NCBI RefSeq assembly: GCF_020097815.1
Contig: NZ_CP083663.1
Span: forward strand, 1,984,001 to 2,048,000
Direction: 5' to 3'
Length of the DNA stretch: 64,000 nt
Source of the DNA: Haloprofundus salinisoli
Lineage (GTDB): Archaea > Halobacteriota > Halobacteria > Halobacteriales > Haloferacaceae
Positions 1-64,000 of this stretch are shown here, piece by piece. The notes beneath the pieces were generated by a model. That model made no database searches, was not told the DNA's origin, and saw nothing but the letters and a program-made list of their open reading frames with translations. Position 1 is the first letter of the stretch, and each line of letters starts with the position of its first letter. The position numbers and the translations under genes were made by a program.

Positions 1-1
1 G

Positions 2-466
2 ATGCGCGCGGTCGTTCAACTCCGCGGTGACGTCAACATGAGCGGTGCGGTGCACGACACGCTGAAGATGCTCAACATCCACGGCGTCAACCACTGCGCG
101 TTCGTCCCCGAGACGGACACCTACCGCGGCATGGTGACGAAAGTCAACGAGTACGTCGCTCACGGCGAACCGAGCGCGGAGGTCGTCGAGACGCTCCTGC
201 GCAAGCGCGCGGAGCCGCTCGAAGGCGACGCCGACGTCGACGACGACTACCTCGCCGAGAACACCGACTACGACGACGTCGGCGCGCTCGCGGAGGCGCT
301 CGTGAACGAGGAGACGACGCTGCGCGAGCAGGGTCTCTCCCCGTCACTGCGACTCCACCCGCCGCGCGGCGGGCACAGGGGGCTCAAGCACCCGACCAGC
401 GAGGGCGGTCAGCTCGGCAAGCACGAGTCCGAGAACATCGACGAACTGCTGGAGGCGATGCGATAA
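2..466 (+). CDS. rpl30: 50S ribosomal protein L30 (uL30)
   Basis: This is the large-subunit ribosomal protein L30, 154 residues, beginning with an ATG at the very edge of the window. The archaeal L30 core is recognisable in HGVNHCAFVPETDTYRGMV near residues 27-45, and the C-terminal part carries LRLHPPRGGHRGLKHP, typical of haloarchaeal L30. The length matches haloarchaeal homologues, so the gene looks complete although its promoter and upstream operon lie outside the window. Its stop overlaps the start of the L15 gene by one base, as expected for co-translated genes of the spc ribosomal operon. Confidence 0.97.
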   Translation: MRAVVQLRGDVNMSGAVHDTLKMLNIHGVNHCAFVPETDTYRGMVTKVNEYVAHGEPSAEVVETLLRKRAEPLEGDADVDDDYLAENTDYDDVGALAEALVNEETTLREQGLSPSLRLHPPRGGHRGLKHPTSEGGQLGKHESENIDELLEAMR

Positions 467-969
467 TGACATCCAAGAAACGTCGACAGCGCGGGTCCCG
501 AACCCACGGCGGCGGCACGCACAAGAACCGGCGCGGTGCCGGTCACCGCGGCGGCCGCGGCCGCGCGGGACGCGCGAAACACGAGTTCCACAACTACGAA
601 CCGCTCGGCAAACACGGCTTCACCCGCCCGGAAGACGCGCAACTCGACGTCGTCGAGGTGCGTCTGCAGAAACTCGACGAGGACGCCGCGCTCTACGCCG
701 CGGACGGCCTCGCCGAGGAGGAGGGTGACGGCTACCGCCTCGACGCCCGCGAGGTCGTCGACGCGCGAAGCGACACCGACGTCGTGAAAGTGCTCGGCGG
801 CGGGCAGGTCCGCAACGAACTGCACGTCGTCGCCGACGCGTTCACGTCGACGGCCGTCGAGGACCTCGAAGAGAACGGCGGCAGCGCCGAACTCTCCGAG
901 TACGGCGAACACCTCCTCGAAGAGGCCGAAGCGGCCGAAGAAGACGAAGACGCCGAAGACGACGAGTAA
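466..969 (+). CDS. rpl15: 50S ribosomal protein L15 (uL15)
   Basis: Large-subunit protein L15, 167 residues. The basic glycine-rich N-terminus (KKRRQRGSRTHGGGTHKNRR, then GAGHRGGRGRAG) is the rRNA-binding tail typical of uL15, followed by the globular domain, and the protein ends in an acidic Glu/Asp tail as in other halophiles. It overlaps rpl30 by one base. In archaeal spc operons L15 is normally followed by secY; here the operon stops and an unrelated small gene follows about 110 bases later, while secY sits near 23 kb on the opposite strand. Confidence 0.97.
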   Translation: MTSKKRRQRGSRTHGGGTHKNRRGAGHRGGRGRAGRAKHEFHNYEPLGKHGFTRPEDAQLDVVEVRLQKLDEDAALYAADGLAEEEGDGYRLDAREVVDARSDTDVVKVLGGGQVRNELHVVADAFTSTAVEDLEENGGSAELSEYGEHLLEEAEAAEEDEDAEDDE

Positions 970-1080
970 AGTCGTCTCGGACGCGCGGTATCTCTCTTTG
1001 TTTTACGTCGCGAGCGGACGCGCCGCTTCGGCTCACCGCCGAGAGCAACAGTCAAACGGCTGGCACCCCGACGTATCCAC

Positions 1081-1230
1081 GTGACCGAGACGACGGAGCA
1101 GTCGGAGGCGGAGGAGACACCGCGCGGACGACCGTGTCCGTTCTGCGGCGCGTCGATGCAGCACCGCCACTGCAAGTACGTCTGTCCGACCCACGGCGTC
1201 GTCTACGACTGCAGCGACACGTTCTGGTAA
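1081..1230 (+). CDS. Small zinc-finger protein with CPxCG motif
   Basis: A 49-residue protein starting with GTG. After an acidic N-terminal stretch it has four cysteines in the pattern CPFCG ... C ... CP ... C (RPCPFCGASMQHRHCKYVCP), plus several histidines, which would hold one zinc ion. Haloarchaea encode many such small CPxCG proteins, some of which affect motility or biofilms, but the partner of this one is unknown. It sits just before crtB on the same strand. Coding use (GC-rich third positions) and the conserved cysteine pattern support a real gene; the start could also be slightly downstream. Confidence 0.75.
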   Translation: MTETTEQSEAEETPRGRPCPFCGASMQHRHCKYVCPTHGVVYDCSDTFW

Positions 1231-1393
1231 CGTCGGGGCCGGCGGTCCTCACCCGCGAGTGACGGACCGTCGTCCGTTCTGTAACGTGTATTGTTACTAA
1301 CGATTATGGGCCTGCTCTCCCTAAGAATGCGTAGCTCATGCGCTGTTGTGACCCGAGTAGACGATGGAGAGGGCGACCGCAGGGTGCGTCCTC

Positions 1394-2347
1394 ATGGTGA
1401 GAGACGAGCAAGTCGCTCGGAGCAAGGAGATACAACAGCGGACCGGGAAGACGTTTCACTTCGCGACGCGGCTCCTCCCCCGGCGGGTCCGTCACCCGAC
1501 GTACGTCCTCTACGCCTTCTTTCGACTGGCCGACGAGGTCGTCGACGACGCCGGCGACGCGACGCCGGAAGAACAGCGGGTCGAACTCGAACGGCTACGC
1601 GCCGCGGCACTCGGCGAGACCGAGACCGGCAACCCCGTGCTGTCGGCGTTCTCGAAGATGCGCGAACGGCACGGCATCGAAGAGGCGGACGTGGACGCGT
1701 TCGTAGACGCCATGCTGACCGACATCACGAAGAGTCGCTACGAGACGTACGCCGAACTGGCGGCGTACATAGACGGATCGGCGGCGGCCGTCGGCCGAAT
1801 GATGACCGCCGTGATGAACCCCGAAGAGCGGGAACGAGCGCTCCCGCACGCGACCAAACTCGGTGAAGCGTTCCAGATGTCGAACTTCCTGCGCGACGTG
1901 CGCGAGGATATCGACGAGCGGGACCGCATCTACCTCCCGCAGACGACGCTGCGCGAACACGACGTCACGGAGGGGCAGATTCGCCGTCACGAACTCTCGG
2001 AGGGGTTCACCACCGCGATGGAGTCGGAACTCCTCCGAACGGAGGCGCTCTACCGCGAGGGCGTCGCCGGCATCAAGTACCTCCCCGAGGACTGCCAGTT
2101 CTCGGTGCTGTTGGCGGCGGTGCTGTACGCCGACCACCACCGACTCATCCGCGATCGAAACTACGACGTGCTCTCCGCGACGCCGGAGCTGAGCCGACTC
2201 CGAAAACTGAGCCTGTTCGCCCGCACCCGCTATCGTTGGATGTGGACGAAAGACCCCGAGACGGTGTTCTGGTGCGTCAGTTCGGTGTCGAAACGAGGGT
2301 CGCCGGCGGCGGGTGCGGGACGCCACGACGGGCTTCCGGCGCGCTGA
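1394..2347 (+). CDS. crtB: Phytoene synthase
   Basis: CrtB condenses two geranylgeranyl diphosphates into phytoene, the first committed step to the C50 carotenoid bacterioruberin. The two aspartate-rich motifs of the squalene/phytoene synthase family are visible: ADEVVDD near residues 46-52 and FLRDVREDIDERDRIYLP near residue 165. With the ATG at 1394 the protein is 317 residues and begins MVRDEQVARSKEIQQRTGKT, which matches family N-termini; an in-frame ATG at 1364 would add ten residues and is less likely. It is convergent with the crtD-lyeJ-cruF operon, so the carotenoid genes are in two transcription units here. Confidence 0.95.
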   Translation: MVRDEQVARSKEIQQRTGKTFHFATRLLPRRVRHPTYVLYAFFRLADEVVDDAGDATPEEQRVELERLRAAALGETETGNPVLSAFSKMRERHGIEEADVDAFVDAMLTDITKSRYETYAELAAYIDGSAAAVGRMMTAVMNPEERERALPHATKLGEAFQMSNFLRDVREDIDERDRIYLPQTTLREHDVTEGQIRRHELSEGFTTAMESELLRTEALYREGVAGIKYLPEDCQFSVLLAAVLYADHHRLIRDRNYDVLSATPELSRLRKLSLFARTRYRWMWTKDPETVFWCVSSVSKRGSPAAGAGRHDGLPAR

Positions 2348-2374
2348 GCCGACCGCGCTCTTACTGTCTCGAAC

Positions 2375-3247
2375 TCACCGGAGCCACGACGGTCTGAGCA
2401 GTCCCGCGTCGAACTGCTGCGTCCGAAGCAGGCCGAGGCCGAACAGCGCCGCGACCAGCGCGGGGACGTAGTTGCCGAAAACGACGTTGACGCTCCCCCA
2501 GAGGATGACAAAGCTCACCAGATCGTCGAGCATGAACTCGCAGCGCGACAGTCGCGCCAGGAGCGCTCGGCGGTCGAACGCCCAATCGAGCGTGACGACG
2601 GCGACGGTAGCGCTGACGACCCACCCCGCGTAGTTCGACGGTGGGACGCCGTAGAAGCCGCCGCCGAGCGGGACGTCTGGATACACCCAGAAGCCGAGCG
2701 CGACGGCTCCGGGGTCCAACACCACGTCCATCGCCAGCACGGTCAGGATAACCGCGAAGAGACGGACCGCCGGGTTGTTCGCGCGGTCGCCGAGCAGTAG
2801 CAGACAGAGCAGATACGAGTTCATCACCAGCGGGAGAAAGAAGATGGGAAGCCCCAGCGGAACCCCCTCGACGGACGGCCCGAGGTCGACGCCGTAGTAG
2901 AACTCGCCGTAGGGCCACCCCGTCTCGACGCCGGTGTACTCGATGGCGTAGGCGTACAGCGCGAGCGCCGAGACGCCCGCGACCGCCCGGCGGTCGAACA
3001 GCGGGAGCGTCCCGACGATGAGCGGCGAGCGCATCACGAACGTCCCGAGGAGGATGAGAAACGCGTTGAACGCCAGCGGCTCGGGAAGCAGTTCGAGGCG
3101 ACTGGCGACGAGCACCAGCCCGCCGACCAGCGGGAAGACGACCGAGATGGTAAAGCGGTTCTCGCGGACGAGTCGATCGAGTCGCGTCTCCACCTCCGTG
3201 CGGTTCGAGGGTAGCGACTCCGAGACTGCCGATATCGAATCAGCCAT
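2375..3247 (-). CDS. cruF: Bisanhydrobacterioruberin hydratase (CruF)
   Basis: A 290-residue integral membrane protein of the CruF family, which adds water across the terminal double bonds of bisanhydrobacterioruberin to give bacterioruberin. There are about seven or eight hydrophobic segments. Family-like signatures include GWPYGEFYY near residues 109-117 and the stretch from DVVLDPGAVALGFW to the later SNYAGW motif. It is the last gene of the crtD-lyeJ-cruF operon and overlaps lyeJ by eight bases, which points to translational coupling. The assignment rests on sequence pattern and on the gene order known from other haloarchaea. Confidence 0.92.
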   Translation of the reverse strand: MADSISAVSESLPSNRTEVETRLDRLVRENRFTISVVFPLVGGLVLVASRLELLPEPLAFNAFLILLGTFVMRSPLIVGTLPLFDRRAVAGVSALALYAYAIEYTGVETGWPYGEFYYGVDLGPSVEGVPLGLPIFFLPLVMNSYLLCLLLLGDRANNPAVRLFAVILTVLAMDVVLDPGAVALGFWVYPDVPLGGGFYGVPPSNYAGWVVSATVAVVTLDWAFDRRALLARLSRCEFMLDDLVSFVILWGSVNVVFGNYVPALVAALFGLGLLRTQQFDAGLLRPSWLR

Positions 3248-4073
3248 ACACCAACCTCCAGAGCGCGCCCACCGTGAGCGCCATCCCGACGCCCGTGTTC
3301 AGCGCAGGATACCACCAGTACGCCCGCGAGACGTCGACGTTCGAGCGGTAGATGGCGAAGACGGCGACCGGATACGCGAGCAGCAACAGGCCGATTCGGA
3401 GGTCGACGAGACCGAACGCGAGCGCCGCCGCGAGCCAACAGCCCGCGCAGTAGGCGTAGGTCCGCGTCTCGCCCAGTACTGTGGCCGTGGTCCGAATGTC
3501 CGCCTCGCGGTCGTGCTCGATGTCGGGAATCGCCGAGAACGTGTGCATCCCCATCGTCCAGAGCCAGCCGCCGAGCACAGCCAGGAGGGGCGGGTGCTCG
3601 CCCGCGACGGCGGCGTTGGCGGCGACGCCCGGGAGAATGTACAGTCCGTTCGATAGCGAGTCCAAGAGGGGCGTCGTCTTGAACCGAAGCGGCGGGGCGC
3701 TGTACTCGACGGCGAGGAAGAAGTGCGCCGCCAGCCAGACCCACGCGATCCGCGGCGTCACCGCCAAGAGCGCCAGTCCCAGCAGCCCGGAGGCGGCGAC
3801 GACGGCCACGACGACGGGGTCGCCGCCGAATCTGACCTCCTTGTCGTCCTTCTTCGGGTTCTCGGCGTCGATGTCGGCGTCGAACGCGTCGTTGACGCCG
3901 TAGAGGAACACGTTCCCCGGAACGAGAAAGTAGCCGAACAATACCAGCGCGAGGGGGGCGAAGAGTTCCGGAATCGACTCCGCCGCGAAGGCGACGCCGA
4001 CGACGACGGGTCCCGCGAGGTAGAACCAGAAGCGGGGGCGAGAGAGCTTCAGCAGGTGGCCGAGGCGACCCAT
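3240..4073 (-). CDS. lyeJ: Lycopene elongase/1,2-hydratase (UbiA family)
   Basis: LyeJ adds C5 isoprenoid units to both ends of lycopene and hydrates C1,2, turning C40 into C50 carotenoids. The protein is 277 residues with about eight or nine membrane segments. Both UbiA prenyltransferase aspartate motifs are present: NDAFDADIDAENPKKD near residue 60 and IPDIEHDREADIRT near residue 185. It overlaps crtD by one base upstream and cruF by eight bases downstream, so the three are one operon. In haloarchaea this protein can also be held in check by bacterioopsin; no opsin gene is in this window. Confidence 0.94.
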   Translation of the reverse strand: MGRLGHLLKLSRPRFWFYLAGPVVVGVAFAAESIPELFAPLALVLFGYFLVPGNVFLYGVNDAFDADIDAENPKKDDKEVRFGGDPVVVAVVAASGLLGLALLAVTPRIAWVWLAAHFFLAVEYSAPPLRFKTTPLLDSLSNGLYILPGVAANAAVAGEHPPLLAVLGGWLWTMGMHTFSAIPDIEHDREADIRTTATVLGETRTYAYCAGCWLAAALAFGLVDLRIGLLLLAYPVAVFAIYRSNVDVSRAYWWYPALNTGVGMALTVGALWRLVYG

Positions 4074-5851
4074 CAGTCGGTCGAACGAGTCGGCGACTCT
4101 CGTTCTGCCGGGGCGTCGTCCGACTCCGCGCGCTGGTCGCCGGGGTCACCGGCGTCAGTAGCGTACGCCGAGTCGGTCACCTCGCTCGCTTCGCCGTCGG
4201 AGCGGACGATCTCGTCCTCGGCGGCTTTCGATGCCCGCCCGTCCACACGACCGGAGTGTTTCGCCATCGACTCGGCGGTGAGACGGCCGCTGATGAGACA
4301 CATCGGGACGCCGATACCGGGCGTCGTGTACGACCCGGTGAAGTACAGTCCCGGCACCTTCTTCGAGCGGTGCGGCGGCCGCAGGAGCGCGGTCTGGCGG
4401 AGCGTGTGCGCCATCCCGAGCGCCGTCCCCCGTTGACTGTTGTACCGCTCCGCGAAGTCGCTGACGCAGAACGACTTCTCGAAGACGATGCGGTCGCGCA
4501 GGTCGACGCCGGTGTTCTCGGTGATGTCGTCGAGGATCTGTTCGCGGAAACGCTCTCGAATCTCGGGGGCGTCGTCCAGACCGGCGGCGATGGGAACGAG
4601 GACGAACAGGTTGCTGTGACCCTCGGGAGCGACGGAGTCGTCGGTCTTCGAGGGGACACAGAGGTAGTACGCCGGGTCGTCGGGCCACGAGAGCCCTTCG
4701 AAAATGGTGTCGAAGTGCGGTTCCCAGTCGGTCGGGAGCACGAGCGTGTGGTGAGCCAGCTCCTCGACGTCGCCCTCGACGCCGAGGTAGAGCAGGTACG
4801 CCGACGGTGCGTACGTCCGCGAATCCCAGTAGTCGGCGTCGTACTGACGCTTCTCGGGCGGCAGGAGCTCCTGCTCGGTGTGGGCGTAGTCGGCGTCGGA
4901 GACGACGAGGTCCGAGAGGTACTGTTCGCCGGATTCGGTTCTGACGGCGAACCCGCCTTCGCGGCCGCGAATCTCGGCGACCGCGTCGCCGGTGTGGAAG
5001 GTGACGCCGAGTTCCTCCGCGAGGTCGACCATCGCGTCGACGACCGCGCCGATGCCCCCGTCGGGGTAGTAGACGCCGAGTTCGAAGTCGACGTGGCTCA
5101 TCAGGTTGTACAGCGCCGGGGTTGTCGACGGCGCACCGCCGAGAAACACCAGCGTGTACTGCATGATCTGCTGGAGCTTCGGGTTCTCGAAGTAGTTCTC
5201 GACGTGGCCCTGCATCGACCCGACGAGCGAGAGCCCCCACGCGTGCCGGAGCACGTCGGTGTCGATGTAGTCGCGCAGACGCGGGCGGTCCTTGTAGACG
5301 AACTGCTCCATTCCGATGCGGTAGTTGCGCTCAGACTTTTCGAGATAGCGTTCGAGCGTCTCGCCCGCGCCCTCCTCGTAGGAGTCGAACAGCAGTTTGT
5401 TCGTCTCCACGTCGGGGACGAGGTCCACGCGGTCGCCGTCTTTGAAGAAGATGCGGTAGTGCGGGTCGAGGCGTTCGAGGTCGTAGTACTCCGTCGGTCG
5501 CTTCCCGAAGTAGCCGAAGAAGTCCTCGAACACGTCGGGCATCAGGTACCACGACGGACCCATGTCGAATCGGAAGCCGTCCTCCTCCAAGCGACTGGCG
5601 CGGCCGCCGAGTTGCTCGTTCTTCTCTAATACGGTGACGTCGGCCCCGGCGTCGGCGAGGTAGCAAGCAGTCGAGAGGCCGCCGAAGCCGCTGCCGACGA
5701 CGACGACGGACTGTCCAGCGAGCGTCGAGAGCTCCTCGCGGACGCAGTCGCGGTCGCCGTCGAGGCCGGACCCGAAGCGCCGACCGGCGTCCGCGGCGGG
5801 GGTGTCGGCGTCGACATCTCCGGTGCCGTCGCCGTTCGCTGGAAAGGTCAC
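4073..5851 (-). CDS. crtD: Carotenoid desaturase, CrtI family (probably 3,4-desaturase CrtD)
   Basis: An FAD-dependent carotene desaturase. The Rossmann dinucleotide motif (VVVGSGFGGLSTACYLADAG) begins near residue 50 and the C-terminal FAD-contact region reads FTGSYTTPGIGVPMCLISGR. It heads the operon with lyeJ and cruF, the position held by the carotenoid 3,4-desaturase that completes the bacterioruberin chain; phytoene desaturation by the same or another enzyme cannot be excluded from sequence alone. The protein is 592 residues, long for the family, because of an acidic N-terminal extension of about 45 residues and an acidic C-terminal tail of about 70. A later start is possible, but the only ATG before the Rossmann fold is the one used. 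Confidence 0.9.
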   Translation of the reverse strand: MTFPANGDGTGDVDADTPAADAGRRFGSGLDGDRDCVREELSTLAGQSVVVVGSGFGGLSTACYLADAGADVTVLEKNEQLGGRASRLEEDGFRFDMGPSWYLMPDVFEDFFGYFGKRPTEYYDLERLDPHYRIFFKDGDRVDLVPDVETNKLLFDSYEEGAGETLERYLEKSERNYRIGMEQFVYKDRPRLRDYIDTDVLRHAWGLSLVGSMQGHVENYFENPKLQQIMQYTLVFLGGAPSTTPALYNLMSHVDFELGVYYPDGGIGAVVDAMVDLAEELGVTFHTGDAVAEIRGREGGFAVRTESGEQYLSDLVVSDADYAHTEQELLPPEKRQYDADYWDSRTYAPSAYLLYLGVEGDVEELAHHTLVLPTDWEPHFDTIFEGLSWPDDPAYYLCVPSKTDDSVAPEGHSNLFVLVPIAAGLDDAPEIRERFREQILDDITENTGVDLRDRIVFEKSFCVSDFAERYNSQRGTALGMAHTLRQTALLRPPHRSKKVPGLYFTGSYTTPGIGVPMCLISGRLTAESMAKHSGRVDGRASKAAEDEIVRSDGEASEVTDSAYATDAGDPGDQRAESDDAPAERESPTRSTD

Positions 5852-5944
5852 GACACCAACTAGGGGCGTTCAGAGCATAAAACGACTGACTGCCTCGCCG
5901 ACGCACGGGGTCGGCGGTGTCTCCCGGTGTTCGCGACCAGTGAG

Positions 5945-6376
5945 CTACGGGTTCGAGTCTCCCGAATCCGGGGTCTCGGCGGCGACGTCTGCGACGGCTT
6001 CGACGAGTTCGGTCACCGGTTCGTCGGGAGCGAGCGCGAGAAAGACTCCCTCCCGCTCGAAGTAGATGCGGAGGAGTTTGAGGTAGTCCATCGCCGTCGT
6101 GACGTAGCTCACGCGGTCGGCGATAGGGAACAGCTCCTCGGTCAAGAGCTCCATCTCCGCGAAGTCGATGCCGGCGTAGTTGTGAATCTCGTCGAAGTGA
6201 GCGAGCATCTGCTCGCGATCGCGGTAGAACGTGCGCGTGGCGTCGTCGACGTGGAGGAGTTCGTGCGCCTCCGGCGTGTAGACGGCGAACGAGTAGAGTG
6301 GCCCGTCGACGGCCTCTCGCACCGCTTCGAGCGCGGCGTCCGCGTCGAACGTCACGACATCGGAACCGTGTGTCAT
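5945..6376 (-). CDS. Uncharacterised haloarchaeal protein
   Basis: A 143-residue acidic soluble protein with no membrane segment and no catalytic motif I recognise. It is rich in aromatic residues in the middle (SFAVYTPEAHELLHVDD, then HFDEIHNYAGIDF) and ends in a low-complexity tail. Homologues of similar length are common in haloarchaea. It stands alone between the crtD promoter region and a divergent SDR gene; no function is suggested by the context. Confidence 0.75.
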   Translation of the reverse strand: MTHGSDVVTFDADAALEAVREAVDGPLYSFAVYTPEAHELLHVDDATRTFYRDREQMLAHFDEIHNYAGIDFAEMELLTEELFPIADRVSYVTTAMDYLKLLRIYFEREGVFLALAPDEPVTELVEAVADVAAETPDSGDSNP

Positions 6377-6468
6377 ACCGGCACCGAGATACGCATCGAC
6401 AAAAGTCTGTACGCTTCCGGCCGGCCCGGGAGACGCATCTTTAGGTCGAACTCAGCCTAACCGAGAGT

Positions 6469-7161
6469 ATGGACGAGATGACCGTGGTTGTCACCGGGGC
6501 GAGTCGAGGAATCGGGCGGAGCGTCGCGGCCGCGTTCGCCGCCGAGGCTGCGCACGTCGTCGCCTGCGCCCGCGACGAGGAGGCGCTGGACGACCTCGCC
6601 GACGAACTCGCGGAGGCCGGCGGCACGATACGTACCGAACGCGCCGACGTACGCGACGAGTTCGACATGGAGCGACTGATGGAACTGGCCGCACGCCAGT
6701 CGCGGCCGATAGACGTGCTCGTCGCCTGCGCGGCCGTCAACCACGGGACGCCCGGTGAGATGCCGACCGCCGAGGAGTCGTACGCCCGCTTCGACGATAC
6801 GATGCGGACGAACGTCCGCGGGGTGTTCGCCGCGGTAAAGGAGGCCGTCCCGCACATGGCCGACGACGCGCGAGTCCTCATTCCGTCGGAGTCGGTCGCC
6901 CGCGAGGCGAGAGCCGGCATGGGCGTGTACGCCGTCTCGAAAGCCGCCGACGAGGCGCTGGCGCGGGGGTTCTCCGCCGACCTCTCGCAGACCGTCGGCG
7001 TCGTCGACCCGGGTCCCGTCGCCACCGAGCTCACCGGCGGGGAGGGCCGCGACGCCGACGACATCGCGCCGATGTTCGTCTGGGCGGCGACCGAAGCCGA
7101 TGCCGACGACCTCGACGGGGAGATTCTCGACCACCGGACCTGGAAGAACGCGACGCGGTGA
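6469..7161 (+). CDS. SDR family NAD(P)-dependent oxidoreductase
   Basis: A classical short-chain dehydrogenase of 230 residues. The cofactor motif TGASRGIG is at residues 9-16 and the catalytic pair YAVSK at Tyr154/Lys158, with Ser140 or Ser142 as the likely third member. The usual NNAG motif is replaced by ACAAVN, a mild variation. Substrate is not predictable. A TATA-like box (ATCTTTAGG) lies about 27 bases before the ATG, which fits a leaderless transcript starting here. Confidence 0.92.
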   Translation: MDEMTVVVTGASRGIGRSVAAAFAAEAAHVVACARDEEALDDLADELAEAGGTIRTERADVRDEFDMERLMELAARQSRPIDVLVACAAVNHGTPGEMPTAEESYARFDDTMRTNVRGVFAAVKEAVPHMADDARVLIPSESVAREARAGMGVYAVSKAADEALARGFSADLSQTVGVVDPGPVATELTGGEGRDADDIAPMFVWAATEADADDLDGEILDHRTWKNATR

Positions 7162-7282
7162 GGAAGAAGGCAACGGACCGCCTCCGGTCGCGGAGAGACG
7201 CTCGGCAGCGGACGGCGTATTACGACTTTCGGAATCCGTCATAGCGAAAATAAAGTGGGCGGCGACGGTAATCGAGAAACAG

Positions 7283-8521
7283 ATGTCTCCCGAACTCGAC
7301 GCTCGTTCGTCGCCGCAGATACTCGCGTACTACGCGTACAAGGCGACGAAAGCCGTCGAGTTCTACCGCCCCGTCATGTACCTCTACTTTCTCTCACAGG
7401 GGCTCTCGTTCGCGCAGATAGCGATTCTCGAATCGCTGTACAACCTGACGACCGTGTTCGGCGAGGTTCCGACGGGGTACGTCGGCGACCGAATCGGCCG
7501 ACGAAACAGCCTCCTCGTCGGGACGGGCCTCATCTCGGGGACGCTCGTCGCTATCGGCTTCGCCGGGTCGTTCGCGGCCCTCGCGATTCTGTACGTCTGC
7601 TGGTCGATGGGCTACAACTTCCGGTCGGGCAGCGAGGACGCGTGGCTCTACGACGCGCTCACCGACGAGCGGTCCGGGGACGAGTTCGCTCGCGTCCGCG
7701 GCCGCGGCGAGTCCGTCGCGCTCCTGGTCGGCGTCGGTGCGTCCATCATAGGCGGCTACCTCGGCGGTGTCGACCTCTCGTACCCGTTCTTCGTCGCCGC
7801 GGGGGTGACGAGTCTCGGTCTCTTCGTCCTCCTCGCCGTCGACGAGTCCGAGACGTACGAGCGGACGCGCGCCGACCGCCTCGGCTTCGGCGAAACGCTC
7901 GGAATCGTTCGGAAGACCGCCTCGAAGCGAGAGATTCGATCGTTCGTGCTCTACTACTTCGTGCTCTTTTCGGCGGTCTCCTACCTCGTGTTCATCTTCT
8001 TACAACCGGTGTTCGAGGCGGTCATTCCCCAGTACGGCGTCTCCGAGAGGCAGATAGAACCGCTGTTGGGGTGGTTCTACGCGGCTATCAGTCTCGTCGC
8101 CGCCGGACTCAGCTACAACGCCGGATGGATTGTCGAACGCGTCGGCCTCCGTCGCTGGTTCGTCGTGATTCCGCTCGCCCTCGGCGCGTCGCTCGCGGCG
8201 ATGTACGTCGTCCCTCTCCTAGCGATTCCGGTGTTACTGTTCGCCCGCAGCGTCGGCGAGACGACGCGGACGCTCGCCGGACAGTACGTCAACGACCGCA
8301 TCGAATCGCTGGGCCGAGCGACGGTTCTGAGCGCGATGGCGATGGTGAGCGGCCTCACTGTCGTCCCGTTCCAACTCGGTGGTGGCGCGCTCTCGGACGC
8401 AGCCTCGCCGCTTCTGACGCTCGGCGTCGCCGGCGGCGTCCTCTTCGCCGGGTCGCTTGCGATTCTCGCGTGGGAGATGCCGGTTCGGACCCCGGCGTCG
8501 TCGGATAACGCGGTCGAATGA
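7283..8521 (+). CDS. MFS transporter
   Basis: A 412-residue major facilitator superfamily protein with about twelve membrane segments. The loop between segments 2 and 3 carries the MFS signature GYVGDRIGRRNS near residues 68-79. I start at ATG 7283 (MSPELDARSSPQILAYY), because the longer open frame upstream overlaps the SDR gene and reads as non-membrane, arginine-rich sequence. The substrate is unknown. It follows the SDR gene on the same strand with a gap of about 120 bases. Confidence 0.88.
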   Translation: MSPELDARSSPQILAYYAYKATKAVEFYRPVMYLYFLSQGLSFAQIAILESLYNLTTVFGEVPTGYVGDRIGRRNSLLVGTGLISGTLVAIGFAGSFAALAILYVCWSMGYNFRSGSEDAWLYDALTDERSGDEFARVRGRGESVALLVGVGASIIGGYLGGVDLSYPFFVAAGVTSLGLFVLLAVDESETYERTRADRLGFGETLGIVRKTASKREIRSFVLYYFVLFSAVSYLVFIFLQPVFEAVIPQYGVSERQIEPLLGWFYAAISLVAAGLSYNAGWIVERVGLRRWFVVIPLALGASLAAMYVVPLLAIPVLLFARSVGETTRTLAGQYVNDRIESLGRATVLSAMAMVSGLTVVPFQLGGGALSDAASPLLTLGVAGGVLFAGSLAILAWEMPVRTPASSDNAVE

Positions 8522-8608
8522 CGCTCGGTCGAAGGGAGAAACGGCCGCGAAACGAGGCCCCGTCCGAGAACCGACGGTCATATTAATCCGAGAAGCTCAG
8601 TTCACAAC

Positions 8609-9433
8609 GTGAAACGACGCTCGGTGCTCGGCATCAGTTCGTTCGCGCTGCTGGTCCTCCTCTCGGCCGTGGCGCTCCAGCGCGGGGCGAGAGACCTCCT
8701 CGTCATCTCTTGGGTGGCGTTTCTGGCGATGGCCGCCGCGGGGTGGCTCGGAGCGCGGGGAACCGACGAGCGCGCGGACGCCCTCGTCTGGGGGTACGGC
8801 CTCGCCAGCGGCGCGATGATAACCAGCGCCGCGGTGTTCCTGCTCCCGCAGGCCATCGGCGTCAGCGGCGACGTCCCACAGTACGGCGGCTTCGGCGTCG
8901 CGCTCGGCCTGCTCGTCGGCTTCGGCTCGCACACTATCGGCCACCGCCTCGCCCACCTCGACCTGCCGCTGGACCGTACGGTGACGGAACTGTCGGCGCA
9001 CGCGCTCTCCGCGGGCGCTATCATCGGTATCGTCTACGGGAACATGGAAGTGGGTCTGACGCTCGGTCTCGCCATCGTCTCGCACAAGGGACCGGCGGGG
9101 TACGCCGCCGCGACGCGACTGCGCCGCGCCGGTCGGGAGTGGTCGGTGCTGCTGTTGCCTGCGGCGGGCGTCGGCCTCGCCGCGATTCTGTCGAGCGTCG
9201 TCGTCCTCCCGGCGACGGCCGCGGTTCGGGGAGTCGTCTTCGGGTTCGCTGCGGGCGTCTTCCTCCACGTGGCGATGGATTTCCTGCCCCGCTGCGAACT
9301 CGGCAGCGAGATTCACGAGGCGCTCAGCGTCGAGGGCGACGCCCACGCGCTGCTCGACCGACTCCGACTGCACGCCGTCGCGAGCACGAGTCTCGGCGGC
9401 CTCGTCGTCTTCGCGGCCTGGGTGGCGCTCTGA
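8609..9433 (+). CDS. ZIP-family metal transporter
   Basis: A 274-residue membrane protein with about eight hydrophobic segments. Segments 4 and 5 carry HALSAGAIIG and SHKGPAG, which sit where the metal-binding HNxPEG/HxxPEG motifs of ZIP transporters are expected, and a further histidine (HVAMDF) lies in a later segment. The likely role is uptake of zinc or another divalent metal. The start is GTG; a TATA-like box (CATATTAATCC) about 25 bases upstream supports this start. The metal and direction are inferred from the family. Confidence 0.75.
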   Translation: MKRRSVLGISSFALLVLLSAVALQRGARDLLVISWVAFLAMAAAGWLGARGTDERADALVWGYGLASGAMITSAAVFLLPQAIGVSGDVPQYGGFGVALGLLVGFGSHTIGHRLAHLDLPLDRTVTELSAHALSAGAIIGIVYGNMEVGLTLGLAIVSHKGPAGYAAATRLRRAGREWSVLLLPAAGVGLAAILSSVVVLPATAAVRGVVFGFAAGVFLHVAMDFLPRCELGSEIHEALSVEGDAHALLDRLRLHAVASTSLGGLVVFAAWVAL

Positions 9434-9439
9434 GCCGAC

Positions 9440-9706
9440 TCAGAGGTTGAGGCCGATGGGCCACTCGCAGGAGGGGCAGGTGAACGCGACCGAGATCTTC
9501 TCCGGGTCGCGCCCCTCGAAGAACGCCGGTTCGTACGTCGAGAGCGTCGCGTAGTGCCCGCACTCGGGGCACTCTTCGGTGAGTTCCGCGAGGATATCGT
9601 CTCGAATCAGTTCGACCGCGGCGTCTCTCTCGCTCCGAGGGACGGCGATAGCGCACTCGTGCTGTCGCTTCGTCTTCGGGTCCATCGCACCCATCGTCGG
9701 GTCCAT
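9440..9706 (-). CDS. Zinc-ribbon protein, haloarchaeal
   Basis: An 88-residue protein with two cysteine pairs, CPECG near residue 47 and CPSCEW near residue 79, spaced as in a zinc ribbon. The rest is acidic and lacks membrane segments. A TATA-like box (CTATAAG on the coding strand) about 27 bases before the first ATG supports this start over the internal ATGs at codons 5 and 8. It is convergent with the ZIP-family gene. Function unknown. Confidence 0.75.
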   Translation of the reverse strand: MDPTMGAMDPKTKRQHECAIAVPRSERDAAVELIRDDILAELTEECPECGHYATLSTYEPAFFEGRDPEKISVAFTCPSCEWPIGLNL

Positions 9707-9799
9707 GGTGGTGGGGTCGGCGGCCCACTTATAGGCCTTCTGAACCGTCTCGTGTGGGCGACGTAACCGGGGCGGCGTCGGAGTCGACCTGCTCGGTGC

Positions 9800-10132
9800 T
9801 CAGTCCAACCGCCGCAGTTGCAGCGAGATGCCGCCGACGCAGAGCAGGAGGACGACGAGGTTGAACGCTGCACGGAAGAGTATTCGGTAGTCGGGAGCGA
9901 CCCAGCGGTCGATGGCGCCGCCGACGGCTGTGTACAGTTGGACCGCCGTCACCAGCGCGAACAGCACCAGCACCGCCAGCGCGGCGTAGTTCAAGAGTGT
10001 TCGCACGTCGCGGCCCGAGCGGTCGCGGTCGTTGCTCGGATTGGCGTTGCTGTTCGTCGTTCCTCCATCGGTTCGCGTCGTAGAGTTATCGTTCGTGGTC
10101 ATCTCTGTGGGAGTCGATTGGTCGTCTCTCAT
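9800..10132 (-). CDS. Small two-TM membrane protein, haloarchaeal
   Basis: A 110-residue protein: an N-terminal hydrophilic, Asn/Thr/Asp-rich stretch of about 43 residues, then two hydrophobic segments (ALAVLVLFALVTAVQLYTAV and FNLVVLLLCVGGISLQL). Its start overlaps the stop of the upstream PGF-CTERM gene by four bases, so the two are one operon and may act together at the cell surface. I do not recognise a functional family. Confidence 0.75.
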   Translation of the reverse strand: MRDDQSTPTEMTTNDNSTTRTDGGTTNSNANPSNDRDRSGRDVRTLLNYAALAVLVLFALVTAVQLYTAVGGAIDRWVAPDYRILFRAAFNLVVLLLCVGGISLQLRRLD

Positions 10133-11142
10133 TCGGACCGCCTCCGGGCGAGAAGCGCCGCCGCGAGCAGGGCGACGACGGCGACGACGACGCCGAATCC
10201 GGGCGTGTCGGACTGAGTCCCCCTGTACGCGCCGCCGTCTTCGGTGGCAGCGGTCGTTTCCGCGCCTCCGGACTCGAAGTCCTCCACCTCGAACTCGACT
10301 TCCCGCTCGGTGACGTTCGCGCTAATGCGCTCGGTCGGGTCGAGGTTCGCCACGCTCCGGGCGGAGTCGACGTGGACGTCGTCGCGCCAGAGGATGGCGT
10401 CGACGTAGTAGTTGTACTCGCCGGGCACCGTCACGGAGGCGTCGACGGTCGAGGTTCGCCCGGCGCGAATCTCGCCGACGGGGACGGTGACCCGGTCGGC
10501 GACGACGTTCGACTCGGCCTGTCGGACGACGAACGTCGCTTCGAGGTCGCTCGTCGGCGCGTCGCCGCCGTTCGTCAGCGCCGCCGAGAGATCGAGACTG
10601 ACCCGGTCGCCGTCGGCGGAGCCGACCGAAACGGAGACGGGCTGTAACGCCGTCGATTCGGCGAACCCGACGTTCGAGTCGGCGTAGGCGGGCGTGAGCG
10701 CTTCGAGGCCGCTGACGCGCCGAGTCGCACGGTCGACGCGTTCGCCGTCGCGGAAGACGATGGTCTCTATCTCGTAGCCGCCCTCGCGGGCGACGGTGAG
10801 GTTGGCGCGGACGGGCGTCTCGCGGTCGCCCGTGAGCGTCCCCACGTCGGCGGTGTGACTCGTCTCGACGAGATTCGACTCGCTGTCGATAGCGCGGAAC
10901 AGCACGGTGACGTTGTCGGTGGGGTTACCTCGGTGTTCGAGCCTGGCTTCGACGGCCAGCGTGGCCGTCTCGCCCGTCGCAGCGCCGGGGGCGATAGGGA
11001 CCTCCTCGACCTGGACGGGACCGGGACGGAGCGGCCCGTCGTCGGTCGGGTCGGCGAGGGCACCGGGGACCACCGCGGCGGCGACGAGCGACACCACGGC
11101 CACGACGGTGGCCGCGGCGGCGAACGTCGTTTCACGGTTCAT
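10129..11142 (-). CDS. PGF-CTERM-anchored surface protein
   Basis: A 337-residue exported protein. It has a hydrophobic signal segment at residues 5-30, an extracellular region built of two beta-rich repeats with CARDB-like or immunoglobulin-like character, and a C-terminal sorting signal: TPGF, a hydrophobic run, then ARRRSE. In haloarchaea the PGF-CTERM tail is processed by the archaeosortase ArtA and the protein becomes lipid-linked. A TATA-like box (ACATTTAACG) about 25 bases upstream supports the start. It is co-transcribed with the small membrane protein downstream. Confidence 0.85.
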   Translation of the reverse strand: MNRETTFAAAATVVAVVSLVAAAVVPGALADPTDDGPLRPGPVQVEEVPIAPGAATGETATLAVEARLEHRGNPTDNVTVLFRAIDSESNLVETSHTADVGTLTGDRETPVRANLTVAREGGYEIETIVFRDGERVDRATRRVSGLEALTPAYADSNVGFAESTALQPVSVSVGSADGDRVSLDLSAALTNGGDAPTSDLEATFVVRQAESNVVADRVTVPVGEIRAGRTSTVDASVTVPGEYNYYVDAILWRDDVHVDSARSVANLDPTERISANVTEREVEFEVEDFESGGAETTAATEDGGAYRGTQSDTPGFGVVVAVVALLAAALLARRRSE

Positions 11143-11287
11143 ATCACGGCGGTCACGTGTCGGCGTTAAATGTTTTGTGTAGTCACTGTCAGGAAAATAC
11201 GCACGAAGGGGGCGACCGCCGCGCGGACGGCGACATCGTCGCAGAGCGGGTGAGGAGTCCTCGGAAGGGCGGTTGCGAATCCGCCGG

Positions 11288-11659
11288 TCAGACGTCGTCG
11301 CTTCGCTCGGTGTTAGTCGTCCCCGAGATATCGAGCGTCGCCTCGAACGTCTCCAACTCGCGCCCGTACTCCCGCTCCGACAGGTCCCCCTCGGCGAACG
11401 CCGTCGTCGACTTCGAGAGCGATTTGGCGGCTTTGAACTGTGTGCGGTCGAGTTCGAAGCCGGTACCGCAGATGCTGCAGAACAGTCCCCGCGTCGCTCG
11501 CTCGAGCGGCAAGAGCGGCAGGAAGTACAGCGTGAGCCAGCGTCTGGACTTCCTCAGTTCGTAGTACTGGTCGTTGTCGCAGTGGCTACAGTGTCCGGGG
11601 TACGTCTCGCCGTACTCTTTGCTCCGTCGCGGCCAGCCGAAGATGATGAACAGTAGCAT
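11288..11659 (-). CDS. Zinc-ribbon domain membrane-associated protein
   Basis: A 123-residue protein with a cysteine pair CSHCDN near residue 23, a hydrophobic patch (WLTLYFLPLLPLE) and a second pair CSICG near residue 60, then an acidic helical tail. The layout resembles small zinc-ribbon proteins found widely in bacteria and archaea whose function is not known. An AT-rich stretch with a TATA-like box (GTTATATTATC on the coding strand) lies about 40 bases upstream. It stands alone between the PGF-CTERM operon and the ornithine cyclodeaminase gene. Confidence 0.75.
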   Translation of the reverse strand: MLLFIIFGWPRRSKEYGETYPGHCSHCDNDQYYELRKSRRWLTLYFLPLLPLERATRGLFCSICGTGFELDRTQFKAAKSLSKSTTAFAEGDLSEREYGRELETFEATLDISGTTNTERSDDV

Positions 11660-11725
11660 CTCCGAGTATTATCTCGTTGTCATCTGACTTTTTTTGATAA
11701 TATAACTTCGACGCCCGGGGGCCCT

Positions 11726-12961
11726 TCACTCCACCTCGAACACTTTCTCCGCGAGCGTCGGCACGAACGTTCCGATGTCGGTCACCATGCCGATGGCCTG
11801 CGACGACCCGCGGTCCAACAGTTGGGTGACCGTCGCGGGGTTGATGTCGACGCAGACGGTTTTCGTCGTCGACGGGAGGCAGTTGCCGACGGCGACGGAG
11901 TGAAGCAGCGTCGACAGCATCAACACGAGGTCGGCCTCGTGGGCCTGCTCGCGGATGGCGTTCTGCGCCTCGACGGCGTCGGTGATGGTGTCGGGCAGCG
12001 GGCCGTCGTCGCGGATGGAGCCCGCGAGCACGAAGTCGACGTTGTTTCGGACGCACTCGTACATCACGCCCTCCTCGATGAGTCCGGCGTCGACGGCTTC
12101 GCGGATACCGCCCGCGCGGATGACCTCGCTGATGGTGTAGATGTGGTGTTTGTGCCCCTTCCGCGGGTGTTCCATCGTCTCTATGTCCATGCCGAGGGAG
12201 GTGCCGTAGAGGCCGCGTTCGATGTCGTGGGTGGCGAAGCCGTTGCCCGCCGAGAGACCGTCGACGAACCCCTCGCGGACGAGGTCCGCCAGCGCGTCGC
12301 CCGCGCCGGAGTGGATGAGTGCCGGGCCGGCGACGACGAGGACGTTACCGCCCTCGCGCTTCGTCTCGACGAGCGCCTCGGCGACTTCGCGGATGAGCGA
12401 CTCCGAGGGGCGCTCCGAGGAGACGCCGCCCTGCATGAAGCCGAACGGGCCAGAAGCGTCGCGGGGTCGTTCCGGCGGGTTGACTCTGATACCCGACTCG
12501 CCGACGACGACGAGGTCGTCCTTCCGAATCGCGTTCAGCACCTTCGTCCGCGCGCTGAGTTCGCCGTCTTCGCCCTCCTCTATCACGACCGCGCAGTCCA
12601 TCTCGATGTCGTCGACGGGAGTCCACTCGTCGCGGTAGAACACCTCGGTCGGGTGGTTGGTCGTCGAGTAGAAACCGGCGGGGACGACCCGGTCTGCGGG
12701 TGCGGGTTCGACTGACACCGGGCGCGGGTCGGCGGGGTTCGCACCGCTCTGGTGGAGTTCGTGGACGATGGTCTGCAGGTCGCCTTCGGTGTCGGCGGAG
12801 ACGCGCATCCGACAGTAGGTGGTGGCGTCTTTGTGGCGGCCGACCTCGAACTCCTCTACCTCGAACGAACCGCCGAGGTCCATCACGATGCCGAAACAGC
12901 GGCCCATCATCCCCGAGTCGATGATGTGGCCCTCCAGTTCCACGGTACGGGAGACAGTCAT
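11726..12961 (-). CDS. Archaeal-type ornithine cyclodeaminase (TIGR00300 family)
   Basis: A 411-residue protein of the LOR/SDH-like family shown in a methanogen to convert ornithine to proline and ammonia, and found as the C-terminal part of cyanobacterial AgrE. The N-terminal domain (residues 1-105) begins with VSRTVELEGHIIDSGMM; the larger domain contains the NAD-binding core with VVAGPALIHSG near residue 207 and GYSAGNG-like glycine clusters (VDGLSAGNGFATHD). The ending CVDINPATVTQLLDRGSSQ is typical of the family. It is a single gene; a proline-synthesis role is inferred from the family, not from neighbours. Confidence 0.85.
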   Translation of the reverse strand: MTVSRTVELEGHIIDSGMMGRCFGIVMDLGGSFEVEEFEVGRHKDATTYCRMRVSADTEGDLQTIVHELHQSGANPADPRPVSVEPAPADRVVPAGFYSTTNHPTEVFYRDEWTPVDDIEMDCAVVIEEGEDGELSARTKVLNAIRKDDLVVVGESGIRVNPPERPRDASGPFGFMQGGVSSERPSESLIREVAEALVETKREGGNVLVVAGPALIHSGAGDALADLVREGFVDGLSAGNGFATHDIERGLYGTSLGMDIETMEHPRKGHKHHIYTISEVIRAGGIREAVDAGLIEEGVMYECVRNNVDFVLAGSIRDDGPLPDTITDAVEAQNAIREQAHEADLVLMLSTLLHSVAVGNCLPSTTKTVCVDINPATVTQLLDRGSSQAIGMVTDIGTFVPTLAEKVFEVE

Positions 12962-12978
12962 AGCGGAGAGACGCGGGA

Positions 12979-13018
12979 GACCGAAAAGAGGGTTACGTCG
13001 CGGGGGAAGCTTGCGACG
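12979..13018 (-). terminator. Hairpin plus T-run after the hydrolase operon
   Basis: On the minus strand, about 30 bases beyond the hydrolase stop, GCGTCGC...GCGACG forms a six-to-seven base-pair stem and is followed by CCCTCTTTTC. The layout suits an intrinsic-type terminator for the two-gene operon ending at 13049. Archaeal termination mostly needs only T-runs, so the hairpin may be incidental. Confidence 0.35.
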
Positions 13019-13048
13019 CGAGCGATGCGCCGAGTTCGCTGCCGGTCG

Positions 13049-14026
13049 TCAGTCGCCCGCCGAGTCGCCGACGACGCGGTCGAGAAAGGCGAACTGGTGG
13101 GCCAGCGACTCCTCGAACGTCTCCCCGCCGTAGACGTCGAAGTGCCCCACCGGAAGCCGGAGGAACGTCCCGTTCGGGAGCTTCGATGCGGCGCTCTCGA
13201 CGTCCGAGAGCGAGGCGATTTCGTCGTGTTCGCCCGCGACAACGAGCGTCGGGCAGTGGACCTCGTCGGTTTTCGTCCCGGGGCGGTAGCCCGAAATCGA
13301 GAGGAACGCTCGCGCGGGCGTCTCGTTCTTCCACCCCGAACTCGACGGCACGAGGTCGAAAAAGCCCGTCTTCGCGCCCGGTTCGTTGATGACGGCAAAC
13401 TCCTCGGGCGTGCCGACGATAGGAATCGTCTTCGAACGTCCGACGAACGAGAGGAGTTTGTCGGCGAGCGCCAGCGGCAGCGCCTTGGCGACGAACTTCA
13501 GCCCCTTGCCGAGCGTCGTCGACCGCCCGTCGACGACCGGGACCTGCGAGATGACCGCCGCGACGTGCGGTTCGCCCGCGGCGATCTCCAGGACGTGGCC
13601 GCCCGCGAACGACGACCCCCAGAGGACGAGTCGGTCCGAATCGACGCCGTCTAACTCGTCGGCCCGTTCGATGGCCGCCCGCCAGTCGGCGATCTGTTTC
13701 GCGGGACTGATCAGATTTCGCGGCTTGCCGTCGCTGTCGCCGAAGTGGCGGTGGTCGAAGAGGAAGACGGCGTAGCCTCGCTCGGCGAACCGCTCGGCGT
13801 AGGCGGGGAGGCCGAACTCGCGGTCGGAACCGAGGCCGGCCGACATCAGAACCAGCGGCGGGTTCTTCGGGCGGTCCGGACGGTACAGCGTCCCGACGCA
13901 GCGCTCGCCGTCGCTGTCGAACCGGACGCTGACTGTCGAGAACTCGTAGCGGGAGGGACGACGCTGCTCGCCGGTCGTCGCGTCGACGCCCTCGCGGTGT
14001 CGCCACGCGCTCTCCTCTCGGCTCAT
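13049..14026 (-). CDS. Alpha/beta hydrolase
   Basis: A 325-residue alpha/beta-hydrolase fold protein. It shows the oxyanion region (LVLMSAGLGSDREFG), a nucleophile elbow WGSSFAGG, an acid (VAGEHDE) and a C-terminal histidine (VGHFDVYGG), so the catalytic triad is complete. The set resembles the dienelactone hydrolase/YcjY-like branch. The start at 14026 overlaps the stop of the upstream gene by four bases (ATGA), which decides against the longer arginine-rich reading frame. Substrate unknown. Confidence 0.88.
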   Translation of the reverse strand: MSREESAWRHREGVDATTGEQRRPSRYEFSTVSVRFDSDGERCVGTLYRPDRPKNPPLVLMSAGLGSDREFGLPAYAERFAERGYAVFLFDHRHFGDSDGKPRNLISPAKQIADWRAAIERADELDGVDSDRLVLWGSSFAGGHVLEIAAGEPHVAAVISQVPVVDGRSTTLGKGLKFVAKALPLALADKLLSFVGRSKTIPIVGTPEEFAVINEPGAKTGFFDLVPSSSGWKNETPARAFLSISGYRPGTKTDEVHCPTLVVAGEHDEIASLSDVESAASKLPNGTFLRLPVGHFDVYGGETFEESLAHQFAFLDRVVGDSAGD

Positions 14027-14397
14027 CGGTCGCCTCCGGCGAACATCGACGGCTCCTCTTCGAGCGTATCGAGGACGAGTTCGGAGAAGTCCTCGTCGGA
14101 GAGGCCGTACGAGAGGTAGTCCTCGAACCACTCGGCTTCGGCCCGCCAGCGACCCTGGACGTCGTCGTCGATGCGAACCGACGTCGCGCGGACCGGTTCG
14201 GGCTTCCACTCGCCCTCCCGCGCGAGGTCGATGAAGGCGGTCAGCGCCTGGCCGACTTCGCGGTGGTTGACGTGCGCGGCGGGAAACGCCGTCATGTACG
14301 TCAGGTCGACGCCGTCGGACCCGTCGCCGACGTCCACCTCCTCGACGTTGATACCGTTGCCCCGGAGTTCCTCCTCGATGACGTTCGCGTCGGTCAT
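14023..14397 (-). CDS. Uncharacterised haloarchaeal protein
   Basis: A 124-residue acidic protein with no recognised motif; it has a cysteine-free alpha/beta composition with a conserved-looking VNHREVGQALTAFIDLAREG segment and a short C-terminal acidic helix. It overlaps the alpha/beta hydrolase by four bases and is the first gene of that operon. Homologues of this size are common in haloarchaea and have no known function. Confidence 0.75.
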   Translation of the reverse strand: MTDANVIEEELRGNGINVEEVDVGDGSDGVDLTYMTAFPAAHVNHREVGQALTAFIDLAREGEWKPEPVRATSVRIDDDVQGRWRAEAEWFEDYLSYGLSDEDFSELVLDTLEEEPSMFAGGDR

Positions 14398-14785
14398 ACT
14401 ACGGGATACGGGAGCGGGGGGCTAAACGCTTGCCGCGGCGACAGTTCGAATCCGACGGGAGAACTACGCCGGCAGCGGGCGCTGCGTCGCCGGAGGTCGT
14501 CGGCGTCCAGTCCCAGCGATTCACAGAGGAAGCCCCACTGTTCGGCCTGCTCGGTGACGTGCATCGACGTGGGCTGCCGATGCCGTGCCTCGCCTTCTCC
14601 TTGGTGCGGAGCACATCGGTTCGTCGCCGGTGTTCGCCGCTTGCAGTCGTGCGGTCATCTTCCGGGCGTGACTCGGGTGGACGCGAGTGAGAATCAGTTC
14701 CCTCGCACTCTCATCGGCGGCCCGAGCGGCGGTGGACGGTCGATGGATAATAACCGTTAATAGTCGAAGGGCATTCAGTTAATAC
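14398..14785. other. Intergenic region, divergent promoters and possible remnant
   Basis: About 390 bases between a minus-strand operon and the plus-strand NikR-type gene. Near the right end ATAACCGTTAATAG followed by GTTAATACATG gives an AT-rich promoter for the regulator. On the minus strand 14394-14564 can be read as 56 residues starting MHVTEQAEQWGFLCESLG; only its first half looks protein-like, so it may be a remnant. I see no other gene. Confidence 0.4.
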
Positions 14786-15214
14786 ATGACCGTCGTCAGC
14801 GTCTCCATGCCGGAGGAACTGTTGGCACGCATCGACGCGTTCGCGGAAGACCACGGCTACACCGGTCGCAGCGAAGTCGTCCGCGACGCCTCTCGAAACC
14901 TCCTCGGCGAGTTCGAAGACACTCGCCTGGAAGACCGCGAACTCATGGGCGTCGTCACCGTCGTCTTCGACTACGAGACGACGAGCGTCGAAGAGCGGAT
15001 GATGCACCTGCGCCACGAACACGAAAGCCTCGTCGCCTCGAACTTCCACAGCCACGTCGGCGCGCACTACTGCATGGAACTGTTCGTCCTCGAAGGGACG
15101 CTCGAAGAGATCTCGACGTTCGTCGGCAAGGTCCGCGCGACCAGAGACACGCTCTCTGTCGACTACTCGGTGATGCCCGTCGACGAGTTCGGCCCGCTGG
15201 CCGACGGCGAGTGA
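14786..15214 (+). CDS. nikR: NikR-type metal-responsive transcription factor
   Basis: A 142-residue regulator with an N-terminal ribbon-helix-helix DNA-binding domain ([20 protein letters not shown], then [14 protein letters not shown]) and a C-terminal ACT-like metal-sensing domain. The nickel ligands of NikR are conserved: His88, His90 and Cys96 in [13 protein letters not shown], with a histidine-rich LRHEHE upstream supplying the fourth. The neighbours are not a nickel NikABCDE system but a ZnuABC-like transporter encoded convergently, so this protein may control that transporter or respond to a different metal. Start chosen at ATG 14786, just after AT-rich promoter sequence. Confidence 0.88.
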
Positions 15215-15332
15215 GCTAGCGGCGCTCCGGTCCGGAACTGTTCTCGAACCAAAGCGCTAGTGCGATAGCCGATGCGTCGTCGGATCCGGTCGTAGCGAAG
15301 AGCCGGTTGGTGGAAAAGCGGCCACAGCGAGG

Positions 15333-16334
15333 TTACGGCCGGCCCTCTGAATCTCTGACGCTCCCGCCGTCGGCGGCGGCCTCGGTCGCCGTCTCCGAAC
15401 GCCGGGGGGCGACTCGGTCGGCGGCGATGGCGACGGCGTAGAGGGTGATGGCGACGAGGACGATGGCCCCGCCGGCGGCGACGCCGTACTGGTAGGAGGC
15501 GGTGAGGCCAAAGAGGACGGCCAGTTCGCCCACGACGACGGCGACGAGCACCGACTCGCGGAAGCTACGGGCGACCTGCGCCGCGGCGGCGACGGGGACA
15601 ACGAGCATCGCCGCGACGAGGATGACGCCCATGATCTGCATGGCGGCGACGACGACAAGCGCCGTCAGCATCACCATCAGGCGGTTGTACAGCGGGACGT
15701 TCACCCGGGCGACGCGCGCGGCCGTCTCGTCGAACGTGACGAAGAGGAGCTGTTTGTACGTCAGGCCGACGACGCCGACGACGAGCGCGCTGAGCAACAG
15801 CAGCACCGAGGTGTTCTCCAGGGTCACCGTCGAGAGGCTGCCGAAGAGGTACTGACTGATGCCGACGGCGATGCCGCCGTCGGTGAGGCTGATGATAACC
15901 GTCCCGAGCGCGAAGCCGCCCGAGAGGACGATCGCCATCGAGACGTCGCCGTAGGCGTCGGTGTAGTCGGCGATAAGTTCGATGACGAGCGCCGAGAGGA
16001 CGGCGGCGACGAGCGCCGTCACGTACGGCGAGACGGCGATTTCGAACGCCGACCCGAGGAACAGCCCGATTGCGACCCCCGCGAAGGCGGTGTGCGCCAG
16101 CGTGTCGCCGATGAACGCCATCTCGCGGTGGACGAGAAAACTGCCGATGAGCGGCGCGACGACGCCGACGCAGAGGCCGGCGACGAACGCCTGTTGCATG
16201 AACTGATAGCAGAGAATCTCGATTCCGAGTGGTCGCGTGGCCGCGCACATCCCGCCGCCGATGAGTCGCACCAGTTGGTTGACGAGGTCCAAGAGGAGCA
16301 AACTCGCGGCCGGAAACAGCGTCGAGTTGGTCAT
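15333..16334 (-). CDS. znuB: Metal ABC transporter permease (ZnuB/MntB family)
   Basis: A 333-residue inner-membrane permease with about eight segments after an unusual N-terminal 45 residues. Family signatures include APLIGSFLVHREMAFIGDTLAHTAFAG near residues 60-86 and the C-terminal GVILVAAMLVVPVAAA. It would form the channel for zinc or manganese import driven by the ATPase encoded immediately upstream, with which it overlaps by four bases. The tail after the last segment is acidic and variable. Confidence 0.92.
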   Translation of the reverse strand: MTNSTLFPAASLLLLDLVNQLVRLIGGGMCAATRPLGIEILCYQFMQQAFVAGLCVGVVAPLIGSFLVHREMAFIGDTLAHTAFAGVAIGLFLGSAFEIAVSPYVTALVAAVLSALVIELIADYTDAYGDVSMAIVLSGGFALGTVIISLTDGGIAVGISQYLFGSLSTVTLENTSVLLLLSALVVGVVGLTYKQLLFVTFDETAARVARVNVPLYNRLMVMLTALVVVAAMQIMGVILVAAMLVVPVAAAAQVARSFRESVLVAVVVGELAVLFGLTASYQYGVAAGGAIVLVAITLYAVAIAADRVAPRRSETATEAAADGGSVRDSEGRP

Positions 16335-17107
16335 GGGTGCGAGTGGGTGCTATCGTGGGTGTGGTCGTGGTGGTGGTCGTGCTCCAGCATCCGCTGGTTC
16401 GCACCGTACGCCCGCGAGAGGGCGTCGCTCTCAGCGAAGCCCGAGGGCTCGCCGTGGAAGAACAGCCTGCGGTTCAGACAGGCGACCGTCGTTGCGTGCT
16501 CGGTGACGACGCCGATGTCGTGTTCGATGAGCACGACCGTCAGTCCGCCCTCGTTGAGGCCGCGGAGAAGGTCGTAGAACGCCTCTCTGGAGTCGGCGTC
16601 GACGCCGACGGCGGGTTCGTCCAGCGCGAGGAGGTCCGCCTCGCCCGCGAGCGCCCGCGCGATGAACACGCGTTGGCGCTGCCCGCCCGAGAGATGCGCG
16701 AGACGGCGGTCGGCGAGGTCGGCGACGCCGACGGTGTCGAGCGCGTCGGCGACGATGCGGCGGTCTTCCGCGCCGAGTCGGCCGAAGCCGACGCGGGGGT
16801 AGCGACCCATCTCGACGACTTCGCGGACGGTGATCGGCATCTCCGTCGCAGCGTTGGCAACGTCCTGGGCGACGTAGCCGATGCGCTCGCCGGCGTCGAA
16901 CGTCCGCGCGGGTTCGCCGAACAGTTCGACGCTCCCGGCGTCGGGTCGGGTGAGGCCGAGCATCAGTCGTAGAAGCGTGCTCTTTCCCGAACCGTTGGGC
17001 CCGACGAGGCCGAGAAACTCGCCGTCCTCGACGCTGAGCGAGACGTCTTCGACGACCGGCGTGTCGGTGTACCCGAACGTGACGTTCGATAGCTCGATCG
17101 CGGTCAT
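16331..17107 (-). CDS. znuC: Metal ABC transporter ATP-binding protein (ZnuC family)
   Basis: A 258-residue ABC ATPase: Walker A GPNGSGKST near residue 38, Q-loop YVAQD, signature LSGGQRQR, Walker B LLALDEP and switch histidine IEHD. I use ATG 17107 (MTAIELSNVTFGY) because the longer frame upstream is arginine-rich and non-conserved. The last 20 residues are histidine-rich (EHDHHHDHTHDSTHSHP), which could bind the transported metal in the cytosol. It overlaps the permease gene by four bases; the substrate-binding protein gene lies upstream. Confidence 0.94.
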   Translation of the reverse strand: MTAIELSNVTFGYTDTPVVEDVSLSVEDGEFLGLVGPNGSGKSTLLRLMLGLTRPDAGSVELFGEPARTFDAGERIGYVAQDVANAATEMPITVREVVEMGRYPRVGFGRLGAEDRRIVADALDTVGVADLADRRLAHLSGGQRQRVFIARALAGEADLLALDEPAVGVDADSREAFYDLLRGLNEGGLTVVLIEHDIGVVTEHATTVACLNRRLFFHGEPSGFAESDALSRAYGANQRMLEHDHHHDHTHDSTHSHP

Positions 17108-17223
17108 ACGCTCTTTTCGTCCGTCTCCTCGGTGGCGGTCATCTCTGCGTTCACCCGTCTCTCCGTTCGTTCCGACGGCGTCGTGGTTGAAGCGTCTGAC
17201 GGAACGGTCGCATCGACCGGAAC

Positions 17224-18279
17224 TCATTCCGCGCCGAGTGCGGTCTTGAGGCTGTCGAGGTTCACCTCTCGCATCACGTCGACGTACCCCCATCCGTTCT
17301 TGTTCCACTCCTCGGTCACGCCCGGAATCGCTGTGATGGGGAGCACACCGTCGGCGTCGGTCTCTTCGACCAGTTGGCGAGCGGCGCGGTCGGACTCGAA
17401 CACCGGCGCGAGAACGTGCGCGATGCCGTGCTCGTCGACGAGTTCCTGTGCGCGTCTGATGTCCTGTGCCGACGGTTGGTCGTCGGGTGAGAGGCCGGTC
17501 AGCGCGTGGACGTGGACGTCGTAACGGTCTCCGAAATACTGGAGTGCGTTGTGGCCCGCGACGAGGACGTCCTCGCGCTGGCGTCCCGACAGTTCCTCTT
17601 CGAACGTCGCGTCGAGTTCTTCGAGCGTCTCGTGGTAGGCGTCGGCGTTCTCGGCGTAGGCGTCCGCGTTCGTCGAGTCGAACTCCGCGAAGCCGTCTCG
17701 GATGGTCTCGACCGCGGTCGCCGCGCGCGTGGGGTCGAGCCAGAAATGCGGGTCTGCATCGCTGTGGTCGTGTCCGCGGTCGTCACCGGCCTCGGACTCG
17801 TTGCGACGTTCCTCTTCGTGGTCGTCGCTCGTCTCGTTGTGGTGCTCTTCCTCGTGGTCGTGGCCATCACCGTCACCCGGGGCACCGAGCAGATCGACCC
17901 CGTGACGTGCCTCGATGACCGCCACGTCGCTGTCTGCGTCTTCGAGGTTCGTGACGACGTCGTCCGCCCACGGTTGGAACCCCTCACCCATGTAGACGAA
18001 CGCGTCCGACTCCAGCACCGTCCGCTGGAGGTCCGGCCCGGGCTCCCAGCCGTGACCGTGCTGTCCGAACGGAACGAGGCTCTCGACGGTGGCCGCGTCG
18101 CCGGCGACGTTCGACGCGAAATCCGAAAGCACGAAAAACGACGCCTGCGCCGTCGGTTCGCCGCTTCCGCTCGCCCCGCCGGACTCCCCGCTCCCGTTCG
18201 TGTCCGTGCACCCTGCAAGCGCCGCGGTCAGGAGTCCGGCGCTCGTCCCCAGAATCTCTCTGCGACTGTGAAGGCTCAT
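17224..18279 (-). CDS. znuA: Metal ABC transporter substrate-binding lipoprotein (ZnuA family)
   Basis: A 351-residue cluster A-I metal-binding protein. The N-terminus has a Tat motif (SRREILG) and lipobox (ALAGC), so it is a Tat lipoprotein on the outer face of the membrane. Metal ligands expected for ZnuA are visible: HGHGWEPGP region, EARHGVD, DPHFWLDP and VFESD. Between residues about 135 and 185 is a long His/Asp/Glu-rich loop as in zinc-specific members. It is the first gene of the three-gene operon. I prefer ATG 18279; an upstream in-frame start at 18300 would add seven residues before the Tat signal. Confidence 0.93.
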   Translation of the reverse strand: MSLHSRREILGTSAGLLTAALAGCTDTNGSGESGGASGSGEPTAQASFFVLSDFASNVAGDAATVESLVPFGQHGHGWEPGPDLQRTVLESDAFVYMGEGFQPWADDVVTNLEDADSDVAVIEARHGVDLLGAPGDGDGHDHEEEHHNETSDDHEEERRNESEAGDDRGHDHSDADPHFWLDPTRAATAVETIRDGFAEFDSTNADAYAENADAYHETLEELDATFEEELSGRQREDVLVAGHNALQYFGDRYDVHVHALTGLSPDDQPSAQDIRRAQELVDEHGIAHVLAPVFESDRAARQLVEETDADGVLPITAIPGVTEEWNKNGWGYVDVMREVNLDSLKTALGAE

Positions 18280-18330
18280 GCTCTGTTTAGTAATCCTCAC
18301 TCACCGGTTAATAAACTCTGTCATCTAGTT
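18280..18330 (-). promoter_or_regulatory. znuABC promoter region
   Basis: On the minus strand the sequence TTTATTAACCGGTGAGTGAG lies about 20-40 bases before the znuA start and gives a TATA-like box (TTTATTAA). A similar TAACCG core occurs upstream of the nikR gene (ATAACCGTTAAT at 14748-14760). Shared control is possible but the match is short. Confidence 0.4.
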
Positions 18331-18366
18331 ATGAAGTGTTGTTAGTCGGATGCGAAGGAGTGGTGA

Positions 18367-18588
18367 GAGGAGCACGACGAGGAGCGTGGTGCCATCCGGG
18401 AGTTCGTCGAGCATCGTCGTGATATCGAAGTCAAAGCGCTCAACACCCTTATCTCCGATTTGGGGACCTCCGCCGGTCGGCGCTGCGCGTGTGTCAGGAA
18501 TTACGTCGCAACGAACGGACATCGCGCTCGGTCGACCAAGAGAACCTCAACAACGGCGAATGAGCATACTCACAAAAGTAGCAAATAG
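18367..18588 (+). pseudogene. Possible gene remnant (C-terminal fragment)
   Basis: The frame is open for 73 codons from just after a TGA at 18364 to a TAG at 18586, with no ATG or GTG at a sensible place. The translated text (EHDEERGAIREFVEHRRD, then IEVKALNTLISDLGTSAG) and its GC-rich third positions look like genuine haloarchaeal coding sequence for the first 45 codons, which suggests the end of a gene that has lost its front. I do not recognise the family. Confidence 0.35.
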
Positions 18589-18673
18589 GAAGACATTCGG
18601 GCAGATTTATACCAAAAGAACAGGCTCTCTACTCATAGGGAGTTTCGTAGCTCCCCCAAGAGAAGACGTAGGT

Positions 18674-18714
18674 TCTGACACACCACTGCGTTCCTCTCAG
18701 GTCTGACACACCAC
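18674..18714. repeat. Short direct repeat
   Basis: TCTGACACACCAC occurs at 18674-18686 and again at 18702-18714, 28 bases apart, in an otherwise gene-free stretch. It could be the trace of an excised element or a protein-binding pair. Confidence 0.4.
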
Positions 18715-18973
18715 CTTTTGAGGTGCCTACCGGCGAGCGATTGCCATGGGGAGCGTCACTCACCACTACTGAGTAGTCGCTTTTCGAGTATTAGTGATGT
18801 GGCTAACTGTTTAGGTGACGTGATGTTTGTTAGAAATATACACTCTTATCTATAGATAATACGGCCTCGGCGTGTTTGACGTACTCTGACGCCCAACTTT
18901 CACTCGCGGCCGTGGTTTCCGGATTTCACTCGTGATAAGGTGTCTCCAGAATTTGCAGCGGAAACAGGGAGTG

Positions 18974-19165
18974 TCAGAACAGACGCTCTGAGTCCGGCTC
19001 GGAGTAGTCGAAGCTTTCCTGAGTATTTTCGACAACCTCGAACTCAGTACCGTCGCATTCGGGACATTTTTTGACACCCATAGGATAGGCGTCTCCGTCA
19101 TCATCCCGACGACCAGGAATGATATTTTCACAACAACTGCAAGCAATTAAGAATCTCTCGGACAT
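18974..19165 (-). CDS. Small zinc-ribbon-like protein
   Basis: A 63-residue protein starting MSERFLIACSCCENIIPG. It has cysteine clusters CSCCE near residue 9 and CPEC near residue 34, and an acidic tail. The open frame continues upstream but that sequence has no coding character, so I start at ATG 19165. It sits alone in a gene-poor region. Function unknown. Confidence 0.55.
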   Translation of the reverse strand: MSERFLIACSCCENIIPGRRDDDGDAYPMGVKKCPECDGTEFEVVENTQESFDYSEPDSERLF

Positions 19166-19915
19166 GTCCACTATCGACTTGGTGGGTGGTGTATTGACGC
19201 TATCGTAATTCCGGAGTGCAAACATCTTATACACAGTAAACTTATTCGCTGCCTGAGGTAGGAAAAAACGACGTAAACGCGGCCCAAGTCGGCCGATTGC
19301 GAGAGATGCGCTATCGAGTGCGCACCCTCCGGTCGCGTACGGGTCGCTACGAACGTCTCTGAGATACCGCTTGTGAGAATACCACGCAAGTAGGGTCTGG
19401 CAGTAACTCAGTTCCGAACGTCCGAAGAAGTGAGGGGAGATGGAACGCATCCCCGTTTGCTTGTCAGAGGCAGGTTGCCGGTCCGATCACCCCCTCACGA
19501 ATTTTCGGTAGAGAACTGTTCTGGACCGACAACCAGACTAGAGAGCGATGGAAAGTACATAATTGTTTGCGCTATCTGTGGTTCGTGACAACAGTCGAAA
19601 AACTATATTCTCCACATCGACAGCACCGGCGTTAACCAACAAGTCGGTATCAAGTATAGCGTGGTGGTTAAATCCCGGAGATGTTGACGCTCTACCCGTC
19701 GCCGAGCGACTGTGCCGAGGGTTCTTGAAAGGACTGTTGGCTACATGTGGCTACAGAGTCACATTGACATGAGTTTTCGAATCGAAGCGTATGTGGTGAA
19801 GGAGGAAGGGGTCACGTGACAGTGGAGTAGATGTCGGAGCGGCTTGAGTTGGCTACGTTGATACCCTCAGAGAGTGATCGGTGCGAGCAGATATACTGAA
19901 TACAACGTAAACTTT
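19166..19915. other. Long region without a convincing gene
   Basis: About 750 bases of mixed composition. Several short open frames exist on both strands but none has steady codon bias or a motif. I see no tRNA, transposase or clear inverted repeats. It may be decayed sequence next to the histidine kinase operon. Confidence 0.4.
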
Positions 19916-20377
19916 TCAATCGAGATCTGTGTCAGTCGGTAACCGCATGATCGAGAGCCAAAACCGCTCTAACTCCTGTATCATGGTGATAAACTCGTTG
20001 GGATCGACCGGCTTCGTAAGGTACCCGTTCGCACATAGTTCGTAGGACTGGACGATGTCGATTTCGGCTTCCGAACTCGTGAGGACGAGAACCGGAATGC
20101 GCCGGCGGTCAGGGTCCCCGTGAAGCTCTTCGAGCACCTCGTCTCCGTTCTTTCGGGGGAGGTTGAGATCTAACAGCACGAGACCCGGCCGAGGTGCGTC
20201 GGCGTAGTCGTTTCGTTGGAAGAGAAAATCGAGGGCGTCGACACCGTTTCCAACGACGTGGAGCGTATTCGCGATCTGCCCGTCTTTGAATGCCTCTTTC
20301 GTGAGACGGACGTCGCCAGGATTATCCTCGACGAGGAGGACATCGATCGGCTCGGTTCTTCTATACTTACTTGTCAT
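19916..20377 (-). CDS. Single-domain response regulator
   Basis: A 153-residue receiver-only protein. The phospho-acceptor is Asp70 in LVLLDLNLP; the acidic pocket is Glu17/Asp18 (LLVEDNP), the switch Thr is in VLVLTSSE and the conserved lysine in TKPVD. There is no output domain, so it probably acts by protein contact, as with RcpA/CheY-like regulators paired with phytochrome-type kinases. I start at ATG 20377 (MTSKYRR); this overlaps the kinase stop by eleven bases, so the two are co-translated. Confidence 0.92.
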   Translation of the reverse strand: MTSKYRRTEPIDVLLVEDNPGDVRLTKEAFKDGQIANTLHVVGNGVDALDFLFQRNDYADAPRPGLVLLDLNLPRKNGDEVLEELHGDPDRRRIPVLVLTSSEAEIDIVQSYELCANGYLTKPVDPNEFITMIQELERFWLSIMRLPTDTDLD

Positions 20378-21887
20378 GCTCATCCTCCGCAGGGAGGGTA
20401 AATGAGAACGTCGTTCCCTCGCTTGGCTCGGACTCGACCCAGATTTCGCCGCCGTGACGTTCGACGATCCGCTCGCACAGTGCCAGGCCAATGCCCGAGC
20501 CCTGGTGGTCGTTCTGGGAGTGGAGCCGCTGGAATACTGCAAAGATACGATCTTGCTCGTCCGGCTCGATCCCTATACCCTCGTCCCGAACCGACACTTC
20601 CCACATCGAACTGTCCCGGTCGGCGGAAATATGCACCCGTGGCGGCCCGTCCCCACTGTACTCGAGCGCGTTGCTCAATAAGTTCTGAAACACCTGATGC
20701 AGCTGACGTTCATCTCCCGCCACACGAGGCAGCTCCTCGATGTCAACGTCGGCATCACTTTCGGTTATACGTACGTTGAGGTCGTCGCGCACGTCTCCTA
20801 CCACTTCGTTGAGGTCGACCGGTTCGAGCGGCTCCCCCTGATTCTCCACGCGTGAGTACGCCAGTAACCCATTGATCATGTTACGCATGCGGTCGGCCCC
20901 GTCTACGGCGAACTCGAGGAACTCTTCGGTCTCCTCGGTCAGTTCTTCGTCGGCTCGGTCCTCGATCAACCGCAGATAACTCGAAATCATCCGAAGCGGT
21001 TCTTGGAGGTCGTGGGAGGCAGCGTAGGCGAACTGTTCGAGCCGCTCGTTGGACTCTTCGAGCCGCTGTTCGCGCTCGACTCGGTCCGTAACGTCACGCC
21101 CGATGCCAGCCAGAACAGAGTCTCCGGAAGTGTCCTCGAGCGTGGATCCAACGAACTCGAAGGGGACGGTGTCGCCACCTTTGGTGTGTAGATCGATCTC
21201 TACGCTCACTGAACCACTATCGAAGCTTTCGCGGACTGCAGCCACGGCAGCATCACGGTTGTCGTCCTCGAAGAAGTCGGCTGCAGTCATCGATGAGATG
21301 TCCTCATCCGTGTAGTCAGAAACCTCCGAGAGGGTTTGGTTCCAACGTTTGAGAGCTCCGTTTTCGTCTAAAACATAGAACACGTCAGGAATCGCGTCGA
21401 GAATATCGTCGGTGTACTGCTGGTGTCGTTCTAGGCGCTCGTTCGACGTTTCCAGTTGATCGACCGTTTCTTGAAGCTCGAGTTGCCGTGTTTTGGCCCG
21501 CGCGTCGTACCCACCCGCACCAAAACCCGCGAGACTGCCCAGTGCCGTGAGCAAGAGTATATTTGCGACGATGTTAGGATTGTTACTGGCAAGAACGATA
21601 GGAATCATGATGGCGACCCCGATTACTATGCCGCGGAGACACCACTTGCCGACAGTAGGATACAGTTCCGAACGGATGTCAGTTCGGGGCAACCAGTAGC
21701 CACCGTACAACAGGATGAGACCGGGGATACCGACTAGAATACCGAGTACGAGCCAGAGTTCGGACGATGCATCGTCGACAACGGGGAGGAACGGATAGCT
21801 GACTACGAGTGCGACGAAAATCCCACCGATTGCTACGATAAATTTCCGTCCGGAAACGTCAGAAGGGGTCCACTCCCTAAAACGCAT
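20367..21887 (-). CDS. Membrane sensor histidine kinase with PAS domain
   Basis: A 506-residue kinase. Four membrane segments lie at about residues 16-33, 44-63, 85-100 and 108-125, then a short coiled coil, a PAS domain (about 155-270), a second short coiled coil (LEESNERLEQFAYAA), the HisKA helix with the phospho-histidine His292 (SHDLQEP) and an HATPase domain with N box (HQVFQNLLSNALEY), G1 (DEGIGIE) and G2 (GSGIGLALC). The phospho-acceptor region resembles that of phytochrome-like kinases. It forms an operon with the downstream receiver protein. A TATA-like box (CACTATATGAG) about 28 bases upstream supports the start. The signal is unknown. Confidence 0.93.
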   Translation of the reverse strand: MRFREWTPSDVSGRKFIVAIGGIFVALVVSYPFLPVVDDASSELWLVLGILVGIPGLILLYGGYWLPRTDIRSELYPTVGKWCLRGIVIGVAIMIPIVLASNNPNIVANILLLTALGSLAGFGAGGYDARAKTRQLELQETVDQLETSNERLERHQQYTDDILDAIPDVFYVLDENGALKRWNQTLSEVSDYTDEDISSMTAADFFEDDNRDAAVAAVRESFDSGSVSVEIDLHTKGGDTVPFEFVGSTLEDTSGDSVLAGIGRDVTDRVEREQRLEESNERLEQFAYAASHDLQEPLRMISSYLRLIEDRADEELTEETEEFLEFAVDGADRMRNMINGLLAYSRVENQGEPLEPVDLNEVVGDVRDDLNVRITESDADVDIEELPRVAGDERQLHQVFQNLLSNALEYSGDGPPRVHISADRDSSMWEVSVRDEGIGIEPDEQDRIFAVFQRLHSQNDHQGSGIGLALCERIVERHGGEIWVESEPSEGTTFSFTLPAEDEHDK

Positions 21888-22037
21888 TACCCGTAATCCA
21901 GGGAGAGACTCATATAGTGTTATGGGATTCGATGGGATAATCTCTTTTTCTTTCGTTATCTAAATTTGATTTACTCACTTCTGAAGAGGATATTAATTTT
22001 CCAGTCGTAATGCAGTTTGTAGCGCGGGTTTACCGCG

Positions 22038-22310
22038 TTATCTCTTCGAATCTGCGTCCTCGTCGACGTAGACTACGCCACCGCTACTGACGGTCACCTC
22101 ATAGCCGTTGTAGGTAAACTGGATCTGGAGAGAAGGGTTGCTACGTTCAGTTGCTTCGACGAGAGCGTTCAGGGCTTCAGGATCAACGGTCTCATAGAGC
22201 GGATCGAGTTCCGTCTGATCGGCTTCTTCGAGAGCAGCAATCCTCTCAACGATTGCTTGGCTTGGTGCGACAGTCTCCAGTTTCGTATTCATGTCGGGGG
22301 TCACGCTCAT
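22038..22310 (-). CDS. HalOD1 output-domain protein
   Basis: A 90-residue protein that consists of a HalOD1 domain only: the pattern ELDPLYETVDPEALNALVE is characteristic, followed by a predicted beta strand pair ending in VTVSSGGVVYVDED. HalOD1 domains are found in haloarchaea alone or fused to receiver domains and are thought to be signalling outputs. It lies upstream of, and in the same orientation as, the kinase-regulator pair, which fits a role in that pathway. The start could instead be the ATG six codons later. Confidence 0.85.
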   Translation of the reverse strand: MSVTPDMNTKLETVAPSQAIVERIAALEEADQTELDPLYETVDPEALNALVEATERSNPSLQIQFTYNGYEVTVSSGGVVYVDEDADSKR

Positions 22311-22475
22311 TGCTTCAATAACTAGAGAGACCCTTTCTTCTACTAAATATTCGAGGGAATATCTATTTCCAAACTCATCTAGAGTAACATATAAAACTAT
22401 AGGGACGAAAATTTAATCGGTTCTTGCGCAAAGAACCCAAAACACGGATAGTTCTGAACTAGTGTTGTCGGTGCT

Positions 22476-22628
22476 CTAGAAGTCGTCGATCGGAGCGATG
22501 TCTCCGTTTCTGCTGAGCGTTTCACGGACCTCGTCGTCGCCCTTCGGTCGGTGGCTGACGATCCGCTCAAGTAACCCGTGACGATTTCCATAGGTATCCT
22601 CCTGTTGAGCGGGCACGGTTGCTCGCAT
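22476..22628 (-). CDS. Small uncharacterised protein, second gene of a pair
   Basis: A 50-residue acidic protein (MRATVPAQQEDTYGNR, then HGLLERIVSHRPKGDDEVR, ending in APIDDF). Its ATG overlaps the TGA of the upstream gene in TGATG, indicating translational coupling. Within it, in another frame, an AGGAGG lies six bases before an ATG at 22591, which could drive a competing 64-codon frame; I regard the 50-residue protein as the more likely product because its composition is haloarchaeal. No family recognised. Confidence 0.5.
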   Translation of the reverse strand: MRATVPAQQEDTYGNRHGLLERIVSHRPKGDDEVRETLSRNGDIAPIDDF

Positions 22629-22921
22629 CACAGCATCTCCGGCTGTTCACTCGGGCGGTCCATCTGGACTCGGTCACCGGTATCGAGGTTGAGGAGCACG
22701 CGTGTACAGTCGCGGTCCTCGACGATCGTCCCGCGGATGGTGCCGCGGTGGACATCGACGGATTCGTCGGTGTACTCGACCTCCCTCCCGGCGAGGCCGA
22801 GGTCGTCTGGTATCTCGTTCGTCGTCTTCGTCGTCTTCTCCGCACCGATCTCACCGAGCGCGTCGAGCTGCTCGATTAGCCGTTCGTTCTCGGCTTCGAG
22901 TTCCTCAATGCGGTTGTACAT
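22628..22921 (-). CDS. Coiled-coil protein of unknown function, first gene of a pair
   Basis: A 97-residue protein that starts with a leucine-zipper-like coiled coil (RIEELEAENERLIEQLDAL) and continues into a small beta-rich domain (VDVHRGTIRGTIVEDRD, then TRVLLNLDTGDRVQMD). The coiled coil suggests a dimer. It is followed with TGATG overlap by a 50-residue protein. I do not recognise either protein; the pair stands alone between a HalOD1 gene and secY. Confidence 0.6.
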   Translation of the reverse strand: MYNRIEELEAENERLIEQLDALGEIGAEKTTKTTNEIPDDLGLAGREVEYTDESVDVHRGTIRGTIVEDRDCTRVLLNLDTGDRVQMDRPSEQPEML

Positions 22922-23054
22922 CGTAGTCGCGGCTCATGTGGAACACTCCGCTGCTTCCGTGGAAGAGTGAGCGGTTGCTGGAGGATGTTCTGCGGCAAAG
23001 CTAAGATGGGGAAATACGCTGATTTCGGCCGTGTGAGGGCTCAGATGTCCGGCC

Positions 23055-24560
23055 TTATCGTCCGAACATCTGGCGCATCATCGGATGCATCTCCATGAGC
23101 TGCTCCTCGGCAATCTCCTCGTACAGTTTGTACGTGATAGAGACCGTCAGCAGCAGACCCGTCCCGGAGACCTGACCGATAGTGCCGAGCATGTTCGCCA
23201 TGACGGCGAGCAGGCCGACGAGCGCGCCGCCGATGACCGTCACCTGCGGGATGTAGCGCTCCATCACCTTCTCAATGACCTGCGGGTTCCGCCGGAAGCC
23301 CGGAATCTGCATCCCGGAGTTCTGAATCTGTCGCGCCGTCGATTCCGGCCCCATCCCGGTCGTCTCGACCCAGAAGATGGCGAATATCGCGCCGCCGATG
23401 ACCATGAACGTCAGGTCGATGGCGACCCGGATGAAGATCTGCCACGGCTCCGCCGCCGTCCCTGCGAGGAACCAGAGCCAGTCCTGCGGGGCCTGAATCG
23501 GCGCGAAGTAGTAGAAGAAGCCGCCGACCGGCTGTCCGTCCGAACCGTACTGACCGAGCCACGGCATCGACGTCCCGAACAGCGTAATCGCGCTGGAGCC
23601 GGCCGGACTCTGCGAGTAGAGGATGCGCCCGAGGAACTGGATGTTCGCCTGCAGCGCCCGCACGAGAATCATCGGCAGAACGGACGCGTAGATGAGCTTC
23701 ACGGGGAAGCGGCCGCGAGCGCCTTTCACGCGGGCGTGGCTCAGCGGAATCTCGACGCGGACGGACTCGGCGTAGACGACGATAGCGAAGATGAGCACCG
23801 TCGTGAACAGCGCGAGGATCTGCCCCGGCTGGAACAGCAGTGCCTGGAGGCCTGCGCCGGTGAGCAACTGCCCGTCGGCCAGTTGCTGAGAGCCGGTGAG
23901 GATGCCGATCCACGTCGGGATGAAGCCCGGCGCGCCGCCGAGCGACGGCCACGCGAACAGGCCACCGACGAGCTGCTGGCTCACGCCGGCGATGATGAAC
24001 AGCCCGACACCGGAGCCGACGCCCCACTTGCTCACGATCTCGTCCATGAACAGGATGAGGACGCCGCCGACGAAGATCTGGGCGAACAGCAGCGTTTTCA
24101 CGCCCGTCGGCGTGATTCCGAACGCGTCAGCGACGGCCTGGCTCGGCGGGAGGAAGTTCCCGGCGAACACCATCGGGATGCCCGTCAGACAGATCATCAC
24201 GACGACGAGGAACTTCTGCAGTCCCTGGTAGAGGATCTGGTCCCGCGGGTCGTCCGTGTCGAGTCCCAGTAGGTCCGCACCGCCGAGCAACTGGAGGACG
24301 ATGCTCGCGGTGACGATGGGACCGATACCCAACTGTAGAATCGATCCCTGCGCCCCGGCGAGGATAGACCGGAAGCGTCCGAACAGGTCACTTTGCGTCG
24401 AAACGTCCAACCCGAAGAGGGTGACGTTCGTGAGGAAGAAGTACAACACGAGGATTCCGGCAGTCCAGCCGAGCTTGCGCCGGAAGGGCACGTGTCCCTC
24501 CGGACGCTCGACTGCGGGCATCCGCGTTAAAACTGGTTCGGCCGTCTCTTTCCAACCCAT
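23055..24560 (-). CDS. secY: Protein translocase subunit SecY
   Basis: SecY forms the protein-conducting channel of the Sec system. The protein is 501 residues with ten membrane segments; the N-terminus GWKETAEPVLTRMPAVERPE is the usual archaeal form and the plug region and C-terminal cytosolic tail (LYEEIAEEQLMEMHPMM) are present. I start at ATG 24560; upstream residues in the open frame are not conserved. It is separated from the L30-L15 genes by about 22 kb and lies on the opposite strand, so it must use its own promoter here. Confidence 0.97.
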   Translation of the reverse strand: MGWKETAEPVLTRMPAVERPEGHVPFRRKLGWTAGILVLYFFLTNVTLFGLDVSTQSDLFGRFRSILAGAQGSILQLGIGPIVTASIVLQLLGGADLLGLDTDDPRDQILYQGLQKFLVVVMICLTGIPMVFAGNFLPPSQAVADAFGITPTGVKTLLFAQIFVGGVLILFMDEIVSKWGVGSGVGLFIIAGVSQQLVGGLFAWPSLGGAPGFIPTWIGILTGSQQLADGQLLTGAGLQALLFQPGQILALFTTVLIFAIVVYAESVRVEIPLSHARVKGARGRFPVKLIYASVLPMILVRALQANIQFLGRILYSQSPAGSSAITLFGTSMPWLGQYGSDGQPVGGFFYYFAPIQAPQDWLWFLAGTAAEPWQIFIRVAIDLTFMVIGGAIFAIFWVETTGMGPESTARQIQNSGMQIPGFRRNPQVIEKVMERYIPQVTVIGGALVGLLAVMANMLGTIGQVSGTGLLLTVSITYKLYEEIAEEQLMEMHPMMRQMFGR

Positions 24561-24736
24561 ATAACCGGTACTTCGCATCGGGATTTGTATGTTCTTCGCT
24601 TTTGTTGCCGGTCGGTTGTGGACTGGTATCATCGGCCGATTATCGAAAATCAGACGCCAAAATCGGCAGACGAGAAGCCCTTCCTCGAAACGTTCGACGG
24701 ACTGAACGGGACGAATCGCACCGATGACGACGGAGG

Positions 24737-25420
24737 CCCCCGGTACCGAGTGAATTTGATCGAACGGTGGTCGTCATCCGGAAGTCAAGACAGCGTGCCT
24801 CGGGATCAGGCTCCGAGGCAATTCACAGTCGCTGTGTGAGATTCGAGTCACTGTTTGCGCCGGTCCGAAGAACCGCTCCGCAAGCGCGTCGGTGAGACGT
24901 AGTCGTCAGCTCATAGAGCGCAACGGCCGGTTGACGAGAAAGTCGCTCGAACTGCTCGACACTGAACAGCGACGCGTTCGCAGACCCCCAATACCGATTG
25001 AATTCTCGAATACCACTGTCTTCCCATGACGAACACTGTCTTCCCGAATACCACCACCGTCACCCCTCGAACCGAGTGAAACGCCCCATGGCCGCCTCCC
25101 GGCGGAGCGGGATGGAACCGAGTGACTCGCGTATATTATATATTTATCTGTAGAAGCAAACAACAACAACAGAAATTTGTACAGTTCGTCGTCTCGGACC
25201 TCGATGCGCCGTTTTCTATCCCCACCGTGACATCACGTCACACGGTGTATATGTGCGAGTGACGTATTCGTCGACTTTTGACGAACTACCACCCTCCCCT
25301 CACTCCTCATTTCACTCGGTACAGGGGGTGGGGGATTACCGTTCTCGTGACCACCGAACCGCGCTGGGTTCTCCGCGCCGTCGTTCGGAACGGGTCGAAC
25401 TTCACTCGGTACGAGGTCGG
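24737..25420. other. Probable replication origin with ORB-like repeats
   Basis: The region before orc1/cdc6 has five copies of an imperfect repeat with core TTCACTCGGTACNNGGGG. Two read forwards: 25311-25334 (TTCACTCGGTACAGGGGG, continuing in G) and 25401-25420. Three read in reverse: 24737-24754, 25063-25080 and a weaker copy at about 25114-25126. They point towards a 50-base AT-rich core at 25131-25180 (TATATTATATATTTATC and A-rich sequence). Inverted origin-recognition boxes with a G-string around an unwinding element beside orc1/cdc6 are the layout of known haloarchaeal origins. The motif is not the canonical TTCCANTGGAAAC-type box, so it would be specific for this Orc1 group. Confidence 0.75.
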
Positions 25421-25456
25421 CAGTTTTATCTCGCTGCCGTGTGGCTACGTGAGTCG

Positions 25457-26875
25457 ATGACCGACTCGGAGGACGGAGGACGAGAGCGTCGTAATCGGTG
25501 TCGACGGGTCAGTGAGTACGACGCCGACCTCCGGTCGTACGCGACGACGGCGGACGAAACGGGCAAAGACGCGGGCACGGGTGGAAACGCGGACATCGGC
25601 GAGGACGCAGAAAGGAGTGGAAGCGGCGGAACCGCCGAAACGGTGACGACCGACGGCGGTGACCCGCGGCCGGACGATGGCTCGAACGGCGATCCGTTCG
25701 CCGTCGGGTCCATCTTCGCACGCGAGGAACTGCTCCGCGTCGGCTACGTTCCCGAACGGGACCGAATCATCGGCCGCGACAACGAGATTCGCGCGGTCGG
25801 GAAGGCGCTCGGTCCGGCCGTCAGGGGCGGCCCGCCGCGAAATCTCCTCCTCTACGGGAAGACGGGCACCGGCAAGTCGCTCGTCTCCAAGCACATGGCC
25901 CGCGAGGCAGGCGCGCGCGCCAGCGACAACGGCGTCGACCTCATCTACCAGTACGTCGACTGCTCGAACGACGACACCGAGACGCGGGCGGCGCGCGAAC
26001 TCGCGCTCGGCGTGCGCGACACGCTCGAACCGAACCTCTCGATTCCGCGGAAGGGAATCGGCGCGGCGGAGTACTTCAGACACGTCTGGGACCTCCTCGA
26101 CGACCACGACGTGCGCTCGCTCATCGTCATCCTCGACGAGGTCGACAAACTCGACGGCGACGACGACATCCTGATGACGCTCTCGCGCGCCGAGGAGTCT
26201 GGCAAGACCGACTCGTACGTCGGCATCATCGCCATCAGCAACAAGATTCAGTACCGCGAGTCCATCGGCGAGCGCGTCGACTCGTCGCTGCAGGACCGCG
26301 AGTTCGTCTTCCACCCGTACGATGCGACGCAGCTCAGACAGATTCTCGAGAATCGGCGCGACGCGTTCCAACCGGACGTGCTCTCGGCGGACGTCATTCC
26401 GAAAGTCGCCGCGCTGGCCGCCCGCGAACACGGCGACGCCCGGAAAGCCATCGACATCCTGCGCTACGCGGGCGCAATCGCCGAGGAGTCGGACAGTTCG
26501 CAGGTGCTCGAAGAACACATCGACAGCGCGATGGAGCGCGCAGAGGCGGACCGCTTCGCCGAACTCGTCTCCGGGAGCACCCCGCACGTGAAGTACATCC
26601 TCGTCGCGCTCGCGTCGCTGACGATGCGCCGCGACGAGGAGGAGTTCGCCAAACAGGACATCTACTCGACGTACAAGCAGGTCTGCGCGAACGAGGGCTC
26701 CGACCCCATCTCGTGGGACCGCGTCTCCCGTCTGCTGAAGGAGCAGTCGTTTCTCGGCATCACCGAGAGCCGCCACACCGGCGGCGGCTACGAGAAAGGC
26801 AGTTATCGCGTCCACTCGCTGAACCGCGACCCCGAGATCGTGCTGAAGGCGCTCGACTCGGGCTCTGAGCTGTAG
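25457..26875 (+). CDS. orc: Orc1/Cdc6 replication initiator
   Basis: A 472-residue AAA+ initiator. After an acidic low-complexity N-terminal extension of about 80 residues come EELLRVGYVPERDRIIGRDNE, Walker A YGKTGTGKS at residues 133-141, Walker B LIVILDEVDKLD near residue 225, sensor region, and a C-terminal winged-helix domain. It would bind the origin boxes just upstream. A TATA-like box (AGTTTTATC) lies about 27 bases before ATG 25457, directly after the last origin box, so the protein may regulate its own gene. The frame is open further upstream but that part contains the repeats and is not conserved protein. Confidence 0.94.
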   Translation: MTDSEDGGRERRNRCRRVSEYDADLRSYATTADETGKDAGTGGNADIGEDAERSGSGGTAETVTTDGGDPRPDDGSNGDPFAVGSIFAREELLRVGYVPERDRIIGRDNEIRAVGKALGPAVRGGPPRNLLLYGKTGTGKSLVSKHMAREAGARASDNGVDLIYQYVDCSNDDTETRAARELALGVRDTLEPNLSIPRKGIGAAEYFRHVWDLLDDHDVRSLIVILDEVDKLDGDDDILMTLSRAEESGKTDSYVGIIAISNKIQYRESIGERVDSSLQDREFVFHPYDATQLRQILENRRDAFQPDVLSADVIPKVAALAAREHGDARKAIDILRYAGAIAEESDSSQVLEEHIDSAMERAEADRFAELVSGSTPHVKYILVALASLTMRRDEEEFAKQDIYSTYKQVCANEGSDPISWDRVSRLLKEQSFLGITESRHTGGGYEKGSYRVHSLNRDPEIVLKALDSGSEL

Positions 26876-27033
26876 TCGGACTCTTCGTCGCTTCCGCATC
26901 AAAAATCAAAACGAGGCGTTTCGGTATCGCCGCCACGCCCCAGTAGTGCCGTTACGCTCCAGAGGTCAACGCGGCGTCAAAAGGAAAGAGAAGGGAAGAA
27001 AAGAGATCGGAGAGTCGCTACTGCGCTGCTATC

Positions 27034-30000
27034 TCAGCACTCCGACCAGCCGCAGGACTCGCAGGTCTTGCAGCCTTCCGAGAAGTACAGCGTCAGGTTA
27101 CCGCACTCGGGGCACTCGGGGCTCTCGCCCGCGGCCAAGAGGTCGTCCATCGCCGACGAGTTCGCGCTGTTCGAGACCGACGCGCCGCCGTCGGGTTCGG
27201 GAGCCTCCTCGGCGTCGACGTCCGCGTCCGTCGTCTCGGACTCGATTTCGGTGAGGCTCTTCTGTTTGGGGTACGGCTTCTCGATTTCGCCGTCGAGGTA
27301 GCGTCGCATCGCGACGCCGATCGCATCCGGGATGGAGTTGATCTGCTCGCCTTTGTCCCACGCGACCTTGGGGCTGCGGATTCCCTGGAGGTCGGCGGCG
27401 ATCTCGTGCGGGTCGACGCCCGAGCGCAGCGAGTAGCTGATGACTTTCGCCAACGCCTCCGTGAAGGAGTTGGTGAAGCCGCCGGAGTTGCCGATGGTGG
27501 CGAACAGCTCGAACGGCTCGCCCTCCTCGTCCTCGTTGATGTTGACGTAGAGTTTCCCGTAGCCGGTGTCGATGCGCTGGGTGATGCCGTGGAGCACGTT
27601 CGGGCGGGGGCGCTCCTGTGCGTAGGCGCGACCCTCGCCGGTCGTCGCAACGACGTCTTCGAGGTCGTTGCCGAGCGCCTCGCGGACCTCCTCGTTGTCG
27701 AGGAAGGTGTCGAGGCTGCCGAACGCCTCCCGAATCTGCTCGGCGATGACCTCGGCGGCCTCGTCCTCGTCGGCGAACTCGGCGTTGTCGGCGCGGGTCG
27801 TCAGCACCTGCTTCGAGCGGGTGCCGTCGCGGTAGACGGTGACGCCCTTGCCGCCGTGGTCGTAGATGTACCGGTAGACTTCGTCCATATCCTCCTTCGT
27901 CGCGGAGTTCGGGAAGTTGCAGGTCTTCGAGATGGCGGAGTCGACGCCCTGCTGGCAGGCGCACTGCACCGCGGCGTGGTCCTTGCCGGAGAGGTCGGCG
28001 GTGACGACAAAGAGTTCAGAAATGGCGTCCGGGACGGTCGACAGCGAGTCGACGCCGTCGAACTCGTTGTTCGCCATCTGTTCTTGGGCCTCACGCTTGA
28101 CCTCGTCGACATCGATGTCGTTGGCCTCCAGCACGCGGAGGAAGTAGTCGTCGAACTCGACGAGCATCTCGTCGCCCTGGACGTCGTCGGAGACGTTCTT
28201 GTAGTAGGCGACGTTGTAGATGGGTTCGCAGCCGCCGGTCGTGTTGCCGACCATCGACGTGGTGCCCGTCGGGGCGATAGTCGTCGTGTTGTGGTTGCGA
28301 ACGGCGAAGCCGTCGGCCCACTCGTCGGCGTTGAGGCCGGTGTGGTGCTCGAACCACTGGCGGTACTCGGTTGGGTTCGCGTACTTCGAGTCGCCCCAGT
28401 CGTCGAAGGAGCCGCGCTCCTCGGCGAGTTCGTGCGACGCCCACTTCGACTGGTGGTTCATGTGGGTCATCAGCTGACTGGCGACTTCGTTGCCCGCGTC
28501 GGAGCCGTAGCGGATGCCCAGTTGGATGTACAGCTGGGCGAGACCCATAACGCCGAGGCCGATTTTGCGCATCTCGCGTACCTTCTGCTCGATCTTCGGC
28601 ACCGGGAAGTCCGACATCGTGACGACGTTTTCGAGGAAGCGCGTCCCGAGGTCGATGCGGCGGTCGAACTCCTCGAAGTCGATGGCCTCCGCGAGGAACG
28701 CCTCGACGGCCTCCTCGTGGGAGTCGTACTCGTCGCGGTGCTCGTCGGACCAGACGCGCCAGTCGGGCGCGTCCAGCGAGGCGAGCGTCGAGAGGTTGAT
28801 GTGGCCGAGGTTACACGCCTCGTACTCTTCGAGCGGCTGTTCGCCGCACGGGTTCGTCGCGAGAATGCGGTGGTCGGGGTGCTTCTCGACGTCGAAGGAG
28901 TGCTGTTTGTTGACGCGTTCGAGATAGATGATGCCCGGTTCGCCGTTCTCGTGGGCGCCGGAGACGATGTGGTCCCAGAGTTCGGCGGCCGGCACCGAGA
29001 GCACCTCGCCGACTTCGACGTGCTCGCCGAGACCGAACATGTCGTACAGCTCCTTCGTCTCGGGCGTGGCGACGTGCGGTTCCTCGGTCCGCGGGTTCGT
29101 GAAGACGAACTCCTCGTCGTCGTACAGCGCCTCCATGAACTCGTCGGTGACGCCGACGGAGATGTTGAAGTTCGAGAGGTGGCCCTCGACGGCGTTGCGG
29201 AGGTGCTTCGCCACTCGTCCCTCTTCGTCGATGAGTTCGCGCGCCTCGTCGAGCGCGTCGGCGAACTTCGTGTGCGTGTAGTCGTCGGGGTCGTTGAGGC
29301 GAAGCGAGTGCGCAAGCGAGACGTCCTTGTTCTTCGCGTGGATGAACTGGATGACGTCGGGGTGGCTGACGCGCATGACGCCCATCTGCGCGCCGCGGCG
29401 GGCACCGCCCTGTGCGATGGTTTCGCACATCTGGTCGTACGTCCGCATGAACGTGATGGGACCGGAGGCGATACCACCGGTAGAGCCGACGGCGTCGCCG
29501 TACGGGCGGAGCTTCCAGAAGGCGTAACCCATGCCGCCGCCGGACTGGAACACTTCGGCGGCTTCCTGCATCGTCTGGTGGATGTCGGTGATGTCGTCAC
29601 CGGGCGAGTCGACGAAACAGGCCGAGAGCTGTTGGAGCTCGTCGCCGGCGTTCATCAGCGTCGGCGAGTTCGGGACGAACGAGAGCATCTCCATCAGCTC
29701 TTGGAACTCCCCGCGCCGCGTCTCGACGGTCGACCGAATCTCCTCGGGGAGTTGGGGGACGACGGTGTCGTAGGCGAACTTGTTGACGTTGTAGACCGAC
29801 AGCGGCGTCTCCGCCTCGTCGTCGGCGGTGACACCCTTCCCGAACACTTCCGCGGCGAGTTCGTCGCGGCGCGGGTGATCCGGTTTCAGCTGGTCGGGCG
29901 TGACCGTCACCGACTCGCCCGTCTGTTCTGCCTCGTAGACGGCCTCCGCGAGCGCGATGTTCTTCGCGACGCGGGCGAACAGCTCGTCCTGCGTCTCGGT

Positions 30001-30147
30001 GGGGTTTCCGTCGGCGTCCTTGCGGAGATAGCGTGCGGGCAGGATGTTGTTGTACGCGTTCGAGGTCATCCGCGCTTCGAGGGTTTCGCCCTCGGTGCGC
30101 TTGACCGGAAGCACGAGTTCGTCCGCGCTCGGGTTGGCGTTACTCAT
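27034..30147 (-). CDS. nrdJ: Adenosylcobalamin-dependent ribonucleotide reductase (class II)
   Basis: The enzyme reduces ribonucleotides to deoxyribonucleotides using a radical from vitamin B12 coenzyme. It is 1037 residues. Recognisable are SFVPNSPTLMNAG near residue 165, the LSACFVDSPGDD cysteine region, the active-site segment NPCGEQPLEEYEACNLGHINL and SAYAREYS-like downstream loops, and a C-terminal domain with cysteine-rich zinc-ribbon CPECG ... CKTCESCGWSEC that feeds electrons. No intein is inserted. The ATG at 30147 is preceded by GGAGG about 13 bases upstream. It is a single gene. Confidence 0.95.
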   Translation of the reverse strand: MSNANPSADELVLPVKRTEGETLEARMTSNAYNNILPARYLRKDADGNPTETQDELFARVAKNIALAEAVYEAEQTGESVTVTPDQLKPDHPRRDELAAEVFGKGVTADDEAETPLSVYNVNKFAYDTVVPQLPEEIRSTVETRRGEFQELMEMLSFVPNSPTLMNAGDELQQLSACFVDSPGDDITDIHQTMQEAAEVFQSGGGMGYAFWKLRPYGDAVGSTGGIASGPITFMRTYDQMCETIAQGGARRGAQMGVMRVSHPDVIQFIHAKNKDVSLAHSLRLNDPDDYTHTKFADALDEARELIDEEGRVAKHLRNAVEGHLSNFNISVGVTDEFMEALYDDEEFVFTNPRTEEPHVATPETKELYDMFGLGEHVEVGEVLSVPAAELWDHIVSGAHENGEPGIIYLERVNKQHSFDVEKHPDHRILATNPCGEQPLEEYEACNLGHINLSTLASLDAPDWRVWSDEHRDEYDSHEEAVEAFLAEAIDFEEFDRRIDLGTRFLENVVTMSDFPVPKIEQKVREMRKIGLGVMGLAQLYIQLGIRYGSDAGNEVASQLMTHMNHQSKWASHELAEERGSFDDWGDSKYANPTEYRQWFEHHTGLNADEWADGFAVRNHNTTTIAPTGTTSMVGNTTGGCEPIYNVAYYKNVSDDVQGDEMLVEFDDYFLRVLEANDIDVDEVKREAQEQMANNEFDGVDSLSTVPDAISELFVVTADLSGKDHAAVQCACQQGVDSAISKTCNFPNSATKEDMDEVYRYIYDHGGKGVTVYRDGTRSKQVLTTRADNAEFADEDEAAEVIAEQIREAFGSLDTFLDNEEVREALGNDLEDVVATTGEGRAYAQERPRPNVLHGITQRIDTGYGKLYVNINEDEEGEPFELFATIGNSGGFTNSFTEALAKVISYSLRSGVDPHEIAADLQGIRSPKVAWDKGEQINSIPDAIGVAMRRYLDGEIEKPYPKQKSLTEIESETTDADVDAEEAPEPDGGASVSNSANSSAMDDLLAAGESPECPECGNLTLYFSEGCKTCESCGWSEC

Positions 30148-30230
30148 CTGTCGCTCTCTCCTCCGTTCGTGGGTGTGTAAGTGGCTGCGTGTAGGGCATA
30201 TTATCGGCTCCGGCTCGTCATCTATGACGG
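30148..30230 (-). promoter_or_regulatory. nrdJ leader and promoter region
   Basis: On the minus strand there is a Shine-Dalgarno-like GGAGG (30160-30164), a TATA-like box GATAATATG (about 30198-30206), and a 6-2-6 base dyad CGTCATCTATGACG (30216-30229 seen from either strand) just upstream of it. The dyad is a candidate operator for an unknown regulator. The remaining sequence up to 30545 shows nothing I recognise apart from the next gene's promoter. Confidence 0.4.
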
Positions 30231-30545
30231 AACGTTTGATACGGCAGTGACCCATTAATGCTTTCGAAGTCGGGTATTACCAACTAGATGATATCTATGA
30301 TATGTGAGTGTTCCGCCGACTCGACTCGCCTTCACTCACCTATCGAGTCGGTGGGGACATAACGATGTGCAGAGTACGGTGAAAGTGATTCTCAGGAGCA
30401 TCGAACCGCTAGATAGCTCCGAGATATCCAGCGGAAGCAGAGGGGGGTTCAACCTCGTTGTCAGGACCCTGGGTCGGCGAAAGATATCGGCCCTCCAACC
30501 ACTGTCCGACACATGTTTATGTCGACGGCAATACTATCGGGAGCT

Positions 30546-30755
30546 ATGGACGTCCTCCCCGTCGTCGAGCCGCTCCTACAGACCGCACTCAGCGAGACGC
30601 CGTACGGTTCGCTGTTCATCGGACTGCTGACGCTCGGTGCGGTCGTACTCGTCGGCCGTGTCCTCCTGCGTCTGGCGTGGCGACTCGTGACCATCGCGAT
30701 CGTCGTCGTGGGGTTGCTGGCCGTCGTTTCGCTCGTCGCACCAGGTCTGCTGTAA
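30546..30755 (+). CDS. Small two-TM membrane protein
   Basis: A 69-residue protein with two hydrophobic segments (LFIGLLTLGAVVLVGRVLL and LVTIAIVVVGLLAVVSLVA). I start at ATG 30546 because a TATA-like box TTTATG lies about 27 bases before it, which fits a leaderless transcript; an ATG at 30513 would overlap that box. Small membrane proteins of this kind are frequent in haloarchaea and have no known function. Confidence 0.65.
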   Translation: MDVLPVVEPLLQTALSETPYGSLFIGLLTLGAVVLVGRVLLRLAWRLVTIAIVVVGLLAVVSLVAPGLL

Positions 30756-30823
30756 GGGCCGCTGTCGACGCCCGAATCTACGAACAGGGGTTCTCTTCGC
30801 ACTCGCCCGTCGTGAGGTGAGCC

Positions 30824-31459
30824 TCAGTCCGCCGTCGGTCGCGGCGCGTCGGCGACGCAGTTTCGCAAGAAGTTCTCCACGATGTCGTGACCGACGGCCG
30901 TCAGCACGCTCTCGGGGTGGAACTGGACGCACTCGATGGGATACTCGCGGTGGCGGACGCCCATAACGAGCTCCGTTCCGTCGTGGTCGGTCGTCGCCGT
31001 CACCTCGAAGCAGTCCGGCACCGTCGTCGCCACGAGCGAGTGGTATCGCCCGGCCTGAAAGCCCTGTTCGAGTCCGGCGTAGACGCCCGCTCCGTCGTGG
31101 TCGACGGCGAACGCCTTTCCGTGGACGGGTTCGGGCGCGTGGCCTACCTCGCCGCCGTAGGCGTACACCGCCGCTTCGAGGCCGAGACAGACGCCCAGCG
31201 TCGGCACCTCCGGGCTCAGTTCCCGAAGTACGTCGAGCGTCACGCCCACGTCGCGGTCGTTCTCGGGGTGACCCGGCCCCGGACTCAGGACGATGGCATC
31301 GGCGTCGACGGCCCGAACTTCGTCGGGCGAGGCGGTGTTTTTCAGCACTTCTACGTCGACTACCTCGGAGGTATCCTCGCGTTCGACCCGCGTCTCCGAG
31401 AGGTACTCGACGAGGTTGTAGGTGAACGAGTCGAAGTTGTCGACGACGAGCACCTTCAT
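30824..31459 (-). CDS. trpG: Anthranilate synthase glutaminase subunit
   Basis: TrpG supplies ammonia from glutamine for anthranilate synthesis. It is 211 residues, a class I glutamine amidotransferase with the oxyanion motif LSPGPGHP, the nucleophile cysteine in GVCLGLEA and the His-Glu pair in QFHPESVL. It overlaps trpE by four bases and ends the trpD-trpF-trpE-trpG operon. Confidence 0.95.
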   Translation of the reverse strand: MKVLVVDNFDSFTYNLVEYLSETRVEREDTSEVVDVEVLKNTASPDEVRAVDADAIVLSPGPGHPENDRDVGVTLDVLRELSPEVPTLGVCLGLEAAVYAYGGEVGHAPEPVHGKAFAVDHDGAGVYAGLEQGFQAGRYHSLVATTVPDCFEVTATTDHDGTELVMGVRHREYPIECVQFHPESVLTAVGHDIVENFLRNCVADAPRPTAD

Positions 31460-33144
31460 CTCGTCGCCTCCGCGGGCGCTTTCTCGTCGTTCTCTCCGCG
31501 CCCGTCACTCTCTCCGCACTCGTCCTCGATGCGTTCGAGCGCGTCGAGCACGCCGCCCATCTTCTGTTCCGTTTCCTCGTACTCGGCGGTCGGGTCGCTG
31601 TCGGCGACGATGCCCGCGCCGGCGCGGACGCGAACCAGGTCGTCACCGTCGTCTCCGCGCTCGATGGTCGCCGTCCGGATGACGATGGCCACGTCGGCGT
31701 CGCCGGTCCACGAGTAGTAGCCGACGCCGCCGCCGTACAGTCCTCGGGGCGTCGTCTCCAGCGCGTCGATAATCTCCATCGCGCGGACCTTCGGCGCGCC
31801 CGAGAGCGTTCCCGCCGGGAACGACGCGCGGGTGGCGTCGAAGGCGTCGACAGACCGCGTCTGTCGGCCCGCCGAGGTTCCCTCGGCGACGTCCGATTCG
31901 GCGTCCAAGGTGCCCGAAACCGTCGACTCGATGTGCTGGACGTGGCTGTACTTGAGGACGTTCATGAACTCCTCGACGCGGACGCTGCCCGCCTCGGAGA
32001 CGCGGCGCACGTCGTTTCGCGCGAGGTCGACGAGCATCGTGTGCTCGGAGCGCTCCTTGTCGTCGGCGAGCATCTCGCCCGCGAGGCGGCGGTCCTCGAC
32101 GGGGCTGTCGCCACGCGGACAGGTCCCGGCGATGGGGTTGGCGACGACCCGGTCGCCGCGCACCGAAACGAGCGTCTCGGGGCTCGCGCCCACGACGGTT
32201 CGGTCGCCGTGGCGCAGCAGGTACATGTACGGCGAGGGGTTCACCTCGCGCAGCGACGCGTAGAGGCCGAGCGGGTCGATTCGGCCCCGAAGCTCTCGGG
32301 TTCGAGAGATGACGCCCTGATAGATGTCACCGTCGAGGACGTGCCGTTTCGTCTCCCGGACCGCCGCCTCGTACGCCTCTTGGGATTCTGCCGTCTCGTC
32401 GTGCTTCTCGAAGCCGCCGTGGTCGGGCGTCTCGGCCCCGGCGAGTTTCTCACGAAGGCGCGTCGTCTCCGATTCGAGCTCGCCGTAGACGCGCTCGGGA
32501 CTGTCGTCGGGACCGACGACGGGCGTGAAGACCAGCGACACCGAGTCGGTGGCGTGGTCGAAGACGAGCGTCTTCGTCGTCAGGACGAACTGCGCGTCAG
32601 GCGTCGCGGACTCCTCGGCGTGGGCGGCCGGTCGCTCGACGCCGACCTCCTCCAACCAGAGGTCGTACACCGCGTCGTAGGCCAGAAAGCCGACCAAGCC
32701 GCCGTCGAGTCGCTGACGGGCGGTCTCCTCGCCCCCGTCGAACCCGACGCGCTCGGCGTCCGGAAGCGCGCCGCGGAGTGCGTCGAGCACGTCACCGTCG
32801 TCGGGTTCGACGTAGCGCGCCGCGCGCCCGCCGAGCGACTCGACGCTCGCTCCGTCGGCGTCGACGGTGACGACCGCCTCGGGGTCGTAACCGACGAACG
32901 AGTAGCGGGCGTGACGGTCGGTCGCCGTCCCGGGAGAGAACGCCCCGTCGGGGTCGCTCGACGGCGTCTTCTCCGCGCTTTCGAGGAGGAAACCGTAGTC
33001 GTTCTCGTCCGACAGCGCCGCGTACGCCGACAGCGGTGCGATCGACGGGAGGTCGAGCATCGCCGTGACTCGGGCGACTGCGGGGCCGTCGACGCCGTCG
33101 AACAGCGACGCGAACGACGCCCGACTGCGGTCGAGCGAACTCAC
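31456..33144 (-). CDS. trpE: Anthranilate synthase component I
   Basis: TrpE makes anthranilate from chorismate and ammonia, the first step of tryptophan synthesis. The chorismate-binding core is clear: GDIYQGVISRTRELRG, ATSPETL-like ASPETLVSV, IAGTCPRG, DLARNDVRR and the closing ASFPAGTLSGAPKVRAMEII. It is 562 residues, at the long end for the family, with an acidic C-terminal extension. The N-terminal feedback site (LPSIAPLSAYAAL in the early residues) is recognisable in position. It overlaps trpF upstream and trpG downstream by four bases. Confidence 0.95.
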   Translation of the reverse strand: MSSLDRSRASFASLFDGVDGPAVARVTAMLDLPSIAPLSAYAALSDENDYGFLLESAEKTPSSDPDGAFSPGTATDRHARYSFVGYDPEAVVTVDADGASVESLGGRAARYVEPDDGDVLDALRGALPDAERVGFDGGEETARQRLDGGLVGFLAYDAVYDLWLEEVGVERPAAHAEESATPDAQFVLTTKTLVFDHATDSVSLVFTPVVGPDDSPERVYGELESETTRLREKLAGAETPDHGGFEKHDETAESQEAYEAAVRETKRHVLDGDIYQGVISRTRELRGRIDPLGLYASLREVNPSPYMYLLRHGDRTVVGASPETLVSVRGDRVVANPIAGTCPRGDSPVEDRRLAGEMLADDKERSEHTMLVDLARNDVRRVSEAGSVRVEEFMNVLKYSHVQHIESTVSGTLDAESDVAEGTSAGRQTRSVDAFDATRASFPAGTLSGAPKVRAMEIIDALETTPRGLYGGGVGYYSWTGDADVAIVIRTATIERGDDGDDLVRVRAGAGIVADSDPTAEYEETEQKMGGVLDALERIEDECGESDGRGENDEKAPAEATR

Positions 33145-33803
33145 GCCGACACCCCCTCGCGGAACTGCATCGCTTTCGCCCGGTGGACGAACTCGCGTAC
33201 CGCGTCGTGGTCCTTGATGCCGCCGGCGAGTTCGACACCGCTTGCGGCGTCGACGCCGTACGGACCGGCCGTCTCGACGGCCGCCTCGACGTTCTCCGGC
33301 GTCAGTCCCCCCGCGAGGATGACGGGCGAGCAGAGCGTCTTTGCGAGTTCGCCCGTCGCTTCCCAGTCGTGGGTCTCGCCGGTTCCCCCCGCACCCTCGT
33401 CAGTCACGGAGTCTAAGAGCAGCGCGTCGACCACCGAGTCGAGGTCGCGGACCCGCTCGGTGTTCTCGGCGTCGGCGGCCGCGACGAGCTTCGTCTCCGC
33501 CTCCGCGCGGATGTACTGGAGTTCGTCTGCGGAGAACTCGCCGTGCAGTTGGAGCACGTCGGGGTCGACGAGCCGTGAGAGTTCGACGGCGCGCTCCGGC
33601 GTTCCGGGCATGAGCACGAGCACGGTCGTGACGAACGGCGGTGCGGCGGCGATGAGATCCGCCGCCGAGGAGGGGGCGACTTCCCGCGGGCTCTCGACGT
33701 CGGACGGGAGTTCGGTGATGACGCCGATGGCGTCGACGCCTGCGTAGGCGGCCGCTCGGAGGTCCGCCGCGCGGGTGAAGCCGCAGAGTTTGACCCGCGT
33801 CAT
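33141..33803 (-). CDS. trpF: Phosphoribosylanthranilate isomerase
   Basis: A 220-residue TIM-barrel enzyme that rearranges phosphoribosylanthranilate in tryptophan synthesis. The catalytic cysteine is in VKLCGFTRAAD near residue 7 and the general acid aspartate in DALLLDSVTDEG; the phosphate-binding end reads ILAGGLTPENV and GVDAASGVE. It overlaps trpD by one base and trpE by four. Confidence 0.95.
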   Translation of the reverse strand: MTRVKLCGFTRAADLRAAAYAGVDAIGVITELPSDVESPREVAPSSAADLIAAAPPFVTTVLVLMPGTPERAVELSRLVDPDVLQLHGEFSADELQYIRAEAETKLVAAADAENTERVRDLDSVVDALLLDSVTDEGAGGTGETHDWEATGELAKTLCSPVILAGGLTPENVEAAVETAGPYGVDAASGVELAGGIKDHDAVREFVHRAKAMQFREGVSA

Positions 33804-34822
33804 CAGTTGCTCCGAGCGGGTTCGACCGGCGGCTCCGTGAGTCGTCGGAGTTTCTCGGCGGCCGCACTCGAATCGATAGCCTCGCGCGCTCGGTCGACGC
33901 CGTCTTCGATGCTGTCGGCGAGGCCGGCGACGTAGACGGCCGCACCCGCGTTCGCGAGGACGATGTCGCGCTTCGCGCCGGTCACGTCGCCCTCGACGAT
34001 GCCGCGGAGGTCGGCGGCGTTCTCCTCGGGGGTACCGCCGGAGACGGCCGCGATGGGTGCCGAATCGAGTCCCATCTCCTCGGGCGTGAGCGCGTACTCG
34101 GTGACGTCGTCGCCGTCGACTTCGGCGACGCTCGTCTCACCGTGGAGCGCGATTTCGTCGAGCCCGTCGCCGTGAACTACGAGTGCGCGTTCGACGGGCA
34201 TGTGCGACACCGCGTCTGCGATGATCGGAACGAGGTCGTCGTCGTAGACCCCGAGCACCTGCGCGTCCGCCCCCGCGGGGTTCGTCAGCGGACCGAGCAC
34301 GTTGAACAGCGTCCGCATCCCCAGTTCCTTTCGCGGGCCGATGACGGCCTTCATCGCGGGGTGAAACACCGGCGCGAGCATGAACCCGATGCCGTCGCGT
34401 TCGATGGCGCGTTCGACCGACGGCGGTTCGGCGTCGATCTCCACGCCGGCGACTTCGAGCACGTCGGCGCTTCCCGACGAGGACGAGACGGAGTAGTTGC
34501 CGTGTTTGGCGACGGCGACGCCCGCACCCGCCGCGACGATGGCGCTCGTCGTCGAGACGTTGATGGTGTTGTAGTCGTCGCCGCCGGTACCGCAGGTGTC
34601 GACCAGGGGCGTCCGGTCGGGCGAGATCGTCCGCGCGGCGTCGCGCATCCCCTGTGCGAACCCGGCTATCTCGGCTTCCGTCTCTCCTTTCGCTCTGAGT
34701 GCGGCGAGCAGCGCACCGATCTGCGCCTCCGTCGCTCCCTCGAAAACCGCGTCCGCGACCTCGTGGGCTTCCTCGACGGTCAGATTCTCCCCCTTCGTGA
34801 CGCGTTCGATGAATTCCTGCAT
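33803..34822 (-). CDS. trpD: Anthranilate phosphoribosyltransferase
   Basis: A 339-residue enzyme that joins anthranilate to PRPP. The PRPP and anthranilate sites are visible: VDTCGTGGDDYNTINVSTTSA, then KHGNYSVSSSSGSADVLE (the family KHGNR is KHGNY here) and LGPLTNPAG. Start at ATG 34822 (MQEFIERVTKGENLT) gives the standard N-terminus; an ATG at 34843 is also possible and is closer to the TATA box. It is the first gene of the trpDFEG operon, in line with haloarchaeal trp gene clusters. Confidence 0.94.
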   Translation of the reverse strand: MQEFIERVTKGENLTVEEAHEVADAVFEGATEAQIGALLAALRAKGETEAEIAGFAQGMRDAARTISPDRTPLVDTCGTGGDDYNTINVSTTSAIVAAGAGVAVAKHGNYSVSSSSGSADVLEVAGVEIDAEPPSVERAIERDGIGFMLAPVFHPAMKAVIGPRKELGMRTLFNVLGPLTNPAGADAQVLGVYDDDLVPIIADAVSHMPVERALVVHGDGLDEIALHGETSVAEVDGDDVTEYALTPEEMGLDSAPIAAVSGGTPEENAADLRGIVEGDVTGAKRDIVLANAGAAVYVAGLADSIEDGVDRAREAIDSSAAAEKLRRLTEPPVEPARSN

Positions 34823-34831
34823 GGTGGACAC

Positions 34832-34885
34832 CAATGTACGCATTCGTGTTGTAGTGTACAAATCAGTACATCGGTATAAGCCTGT
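34832..34885 (-). promoter_or_regulatory. trp operon promoter with TGTAC operator
   Basis: On the minus strand the TATA-like box CTTATACC (34874-34881) is followed after two bases by TGTACTGATTTGTACA (34855-34870), an inverted repeat TGTAC-N6-GTACA that covers the expected transcription start. A third half-site (TGTAC at 34835-34839) lies about 20 bases on. TGTACA is the TRP-box core bound by TrpY in Methanothermobacter, so this may be a tryptophan-responsive operator; that link is inference. Confidence 0.55.
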
Positions 34886-35031
34886 CGTCGGAAACCCGGG
34901 TCGGAGCGTCCATCGCGGGACCGTCGCACCTATTTGAGGGCGTCGAAAGTCGCCGACGGAACCACGTTCCGAAACCTTCAATTACCCGGCCGGGATACGT
35001 GATACTGCGTTCAGCAGGTGAACGCCGGACT

Positions 35032-35106
35032 GGGTTTGTGGTCTAGTCTGGTTATGACACCTCCTTGACATGGAGGAGGCCGGCAGTTCAAATCTGCCCA
35101 AACCCA
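35032..35106 (+). tRNA. trnV: tRNA-Val (anticodon GAC)
   Basis: A 75-base cloverleaf. The acceptor stem pairs GGGTTTG (35032-35038) with CAAACCC (35099-35105) and A is the discriminator. The anticodon arm is CCTCC-TTGACAT-GGAGG with anticodon GAC, and the T arm is GGCAG-TTCAAAT-CTGCC. The CCA end is not encoded and no intron is seen. It lies just upstream of the divergent trp operon. Confidence 0.95.
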
Positions 35107-35402
35107 CTACAGCTCTCGCGCTCTCCGCTCCGACGCTCCGAACTGAGCACGAGAGTCGTTTCTGAGGCGCTATTCGAGCGAGAAACGACGGAGTAAAACG
35201 GCGTCCGGCGACCGCCTTGGCTCGTTTTGATTTTCTCGCGGTCACTGCTCGCCAATCAGTCTATTCCGTGTTCTCTCCGGAGACGCTGACTGACAGCCGA
35301 GGAAGAAATACTTTTCACACGTTATGGTTTCGGAGATAAACGGCGCAATTCGAAAGTTCAACCGATGAAAAACAAAGTGGTTGCAGAGTTCTAGTGGAGA
35401 GG

Positions 35403-36506
35403 ATGGCTCAAACAGAGGAGACGTATCGGATTCGGGGATACGCGGAATCCGACCGGGAGACGTTCTGTGAGCTCTTCGGCGGAGAGTGGTTCGAGATAAG
35501 CGAACAGTGGTTCGAGTGGCGGTATTCGAGCCCGTACCTCGACGAGAAGGCGATCGCCGTCGCTTCGGTGAACGGAGACCCGGTCGGATTCTTCCCGTGT
35601 ATGGTGTTCCCGCTCCGAGCGAACGGCGAGCGGACGCTCGCGCTCCAACCTGCGGGCGTTCTCATCGACCCGGAACATCGGAGACGAGGCCTGTTGACGA
35701 AACTGGCGACGTGGCTGTTCGAGACGTACGAGGGAACCGAGACGTCGGTTTTCTTTAACTTCCCGAACGGGGCCATCAGTCCAGGCCTCCAGAAACTAGG
35801 CTGGAGAGAGGTGCTTTCGCTGAGCTCGTACTTCCGAGTCCAACGTCCGAACGCGCTGTTGCGCGCGCGCGGCAGAGGACTCGGTACCGTCGGGGACGCG
35901 ACGCTGAACGCGCTCTCGAAGGCGCATCTCGCCTGTAGCCGGCAGCTCAGAGCCGACGCCTCCGACGTGACCGTCACCCGACACTCGACGGTTCCGGCGG
36001 AGGTGTTCGCGTCGCTGTACGCCGAAAACGTCCCGAGTGCGATTCACGTCGCTCGTGACGCCGCGTTCTATCGCTGGCGCTACGACGTACCGGAGTGCGA
36101 CCACCGCGTCTACGTCGCCCGGCGCGACGACCCGGTCGCAGGGGCGATTACGCACACCGAGCGGACGCAGAACGGACTCGTCCTCACCAACGTGATGGAG
36201 GCACAGCCGATGGGCGTCGACGACAGGAACCCGGCGTTCGAGCGGTTGCTGGACGCGATCGCGGCCGACCACCCAGACAGCGACCTGATACGAGCGACGA
36301 AGGCGACGCTCCCTCGGGCGGCGGCGCTTCGGTCGGGTTACCTGGTCGACGACAGCCTCCCGCTGTCGAGGATCCGGAAACCGTCGACGATGATGGTGGC
36401 CCGTCCGGTTTCGACGACCGGCCGGCCGTGGCGACTGAACGGGTTACCGCTCGCCGACCCGGACAGCTGGGAACTCATGCTCAGCGAGCGGGACCCGACG
36501 TATTGA
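35403..36506 (+). CDS. GNAT-family acetyltransferase-like protein
   Basis: A 367-residue protein with a GNAT fold in its first half: ESDRETFCELFGGEWFE, a central strand set FFPCMVFPL, and the acetyl-CoA motif VLIDPEHRRRGLLTKLA near residues 87-103. A second domain follows, with a similar beta-rich layout, as in haloarchaeal proteins of this type that often sit near surface polysaccharide genes. Here it stands alone after tRNA-Val. ATG 35403 is used; a GTG at 35394 would add three residues. Substrate unknown. Confidence 0.8.
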   Translation: MAQTEETYRIRGYAESDRETFCELFGGEWFEISEQWFEWRYSSPYLDEKAIAVASVNGDPVGFFPCMVFPLRANGERTLALQPAGVLIDPEHRRRGLLTKLATWLFETYEGTETSVFFNFPNGAISPGLQKLGWREVLSLSSYFRVQRPNALLRARGRGLGTVGDATLNALSKAHLACSRQLRADASDVTVTRHSTVPAEVFASLYAENVPSAIHVARDAAFYRWRYDVPECDHRVYVARRDDPVAGAITHTERTQNGLVLTNVMEAQPMGVDDRNPAFERLLDAIAADHPDSDLIRATKATLPRAAALRSGYLVDDSLPLSRIRKPSTMMVARPVSTTGRPWRLNGLPLADPDSWELMLSERDPTY

Positions 36507-36515
36507 GCGACTGTG

Positions 36516-37043
36516 TCAGGACGACTGCGTCGGTTCGTCGACGACTCGGTCGAACTGCGCCTCCAGCGCACCGTCGACGGCGACGCCCGGTTGAACCGTG
36601 TGGACGCCGTGGAGCCGCCGGCCCGAGGTCTTCTGGAGCACCGTCGAGAAGAACCGAGAGACGACGTCTGGTTCGCAGTACATCTCCAAAACGCCCAGTG
36701 CGTCGGTAGCGACGCAATCGCCCTCCGAGAGCGTCGAGAGCGCGTCGACGAGACGCATCCCCACGCCCGTCACGTCGCCGGGGTGGACGACGCCCGAGAG
36801 AGTCACGGGCCCGTCGTACTCGAGTTCGACCGGCCAGACCGACAGCAGAGTCGCGCTCGCGGGGTCGCGTCCCGATTCGCGGAGCAAGCGTTCGAGGCGC
36901 TGCGGGTGGAGGCGAGCGCTGACGACGAGCAGTCTGTCGGTTCGGGGCAGTGCCGCTGCGGGTAAGGGGTCGACAGTGCGCACGAGCGTCTGTTCGCCCG
37001 CCGCCGGCACGTTCGTCGTGTTTACATCTGTGTCGATGACCAT
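36516..37043 (-). CDS. Uncharacterised haloarchaeal protein, RecA/KaiC-fold-like without P-loop
   Basis: A 175-residue protein. Alternating strands and helices (LLVVSARLHPQRLERLL; LVDALSTLSEGDCVATDAL) recall haloarchaeal proteins with a RecA/KaiC-like core, but no Walker A motif is present, so ATP binding is not supported. It is convergent with the GNAT gene, ten bases apart. Function unknown. Confidence 0.7.
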   Translation of the reverse strand: MVIDTDVNTTNVPAAGEQTLVRTVDPLPAAALPRTDRLLVVSARLHPQRLERLLRESGRDPASATLLSVWPVELEYDGPVTLSGVVHPGDVTGVGMRLVDALSTLSEGDCVATDALGVLEMYCEPDVVSRFFSTVLQKTSGRRLHGVHTVQPGVAVDGALEAQFDRVVDEPTQSS

Positions 37044-37203
37044 TGGGAAATCTGCGGTGTCGCCGCCGCGTACCTTCCCGTAGAACGACCCCCCTTATCG
37101 ACATACGCCGCCTACCGAGGCCATAGCCACTCGCTACTGGACGGTTTGCTCTGCCTTCCGGACTGTTTCGGTGGCACCCGAACCCGCAGCAGGCGGCCGT
37201 CCC

Positions 37204-37299
37204 GGCGCTCACTAGTCCCCGCACTCACTCGTCTCCGTACTCACGAATCCTCGTACTCACTCGTCCCGGCGCTCACTCGCCTCCGTACTCGCTCCGTCT
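37204..37299. repeat. Imperfect 16-bp tandem repeat, six units
   Basis: Six consecutive 16-base units follow the pattern CGTACTCACTCGTCYC (variants begin GGCGCTCACT, CGCACTCACT or CGTACTCACG). They run across the stop codon of the lycopene cyclase-domain gene (stop at 37257-37259), so the last 14 codons of that gene are made from repeat sequence. Sixteen is not a multiple of three, so copy-number change would alter the protein end. Confidence 0.7.
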
Positions 37300-37709
37300 G
37301 TTCGCCCCCACGGCCCGTGGACGAGTTCGTGGATACCGATGACGAGCGAGGGGACGACGACGATGAAGATGTGTTCCTCCAACGGAATGCCGAGCAGTTC
37401 GACACCCGTCCGAAGCGGAATCGAGAAGACGCCCACTTCGAGCGTGTACCAGTCCCACACGTAGGCGATGGGGTAGAGAACGGCGATAGTTTCGCCCGCG
37501 CGTCGAAACGCGTTCGCCCGCCAGAGCAGGACGGCCGCAATACTTCCGAACAACACCTCGGTCACCAGGTACGTGTAAGGCCCGAAAACGCCGATATCCG
37601 GCAACGTCGTGAGAGCGAGACGGACGCCTCCGGCCGCCCTGACTCCAATGCTATAGCACACCACGCCTACTATACAACGTGGTATCGGAAAGCAGCGGGG
37701 GGTAAACAA
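37257..37709 (-). CDS. Lycopene cyclase-domain membrane protein
   Basis: A 150-residue protein with one lycopene cyclase-type domain of about three membrane segments. It shows GPYTYLVTEVLFGS, the WDWYT segment and the PLEEHIF motif that contains the functional glutamates of CrtY/CarR-type cyclases. Active enzymes normally need two such repeats, so it may work as a homodimer or be a non-enzymatic relative. The first 40 residues are not conserved in type; a TTG at the codon before PDIGVFGPYTYL could be the true start. The C-terminus is formed by tandem repeat DNA. It is divergent from the CBS-domain gene. Confidence 0.65.
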   Translation of the reverse strand: MFTPRCFPIPRCIVGVVCYSIGVRAAGGVRLALTTLPDIGVFGPYTYLVTEVLFGSIAAVLLWRANAFRRAGETIAVLYPIAYVWDWYTLEVGVFSIPLRTGVELLGIPLEEHIFIVVVPSLVIGIHELVHGPWGRTDGASTEASERRDE

Positions 37710-37747
37710 CTTTCAAGCCCTCAGGCGGTGTAGATGAAACTTGGACC

Positions 37748-38890
37748 ATGGACATTACTGACATAGCACTCCAGGACTTCGTGGAGCTGGAGGCCGACAC
37801 CCGACTCGGGAAGGTCCGGTCTGCGTTCGAGCGCGAGAACCCGAAGGGTATCATCATCACCGACGACGGCGATTACGTCGGGGTGGTCGGCGAGAAGCAG
37901 TTGATTCAGTCGCACATCGAAGACAACACGAAGGCCGCCGCGTTGATGCGCTCCGCGCCGCGCATCGACCGTCACGAGGATGTCCGCGAAGCGTCGCGGA
38001 TGCTCATCGAGGGTGACACCCAGATCGCTCCCGTCTACGAGGGCGAGAAGCTCTGGGGGATCATCACGAGCGACGCGATTCTCGAAGCCGTCCACGAGAA
38101 CTTGGACGCGCTCACCGTCGAGCAGATCTACACGGAGGACGTGGTGACGATTCGCGAGGAGGACCGCAACGGGCAGGCGATAAATCGCCTCCGCGAGAAC
38201 GGTATCTCTCGACTTCCCGTCCTCAACGAGAACGGCAATCTCACCGGCGTGCTGACGACGCACGACATCACCGAATTCGTCGTCCGTAACGAGGCCCGTC
38301 AGGGCACCGGGGACCGAAGCGGCGACCTCGAACGAATGCTCGACCTGCCGGTGTACGACCTGATGACGAGTCCGGTGTTCACGACGAACCCCGGTGAGTC
38401 GGTCAGGGATGCCGTCTCGCGGATGTTCGAGAACGACATCGCCGGACTGGTCGTCACGCCGTCGGACAGCGACTCGGAAGTGCTCGGCGTCCTCACGAAG
38501 ACGGACGTGCTCCGCGCGCTCACCTACACCGAGCAGGAACAGATGGACGTTCAGATCACGAACGTCGATCTGCTCGGCACCGTGACGCGGACGGAACTCG
38601 TCGAGAGCCTCACGCAGGTTGTCGACAAGTACCAGGAGATGCAGGTCCACCACGCGCACCTTCGCTTCCACGAACACAAGGAGAAACTCCGTGGCACGCC
38701 GCTCATCCAGTCGCAGATTAGACTCCGGACGAGCCACGGACAGGTCGCGGGCTCCGGGGAAGGCTACGGCGCAGAGCACGCCTTCCGCGTCGCGCTCGAC
38801 AAACTCGAACGCAACGTCCTGGAGATGAAGGGGATCAACGCCGACGAGCAGTACCGCGGGCAGTTGCTGCGGAAACTCGGCGAACTATAA
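37748..38890 (+). CDS. CBS-domain protein with C-terminal basic domain
   Basis: A 380-residue protein with four CBS domains (about residues 1-60, 65-120, 125-185 and 205-265), which usually sense adenine nucleotides or S-adenosyl ligands. The final 100 residues (VHHAHLRFHEHKEKL, IRLRTSHGQVAGSG, GAEHAFRVALDKLERNVLEM) form a separate beta-alpha domain that resembles the HPF/RaiA (S30AE) ribosome-binding fold in pattern. CBS plus such a domain suggests a ribosome-hibernation or dimerisation factor in archaea; this is inference. The gene is followed directly by a hairpin-rich 3' element. Confidence 0.8.
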   Translation: MDITDIALQDFVELEADTRLGKVRSAFERENPKGIIITDDGDYVGVVGEKQLIQSHIEDNTKAAALMRSAPRIDRHEDVREASRMLIEGDTQIAPVYEGEKLWGIITSDAILEAVHENLDALTVEQIYTEDVVTIREEDRNGQAINRLRENGISRLPVLNENGNLTGVLTTHDITEFVVRNEARQGTGDRSGDLERMLDLPVYDLMTSPVFTTNPGESVRDAVSRMFENDIAGLVVTPSDSDSEVLGVLTKTDVLRALTYTEQEQMDVQITNVDLLGTVTRTELVESLTQVVDKYQEMQVHHAHLRFHEHKEKLRGTPLIQSQIRLRTSHGQVAGSGEGYGAEHAFRVALDKLERNVLEMKGINADEQYRGQLLRKLGEL

Positions 38891-39090
38891 AACGACCTTT
38901 TGCGCTGCGTGAAGGCGGCTTCGCCGCCTTCACTCGGCAAAAGCTCGACCAAAAGCACCGTCAGAGCAAAGCTCTGACGAGCCCTCGTTCGCTTCGCTCA
39001 CGAGGACACTCCTCTCTCACTTCAGCGCGCGGAGCGCGCTTCCGTTCGGTCGTCGGCCCGCTCACTCACTTCGCTCGTTCGCGATAGAAC
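38891..39090 (+). repeat. 3'-end hairpin element, copy A
   Basis: Begins at the base after the CBS-gene stop codon. An outer stem CTTTTGC (38897-38903) / GCAAAAG (38937-38943) encloses a hairpin GTGAAGGCGG-CTTCG-CCGCCTTCAC. GACCAAAAGCAC follows, then further hairpins: GTCAGAGC-AAA-GCTCTGAC, CCTCGT...ACGAGG and GCGCGC-GGA-GCGCGC. Same framework as copies B to F. Confidence 0.8.
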
Positions 39091-39195
39091 AACTGGGCTC
39101 GGTTGGAACCATCCAACAGCTGAGAGGAACTATATGCTGGATACAGAGGTTGTATTCATCAGAACCGGTTTATAGAACGCTATCGAAGAAGGTGT

Positions 39196-39372
39196 ATGTT
39201 GTCAAGTTTTCTTCAAGGAGCAGGGGAGCTTGTCCCTCCGCTCACATGGTGGATCTTGGCAATTCTCCTCTTCGCTTTCTCAGCCCTTCTTCTTCCACTT
39301 CCAGAATCTCCGTTTTTCTTCGGAGCCTTTCTCGCCCTCATTTTGTGGATACTCAGAAAATATCTATCTTAG
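39196..39372 (+). CDS. Small two-TM membrane protein
   Basis: A 58-residue protein, starting MLSSFLQGAGELVPPL, with two hydrophobic segments (WWILAILLFAFSALLLPL and FFFGAFLALILWIL) and a basic end (RKYLS). A TATA-like box (TTTATAG, 39169-39175) lies 24 bases before the ATG, as in leaderless haloarchaeal genes. Codon use is less GC-rich than neighbours. No family recognised; the hydrophobic layout and promoter are the support. Confidence 0.55.
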   Translation: MLSSFLQGAGELVPPLTWWILAILLFAFSALLLPLPESPFFFGAFLALILWILRKYLS

Positions 39373-39515
39373 AGGCTGTACTGAGTGATTTGATTCGTTC
39401 ACACCGAACGCCGAGCCAGTAACCCGATACGCGCCTTCTATGGAGCACGACCGCTGAAATCTACCTCCGTCCAGAGGATTTCAACAAGACCAACAACTAG
39501 CGCCGGCCCGCCGAT

Positions 39516-40214
39516 TCAGAACTCCTCGGTCGTCTCTAATCCGTTGCCGGTAATCCGGAACGTCACACTCTCTCCGGCGGCTTTCGCGCGATGTTTCTCG
39601 AGCGTCGCTCGGCGGTTACCGCCGCGGAAGCGGTCGAGGCGGACGACGACGCCGGTCCAGTGTTCGAGCGTGTGGCCGCCGAGCGCCCGCGCTCTCTCCG
39701 TGTCGGGGTCGGTGAACACCTGGTTCGTCAGGACGACGGCGATGTCGTGTTTCCGCGCCAAAGACAGCAGATGCGTCACCTGCCGGGCGACTCGGCGGAG
39801 CGACTCGCCGCCTTCTCCCTCCAGGCTGCGTTCGAGACGGTAGAAGCCCGTGGCGCTGTCGAGGACGACGAGGTCGGCCCTGTCGGCGAACTCCTCGGCG
39901 TCGCGCACCGCTTGTTCCTGTTCGGCGAAGTCGTACGCCTCGGTGACGATGACGCGGGAGGCGACGTCCTCGAACGCTTGCTCGTCGTCGACGCGAGCCT
40001 CGACGAATTGGCGGAAGCGGTCGATGGAGAGCCCCTCGGTGTCGATGTAGACGACGGTTCCGCCCGCGGCGGCGACGTCGACGGCGGCCGACAGCGCGAC
40101 GTTCGTCTTCCCCGCCGCCGGTGCGCCGTACACCTGCGTCACGGTCCCGCGTTCGAGACCGCCCCCGAGCAGGTCGTCGAGCGGTGCGCACCCCGTGGAG
40201 AGTGTTTCGGTCAC
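39516..40214 (-). CDS. radB: DNA repair and recombination protein RadB
   Basis: RadB is the archaeal RecA-family paralogue that helps RadA load in homologous recombination. It is 232 residues, the usual size. Walker A GAPAAGKT is at residues 30-37 and Walker B LVVLDSATGF near residue 118; the N-terminal DNA-binding domain of RadA is absent, as expected. The start is GTG 40214 (MTETLSTGCAPLDDLLGGG); a TATA-like box TCTTTTTCC about 27 bases upstream supports it and rules out the much longer open frame. It is divergent from a YqgF/RuvC-like gene. Confidence 0.94.
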   Translation of the reverse strand: MTETLSTGCAPLDDLLGGGLERGTVTQVYGAPAAGKTNVALSAAVDVAAAGGTVVYIDTEGLSIDRFRQFVEARVDDEQAFEDVASRVIVTEAYDFAEQEQAVRDAEEFADRADLVVLDSATGFYRLERSLEGEGGESLRRVARQVTHLLSLARKHDIAVVLTNQVFTDPDTERARALGGHTLEHWTGVVVRLDRFRGGNRRATLEKHRAKAAGESVTFRITGNGLETTEEF

Positions 40215-40392
40215 AGTCGGCGTTGGCGTGGTCCGCGGAAAAAGACCCCGGTCCGCCCCCGAGACGCGCGATCTGCGGCGTCCGGCGGGTGAATGACGGT
40301 GCCCCCGACCGAGACGTACCGCGACAGAGATACCGTCTCGACGCGGGCGATTCGAACTGCACTTTTTACCTTCCCGGCGTCCAACGAAACCC

Positions 40393-41166
40393 GTGATAGT
40401 CGTCGCGACGGAGGACTTCGAGCTGTACCACGAGGCGGTCTCCGCGCTGCGCGAGCGCGGCGTGACGTTCACGACGGTCCGCCCGGGCGAGAAGCTCCCG
40501 GACACCACGGACGTCCTCGTCACGGCCACCGACGACGACGTCGTCGACCTGCCGGCGGAGATGACCCACATCCGAACGACCGCCGACGACGTTCGGAAAG
40601 CCGTCGAAGAGGCGCTCACCATCCTCCGCGGCGGCGACCGGCGGACGGTCATCGGCGTCGACCCCGGGACGCGGCCCGGCATCGCCGTTCTCTCCGGTGA
40701 GATGGTCGTCGCCGCGTTTCAGGTCCCGCTCTCGGAGGCGGTCGACATGATTCGCCGCGAGGCCGACGATACGGTCGATCCGCTCGTCCGCGTCGGCGAC
40801 GGGGCGCGCCTCCAGAGCGCCCAGCTCGTCAACGACCTCGAAGGCGTGCCCGTCGAACTCGTCGACGAGACGGGGACGACGCCGTATCTCGGTTCAGGCG
40901 CTCGCGGTATGGGCGACGTGCTCGCGGCGGTCAACATCGCGCATTTGGAGGGCGAACGCGTGGATTCGCGGGAGATCGAGCCGACCGCCGGCGAGATACA
41001 GGTCATCAAAGACCGCTCTCGGGAACGGTCCGCCGAGAACCGAAGCATCGACGAGTCGCTGGCACGCCGCGTCGCCACCGGCGAGTTGAGTATCGACGAG
41101 GCGTTGGAAGAGCACCGAAACGGCGGGGCCGACGACACCGAGTCAGCCGACGGCGACGAGAACTGA
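40393..41166 (+). CDS. Predicted RNase H-fold (YqgF/RuvC-like) nuclease
   Basis: A 257-residue protein, GTG start, TATA-like box CTTTTTACC about 28 bases upstream. Residues 1-80 form a small alpha/beta domain. Residues 86-185 follow the YqgF/RuvC pattern: VIGVDPGTRPGIAV with Asp90, VPVELVDETGTT with Asp158/Glu159 (compare the YqgF DExxTT), and GMGDVLAAVNIA with Asp175. Three acidic residues at these places match an RNase H-type two-metal site. The C-terminal tail is charged and helical. It is divergent from radB, which suggests a recombination or repair role, such as junction processing; the activity is inference. Confidence 0.75.
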   Translation: MIVVATEDFELYHEAVSALRERGVTFTTVRPGEKLPDTTDVLVTATDDDVVDLPAEMTHIRTTADDVRKAVEEALTILRGGDRRTVIGVDPGTRPGIAVLSGEMVVAAFQVPLSEAVDMIRREADDTVDPLVRVGDGARLQSAQLVNDLEGVPVELVDETGTTPYLGSGARGMGDVLAAVNIAHLEGERVDSREIEPTAGEIQVIKDRSRERSAENRSIDESLARRVATGELSIDEALEEHRNGGADDTESADGDEN

Positions 41167-42528
41167 CTACGTCTCGGACCGTTCGGATACCGCGTTCTCC
41201 GCGCGCCGCATCACCTCGCGAACCGCGAGCCCCGTCTCCTGCGCCACCGCCATCGCGTCGTCGAACTCGGCGCTGCGGTCGTAGACGACGCCGTCGGCGT
41301 CGCTGGCGACCTTCACGCTCACCTCGTACTCTCCGCCGTCGAGGTCGAGCGTCGCCGTCTCGAAGGACCGAGAAGCGACCCAGCGGTGACCCGCGCCGTG
41401 TTCGCGGACGCCGAGCGTCCCCGTCTCCTCGGCGAGCTTTCGGGCGACGCGTTCGGCGTCGGCCGGACGGACGATGACTTTCACGAGGTGTCCGGGCCGG
41501 GATTTCTTCATCGTCGCCGGGAGGATGGAGACATCGCGTGCGCCCGCGTCGGCGAGCGTCTCCTGTAATCCACCGAGGACCTCCGGCGGCGCGTCGTCGA
41601 GATTCGTCTCCAACACGGTGATCTCCTCGCGGGTGAGCCGACCGCCGCCGTCGCCGACAAGCGCACGGAGCACGTTCGGGTGGTCAGGGAAGTCGTAGCC
41701 GCCCGCACCGTAGCCCGATTCCCGAACCCGAACCGGCGGGAGGTGGTCGACGCCCTCGGCGAAGTGGGCGAGAGTCGCCGCGCCCGTCGGCGTCAGCAGT
41801 TCGGCCTCGACGGGGCCGCCCCTCAACGACCAGTCGGCGCGTTCGGCGATTTCGACCACCGCGGGCGTCGGTACGGGGTAGATACCGTGGCTCATCGACG
41901 CCTCGCCCCCGCCGGTCGAAAGCGGCGTCGTGACCACGCGTTCGACGCCTAACTCGTCTATCAACAGGCACGCGCCGACGATGTCGGCGATCGCATCGTC
42001 GGCACCGACTTCGTGGAAATGCGTCTCGTCGAGGTCGGTGTCGTGGACCGCCGCCTCCGCCTCGCCGAGGATGCGGAAGACCGCCAACGCGTCGGTCTCC
42101 ACGTCGGTCGGCAGGTCCATCGACTCCACGATGTCGACGACCTCGGTGTACTTTCGGTGCGGTCCCGAGCCCTCGGCGTGGGTGTGGCCGTGCTCGGGAT
42201 GGTCGTCGTGTTCGTGATGCCCGTGGTGCCCGTCGCTGTGGTCGTGGTGGTGATGGTGGTCGCCGTCGTCATCGTGTTCGTGGTGTCGACGACTGCCCCT
42301 GTCGTGCGAGTCGCCGCTGTGGTCGCCTCCAGCCTCGTCGTCGACGAGCAACACGTCGACCGTCGTCGAACTGATACCGTTTTTCACCGTGTTCCCCACT
42401 TCGTATCGAACGTCGAGCGTCTCTTCGACCGGCGACAGCGCACCGGGGTCCGCCCCGGCCGCCAGCAACGCGGCGAGAATCATATCGCCGCTCGCACCCA
42501 TCCGTCCGTCGAACGCGAGTGTGTCCAT
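41167..42528 (-). CDS. larC: Nickel-pincer cofactor chelatase LarC
   Basis: LarC inserts nickel into the pincer cofactor of lactate racemase-type enzymes. The protein is 453 residues and starts DTLAFDGRMGASGDMILAALL, the family N-terminus; later come ETHFHEVGADDAIADIVG, STGGGEASMSHGIYPVPTPA and LETNLDDAPPEVLGG. Between residues about 65 and 125 is a long His/Asp-rich insertion that would store or deliver nickel. No LarA or LarB gene is in the window. It is convergent with the YqgF-like gene, with one base between the stop codons. Confidence 0.93.
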   Translation of the reverse strand: MDTLAFDGRMGASGDMILAALLAAGADPGALSPVEETLDVRYEVGNTVKNGISSTTVDVLLVDDEAGGDHSGDSHDRGSRRHHEHDDDGDHHHHHDHSDGHHGHHEHDDHPEHGHTHAEGSGPHRKYTEVVDIVESMDLPTDVETDALAVFRILGEAEAAVHDTDLDETHFHEVGADDAIADIVGACLLIDELGVERVVTTPLSTGGGEASMSHGIYPVPTPAVVEIAERADWSLRGGPVEAELLTPTGAATLAHFAEGVDHLPPVRVRESGYGAGGYDFPDHPNVLRALVGDGGGRLTREEITVLETNLDDAPPEVLGGLQETLADAGARDVSILPATMKKSRPGHLVKVIVRPADAERVARKLAEETGTLGVREHGAGHRWVASRSFETATLDLDGGEYEVSVKVASDADGVVYDRSAEFDDAMAVAQETGLAVREVMRRAENAVSERSET

Positions 42529-42759
42529 GCAGAACGAGCCCTTTGCAGAGAGAAAAATCCCCCGTCACCCGACAGTCCGCTCGCCGTTTCGGAGGTGACA
42601 GACGACCTGTTCGGGCGGTAGCGATATGTACGACGGCGTCGTACCGTGCTACACAGTGACATTGATACGTTCAGCGGGGCTGAGTACGGCTGAAACCCCC
42701 GGGAGCAAAGAACTTATCCCGTGTGACCGCCGAATTGCACGTATCCCCGCGAGTACATT

Positions 42760-44985
42760 ATGAACGAAGTCCAACTCGAAGTGGCGAAAGCGTACCCGAA
42801 CGACTCGGGGCGCGGTATCGCCCGTCTCGACCCGGACACGCTTCTCCATCTGAAGCTCTCACCGGGAGACATCATCGAAATCGAAGGAGGTGAGACGACC
42901 GCTGCGAAGGTCTGGCGCGCTGACCGCCAGGACTGGAACACCGACACCGTCCGTATCGACGGCTTCACCCGACAGAACGCCGACGTCGGCATCGGCGAGC
43001 GCGTGACGATTCGAAAAGCCGAGGCCAAGAAGGCGAACAAACTGGTGCTCGCCCCGCCCGAGGAGGCGAGCGTCCAGTTCGGCTCCGACGCCGCCGGCAT
43101 GGTGAAACGCCAGATTCTGAAGCGGCCGGTCGTCGAGCGCGACATCGTTCCGGTGATGTCGAGCACGAACCACCCGTTCATGCGCTCGCCGGGCCAAGCG
43201 ATCCCGCTCATCGCCGTCGAGACCGACCCCTCTGGCGTCTGTCTCATCACCGAAGACACCGAGGTCGAACTCCGCGAGGAACCGATCTCGGGCTTCGAGC
43301 GCGCGCAGGGCGGCATCACCTACGAGGATATCGGCGGCCTTCAGGGTGAGATTCAGCGCGTCCGCGAGATGGTCGAACTGCCGATGAAGCACCCCCAGAT
43401 CTTCAAGAAACTCGGCATCGAGCCGCCGCAAGGGGTGCTCTTGCACGGCCCGCCGGGCACGGGGAAGACGCTGCTGGCGAAGGCCGTCGCCAACGAGACG
43501 TCGGCGAGTTTCTTCTCCATCGCCGGTCCCGAGATCATCTCGAAGTACTACGGCGAGTCCGAACAGCAACTCCGCGAGATATTCGAGGACGCCAAGGAGG
43601 AGTCGCCCGCGATCATCTTCATCGACGAACTCGACTCCATCGCCCCCAAACGCGAGGACGTCACCGGCGAGGTCGAACGCCGCGTCGTCGCCCAACTGCT
43701 GACGATGATGGACGGCCTCGAAGCTCACGGGCAGGTCATCGTCATCGCGGCGACGAACCGCGTCGACTCCGTCGACCCGGCGCTGCGCCGCCCCGGCCGG
43801 TTCGACCGCGAGATAGAGATCGGCGTGCCGGACGAGGTCGGCCGCAAGGAGATCCTCCAGATCCACACTCGGGGCATGCCGCTCTCCGACGACGTGAACC
43901 TCGACCACCTCGCCGACGAGACCCACGGCTTCGTCGGCGCGGACATCGAGAGCCTCACGAAGGAGGCGGCGATGAAGGCGCTGCGGCGCTACCTACCCGA
44001 AATCGACCTCGACGAGGAGGACATCCCGCCGAGCCTCATCGACCGGATGATCGTCAAGCGCGAGGACTTCAACGGCGCGCTCGGCGAGGTCGAACCGAGC
44101 GCGATGCGCGAGGTGCTCGTCGAACTGCCCAAGATATCGTGGGACGACGTCGGCGGCCTCTCCGACGCCAAGCAGTCGGTCAAGGAGTCCGTCGAGTGGC
44201 CGCTCTCCTCGCCGGAGAAGTTCAACCGAATGGGCATCGAAGCGCCGAAAGGCGTGCTGCTGTACGGTCCGCCCGGCACCGGCAAGACGCTGATGGCGAA
44301 GGCCGTCGCGAACGAGACGAACGCGAACTTCATCTCGGTGCGCGGCCCGCAACTGCTGTCGAAGTGGGTCGGTGAGTCGGAGAAGGCCATCCGGCAGACC
44401 TTCCGCAAGGCGCGGCAGGTGAACCCGACGGTCATCTTCTTCGACGAGCTCGACAGCCTCGCGCCCAGCAGAGGCCAGGAGATGGGCAACAACGTCTCCG
44501 AGCGCGTCGTCAACCAGCTCCTCACCGAGCTGGACGGCCTCGAGGAGATGGGCGACGTAATGGTCATCGGCGCGACCAACCGTCCGGATATGATCGACCC
44601 GGCGCTCATCCGTTCGGGTCGGTTCGACCGCCTCGTACTCATCGGCGAGCCCGACGAGGAGGGCCGCGAGCAGATTTTGAAGATTCACACGCAGAACAGC
44701 CCGCTCGCACCCGACGTGAGCCTCCGCGAGATCGCCGAGATCACCGACGGCTACGTCGGCTCCGACCTCGAGAGCATCGCCCGCGAGGCGGCCATCGAGG
44801 CGCTCCGCGAGGACGACGACGCCACCGAAATCGAGATGCGGCACTTCCGCAAAGCGATGGAGAACGTCCGCCCGACAATCACCGACGACCTGATGGACTA
44901 CTACGAGCAGATGCAGGACCAGTTCAAAGGCGGCGGCCGCGACCAGTTCGCCGAACGCGGCGGCGGTCGTATCGGGTTCCAGTAA
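42760..44985 (+). CDS. cdc48: CDC48/VAT-family AAA+ ATPase
   Basis: A 741-residue hexameric unfoldase that delivers proteins for degradation. The N-terminal double-psi barrel ([19 protein letters not shown]) is followed by two AAA domains: Walker A GPPGTGKT near residues 230 and 502, Walker [11 protein letters not shown] and [10 protein letters not shown], and the arginine-finger regions [11 protein letters not shown] and RSGRFDRLV. The protein ends in a flexible Gly/Arg tail. The stop is followed directly by copy B of the hairpin element. Confidence 0.97.
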
Positions 44986-45185
44986 ACCACGACCTTTTGC
45001 GCTGCGGGCGCGCTCCGCGCGCCCTCGGCAAAAGCTCTCTTCGCGGTAAAACCGCGAAGGCTTAGCAGACGCGAAGCGTCTGCTCTCGGACCAAAAGCAC
45101 TCGTCGTTCACTTCAGCCGCTTCGCGGCTTCCGTTCACTCCTCGGCCCGTTCGCTCACTTTGTTCGCCTGCGGTACGATTACTTG
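44986..45185 (+). repeat. 3'-end hairpin element, copy B
   Basis: Starts right after the cdc48 stop. The outer stem CTTTTGC (44994-45000) / GCAAAAG (45028-45034) encloses GGGCGCGC-TCC-GCGCGCCC. Then come further hairpins (TTCGCGGT-AAA-ACCGCGAA; GCAGACGC-GAA-GCGTCTGC), GGACCAAAAGCAC and a GCCGCTTCGCGGC hairpin. Compared with copy A the inner stem is a different sequence but still pairs fully. Confidence 0.8.
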
Positions 45186-45204
45186 CTCTAAAACCGCACA
45201 GCGC

Positions 45205-45939
45205 CTACTCCTCGGTGATCTCCACGTGCTCGCGGAGCCACGTCACCGCCGCGTCGACGGCCCCGGGGTCCTGACCGGTCACCTTGATGCGGTTGTACTC
45301 CCCGCCGCGGGTGGGGTAGCTGCCGACGGCGACGTCGAACTGGTCGCGGACCTGCGCGAGTTGCGACGTTACCGCACCCTCGGGCGCGGGCGTACGAAGC
45401 GTCTCGGAGGTCACGTCGCCGCCGAACTCGTCGGCGACGAGCTCGAACATCGCGTGCATCTCGTCGGGGATGCCCGGAAACACGTAGACGTTCTGCATCA
45501 CACAGCCCGGTGAGAGACCCGTCGGGTTGAGAAGCGGGCGAGCCCCGTCGGGAATCGACGCTTGCGCGTCGGCGTCGATCTGGAGGTCGTACTTCTCGGC
45601 GAGCTCCGGATTCGCCTCGCGGAACGCGGCGACGGTCTCTATCACGTCTTCTCTCGCGTCCTCGTCGACGACGAGCGAGACGCCGAACGCGGCGGCGACG
45701 CCGTCCATCGTCAGGTCGTCGTGGGTGCCGCCGAGGCCGCCGGTGACGACGACGCCGTCGTAGGCGTCGCTCCACTCCCGAACTGTCTTGGCGATGACCG
45801 ACTCCACGTCGGGGACGGTGAGGATGCGCGTCACCGTCGCGCCTCGTCCGGTCAACTGCCGCGCCAGCCACGTCGCGTTCGTGTTCTCCGTATCCCCTGC
45901 CAGCAGTTCGTCGCCGACCGTGAGAATCGCCACGTCCAT
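45205..45939 (-). CDS. CinA-family molybdopterin-binding-like protein
   Basis: A 244-residue protein of the COG1058 type, a MoaB/Mog fold found in molybdenum cofactor proteins and the N-terminal part of CinA. It has AILTVGDELLAGDTENTNA at the N-terminus and VVVTGGLGGTHDDLTMDGVA near residue 65. The NMN deamidase domain of bacterial CinA is absent. Function in archaea is not settled; possibilities are ADP-ribose hydrolysis or cofactor handling. Single gene, convergent with cdc48. Confidence 0.88.
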   Translation of the reverse strand: MDVAILTVGDELLAGDTENTNATWLARQLTGRGATVTRILTVPDVESVIAKTVREWSDAYDGVVVTGGLGGTHDDLTMDGVAAAFGVSLVVDEDAREDVIETVAAFREANPELAEKYDLQIDADAQASIPDGARPLLNPTGLSPGCVMQNVYVFPGIPDEMHAMFELVADEFGGDVTSETLRTPAPEGAVTSQLAQVRDQFDVAVGSYPTRGGEYNRIKVTGQDPGAVDAAVTWLREHVEITEE

Positions 45940-46017
45940 GTCCCTACTGCGTTCTACGGCTGATTAAGCGTTGGTCCGGCGGCATGCGGGCCGGGGCGGT
46001 GCGTTTGCGGTATGTGT

Positions 46018-46126
46018 TCGAGTAGTGTATCGCGAGCGGAGCGAGCGGCTGTTTTTGGTCGAGATTTTTGCAAGGAGTGGTGTGCGAGCGGAGCGAGCAC
46101 TCCCGACGCAGTAAAAAGATCGGAGT
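46018..46126 (-). repeat. 3'-end hairpin element, copy E
   Basis: On the minus strand directly after the phoU stop: CTTTTTACTGCG, a hairpin-rich stretch (GTGCTCGCTCCGCTCGCAC), TGCAAAAATCTCGACCAAAA, then CCGCTCGCTCCGCTCGCG. Less well preserved than A and B, but the order of blocks is the same. Confidence 0.6.
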
Positions 46127-46795
46127 TTAGTAGATGAGCGCGTCGTCGTTTTCGATCATGTAGAGCGTACGGGCGGCGATGTTGACCGCGTGGTCGCCGA
46201 CCCGTTCGAGGTCCCGAACGGTCAGCAGTAGCCTGGAGACGTCCTGCATCCGGCTTTCGATGTTCGCGCCGTCGTTCTCACCTTCGATGAGGTCGCGGAC
46301 GACGGTTTCGCTGGCCGCCTCACACATCGCGTCGAGTTCGTCGTCGCGTTCGGCGATGGCGTAACAGGCGTCGGTGTCGCTGCGGTCGTACGCGTCCATC
46401 GCCTCGCTGAGCATCTCCAGCGTCAAGTCGCCGATTCGTTGGATGTCGACGTCTGGGAACACGTCGCGCTCGGCGCTCTTGGCGTACCCACCGAGGTTTG
46501 TCGCGAGGTCGGCGATGCGTTCGAGGTCGGTGATGATTTTGAACGACGCGGCGATGAAGCGGAGATCGCCCGCGACGGGCTGCTGCAGCGCGATGAGGTC
46601 GATACACTGCTGTTCGAGGTCGAGGTACATCCGGTTTATCTCGGCGTCGCCTTTGATGATCTCTTCGGCGAGCTGCTCGTCTTTCTGCTCGAGCGCGTCC
46701 ATCCCCATCCGGAGGCGTTCGCTGACGACTTCGCTCATATAGAGAACGTCCTCGCGGAGAGATTCGAGCTGAGATTGATATTCGTTTCGCGGCAT
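46127..46795 (-). CDS. phoU: PhoU-family phosphate regulator, paralogue 2
   Basis: A 222-residue all-helical PhoU protein with the two repeated three-helix units. Metal-binding motifs ITDLERIADLATN and VRDLERVGDHAVNIAA (family E/DxxxD) are present. PhoU proteins restrain the Pst transporter and phosphate signalling. About half of its residues match the next phoU upstream, including an identical end (YM-ENDDALIY), so the two arose by tandem duplication. It is separated from that gene by about 230 bases that contain copy F of the hairpin element. Confidence 0.93.
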   Translation of the reverse strand: MPRNEYQSQLESLREDVLYMSEVVSERLRMGMDALEQKDEQLAEEIIKGDAEINRMYLDLEQQCIDLIALQQPVAGDLRFIAASFKIITDLERIADLATNLGGYAKSAERDVFPDVDIQRIGDLTLEMLSEAMDAYDRSDTDACYAIAERDDELDAMCEAASETVVRDLIEGENDGANIESRMQDVSRLLLTVRDLERVGDHAVNIAARTLYMIENDDALIY

Positions 46796-46939
46796 ATCTC
46801 CGACATGCGTCGGTAAGAGTAATGTATGTTGTGCCTGGGGTGGTTGCTTGGGGATTTTCGAAACACGGGATGCGATCTGGTCGATTCGACGGGGCGTTTG
46901 GGAGGGTAGCCGTGTACGTGGACCAGTGACAGCCGGAGG

Positions 46940-47023
46940 AGTGACTAGCCGTAGTATCGCAAGCGAGGCTGAAAGCCGAGCGAGGGCGACGGAGTCGACC
47001 GAACGCAGCGTAAAGGGTGGGCG
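46940..47023 (-). repeat. 3'-end hairpin element, copy F (partial)
   Basis: On the minus strand right after the stop of the first phoU: CACCCTTTACGCTGCG followed by GGTCGACTCCGTCG and CGCTCGGC...GCCTCGCTTGCG. The opening block matches copies A to E; the second block (GACCAAAAGCAC) is not clear. Confidence 0.5.
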
Positions 47024-47689
47024 CTAGTAAATGAGCGCGTCGTCGTTTTCGACCATGTAGAGCGCGCGGGCGGCGATGTTGACCGCGTGGTCGCCGACTC
47101 GCTCGATGTCGCGAATCGTGAGCAGAAACCGGTTCACCTCGCCGAACATCGGTTCGTCTCGCTTGGCCGGGTCGGATTCGACGAGGTCGCGGACCACGAG
47201 CTCACCGACGCGTTCGCAGAGACCGTCGAGTTCGTCGTCGCGGTCGGCGACCGCGTGGCAGGCGTCCGCGTCCTCACGCGCGTACGCCGACAGGGCTCGT
47301 TCGACCATCTCGGCGGCGAGATCGCCGAGGTCCTGGAGGTTTACCTCCGGGAACAGTTCGCGCTCCCGCGAGAGCACGTAGCCACAGAGATTCGCCGCCA
47401 GGTCGGCGATGCGTTCGAGGTCGGTGATGATCTTGAACGAGGCGACGACGACCCGCAAGTCGCCTGCGACGGGCTGCTGGAGCGCGAGAAGGTCGACACA
47501 CTGGCTTTCGAGGCGGAGATACCACTCGTTTATCTCGTGATCGCCCTCGACGAGCGAGCGCGCTTTTTCGACATCGCGGTCGTCGAGCGCAGAAAGCGCC
47601 TTCCGAAATCGGGCGACGACGGCTTCACCCATCGCGAGTACCTCGTCGCGCAACTCGTCGAGCTCACGCTGGAACTGCTCGCGCGGCAC
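47024..47689 (-). CDS. phoU: PhoU-family phosphate regulator, paralogue 1
   Basis: A 221-residue PhoU protein with both helical repeats and metal motifs ITDLERIADLAAN and IRDIERVGDHAVNIAA. It follows pstB by six bases and is surely part of the pst operon. It carries the same C-terminal NIAARALYMVENDDALIY as its downstream paralogue. Confidence 0.95.
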   Translation of the reverse strand: MPREQFQRELDELRDEVLAMGEAVVARFRKALSALDDRDVEKARSLVEGDHEINEWYLRLESQCVDLLALQQPVAGDLRVVVASFKIITDLERIADLAANLCGYVLSRERELFPEVNLQDLGDLAAEMVERALSAYAREDADACHAVADRDDELDGLCERVGELVVRDLVESDPAKRDEPMFGEVNRFLLTIRDIERVGDHAVNIAARALYMVENDDALIY

Positions 47690-47695
47690 GGTGGG

Positions 47696-48574
47696 TTACC
47701 CGAACTTACCCGTGATGTAATCTTCGACGCGCTGATTCTCGGGGTTCTCGAATATCTTCTGCGTGTCGTCGAACTCGACGAGTTCGCCGCCGGTGAGAAA
47801 CACCGCGGTCTTATCGGAGATCCGTGCGGCCTGCTGCATGTTGTGCGTGACGATGACGACGGTGTACTCCTCTGCGAGGTCGGCGATGAGGTCTTCGACC
47901 TGCGAGGTGGCGACGGGGTCGAGCGCCGACGCCGGTTCGTCCATCAGGATGACGTCGGGGTCGACGGCGATGGCGCGGGCGATGCAGAGTCGCTGCTGTT
48001 GGCCGCCGGAGAGGTCGAGCCCGGACTCGTCGAGGCGGTCTTGCACCTCGTCCCACAGCGCCGCCGATCTGAGCGCCTGTTCGACCGCCTCGTCCATGTT
48101 CTCGGTCTTGCCCTGTATCTTGAGACCGTAGGCGACGTTGTCGTAGATGCTCTTCGGGAACGGGTTCGGCGACTGGAACACCATCCCGATGCGTCGCCGG
48201 AGCGCGACGGGGTCGACGTCGTCGTCGTAGACGTTCTTTCCCTCGAAGTGGAGTTCGCCGTCGATTCGGCAGGAGTCGATGAGGTCGTTCATCCGGTTGA
48301 TACATCGGAGGAACGTCGACTTCCCGCAGCCGGAGGGACCGATCATCGCGGTCACCTGCTGTTTCGGAATCTCGATGTCGATGTTCTGCAGCGCCTGCGT
48401 CTCGCCGTAGAAGACGTTGAGATTTTTCGACGAGACGACAGTCTCGGTTTGCTTCGGACGGTTCAGTTTGTCGCTGTCGACCACTTCCGAGCCGGGCCGC
48501 GGCGACATCTGCGATTCGACGCTACTGTCGCTCTCGGTGTTCGGTTCGGAAGTAGTCATATTATCCTTACTCAT
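47696..48574 (-). CDS. pstB: Phosphate ABC transporter ATP-binding protein
   Basis: PstB powers high-affinity phosphate import. It is 292 residues: an acidic N-terminal extension of about 45 residues, then Walker [10 protein letters not shown], the PstB-specific [12 protein letters not shown]-loop VFQSPNPFP, signature LSGGQQQRL, Walker [14 protein letters not shown] and switch histidine VTHNM. ATG 48574 is used; the ATG five codons later is possible. It lies between pstA and phoU in the operon. Confidence 0.96.
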
Positions 48575-48577
48575 TGT

Positions 48578-50203
48578 TTACGACCTCCGCTGATATTTGT
48601 TCCGGATAAGTATCGCAGCGGCGTTCATAGAGATCATCACGGTGATGAGCGTGACGACGCCGGCGGCCATCACGCCGTACTGGAACTCGTAGGCCGGCTG
48701 TCCGACCCACGCGTATATCTGCCGCGGCATCGCGCTGAAGATGTCGAAGAAGCCGTCCGGCGGTTGGAACACCGACGCGGCGGCCCCGATCATCAGCAGC
48801 GGGGCCGTCTCGCCGATGGCGCGGCCGAACGCGAGGATGCTCCCGGTGAGGATGCCCGGCAGCGCCTCCGGGAGGACGACGCGCCGAATCGTCTGCCAGC
48901 GTGTTGCGCCCATTCCATAGGACGCCTGGCGGAGCGAACTCGGGACCGCCCGAATCGCCTCCTGCGCCGAGATGATAATGATGGGCAGGATGAGCAGTCC
49001 GATGGTCATCCCGCCGACGACGACGATACCGCTGCCGAAGTTGAGCCAGTTGACGAACAGCGCCAGCCCCAGTAGCCCGTAGACGACCGAGGGGACGCCC
49101 GCGAGATTCGAGATATTTATCTCGATGAACCGGACGAGGACCCCGAGCGGACCGTCGTTGGGTGCGTACTCTTCGAGGTAGAGCGCCGCGCCGACGCCGA
49201 TGGGGAACGACGAGACGGCGACGACGACCATCATCATCACCGATCCGATGAGCGCCGGGTAGATGCCGGCCTCCTCGGGGAACCGCGAGTTGGCGCTAGT
49301 AAGGAACTGGAAGTCGAGCCACGCCTCCGGGCCGGCGAATCCGAGCAGGTCGACCAGCGCGGCACCGAGGAGCATCCCGGCGACGACGATGAACGGGAAC
49401 AGCAGTCCGAGCGGTCGTCGCTGACGGCTACGGACGACGGATTCGACGTACAGCACCGTCGGCATCCCGGCGAACGTGAAGAGGATGACCCAGATCTGCG
49501 GCGTTATTCCGGTCGAGGGATCGATGAACACGCCTGCAGTCGCGACCGCGAACAACGCACCGGCTGTGATGGCTCCCGTTCGCCGGTCGTTTCGACGTCG
49601 GGCGACGACCAGACCGCCGACGACCGCCCCGCCCAGTCCGAACGTGAACAGGTAGATGAGCCATGCTTCCGGGATTGTGGGAAAGGTTGAGACGAACTCG
49701 AACGTAAGCGGTGCGAGCGCGACGAGGGAGGCCGCCGCGACGACGAACTCCTCGGCGAACGACGCGCCCGCTCGGAGCCGTCGGTGACCGGCGATGACGC
49801 CTCCGGCGACGACGGCGGCGACGACGAACGCGAACCATTCGACGACGCTGAGCACGTCGATAAACAGCAGCAGCACGCCGCTGCCGAGCAGCAGTCCGAA
49901 GAACGGAATGCCGAGGGCGGTTAGCGCGACCGTCGCCTCGCCGTCGCCTCGTCGCCTGTAGTAGCCGAGCGCCGCGACCGAGGGCGCGACGAGCGTGAGG
50001 AAGAAGACGAGGAACCATCCCGGGTTCGCGGTGAGCGGCCGGATAGCGTCCTTCGTCACGTAGACGAGTAGTCCGGCGACCATCACGATGCCGAACAGCG
50101 TCGCCGATAGACAGACCGCTGCGAACGCCTTTCCGGGCAGGCGGCTAATCTGTCCGGTTTCGCCGAACCAACCGCCGGTCGCTCCCTCCTGTTCGGTCGC
50201 CAT
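48578..50203 (-). CDS. pstA: Phosphate ABC transporter permease PstA, extended
   Basis: PstA is one of the two membrane subunits of the phosphate importer. The C-terminal 260 residues have the usual permease core, with the EAA loop QASYGMGATRWQTIRRVVLPEALPGI. The protein is 541 residues, against about 280-300 for typical PstA, because of an N-terminal part of some 260 residues with about seven or eight additional hydrophobic segments. Such long PstA forms are known in haloarchaea; the role of the extra part is unknown. It begins 44 bases after the pstC stop. Confidence 0.93.
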   Translation of the reverse strand: MATEQEGATGGWFGETGQISRLPGKAFAAVCLSATLFGIVMVAGLLVYVTKDAIRPLTANPGWFLVFFLTLVAPSVAALGYYRRRGDGEATVALTALGIPFFGLLLGSGVLLLFIDVLSVVEWFAFVVAAVVAGGVIAGHRRLRAGASFAEEFVVAAASLVALAPLTFEFVSTFPTIPEAWLIYLFTFGLGGAVVGGLVVARRRNDRRTGAITAGALFAVATAGVFIDPSTGITPQIWVILFTFAGMPTVLYVESVVRSRQRRPLGLLFPFIVVAGMLLGAALVDLLGFAGPEAWLDFQFLTSANSRFPEEAGIYPALIGSVMMMVVVAVSSFPIGVGAALYLEEYAPNDGPLGVLVRFIEINISNLAGVPSVVYGLLGLALFVNWLNFGSGIVVVGGMTIGLLILPIIIISAQEAIRAVPSSLRQASYGMGATRWQTIRRVVLPEALPGILTGSILAFGRAIGETAPLLMIGAAASVFQPPDGFFDIFSAMPRQIYAWVGQPAYEFQYGVMAAGVVTLITVMISMNAAAILIRNKYQRRS

Positions 50204-50246
50204 CAACAGTTCACCCCCGCGGACGTGCCGTCGTTCCGACGACGAT

Positions 50247-51167
50247 TCATTGGTACTCCTCCCGGTACCGAGACGCGACGAACGAACTGGCGAGATTCAT
50301 TGCGAACGTGATAGTGAACAGCGTGATGCCGATGGCGAACATCGCCCTGTAGGCGGTCGAACCCCCCGCGATGTCCGTCGTCACGAGTTGGACCATCGCG
50401 GCGGTCATCACTTCGAGCGACTCGAACGGACTCGGGACGAGCCGGGGTCGCATCCCGGCGGCGACGACGACGATCATCGTCTCCCCGATGGCCCGCGAGA
50501 GCGCGAGAATGAACGAGGAGAAGATGCCGGACGCCGCCGCTGGAATGACGATGCCGGTCGAAACCTCCAGTTTCGTCGCCCCGATGCCGTACCCGGCCTG
50601 TCGGAGCGAGTCGGGGACGGCGCTCATCGCGTCCTCGCTCAGACTCGAAACCATCGGGATAATCATGATTCCGATCATGATGGACGCGCTGAGGGCGTTG
50701 AACGTGCTCAGCGGGAGTCCGAGCCACTCGAGCGCGGGAGTGAGGTAGACGAGTGCGAAGTACCCGTAGACGACGGTCGGAATGCCAGCCAGGATTTCGA
50801 GTGCGGGCTTGATTATCGATCGCGTTTGGGGGCTCGCGTACTCGCTCAGGTACGTCGCGGAGGCGACGCCGACGGGAATCGCGATCAGCGCGGACAGGGC
50901 GGTGACGAACAGCGTCCCGGCGACCAGCGGAAGAACGCCGAACTCCTCTTTGATGGTCGGACTCCACTCGGTCCCAAGGAAGAATCCCACCGGCGATACT
51001 TCGAGGAAGAAATCGATCGCGTCGAACAGGAGCGTCGCGACGATAGCGGCCGTGACCGCGACCGAAAGCGCCGCACAACCGAACAACAGCCACTTGATGC
51101 TTTGCTCCCGCGCGGAGCGGATGCCCGACTGTCCGACGAAGTCGGGAGTGTTGGTTTCCTGGCTCAT
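50247..51167 (-). CDS. pstC: Phosphate ABC transporter permease
   Basis: PstC, 306 residues with six main membrane segments. The EAA-type loop is DSLRQAGYGIGATKLEVSTGIVIPAAASGI and the N-terminal cytosolic stretch is short. It pairs with PstA to form the phosphate channel and lies between pstS and pstA. Confidence 0.95.
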   Translation of the reverse strand: MSQETNTPDFVGQSGIRSAREQSIKWLLFGCAALSVAVTAAIVATLLFDAIDFFLEVSPVGFFLGTEWSPTIKEEFGVLPLVAGTLFVTALSALIAIPVGVASATYLSEYASPQTRSIIKPALEILAGIPTVVYGYFALVYLTPALEWLGLPLSTFNALSASIMIGIMIIPMVSSLSEDAMSAVPDSLRQAGYGIGATKLEVSTGIVIPAAASGIFSSFILALSRAIGETMIVVVAAGMRPRLVPSPFESLEVMTAAMVQLVTTDIAGGSTAYRAMFAIGITLFTITFAMNLASSFVASRYREEYQ

Positions 51168-51271
51168 CTTGTGGTGACTGTGTTGTGCGTCCTCAAAAGC
51201 GGCATGATTCGTGTTGTTTATCCGTGTGAACGTGTCTCCCTCCTGAAATTAGGGAGCGTCGATGTATCGGC

Positions 51272-52327
51272 TCAGTTGCCGCTGTACTGTTCGAGCTTGC
51301 TCAGGTTCTCGTCGCGCAGTTGTTGGCTGCTGGGGACGTAGCCGATCTGGCTGACGAGGTCCGTCTCGGCCTGTTCGAGGTAGTACTCCGTAAACGCGTA
51401 GACCTGCTCTTTCTCCTCGAGCGAGGACTGCGACGCGTAGATGAACAGCGGCCGCGCCATCGGGTAGTCGCCGCTCTTGGCGTTCTCGAGGCTGGGTTCT
51501 GTGCACTGGCCGTCCGCGTTCTCCTTGATCTGTACCGCTTTGACGTTGTTCTTGTTCTCCTCGTAGTAGGCGAATCCGAAGAAGCCCATCGCATACTCGG
51601 AGCCCTGGATACCCTGGATGATGCGGTTGTCGTCCTCGGTGGGTTCGTAGTCATCCCGCATCGCGTCGGCGTCTTGGATGACGTTGTCGATGAACCAGTC
51701 GAACGTCCCCGAAGACGAGGCCGGGCCGTAGAGCTCGAACTCCTCGTCGGGCCAGTCGGAGTTGATGTCACTCCACTTCTGCGCGCCGTCGGGACGCCAA
51801 ATCTGCGAGAGCTGCTCGAAGCTCAGGCAGTCGACCCAGTCGGCGTTGTTGTTGACTGCGACGGTGAGCGCGTCGCTCGCGACCTGGAACTCGATGGGTT
51901 CGACGCCGTTGTCGTTGCAGAGCTGCACCTCGCTGTCCTTAATCGGACGCGATGCGCCGTTGATGTCGGCGTTGCCGGGGCAGAAGTGGTTCTGGAACCC
52001 GCCACCGCTGCCGGTCGAGTCGACAGAGACGTTCACGTCGTGTTCCTTCATGAACTCCTCGGCCATCGCCTCGGAGACGGGGTAGACGGTACTGCTTCCC
52101 TTGATGATGACTTCGCCCGAGAGATTCCCGGAGCCGTTGGAGCCACCGTTGTCGGACCCGTTACCGGACCCGCCGTTGTTGGAGCCACCACCGTTTCCAC
52201 CGGAGTTGTCATCCGAACCGGGATTGCCAGTACAGCCCGCGAGACCGGCGACACCGGCCGCGCCTGCACCGATAATGAATTTGCGCCGTGATACGCCGTC
52301 CGTCCCCTTCGACGTCTGCTGCGTCAT
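51272..52327 (-). CDS. pstS: Phosphate-binding lipoprotein
   Basis: PstS captures phosphate outside the cell. The N-terminus has a twin-arginine motif (SRRKFIIG) and a lipobox (AGLAGC), then a Gly/Ser/Asn-rich linker of about 50 residues, then the binding domain with IKGSSTVYPVSEAMAEEF, VDSTGSGGGF and GASRPIKDSE, which hold the phosphate. It is 351 residues and the first gene of the pst operon. ATG 52327 is chosen; a TTG lies just before it. Confidence 0.95.
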   Translation of the reverse strand: MTQQTSKGTDGVSRRKFIIGAGAAGVAGLAGCTGNPGSDDNSGGNGGGSNNGGSGNGSDNGGSNGSGNLSGEVIIKGSSTVYPVSEAMAEEFMKEHDVNVSVDSTGSGGGFQNHFCPGNADINGASRPIKDSEVQLCNDNGVEPIEFQVASDALTVAVNNNADWVDCLSFEQLSQIWRPDGAQKWSDINSDWPDEEFELYGPASSSGTFDWFIDNVIQDADAMRDDYEPTEDDNRIIQGIQGSEYAMGFFGFAYYEENKNNVKAVQIKENADGQCTEPSLENAKSGDYPMARPLFIYASQSSLEEKEQVYAFTEYYLEQAETDLVSQIGYVPSSQQLRDENLSKLEQYSGN

Positions 52328-52661
52328 CAACCATTCATGACCGACTGAGACATAAGTAGCCTGCTATGACAGCTATATAGAAATAGGTATGAGAAATAGT
52401 ACCGATAGAATCCAGTGCTGAAAAAATGTCATTAAACTTACTCTATATTCGAATTGGGGCGATAACTCGTCCAGAGAGGCCTTTTATCGGGTTTCGTCGG
52501 ACGTATATTTCGCCTATCACTGCGTAATGAGTAATCAGGAGGCGTCGCGAAAAAGTCTTTGGCGGCTTCCGTTCCTTCGGGATAGCTATCACACCATATC
52601 TTAGCAGTTCAGTATATAGTTGAAGGACAGATTTATCATGTGGATACACCCATCTCCCCAC
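52328..52661. promoter_or_regulatory. Divergent promoter region between pstS and the AbrB-PhoU gene
   Basis: An AT-rich interval of about 330 bases. On the minus strand a TATA-like TATATAGC lies near 52372-52379, about 45 bases before pstS. On the plus strand AGTATATAG lies at 52610-52618, about 25 bases before an ATG at 52638 and 45 before the ATG at 52662. Repeats such as AGAAATAGGTATGAGAAATAGTAC (two AGAAATAG copies 15 bases apart, 52378-52400) could bind a phosphate regulator. No other gene is seen. Confidence 0.5.
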
Positions 52662-53663
52662 ATGGTCGAAACGCGAAAGGTGCAGGTGACGGGCGGGTCG
52701 ACGTACACAGTATCGATTCCGAAGGAGTGGGCGACCGAAAACGGCGTCAGCGCCGGAAGCGAAGTCGAGTTCTACCCCGAAGGCGACTCGCTGTTCTTGA
52801 CGCCTCGCAGCGAGGAGGAGCGAACCGAGGGCACGCTCGACATCTCGCAGCTCGAAGGCCAGGAACTCGTACGCGCGGTGATGACGATGTACGTCAGCGG
52901 ATTCGACGTTATCGCCCTCGAAAGCGGTCGTATCACGAACGACCAGCGTCGGACGGTCCGGCAGGCGACGCAGGGACTCGTCGGTCTCGAAGTGTTAGAG
53001 GAGACCCGCGACCGAATCGTCATCCGCGACCTGTTGGACTCCTCTGAGCTTTCGATTCACAACGCCGTCACTCGGATGCGACTCATCGCGCTGTCGATGC
53101 TCGAAGACGCGGTGAGTGCCCTCGCCGAACTCGACATGGACATGGCCCAGGACGTCATCCAGCGCGACGACGACGTCGACCGCCTCTACATGGTCGTCTC
53201 GCGCATCTTCCGCGCGACGCTCCGCACGCCGAAAGCCGCCGAGGAACTTGGCCTCCCGCGCGAGGTCTGCTTCGATTACCACTCCTCGGCCCGACAGCTC
53301 GAACGCGTCGCGGACCACGCGACGAAGATTGCACATCTCACGCTCAATATCGAACAACCGGTTCAGGAGGATGTCCTCGACGCGCTCTGGGAACTGCACG
53401 AGGACGCGACTACCGTCGTCGACGCGGGTATGGACGCGCTGTTCTCCGACGACAGCGTCGAGGCGACCGAAATCGCTAACGAGGCCCGCGAGTCCGTCCA
53501 GGATATCGACGCACACGCGCGCACCATCGACGAACTACTCCGCGACCTCGACCCCGTCCGCGCGCAGATGCTCGGCCTCATCGTCGACTCGCTGTCCCGG
53601 AGCGCCGACTACGGCGGCAACATCGCCGAGACGGCGCTGCAGAAGGCCGCGCCCACACCGTAA
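52662..53663 (+). CDS. AbrB/SpoVT-PhoU fusion, phosphate regulator
   Basis: A 333-residue protein. The first 50 residues form an AbrB/SpoVT-type DNA-binding domain (RKVQVTGGSTYTVSIPKEWA, then EVEFYPEGDSLFLTP), and the remainder is a PhoU-like helical region with repeats around SMLEDAVSALAELDM and LERVADHATKIAHL. Such fusions are known beside haloarchaeal pst operons and probably control them. It is divergent from pstS. ATG 52662 gives the normal AbrB start; an ATG at 52638 fits the TATA box distance better and would add eight residues. Confidence 0.88.
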   Translation: MVETRKVQVTGGSTYTVSIPKEWATENGVSAGSEVEFYPEGDSLFLTPRSEEERTEGTLDISQLEGQELVRAVMTMYVSGFDVIALESGRITNDQRRTVRQATQGLVGLEVLEETRDRIVIRDLLDSSELSIHNAVTRMRLIALSMLEDAVSALAELDMDMAQDVIQRDDDVDRLYMVVSRIFRATLRTPKAAEELGLPREVCFDYHSSARQLERVADHATKIAHLTLNIEQPVQEDVLDALWELHEDATTVVDAGMDALFSDDSVEATEIANEARESVQDIDAHARTIDELLRDLDPVRAQMLGLIVDSLSRSADYGGNIAETALQKAAPTP

Positions 53664-53800
53664 CGCCACCTTTTACGCTGCGCGGACGGCTTCGCCGCTC
53701 CTCGGCAAAAGCTCGGCCTAAAGCACTCCTCATTCGTTTCGGCGCTTCGCGCCTCCACTCAATCGTCGGCCCGCTCGCTCACTCCGTTCGCTCGCGGAAC
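53664..53800 (+). repeat. 3'-end hairpin element, copy C
   Basis: Starts at the AbrB-PhoU stop: CACCTTTTACGCTGCG, a GCGGACGGCTTCGCCGCTC imperfect hairpin, CTCGGCAAAAGCTCGGCCTAAAGCAC, then a GGCGCTTCGCGCC hairpin and TCGCTCACTCCG-type repeats. It faces copy D. Confidence 0.75.
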
Positions 53801-53829
53801 TGTGACTTGGAGACAACAAATTTCGGAAG

Positions 53830-53990
53830 CCGCAGACAAGCAGCTCTACCACGAGCGAGGGCGTAGCCCGAGCGAGTGGGCCGAGGAAGCCTCGAAGGCG
53901 CGGAGCGCCTGAGGGGGTGACGCTGTGCTTTTGGTCCAGCTTTTACCGAGCGGACGGCGAAGCCGTCCGCGCAGCGTAAAAGGTGGAGTA
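53830..53990 (-). repeat. 3'-end hairpin element, copy D
   Basis: On the minus strand after the S8e gene: CACCTTTTACGCTGCG, hairpin GCGGACGG-CTTCG-CCGTCCGC, TCGGTAAAAGCTGGACCAAAAGCAC, then a GGCGCTCCGCGCC hairpin. Compared with copy C the inner stem shows paired base changes. C and D are head-to-head between convergent genes. Confidence 0.75.
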
Positions 53991-53999
53991 GAAAGCTCG

Positions 54000-54374
54000 T
54001 TACTCGTCAACGAGGACGGCGTTGACCTGTCCGGTCTGGCCCGGACGGGAGGTCACGCGGGCGCGGCCGGCGGAGGTTTCGATGACCGCGCCCTTCGTGA
54101 TGATGTTCCGGCGGGCGTAGTTGACGTTCGAGGGGTTGTCGACGACGGTCTCGATGTCGGCCTCGCTGACCTCTCCGCCCTGTGCGACCTGCGCGACGTT
54201 CGTCGCCAGCGCACGGGTTTTGGTGTTACTGCCGCGGGAGTCGATGATCTGGAATCGAGGTTCGCCGACGGTGGTCTCCGCCGGTTCGCGGCCGAGTTGG
54301 TAGCGCTTCTTGTTGCTGGACGGTCGGAGGCGACCGCCGGTTCGCTTTCGCTGGGAGCGTCCTTGGTCTTTCAT
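54000..54374 (-). CDS. rps8e: 30S ribosomal protein S8e
   Basis: An archaeal/eukaryotic small-subunit protein, 124 residues. It starts MKDQGRSQRKRTGGRLRPSS and ends in the conserved VTSRPGQTGQVNAVLV. I use ATG 54374, since the seven residues before it (in an open frame) are not conserved. Single gene, followed by copy D of the hairpin element. Confidence 0.96.
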   Translation of the reverse strand: MKDQGRSQRKRTGGRLRPSSNKKRYQLGREPAETTVGEPRFQIIDSRGSNTKTRALATNVAQVAQGGEVSEADIETVVDNPSNVNYARRNIITKGAVIETSAGRARVTSRPGQTGQVNAVLVDE

Positions 54375-54528
54375 ACCCCGAAGAACTGCCAGCAACTACT
54401 TGAATCGCTCGAACTTGTATCGCCGGTCCGCGTCGACGCGCGTCGAAGGGTCGCACGTGGCCGGCTCTCGACGCCGAACTCGCCGCGAGTAGCAAGCTTT
54501 ACTGACCGCCCAACCCGTGGTCTCGTCT

Positions 54529-54987
54529 ATGAGTCTGCGGACCGCAACGGCTGTCCCGTTTCGCCAGCGCGGGAGCGAACGCCTCGGCGAGGGGGAGTTC
54601 GTCGTCGTGCTGTCGCTGGACCGCGGGTGGTTTTCGCCGGACCAGGCGAAACGGCTCGTCGACGTGGCGGTCGGCCGCGGCCTACTCGACCGCGACGACG
54701 AGAGCGACGACCTCGTCCCCACGTTCGACCCCGACGACGTCGAGATCCCGCGCGAGTTCGTTCCCGACGAGTCCATCCTCCAAGAACAGTCGACGTTCGA
54801 GCGCGTCCTCGACGCGCTGGTCGCCGCCGGCGTCGACAAACAACACGCGGTGGCGACGGCCAACGAGCGCCAGCACCGTCTCGGCGTGACGTTGGAGACC
54901 GCGGCGGTACTCACCGCTCACAACGAGGGTGTCGACGTCGCCGATGTCGCCGACGCCGTCCGAGCCGACCTGACCGAAACCGAGTAA
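54529..54987 (+). CDS. DUF2240 family protein
   Basis: A 152-residue acidic protein typical of archaeal DUF2240: SLRTATAVPFRQRGSERLGE at the start, then VVLSLDRGWFSPDQAKRLVD and a helical C-terminal domain with a helix-turn-helix-like GVDVADVADAVRADL. Function unknown. A TATA-like box (CTTTACT) about 27 bases upstream supports ATG 54529. It is followed by another small gene 23 bases on, probably in one operon. Confidence 0.85.
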   Translation: MSLRTATAVPFRQRGSERLGEGEFVVVLSLDRGWFSPDQAKRLVDVAVGRGLLDRDDESDDLVPTFDPDDVEIPREFVPDESILQEQSTFERVLDALVAAGVDKQHAVATANERQHRLGVTLETAAVLTAHNEGVDVADVADAVRADLTETE

Positions 54988-55010
54988 CCCGCGACGCTTC
55001 TTCAGTCGGT

Positions 55011-55448
55011 ATGGCCGACGACCGACTCGCCGATGGAAAGCGTATCGCACAGCTACTTGCTTCCGAACTCGAAGGCGGCGGCTCCTCTGAGCGGCTTCGC
55101 GTCGTGGACGCCGACCCGGACGTCGAAGCGACGGCCGACGGCGCGTTCGCCTATGCCGTCGACACTGTCGACGCCACTGAGTCGGACGCCCCCGCGGATA
55201 GCGACCATGGCGACCATGGTGACGCCACCGAGAACCGAACCCGTCTCGCCGAGGTGTACGTCCAGTCGGATCGCGCGCGCGTGGAGTTTATCGTCGGCCC
55301 GGCGGCCGCGGTCGACGCTGCCGAAGACGCGAATCTCCGCGTCCGGCCGAAGGCAGTCCGGCCGCCCCGAACGCTCGTGTTCGTCGAAGACGGCGCGCAG
55401 GTGAAGTGGACTCTTCCGGTGTTCGAGGCGGTGCTTGGGACTCGTTAA
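55011..55448 (+). CDS. Uncharacterised haloarchaeal protein
   Basis: A 145-residue acidic protein: a helical N-terminus (RLADGKRIAQLLASELEG), a low-complexity acidic middle, and a beta-rich end (RVEFIVGPAAAVDAAED, TLVFVEDGAQVKWTLPVF). No motif known to me. It probably shares a transcript with the DUF2240 gene. Confidence 0.75.
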   Translation: MADDRLADGKRIAQLLASELEGGGSSERLRVVDADPDVEATADGAFAYAVDTVDATESDAPADSDHGDHGDATENRTRLAEVYVQSDRARVEFIVGPAAAVDAAEDANLRVRPKAVRPPRTLVFVEDGAQVKWTLPVFEAVLGTR

Positions 55449-55594
55449 ACGAACCGACACGTGGGTTAACGACCGATTTATCCGTCATGATTGTATTTAC
55501 TCTATAATGAGTAAGTCTTTTCAGGGGGCGTCGTTTCTCTCTATTCGATGATCACCACCCCCTCCAAAAACTCGATCGTTAAGGTGTTCGTACG

Positions 55595-55900
55595 ATGATG
55601 TGGCAGGACCTCATCTTCCTCGCCGGAAGCGTGTTCTCGCTTCTCGTCCTCGTGCCGACGCTGCGCGACTCGATGGCGAACGTCCCGCTCGGGACGACAC
55701 TCCCCTCCGCCACTATCGGTATCGTCTACGGAACCACGTTCTTCACGCTCGGCATGACGCTCTCTGCGGTCGGGTCGCTCTTGACCGGCGTCATGTGGAG
55801 CCTCATCGCGCTGATGCGTTCGCCCCATCGGTTCAGCGACCAGTTCGGCGTCGGCGCAGAGTCACCATCGCCGCGTTCGGCCCCGCAGAACGCCGACTGA
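55595..55900 (+). CDS. Small membrane protein, haloarchaeal
   Basis: A 101-residue protein with two or three hydrophobic segments (LIFLAGSVFSLLVLVPTL; TTFFTLGMTLSAVGSLLTGVMW) and a short polar tail. ATG 55595 is followed by a second ATG; either could be used. No family function. The layout resembles a small inner-membrane helper protein. Confidence 0.7.
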   Translation: MMWQDLIFLAGSVFSLLVLVPTLRDSMANVPLGTTLPSATIGIVYGTTFFTLGMTLSAVGSLLTGVMWSLIALMRSPHRFSDQFGVGAESPSPRSAPQNAD

Positions 55901-56008
55901 GGACCCTCCGAAGACGAGACGCGGTATCCGACGACGCTTTTCTCTGCCGACGTCCGCGGCGTCCACCGACCGCGTGGCTTTTTATCGGATGAGACACCCA
56001 CTCGGGGT

Positions 56009-57265
56009 ATGACCCTCGACCCCGTCCACGTCGACGGCATCGCGGCGCTGGCCCGCGTGCTCGCCGAGAACGTCGACGACGGTGACCACACGGACCTCGC
56101 GCGGACGGTGTGGGAGGAGTGGTTGGACCCGCTTCGATACGACGGCCGAGCGGTCGTCGAACCGCTCGGCGAGCAGTCGCTCCGCGCCGCCGCCGTCGAC
56201 GACGTAGCCCTCGCGGAGCGGCCGTTCGAGACGGTCCACGGTCTCGATTCGGGGACAATCAACCCGACCACGTTCGAGAACGGACTGGTTCTCGACATGG
56301 CGCACGCCGCGATGGCGAGCGTCCCCTCGGACCTCGATCTGCATCGCTCGCGCAGCATCGTCCTCACGACGCACACAAACGACCGCTACGCGAAACTCGG
56401 CACCGAGTGGCAGACCCACGACGAGGCGTACAGCCGCCTCCGCGTGCTCCAAGCGCCCAACGTGAACCGCTACGCCGAGGGCGTCGTCCACGCGCTGTCG
56501 CTGTACCTCGCCGAGAGCGAGCACGCACTCCGACACGCCGACGACGTCTCCGACCTCCTGATTCTCGACGGTCCCATCTACCCGAAAGAACTGTTCAACT
56601 GGCGGGACCGCGACGCCGAACTCCGCGAACTCGCCGAGGAGGCGAAACCACGGCATATCGTCGAGAACTACGTCCGTCTCGTCGAGCGATTCGTCGAACG
56701 CGACGTGCCGCTGGTCGGCTTCGTCAAGAACCCGATTTCGAAGCTCGTCACCCGGACGCTCCAGACGAAAGGCGTCGACGCGCCGTGGGCCGACGATACG
56801 GCGCTGTTCTCTCGGCTCTTAGAGCGTCGAACCCCGCCGGACGCCGCCGGGGAGACGGCGCGCCGAACCGACGACCTCACGTTCACCTCGTGGTTCGTCT
56901 CCCGCGGCGGGTCCGACCGAACCCTCGCCGCCGACGGCGACGCCCTCGGCGTCGAACGGCGACTCGACCCGGAACTGTACGAGGTGACGTTCTTCGTCCT
57001 CTACGACCCGCGACACGGCGTGCTCTACAAAGTCGAAGCACCGTACGCGTTCACCCGAGACGCCGACCGCCGCGCGAGACTCACGCGACAGATCCTCCAC
57101 GACGTCGCCGGGGCCCGCGGACCGCCGCCCGCGGTCACGAAAGCCGACGAACTCGCCCGCATCAGCGCCCACGAGAAGGCGTCGCTCCGACGGAAGTTGG
57201 CCGAAGACGTCGGCACCGAGTACGTCCGCACTTACAACGGTATCCGCTGGGGAGAGCTGTTCTGA
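56009..57265 (+). CDS. nurA: NurA nuclease
   Basis: NurA is the 5'-to-3' nuclease that, with HerA, resects DNA ends for homologous recombination. It is 418 residues. The catalytic acidic residues are found in HGLDSGTINP near residue 80 and LLILDGPIYPK near residue 187, and the C-terminal HLAD-like segment HVDYVRS is replaced by a basic end. A TATA-like box (CTTTTTATC) about 28 bases upstream supports the start. The herA gene follows with one small opposed gene between. Confidence 0.9.
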   Translation: MTLDPVHVDGIAALARVLAENVDDGDHTDLARTVWEEWLDPLRYDGRAVVEPLGEQSLRAAAVDDVALAERPFETVHGLDSGTINPTTFENGLVLDMAHAAMASVPSDLDLHRSRSIVLTTHTNDRYAKLGTEWQTHDEAYSRLRVLQAPNVNRYAEGVVHALSLYLAESEHALRHADDVSDLLILDGPIYPKELFNWRDRDAELRELAEEAKPRHIVENYVRLVERFVERDVPLVGFVKNPISKLVTRTLQTKGVDAPWADDTALFSRLLERRTPPDAAGETARRTDDLTFTSWFVSRGGSDRTLAADGDALGVERRLDPELYEVTFFVLYDPRHGVLYKVEAPYAFTRDADRRARLTRQILHDVAGARGPPPAVTKADELARISAHEKASLRRKLAEDVGTEYVRTYNGIRWGELF

Positions 57266-57277
57266 ACCCGGAGGCGT

Positions 57278-57619
57278 TCACCGAGGGCCGGGCTCGGTTT
57301 TCTCGACTGCTATCTCGACGTCGCCTTCGGTGACGCCGACGCGCGCGAACTGCGTCCGGATGTGTTCTTTCGCCGCTGCCAACGCCTGGTTTCGCGTGTC
57401 GAATCCGCGGGGCATCGGCGACTCGAAGGCGACGCGAATCGTCTCGCCGTTGATTTGGGTGGGCGACCCGCCGCTTTCGACCTCGTAGAACTCGTCGCAG
57501 ACCCAGACGTACGGCGCGTCCTCGTCGGGCGCGCCTTTGAACGACGGCGCAACCTCACCACGCTCGAAAACCGTCCCAGTGAGCGCCGTCCCGCCGCCGC
57601 AGCCGCGAACCAGAAGCAT
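57278..57619 (-). CDS. Uncharacterised haloarchaeal protein
   Basis: A 113-residue protein, convergent with nurA and divergent from herA. It contains DAPYVWVCDEFYEVESGG and VAFESPMPRGFDTRNQALAAAKEHI, and no membrane segment. It lies exactly between the nurA and herA genes on the other strand; a link to end resection is only suggested by place. Confidence 0.7.
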   Translation of the reverse strand: MLLVRGCGGGTALTGTVFERGEVAPSFKGAPDEDAPYVWVCDEFYEVESGGSPTQINGETIRVAFESPMPRGFDTRNQALAAAKEHIRTQFARVGVTEGDVEIAVEKTEPGPR

Positions 57620-57721
57620 ACTCGACGTACGCAGGCGAGCGTAAAAAGCGGTAGTCCGACGGACGCCTCCGTCGTCCGCCGGAGGGAAAGGTCCATCAAG
57701 GGGGCCGTCGTGTGCCGAGAT

Positions 57722-59590
57722 ATGTCTAACCTCGGTGACTTCACTGACTTCGACCCCGACGACGACAGCGGTGACTCGACCACCGAGTCGCGGACCGACG
57801 CCGGTGCGGACGTCTCCGACGCCGACACCACCGGCGTCGACGGCACCGGCGGCCGCGGGTCTCCCGAACTCGACGCCGCCGAACAGTCCTTCGACCGCCT
57901 CGACGTCGAACCGACGACCGCCGACCGCGGTATCGGCGCGCTCTCGGTGTCACAGGGGCTCTGCGTCGCCGAAGACGAGCGCGACACCGCCCTCCGCGCG
58001 TTCGTCACGACCGGCAACCGTGACTCCGTCCGCCTCGGCAAGTACCTGCTCGTCCCCTATCCGGACGCAGAGACGCTCTTTTGCCGTATCACGGGACTGG
58101 AGTACGCCCAGGAGTTCCAGGCCGACGACGCGACCGAGATCCACGCCCGCCGCGCGATGCGGCGGACCGAGTTCCCCGAGCGCGACTACAAGTTCGTCGC
58201 GGCGCTGGACCCCGTCGCGGTGCTGTACGACGACGGGGGCGAACTGAAGCGCCGGATGACCGACCGCGTGCCCAAACCGGGCGCGACGGTGACGGAGGCG
58301 ACCGACGCCGACGAGATAAAGACGGGACTGAAGATTCCGGGTGACGGCGTCTTCCTCGGCCATCTCTCGGTCGGCGGCGAGAAGGTCCGTACCGCGGCGG
58401 ACCCGCCGACCATCGACTACCGGGTGAAAGACGACTACAGCGAGGGCGACCCGCTCGTCTTCCGGCACACGCTCGTCGCCGGGGGAACCGGGTCCGGCAA
58501 GACCCACGCCTCGAAGAACGTGCTTCGGCAGTATCTCGCCGAAGAGCGCACCTACGAGATGGGTGACGGCCGGACGGCGCGCCCGGCGGTGGTCCAGTTC
58601 GACCCGCAGGACGAGTACGCGCAGATGCACGACGACAACGGCGAACTCGACTCGGAGTTCGCCCGCCGCCTCGAACGCGAGGGCGTCGCCTACGGCGGCC
58701 ACAACGACACTCTCGCGTTCGTTCCGCAGGTCGGCGACGCCTCTTACCCCGGCGAGGGCCACCGCGCCGAACGCGTCCGCTTCACCGTCCCGTTCTCGAT
58801 GGTGCGGCGCTGGCCGTGGCTCGTCGCGGGCGCGGCGCTCAATGACAACCAGTACAACGCGCTCACGCTCCTTCTGGACCGGTACTTCCGGCAGAACCCG
58901 TCCGGGACGTACCGCGGCTTCCAGTCGTTTCTCGACGACCCGGCGCTGCGCGAGGAACTGAACGAGTCGGGCCACGTCCACGAAGCGACGTTCGACGCGG
59001 TCAAGCGGAAGACGCGGACCAAGGCGGCCAACGACGTGTTCGACGGCGACGCCCGGCCCATCACCGAGTTGGTTCACCAGCTCGTCCGACCCGGCGGACT
59101 CACGGTGGTGCCGACGTACCACGTCTCCAACAGCCGCGCGGCGGAGATGGTCGTCCTCGCGGTGTCGAGTCTGCTCATCGACGAGAAGCTCTCGAACGAC
59201 CCCGAGTACGACCGCATCGACGAGACGCCCGTGATTCTCGGCATGGACGAGGCGCACAACTTCCTCGCCGACGCCGACAGCGTCCAGGCCCGAAACGTCA
59301 TCGGGAAGTTCACTGAGGCGGCCAAACAGGGCCGAAAGGAGCGTCTCGGGCTGTTCCTCATCACGCAGGACCCCCAGGACATCGCCGAGTCGGTGTTCAA
59401 GCAGATAAACACGAAACTCGTGTTGAATCTCGGCGACGAGGACGCCATCAAGTCGGTGAACATCCCGCCGAACCTCGAGAGCAAGGTGCCGTACATGGAG
59501 AAGGGCCAGATGGTCGTCTACTCGCCGGACAACTCCGAACCCGTCGAACTCATCGGCCTGTCGAACTGCCTGACGCGGCACGGGCGGTAG
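57722..59590 (+). CDS. herA: HerA-type DNA translocase/helicase
   Basis: HerA is the hexameric ATPase partner of NurA. It is 622 residues. The N-terminal HAS-barrel region follows a long acidic extension of about 80 residues; Walker A is GGTGSGKT near residue 258 and Walker B with the downstream DEAHNFL near residue 508. The C-terminal LITQDPQDIAESVFKQINTK is typical of HerA/FtsK-type ATPases. ATG 57722 is used, since the upstream open sequence is antisense to another gene. Confidence 0.9.
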   Translation: MSNLGDFTDFDPDDDSGDSTTESRTDAGADVSDADTTGVDGTGGRGSPELDAAEQSFDRLDVEPTTADRGIGALSVSQGLCVAEDERDTALRAFVTTGNRDSVRLGKYLLVPYPDAETLFCRITGLEYAQEFQADDATEIHARRAMRRTEFPERDYKFVAALDPVAVLYDDGGELKRRMTDRVPKPGATVTEATDADEIKTGLKIPGDGVFLGHLSVGGEKVRTAADPPTIDYRVKDDYSEGDPLVFRHTLVAGGTGSGKTHASKNVLRQYLAEERTYEMGDGRTARPAVVQFDPQDEYAQMHDDNGELDSEFARRLEREGVAYGGHNDTLAFVPQVGDASYPGEGHRAERVRFTVPFSMVRRWPWLVAGAALNDNQYNALTLLLDRYFRQNPSGTYRGFQSFLDDPALREELNESGHVHEATFDAVKRKTRTKAANDVFDGDARPITELVHQLVRPGGLTVVPTYHVSNSRAAEMVVLAVSSLLIDEKLSNDPEYDRIDETPVILGMDEAHNFLADADSVQARNVIGKFTEAAKQGRKERLGLFLITQDPQDIAESVFKQINTKLVLNLGDEDAIKSVNIPPNLESKVPYMEKGQMVVYSPDNSEPVELIGLSNCLTRHGR

Positions 59591-59654
59591 TCGCCCGGCT
59601 AGTCGCCCGCACCGCCGAAACGCATTTTACCCGCTGCAGGCCGTATATCGTGCC

Positions 59655-60074
59655 ATGCCAAAACATATCTTGATTCCGGTCGACGGGTCACCGCAGTCGA
59701 CGGCGGCGCTCTCGTTCGTCGCCGACGAGTGGCCCGACGCGGAGGTGACGATACTGCACGTCATCAACCCCGCAGAGGGGGGCGGCAACCCGAGCACCGG
59801 GATACCCAGTGGCGCGGAGGAGTGGTTCGAGAGCGAGAAGGAGCGCTCGGCGTTGCTTCTCGCCGACGCGTCGTCGATCGTTGACCACTCGGTACGGACG
59901 CGGACGGGGGTCGGACGTCCGACCAGAACGATTCTCGACGCCGTCGAGGACGGGGAGTTCGACCACGTGGTGATGGGCAGTCACGGCCGAAGCGGCGTCT
60001 CGCGAATCCTCCTCGGGAGCGTCACCGAGGCCGTCGTCCGCGAGTCGCCGGTGCCCGTGACCGTCGTCAGGTGA
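59655..60074 (+). CDS. Universal stress protein (UspA family)
   Basis: A 139-residue UspA protein. It starts KHILIPVDGSPQSTAALSF and carries the ATP-binding motif VMGSHGRSGVSRILLGSVT near residue 110, so it is an ATP-binding type. A TATA-like box (ATTTTACCC) about 28 bases before the ATG supports the start. Role: stress protection, substrate unknown. Confidence 0.94.
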   Translation: MPKHILIPVDGSPQSTAALSFVADEWPDAEVTILHVINPAEGGGNPSTGIPSGAEEWFESEKERSALLLADASSIVDHSVRTRTGVGRPTRTILDAVEDGEFDHVVMGSHGRSGVSRILLGSVTEAVVRESPVPVTVVR

Positions 60075-60078
60075 CCGA

Positions 60079-60195
60079 CTCGGTTCGACGCCGACGCGTT
60101 CGTCGAGGCGTTCGGCATCGGCGACGAGTACGAACCCGTGACGTTGGCGACGCTCGGTGGACGAGATAGTCCACTACGAGCCGTTCGCGCCGTAG
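60079..60195 (+). pseudogene. Remnant of a nitroreductase-family gene
   Basis: One frame gives DADAFVEAFGIGDEYEP then VTLATLG, which matches the C-terminal end of FMN-dependent nitroreductases; after a one-base shift the next frame gives VDEIVHYEPFAP and a stop at 60195, again like the family end. The front of the gene is missing. This is a decayed fragment directly after the UspA gene. The 200 bases that follow hold nothing I recognise. Confidence 0.55.
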
Positions 60196-60403
60196 ACGAG
60201 GCGTCGATACGCCGCGCTCCTGGCGCTGGAGTGGGTGGCGTCGACGCGGCTGTCATCTGGATGTTTGCCGCAGGCGAGCCGACGGAGACGCTAACTGCGA
60301 GCTATAGGGAGTCGTGGCTCACGGCAGCGTCCGAATCCTGCGGATTTCGACACGAGATCGGAGGTCTGCGAAAACGGGGCCGACGGTTCGTCGCTCGTCT
60401 CGC

Positions 60404-60766
60404 TTAGGCACCGGGGATGCCCAGTGCGGTGAGTTCGACGAGTCCGAAGATACCGAGGACGTACAGTACCACGACGGCGGCCACCCACGCGACGACACCG
60501 ATGGCGGTGGCGCTACCCCATCCGCCGGGGTAACGCCAATTGATGACGCCGATCCAGGCCAGAAGCGTCAACACCGGCCCGAGTATCGGGAGCCAGCCGA
60601 AGAAGAAACTGACGAGTCCCCAGACGAGCGCGCCGATGGCCGCCGTCACGACGGCGTAAGCGAAACTCGCCTGCTTGTCGATGAGCAGTCTCACCCCGAG
60701 GTAGAGACCCAGTCCCCCGACGAGCAGGTTGACGAGCACGATGAGGATGCTGTCGACGAGCGCCAT
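60404..60766 (-). CDS. Small four-TM membrane protein
   Basis: A 120-residue protein with about four hydrophobic segments (ILIVLVNLLVGGLGLYLGV, a second near residue 40, WLPILGPVLTLLAWIGVI, and a last one near residue 95). Homologues are common in haloarchaea. It begins one base after the stop of the amphi-Trp gene and is in the same operon. Function unknown. Confidence 0.75.
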   Translation of the reverse strand: MALVDSILIVLVNLLVGGLGLYLGVRLLIDKQASFAYAVVTAAIGALVWGLVSFFFGWLPILGPVLTLLAWIGVINWRYPGGWGSATAIGVVAWVAAVVVLYVLGIFGLVELTALGIPGA

Positions 60767-60767
60767 C

Positions 60768-61007
60768 TCACTTCACCTTCCACTCGGCGGTGAGCTCGAT
60801 CGTCTCTTTGTTCCCTCGAAGTGCCGCGGACCGCTCGACCACCGACACTTCGGTGTCGAACGACTCCGGCGGGTGTACGGTCACATCTTTGTTTCCGACG
60901 GTCAGTCGGACTTCGTCGCCCGACTCCAACTGGTCGGCCAGACTTCGCAGATAGCTCGCGAACTGCGATCTGGTCTGCTCCTGTTTACTCTCTGTTTTGT
61001 CGGCCAT
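60768..61007 (-). CDS. Amphi-Trp domain protein
   Basis: A 79-residue soluble protein made of one amphi-Trp domain: QFASYLRSLADQLESGDEV then the beta stretch VRLTVGNKDVTVHPPE and ending AEWKVK. The domain is common in haloarchaea and has no known function. The first ATG with conserved sequence is at 61007; a TATA-like box (CTTTTATC) about 30 bases upstream supports it. Operon with the membrane protein. Confidence 0.85.
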   Translation of the reverse strand: MADKTESKQEQTRSQFASYLRSLADQLESGDEVRLTVGNKDVTVHPPESFDTEVSVVERSAALRGNKETIELTAEWKVK

Positions 61008-61092
61008 ACGTGTTTCTCTGTACAACGCAAAAGGAGATAAAAGTCGGCCGACTGTCAGTTAAAGCGGAAATTCACCACAGGAAACCGTTCGC

Positions 61093-62211
61093 TCAGAAGA
61101 TGTTCGCCTGCCGGTAGACACTGATGCCGTTTTGGGTGATTTCGTACGGCTTCGTCTCTCGAGAGTGGTTGGCGTCGCGTATCTTCTGAATCTCGATGGC
61201 GAGCCGCGTCTCGCGGAAGTTCGACGGACGGACGTACTGGAGGACGAACACCGCGTCGGTGAGATACTCCACGATACCGTGTTTGGAGGTGTAGGGGCTG
61301 TCCTCCTTCGCCTCGGAGGTGAGCATCGTCGTCACGCCGACCTCCTTGAGCGAGCGGGCGAACTCGAACACCTCGCTGCGGCGTTTCGAGGGGTGGTCGT
61401 ACATCATCTCCAGGAGCGACACCGAGTCGAGGACGAGTCTGTCGGCACCGAACTCCTCGACGAGTTCGGGGAGGTCGTTGCGGATGCTCGCCAGACTGTT
61501 GGCCATCTCGATGGGGTCGAGTTCGACGACGGCCAGGCGGTCCTCCTCGACGTACTGCCGGAACGGCCACCCTTTCTCCTCGGCGGTCGCCAGCACCGCC
61601 TCGCGGCTCTGTTCGAGGGTGATGAACACGGCCCGACCGTCGTTCCGCAGCGCCTCGTCGAGGAACTGGAGGCCGAACGTCGTCTTTCCGGTGCCGGCGC
61701 TGCCGATGGCCACCATGAGCGACCGTTTTGGGACGCCGCCGAGAATCATCTCGTCGAGGCCGTCGATACCGATTCTGACGCGCTCGATACTGGAGTCGAA
61801 CTCCGCGTCGCCGCCGAAGTCGTCGCCTCCGCCGCCGAACCCGAACTCCTCGCCGCCCGCCCCGGCGTCGCCGAACTCTCCGAAGCCGAAGTCGTCGTCT
61901 CCGCCGCCGCCGGGACCGCTTCCGAAGCCGAACTCGCCGTTTCCACCGCCGCCGCCTCCGGCCTCGAACTCGTCGTCTCCGACGCCTCCGAACCCGAAGT
62001 CACCACCGGCGGACGTCTCGGATGCCGTCGGCCGACCGGTGTTCCCCTCGTTCGCGGCGCGGTCGGTCGAGTCGGGTGTTCTCCCGGCGCTCTCGCCGTC
62101 TTTCGCGTCGGCGCTCTCGTCGCCTTCGCTGCGTGCGTCGCCTCCGTCGTCTCCATCGCCTCCGCCCTCCTCGTCTCGGAGCGCCCGTTCGAACCAGTCG
62201 TCGTCGCTCAT
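61093..62211 (-). CDS. KaiC-like RecA-superfamily ATPase with FGFG repeats
   Basis: A 372-residue protein. The first 140 residues are acidic and disordered-looking with a Gly-rich region containing four or more copies of the motif D/E-FGFG. The ATPase domain follows: Walker A GSAGTGKTT near residue 170, Walker B DRLVLDSVSLLEMM, and conserved glutamate pair (FITLEQS). Related KaiC-like proteins in archaea have signalling roles and include ArlH, but no archaellum genes are near. The C-terminal IQKIRDANHSRETKPYEI is typical. Partner unknown. Confidence 0.85.
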   Translation of the reverse strand: MSDDDWFERALRDEEGGGDGDDGGDARSEGDESADAKDGESAGRTPDSTDRAANEGNTGRPTASETSAGGDFGFGGVGDDEFEAGGGGGGNGEFGFGSGPGGGGDDDFGFGEFGDAGAGGEEFGFGGGGDDFGGDAEFDSSIERVRIGIDGLDEMILGGVPKRSLMVAIGSAGTGKTTFGLQFLDEALRNDGRAVFITLEQSREAVLATAEEKGWPFRQYVEEDRLAVVELDPIEMANSLASIRNDLPELVEEFGADRLVLDSVSLLEMMYDHPSKRRSEVFEFARSLKEVGVTTMLTSEAKEDSPYTSKHGIVEYLTDAVFVLQYVRPSNFRETRLAIEIQKIRDANHSRETKPYEITQNGISVYRQANIF

Positions 62212-62359
62212 CGTCTCTCCGTCGCGCGTTCGTCACCATCGTGTCCGATGCGGCGACTCCCCCCTGGCGGTCGACTGCTCATCGTCCGTCTCTCGGATGC
62301 CGCCGCTATCAATGTTGCCCGTACGGTGCGCTTTTGACGGCCGCGGGCGAAGCCGTGTC

Positions 62360-63232
62360 ATGAACGTCGGCATCGTCGCTCAGAAGGGAAACACCAGAGC
62401 GACCGCGCTCGCCGAAGAACTTCGAGAGCAGCTCTCGGCCGTAGACGCCTCCGTGACGCTCGACGAAGCGACGGGCCGGTCGCTCGGTCTCGACGGTCGA
62501 CCGGTCGAGACGCTCGGCGACTGCGACCTCATCGTCAGTATCGGCGGCGACGGGACGTTTCTCTTCGCGGCCAGCGGTGCCGACGGCACGCCGATTCTCG
62601 GCGTCAACCTCGGTGAGGTCGGCTTTCTGAACGCCGTCGGCCCCGACGACGCCGTCGAAGCGGTGCTCGCGGAAGTCGCCGCCGTCCGCGACGGCGACCA
62701 GCGCGTCCGCGTCGTCCCCCGGCTCGTCGCCGTCGGCGACGGATGGCGAAGCGACCCCGCGACGAACGAGATCGTCGTCCAGGGCGGTCGTCGAGGCCGC
62801 GGCGGCGGCGTCGACCTCGAAGTGAGACTCGACGGCTCGCTGTACACCAGCGGCCACGCCGACGGGCTCCTCGTGTCGACGCCGACGGGGAGCACGGCGT
62901 ACAACCTGAGCGAGCGCGGGCCGCTCGTCCACCCGAGCGTCGGCGGCCTCGTCGTCAACGAGATGTGCCCCGACGAGGGGATGCCGCCGCTTCTCGTCGC
63001 CCCCGACGCCACGGTGACCGTGACGGTGAACGCCGTCGGCGGGTGGGGTGCGTCCGGCGGACGACTCGGAAACGACGACGGCACCACCGACGACGCCGTC
63101 GTCGTCAGCGACGGCAAGCACTCTTACCCCGTCGAACCGCCGACGGAGGTCGAGATTCGCCGGGCGGAGACGCCGCTGCGCATCGCCGGACCCTCCTCGG
63201 ACTTCTTCGAGGCGCTCAACAAACTCGACTGA
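62360..63232 (+). CDS. nadK: NAD kinase
   Basis: NAD kinase makes NADP. It is 290 residues, with the diphosphate-binding GGDGT at residues 62-66 (Asp64) and the NE/TPTGSTAY region LLVSTPTGSTAYNL. ATG 62360 is used since the frame continues upstream into sequence antisense to the KaiC gene. A TATA-like box about 25 bases upstream supports it. Inside the C-terminal part is an acidic insert (NDDGTTDD). Confidence 0.94.
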   Translation: MNVGIVAQKGNTRATALAEELREQLSAVDASVTLDEATGRSLGLDGRPVETLGDCDLIVSIGGDGTFLFAASGADGTPILGVNLGEVGFLNAVGPDDAVEAVLAEVAAVRDGDQRVRVVPRLVAVGDGWRSDPATNEIVVQGGRRGRGGGVDLEVRLDGSLYTSGHADGLLVSTPTGSTAYNLSERGPLVHPSVGGLVVNEMCPDEGMPPLLVAPDATVTVTVNAVGGWGASGGRLGNDDGTTDDAVVVSDGKHSYPVEPPTEVEIRRAETPLRIAGPSSDFFEALNKLD

Positions 63233-63463
63233 GCAGGCGATTGCCGCCGCTCTCTCGTCGCTCAGCTCTCGGACGAAAAGTCAGGAACGACCGCTGCGGG
63301 CACGCGATTTGCAGGTGACCAGGTCACCAATCCCCGTGCAACGGTCGCCCCTGTGAGTTAACCTACGCGTTCGGGTCGCATAACGGCTTTTACACGAGCG
63401 ACGGACAGTCCGCTCGGCGAAGGCTGCAGAGGCAAGAGAACGCCGAGACGGTCGTCGGACCGC

Positions 63464-64000
63464 TCAGTTACGGCCCCACTCGGCCGTCCGACGCGGGCGG
63501 TCCGAGACGGCCATCACGTCGAGCGGTTCGTCGCGGACGTCCAGCGCCGCCAGCGCCGCCTCCGTGCTCGCCGCCGTCGAGAAGTACGGCACCTCCTCGG
63601 AGACGCATGTTTCGAGCAGGTCGCGGTCGTCGGAGACGACGAGGTCCACGTCGCCTTTACGGATCGCCGCGGTCACGTCGCCGAACTCGCCGAGGTCGTA
63701 GGCGGCGGCGAGTTCCTCGCGGAGGGCGTCGGCTTCCTCGCTCTCCGGCGCGGGGAACGAGTCGCCAAGGAACGAGACGACCGCCGTCCCGCCTTCGGGA
63801 ATCGGCGACCCGGCGGCCGACTGCGCCTTCTCGTACGCCTTGCCGAACGAGCGCGCGGTCCCCATCACCTCGCCGGTCGACTTCATCTCCGGGCCGAGGC
63901 GCGGGTCGCTCCCCGGCAGGCGGTCGAACGGCAGGACGACCTCCTTGACGCTCGGGTGCTCGGGAATCCGCTCTTCGGTGTCGAGGTCGGCGAGCGACGC
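63464..64000 (-). CDS. carB: Carbamoyl-phosphate synthase large subunit, C-terminal part
   Basis: Only the last 178 residues are inside the window; the gene continues past 64000. The end of the second ATP-grasp half ([20 protein letters not shown]) and the MGS-like regulatory domain ([27 protein letters not shown]) are clear. CarB makes carbamoyl phosphate for arginine and pyrimidine synthesis. A GGTGACC-A-GGTCACC dyad at 63314-63328 lies between this gene and nadK and may help end transcription. Confidence 0.93.

Follow-up and report, generated by a model that had tools for sequence, protein, structure and literature searches.

Does a nuclease of the archaeal recombination and repair machinery lie, so far unrecognised, beside the recombination mediator gene radB? 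The question is raised by a locus of Haloprofundus salinisoli within a stretch of 64,000 nucleotides (contig NZ_CP083663.1, positions 1,984,001 to 2,048,000; hereafter the window), in which an earlier note, made from the letters alone, had read a YqgF/RuvC-like nuclease gene divergent from radB. The most likely answer is that this gene encodes a nuclease that depends on metal and serves recombination and repair.

radB and the predicted-nuclease gene

In the window the predicted-nuclease gene on the plus strand and radB on the minus strand stand head-to-head, with their starts 178 bp apart (Table 1). In an NCBIfam search the minus-strand gene scored 412.8 bits against PRK09361 (cut-off 278), which identifies it as RadB, and its start is likely to be the GTG at 40214; a 388-aa radB reading frame extending up to 40682 was rejected as a mechanical over-extension. 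The divergent pair first read here has thus been borne out in its coordinates, in the PRK09361 match and by its recurrence, with radB divergently upstream of the nuclease gene, in 77 of the 80 named haloarchaeal loci. The GTG start of the nuclease gene is aligned in nearly all haloarchaeal homologues, and an upstream comparison recovers a T-rich stretch like CTTTTTAC at the same place in many of them. The spacing of this TATA-like element before the GTG suggests that the gene may be transcribed without a leader. Two further genes flank the pair. Convergent with the nuclease gene, and immediately next to it, is a gene for LarC, the nickel-pincer cofactor protein (41167-42528); around residues 70-120 of this protein lies a long histidine-rich insert that may store metal. 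Before radB lies a gene for a CBS-domain protein (37748-38890), which is found near radB in many haloarchaeal loci and is missing there in others.

Table 1. Features of the radB-nuclease locus, in window positions
Feature	Position	Strand	Evidence or remark
radB, recombination mediator RadB	39516..40214	-	PRK09361 and TIGR02237 (NCBIfam equivalogs) both exceed their cut-offs; synteny
Intergenic region, 178 bp, separating the divergent starts	40215..40392	.	sequence
TATA-like CTTTTTAC	40362-40369		~24-31 bp 5' of the nuclease-gene GTG; sequence
YqgF/Tex-type RNase H-fold protein, 257 aa, GTG start	40393..41166	+	ORF, motifs, profiles, predicted structure, conservation
N-terminal Rossmann-like domain, residues 1-82	40393..40638	+	predicted structure, conservation
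RNase H-like core, residues 83-190	40639..40962	+	predicted structure and profile evidence
C-terminal helical segment, conserved, residues 191-244	40963..41124	+	model and alignment
Asp90, end of beta-1, DPG motif (DPGTRPG, residues 90-96)	40660-40662	+	138/138 homologues
Asp158-Glu159, end of beta-5, VDE motif (VDETGTTP, residues 157-164)	40864-40869	+	138/138 homologues
Asp175, start of core C-terminal helix (GDVLAA, residues 174-179)	40915-40917	+	138/138 homologues

Predicted fold and family kinship

An AlphaFold2 model from a 27-sequence alignment (mean pLDDT 88.5) divides the protein into three parts: 1) an N-terminal domain (residues 1-82) with a beta-alpha-beta-beta-beta-alpha order; 2) a core with strands at 85-90, 96-101, 104-110, 131-135 and 154-157 and helices at 113-125, 139-148 and 173-183; and 3) three helices beyond the core, in a C-terminal segment whose Pro197, Glu201 and Arg210 are invariant in 138 distinct homologues. 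The structure prediction yields an RNase H fold for residues 82-190, which VIA-align superposes on several known members at Z 9-12, in the order Tex (Z 11.8), DrYqgF from Deinococcus (11.6), IS110-type recombinases, RuvX (10.9), Spt6 and RuvC. A Foldseek search of the whole model against the PDB gave no match at E <= 0.001, its top rows being other actin/RNase H-like folds; in a viral structure library two matches passed 0.001 and many of the next ones were RuvC-like resolvases. The structural case is made by the VIA-align re-alignment, the viral library and the profile evidence taken together.

The profile-profile scores were 43.3 over 117 columns for Tex, 42.5 over 40 for DUF460, 37.4 over 83 for YqgF and 28.7 over 41 for RuvC; none of 30 column-shuffled profiles scored above 21.5. 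The Tex, YqgF and RuvC profiles were built from small samples of sequences on large plasmids or chromids. Kinship with both YqgF and RuvC emerges clear of the controls. Moreover, 36 of 39 family members matched phrog_1770 (Holliday junction resolvase) with a best E of 3.1e-6, the window's own protein doing so at 4.2e-4 over residues 84-202. A sequence search of PDB chains with the nuclease protein returned nothing credible, and ankyrin/DARPin repeats among the PDB profile matches were discarded, the aligned part being only the stretch LVDETGTTP. Exact peptide patterns recovered no relative from viral contigs, nor did the anti-phage library contain a match.

The N-terminal domain retains its confidence when modelled alone (pLDDT 90.6), and within it Thr6 and Phe9 are invariant and Asp8 is present in 132 of the 138 homologues. 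It resembles many small Rossmann-like domains, among them PurE, receivers and PTS IIB (Z 8-9). We predict it to be Rossmann-like, a common arrangement that points to no function or specific relative; the earlier description of this region as having no known match therefore holds for specific relatives and fails for the predicted fold. Two candidate identities were dismissed. A long profile alignment had hinted at the region that precedes the nuclease domain of DUF460, and this vanished when the N-domain was tested alone; a Pfam match to Csa3_N in six members (best E 0.0043) was judged a general Rossmann resemblance.

Among the known relatives, the YqgF-like domain of Tex (COG2183; PDB 3bzk, 2oce) is the best structural match (rmsd 3.3 over 104 residues), tied with YqgF, and gives the longest profile alignment. 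The stretch after beta-4 is also similar (IGNGTASRE / VGDGARLQ). However, Tex is large and composed of several domains, among them helix-hairpin-helix and S1, neither of which Pfam detects in the archaeal protein, which has 257 residues and a different N-domain. YqgF/RuvX (PF03652, COG0816; PDB 7w89, 7ess, 1nu0) shares the fold (DrYqgF: rmsd 2.5, 26% identity) and the placement of the acids on beta-1, at the end of beta-5 and in the C-terminal helix. It is a single domain of about 140 aa, whereas the archaeal protein has the additional N-domain and C-terminal helices and a DPG motif in place of the D(F/Y)G of the YqgF sequences compared here; in a Pfam search none of the 39 members matched PF03652 up to E 5. 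RuvC (PF02075), finally, has the same superfamily fold (Z ~9-10) and is the weakest profile match.

The earlier note had also argued from the premise that archaea lack RuvC. This is wrong: DUF460/COG2433 (PF04312) is a known archaeal RuvC-like family (PMC3985635), and the same genome carries a copy as a separate gene at G000:C1:1271388. What the predicted nuclease has in common with DUF460 is the GIDPG strand region. Pfam matches 34 of 39 members to DUF460 weakly, with 16.8 bits for the window's protein and 21.6 bits for the best matches in the small-genome family f28, against a cut-off of 28; and DUF460 proteins are typically about 400-700 aa long and near-universal (40/41). The nuclease family is distinct from DUF460/COG2433. 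The DUF460 protein of this genome opens with VVFGVDIQSGD..., a segment likewise RNase H-like by eye, and may therefore hold two such domains.

The predicted active site

Both the motifs and the acids first read from the sequence are exactly at the places claimed for them. None of the 138 distinct homologues, some of them only about 35% identical, has another residue at Asp90, Asp158, Glu159 or Asp175. Since, in addition, the GTG starts align, we conclude that the predicted-nuclease gene is not a chance reading frame. At Asp136, which follows beta-4 directly and takes the place of the RuvC catalytic glutamate, the homologues have D in 114, H in 13, N in 9, R in 1 and S in 1. As this acid varies, the predicted active site corresponds to the YqgF/Tex type and not to the RuvC type. 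Of the reading as a YqgF/RuvC-like nuclease, then, the kinship, the predicted fold and the acids have survived, but not the RuvC layout. The note had named two outcomes that would refute it, a predicted structure lacking the RNase H fold and variation at the acidic positions; neither was observed.

DrYqgF is an RNase that depends on Mn and has no junction activity; replacing D22, E106 or D122 by alanine impairs or blocks its cleavage of RNA (PMC9601230), and the invariant acids of the haloarchaeal protein lie at the positions needed for that activity. Membership in the YqgF/Tex branch of the RNase H fold, with an intact predicted catalytic site, is well supported and very probable. In such a site Asp90, Asp158/Glu159 and Asp175 would bind divalent metal and cleave by hydrolysis a phosphodiester bond of a recombination or replication intermediate that is branched or contains RNA, while binding of the substrate or a partner would fall to the Rossmann-like N-domain together with the C-terminal helices, which are conserved. 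The protein could instead be an inactive nucleic-acid-binding scaffold that aids transcription or recombination proteins, like the YqgF domain of Tex/Spt6. The leading place of Tex in the structural and profile comparisons speaks for this, and Tex itself lacks the third carboxylate and is not known to have nuclease activity (PMC3985635). The archaeal family, however, unlike Tex, keeps that carboxylate as Asp175 in every sequence and is without S1 and helix-hairpin-helix domains; as four invariant acids are hard to explain without catalysis, we regard a scaffold as quite improbable.

Phyletic spread and gene neighbourhood

The nuclease gene was found in 28 of 40 relatives and, in a sample of the phylum, in 66 of 295 genomes at E <= 0.001, including four marginal matches inside DUF460-sized reading frames. 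It ranges over most haloarchaea, Methanocella-like methanogens and several small-genome lineages, the families outside haloarchaea being f18, f23, f25, f28, f31 and f40; two f25 contigs probably belong to Methanocella paludicola and M. arvoryzae. In a tree the sequences fall together by family, as vertical descent would give. In Natronorubrum bangense the same radB-nuclease locus appears to be present twice, on the chromosome and on an 828-kb plasmid, and the two match tables are identical (L057, L058); this is either a duplication or an assembly artefact.

The association with radB is close and very old, as the comparison across haloarchaea and beyond indicates. The median start-to-start gap is 136 bp, and 60 of the 77 haloarchaeal pairs are separated by less than 450 bp. 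At about 40% protein identity radB still adjoins the nuclease gene in f18, f23, f25 and f31, and about two thirds of the distant loci have it divergent; this retention across distant lineages, with the exception of f28 and f40, is what a repair partner of RadB would display. In f28 (L151:7136-8152; also L148, L154, L158) the gene lies just downstream of one for a FEN1/XPG flap endonuclease. This second DNA-repair neighbour counts for a role in repair; against it count the nearby larC and cdc48, the presence of radB without the nuclease gene and the unpaired state of f28 and f40. On balance, the gene neighbourhood makes a role in recombination or repair fairly probable.

Of the 295 genomes, 294 have a RadB-like match, which in 282 exceeds the curated cut-off, and Halorubrum-like g13 and other lineages retain radB while missing the nuclease gene; RadB therefore does not need the nuclease. 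In G006, G034 and G095 (L161, L162, L165) radB is directly beside cdc48, with the nuclease gene and larC both missing there, and G150 has radB-larC-cdc48 without the nuclease gene. An old cluster of radB, larC and cdc48 has thus either acquired the gene or lost it. We do not claim a functional tie to larC from the co-loss in the compact genomes G006 and G034, as G016 keeps larC elsewhere.

These neighbourhoods also bear on whether the protein is an RNase of RNA processing or turnover, like the YqgF of E. coli or Deinococcus, with its radB pairing a regulatory or historical accident. The acid layout is that of the RNase DrYqgF, EcYqgF processes 16S rRNA ends (PMC9601230), and neither larC nor cdc48 is a DNA-repair gene. 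Yet, at about 40% identity, larC and cdc48 have moved away at L144 and L153 while the pairing with radB stays, the f28 copy is beside fen1, and the gene is missing in many haloarchaea, unlike an essential rRNA maturase. We hence find such an RNase rather unlikely.

A further possibility is a Holliday-junction resolvase that would act on RadA-made four-way junctions alongside Hjc and Hef. The match to phage junction resolvases, the structural likeness to RuvX and RuvC, the pairing with a recombination gene and the reported junction cutting by MtYqgF and HpYqgF (PMC9601230) are consistent with it. On the other hand, the RuvC-type beta-4 glutamate is absent, YqgF proteins are split between junction and RNA cleavage, several haloarchaeal lineages are without the gene, and Hjc is present in 40 of 40 relatives, so that there is no vacancy to fill; for the same reason we rejected the idea of an Hjc replacement. 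We judge this specific role unlikely. As it would be a special case of the explanation we prefer, the confidences placed in the two overlap.

Functional implications

The explanation we prefer, and consider reasonably probable, is a stand-alone enzyme, a nuclease from the YqgF/Tex branch, whose probable place is the RadA/RadB pathway of recombination and repair. More tentatively, it could represent a new, dedicated family of RadB-partner nucleases that cut recombination or fork intermediates independently of Hjc and Hef.

In Haloferax volcanii RadB is HVO_2383 (PMC7776575) and Cdc48a is HVO_2380 (PMC10470531). Given these numbers and the gene order in Haloferax loci, the nuclease orthologue should be HVO_2382, expected between LarC/Cdc48a and RadB; we infer this identity from synteny and locus numbers. 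In the openly searchable literature HVO_2382 is named in a single paper, as uncharacterised and within a neighbourhood analysis, and a review of H. volcanii replication and repair leaves the nuclease gene unmentioned. As H. volcanii is genetically tractable, the role of the gene can be checked there directly.

That the nuclease gene and radB have remained neighbours for so long in evolution suggests that archaeal DNA repair has a component still to be recognised. A conserved predicted nuclease paired with radB in haloarchaea and Methanocella-like methanogens is a candidate for an unrecognised step of archaeal recombination. With it the archaeal use of the YqgF/Tex branch, whose members are split between DNA and RNA substrates, would become visible, and a dedicated RadB-partner nuclease, if that is what it is, would be a missing enzyme of archaeal homologous recombination.
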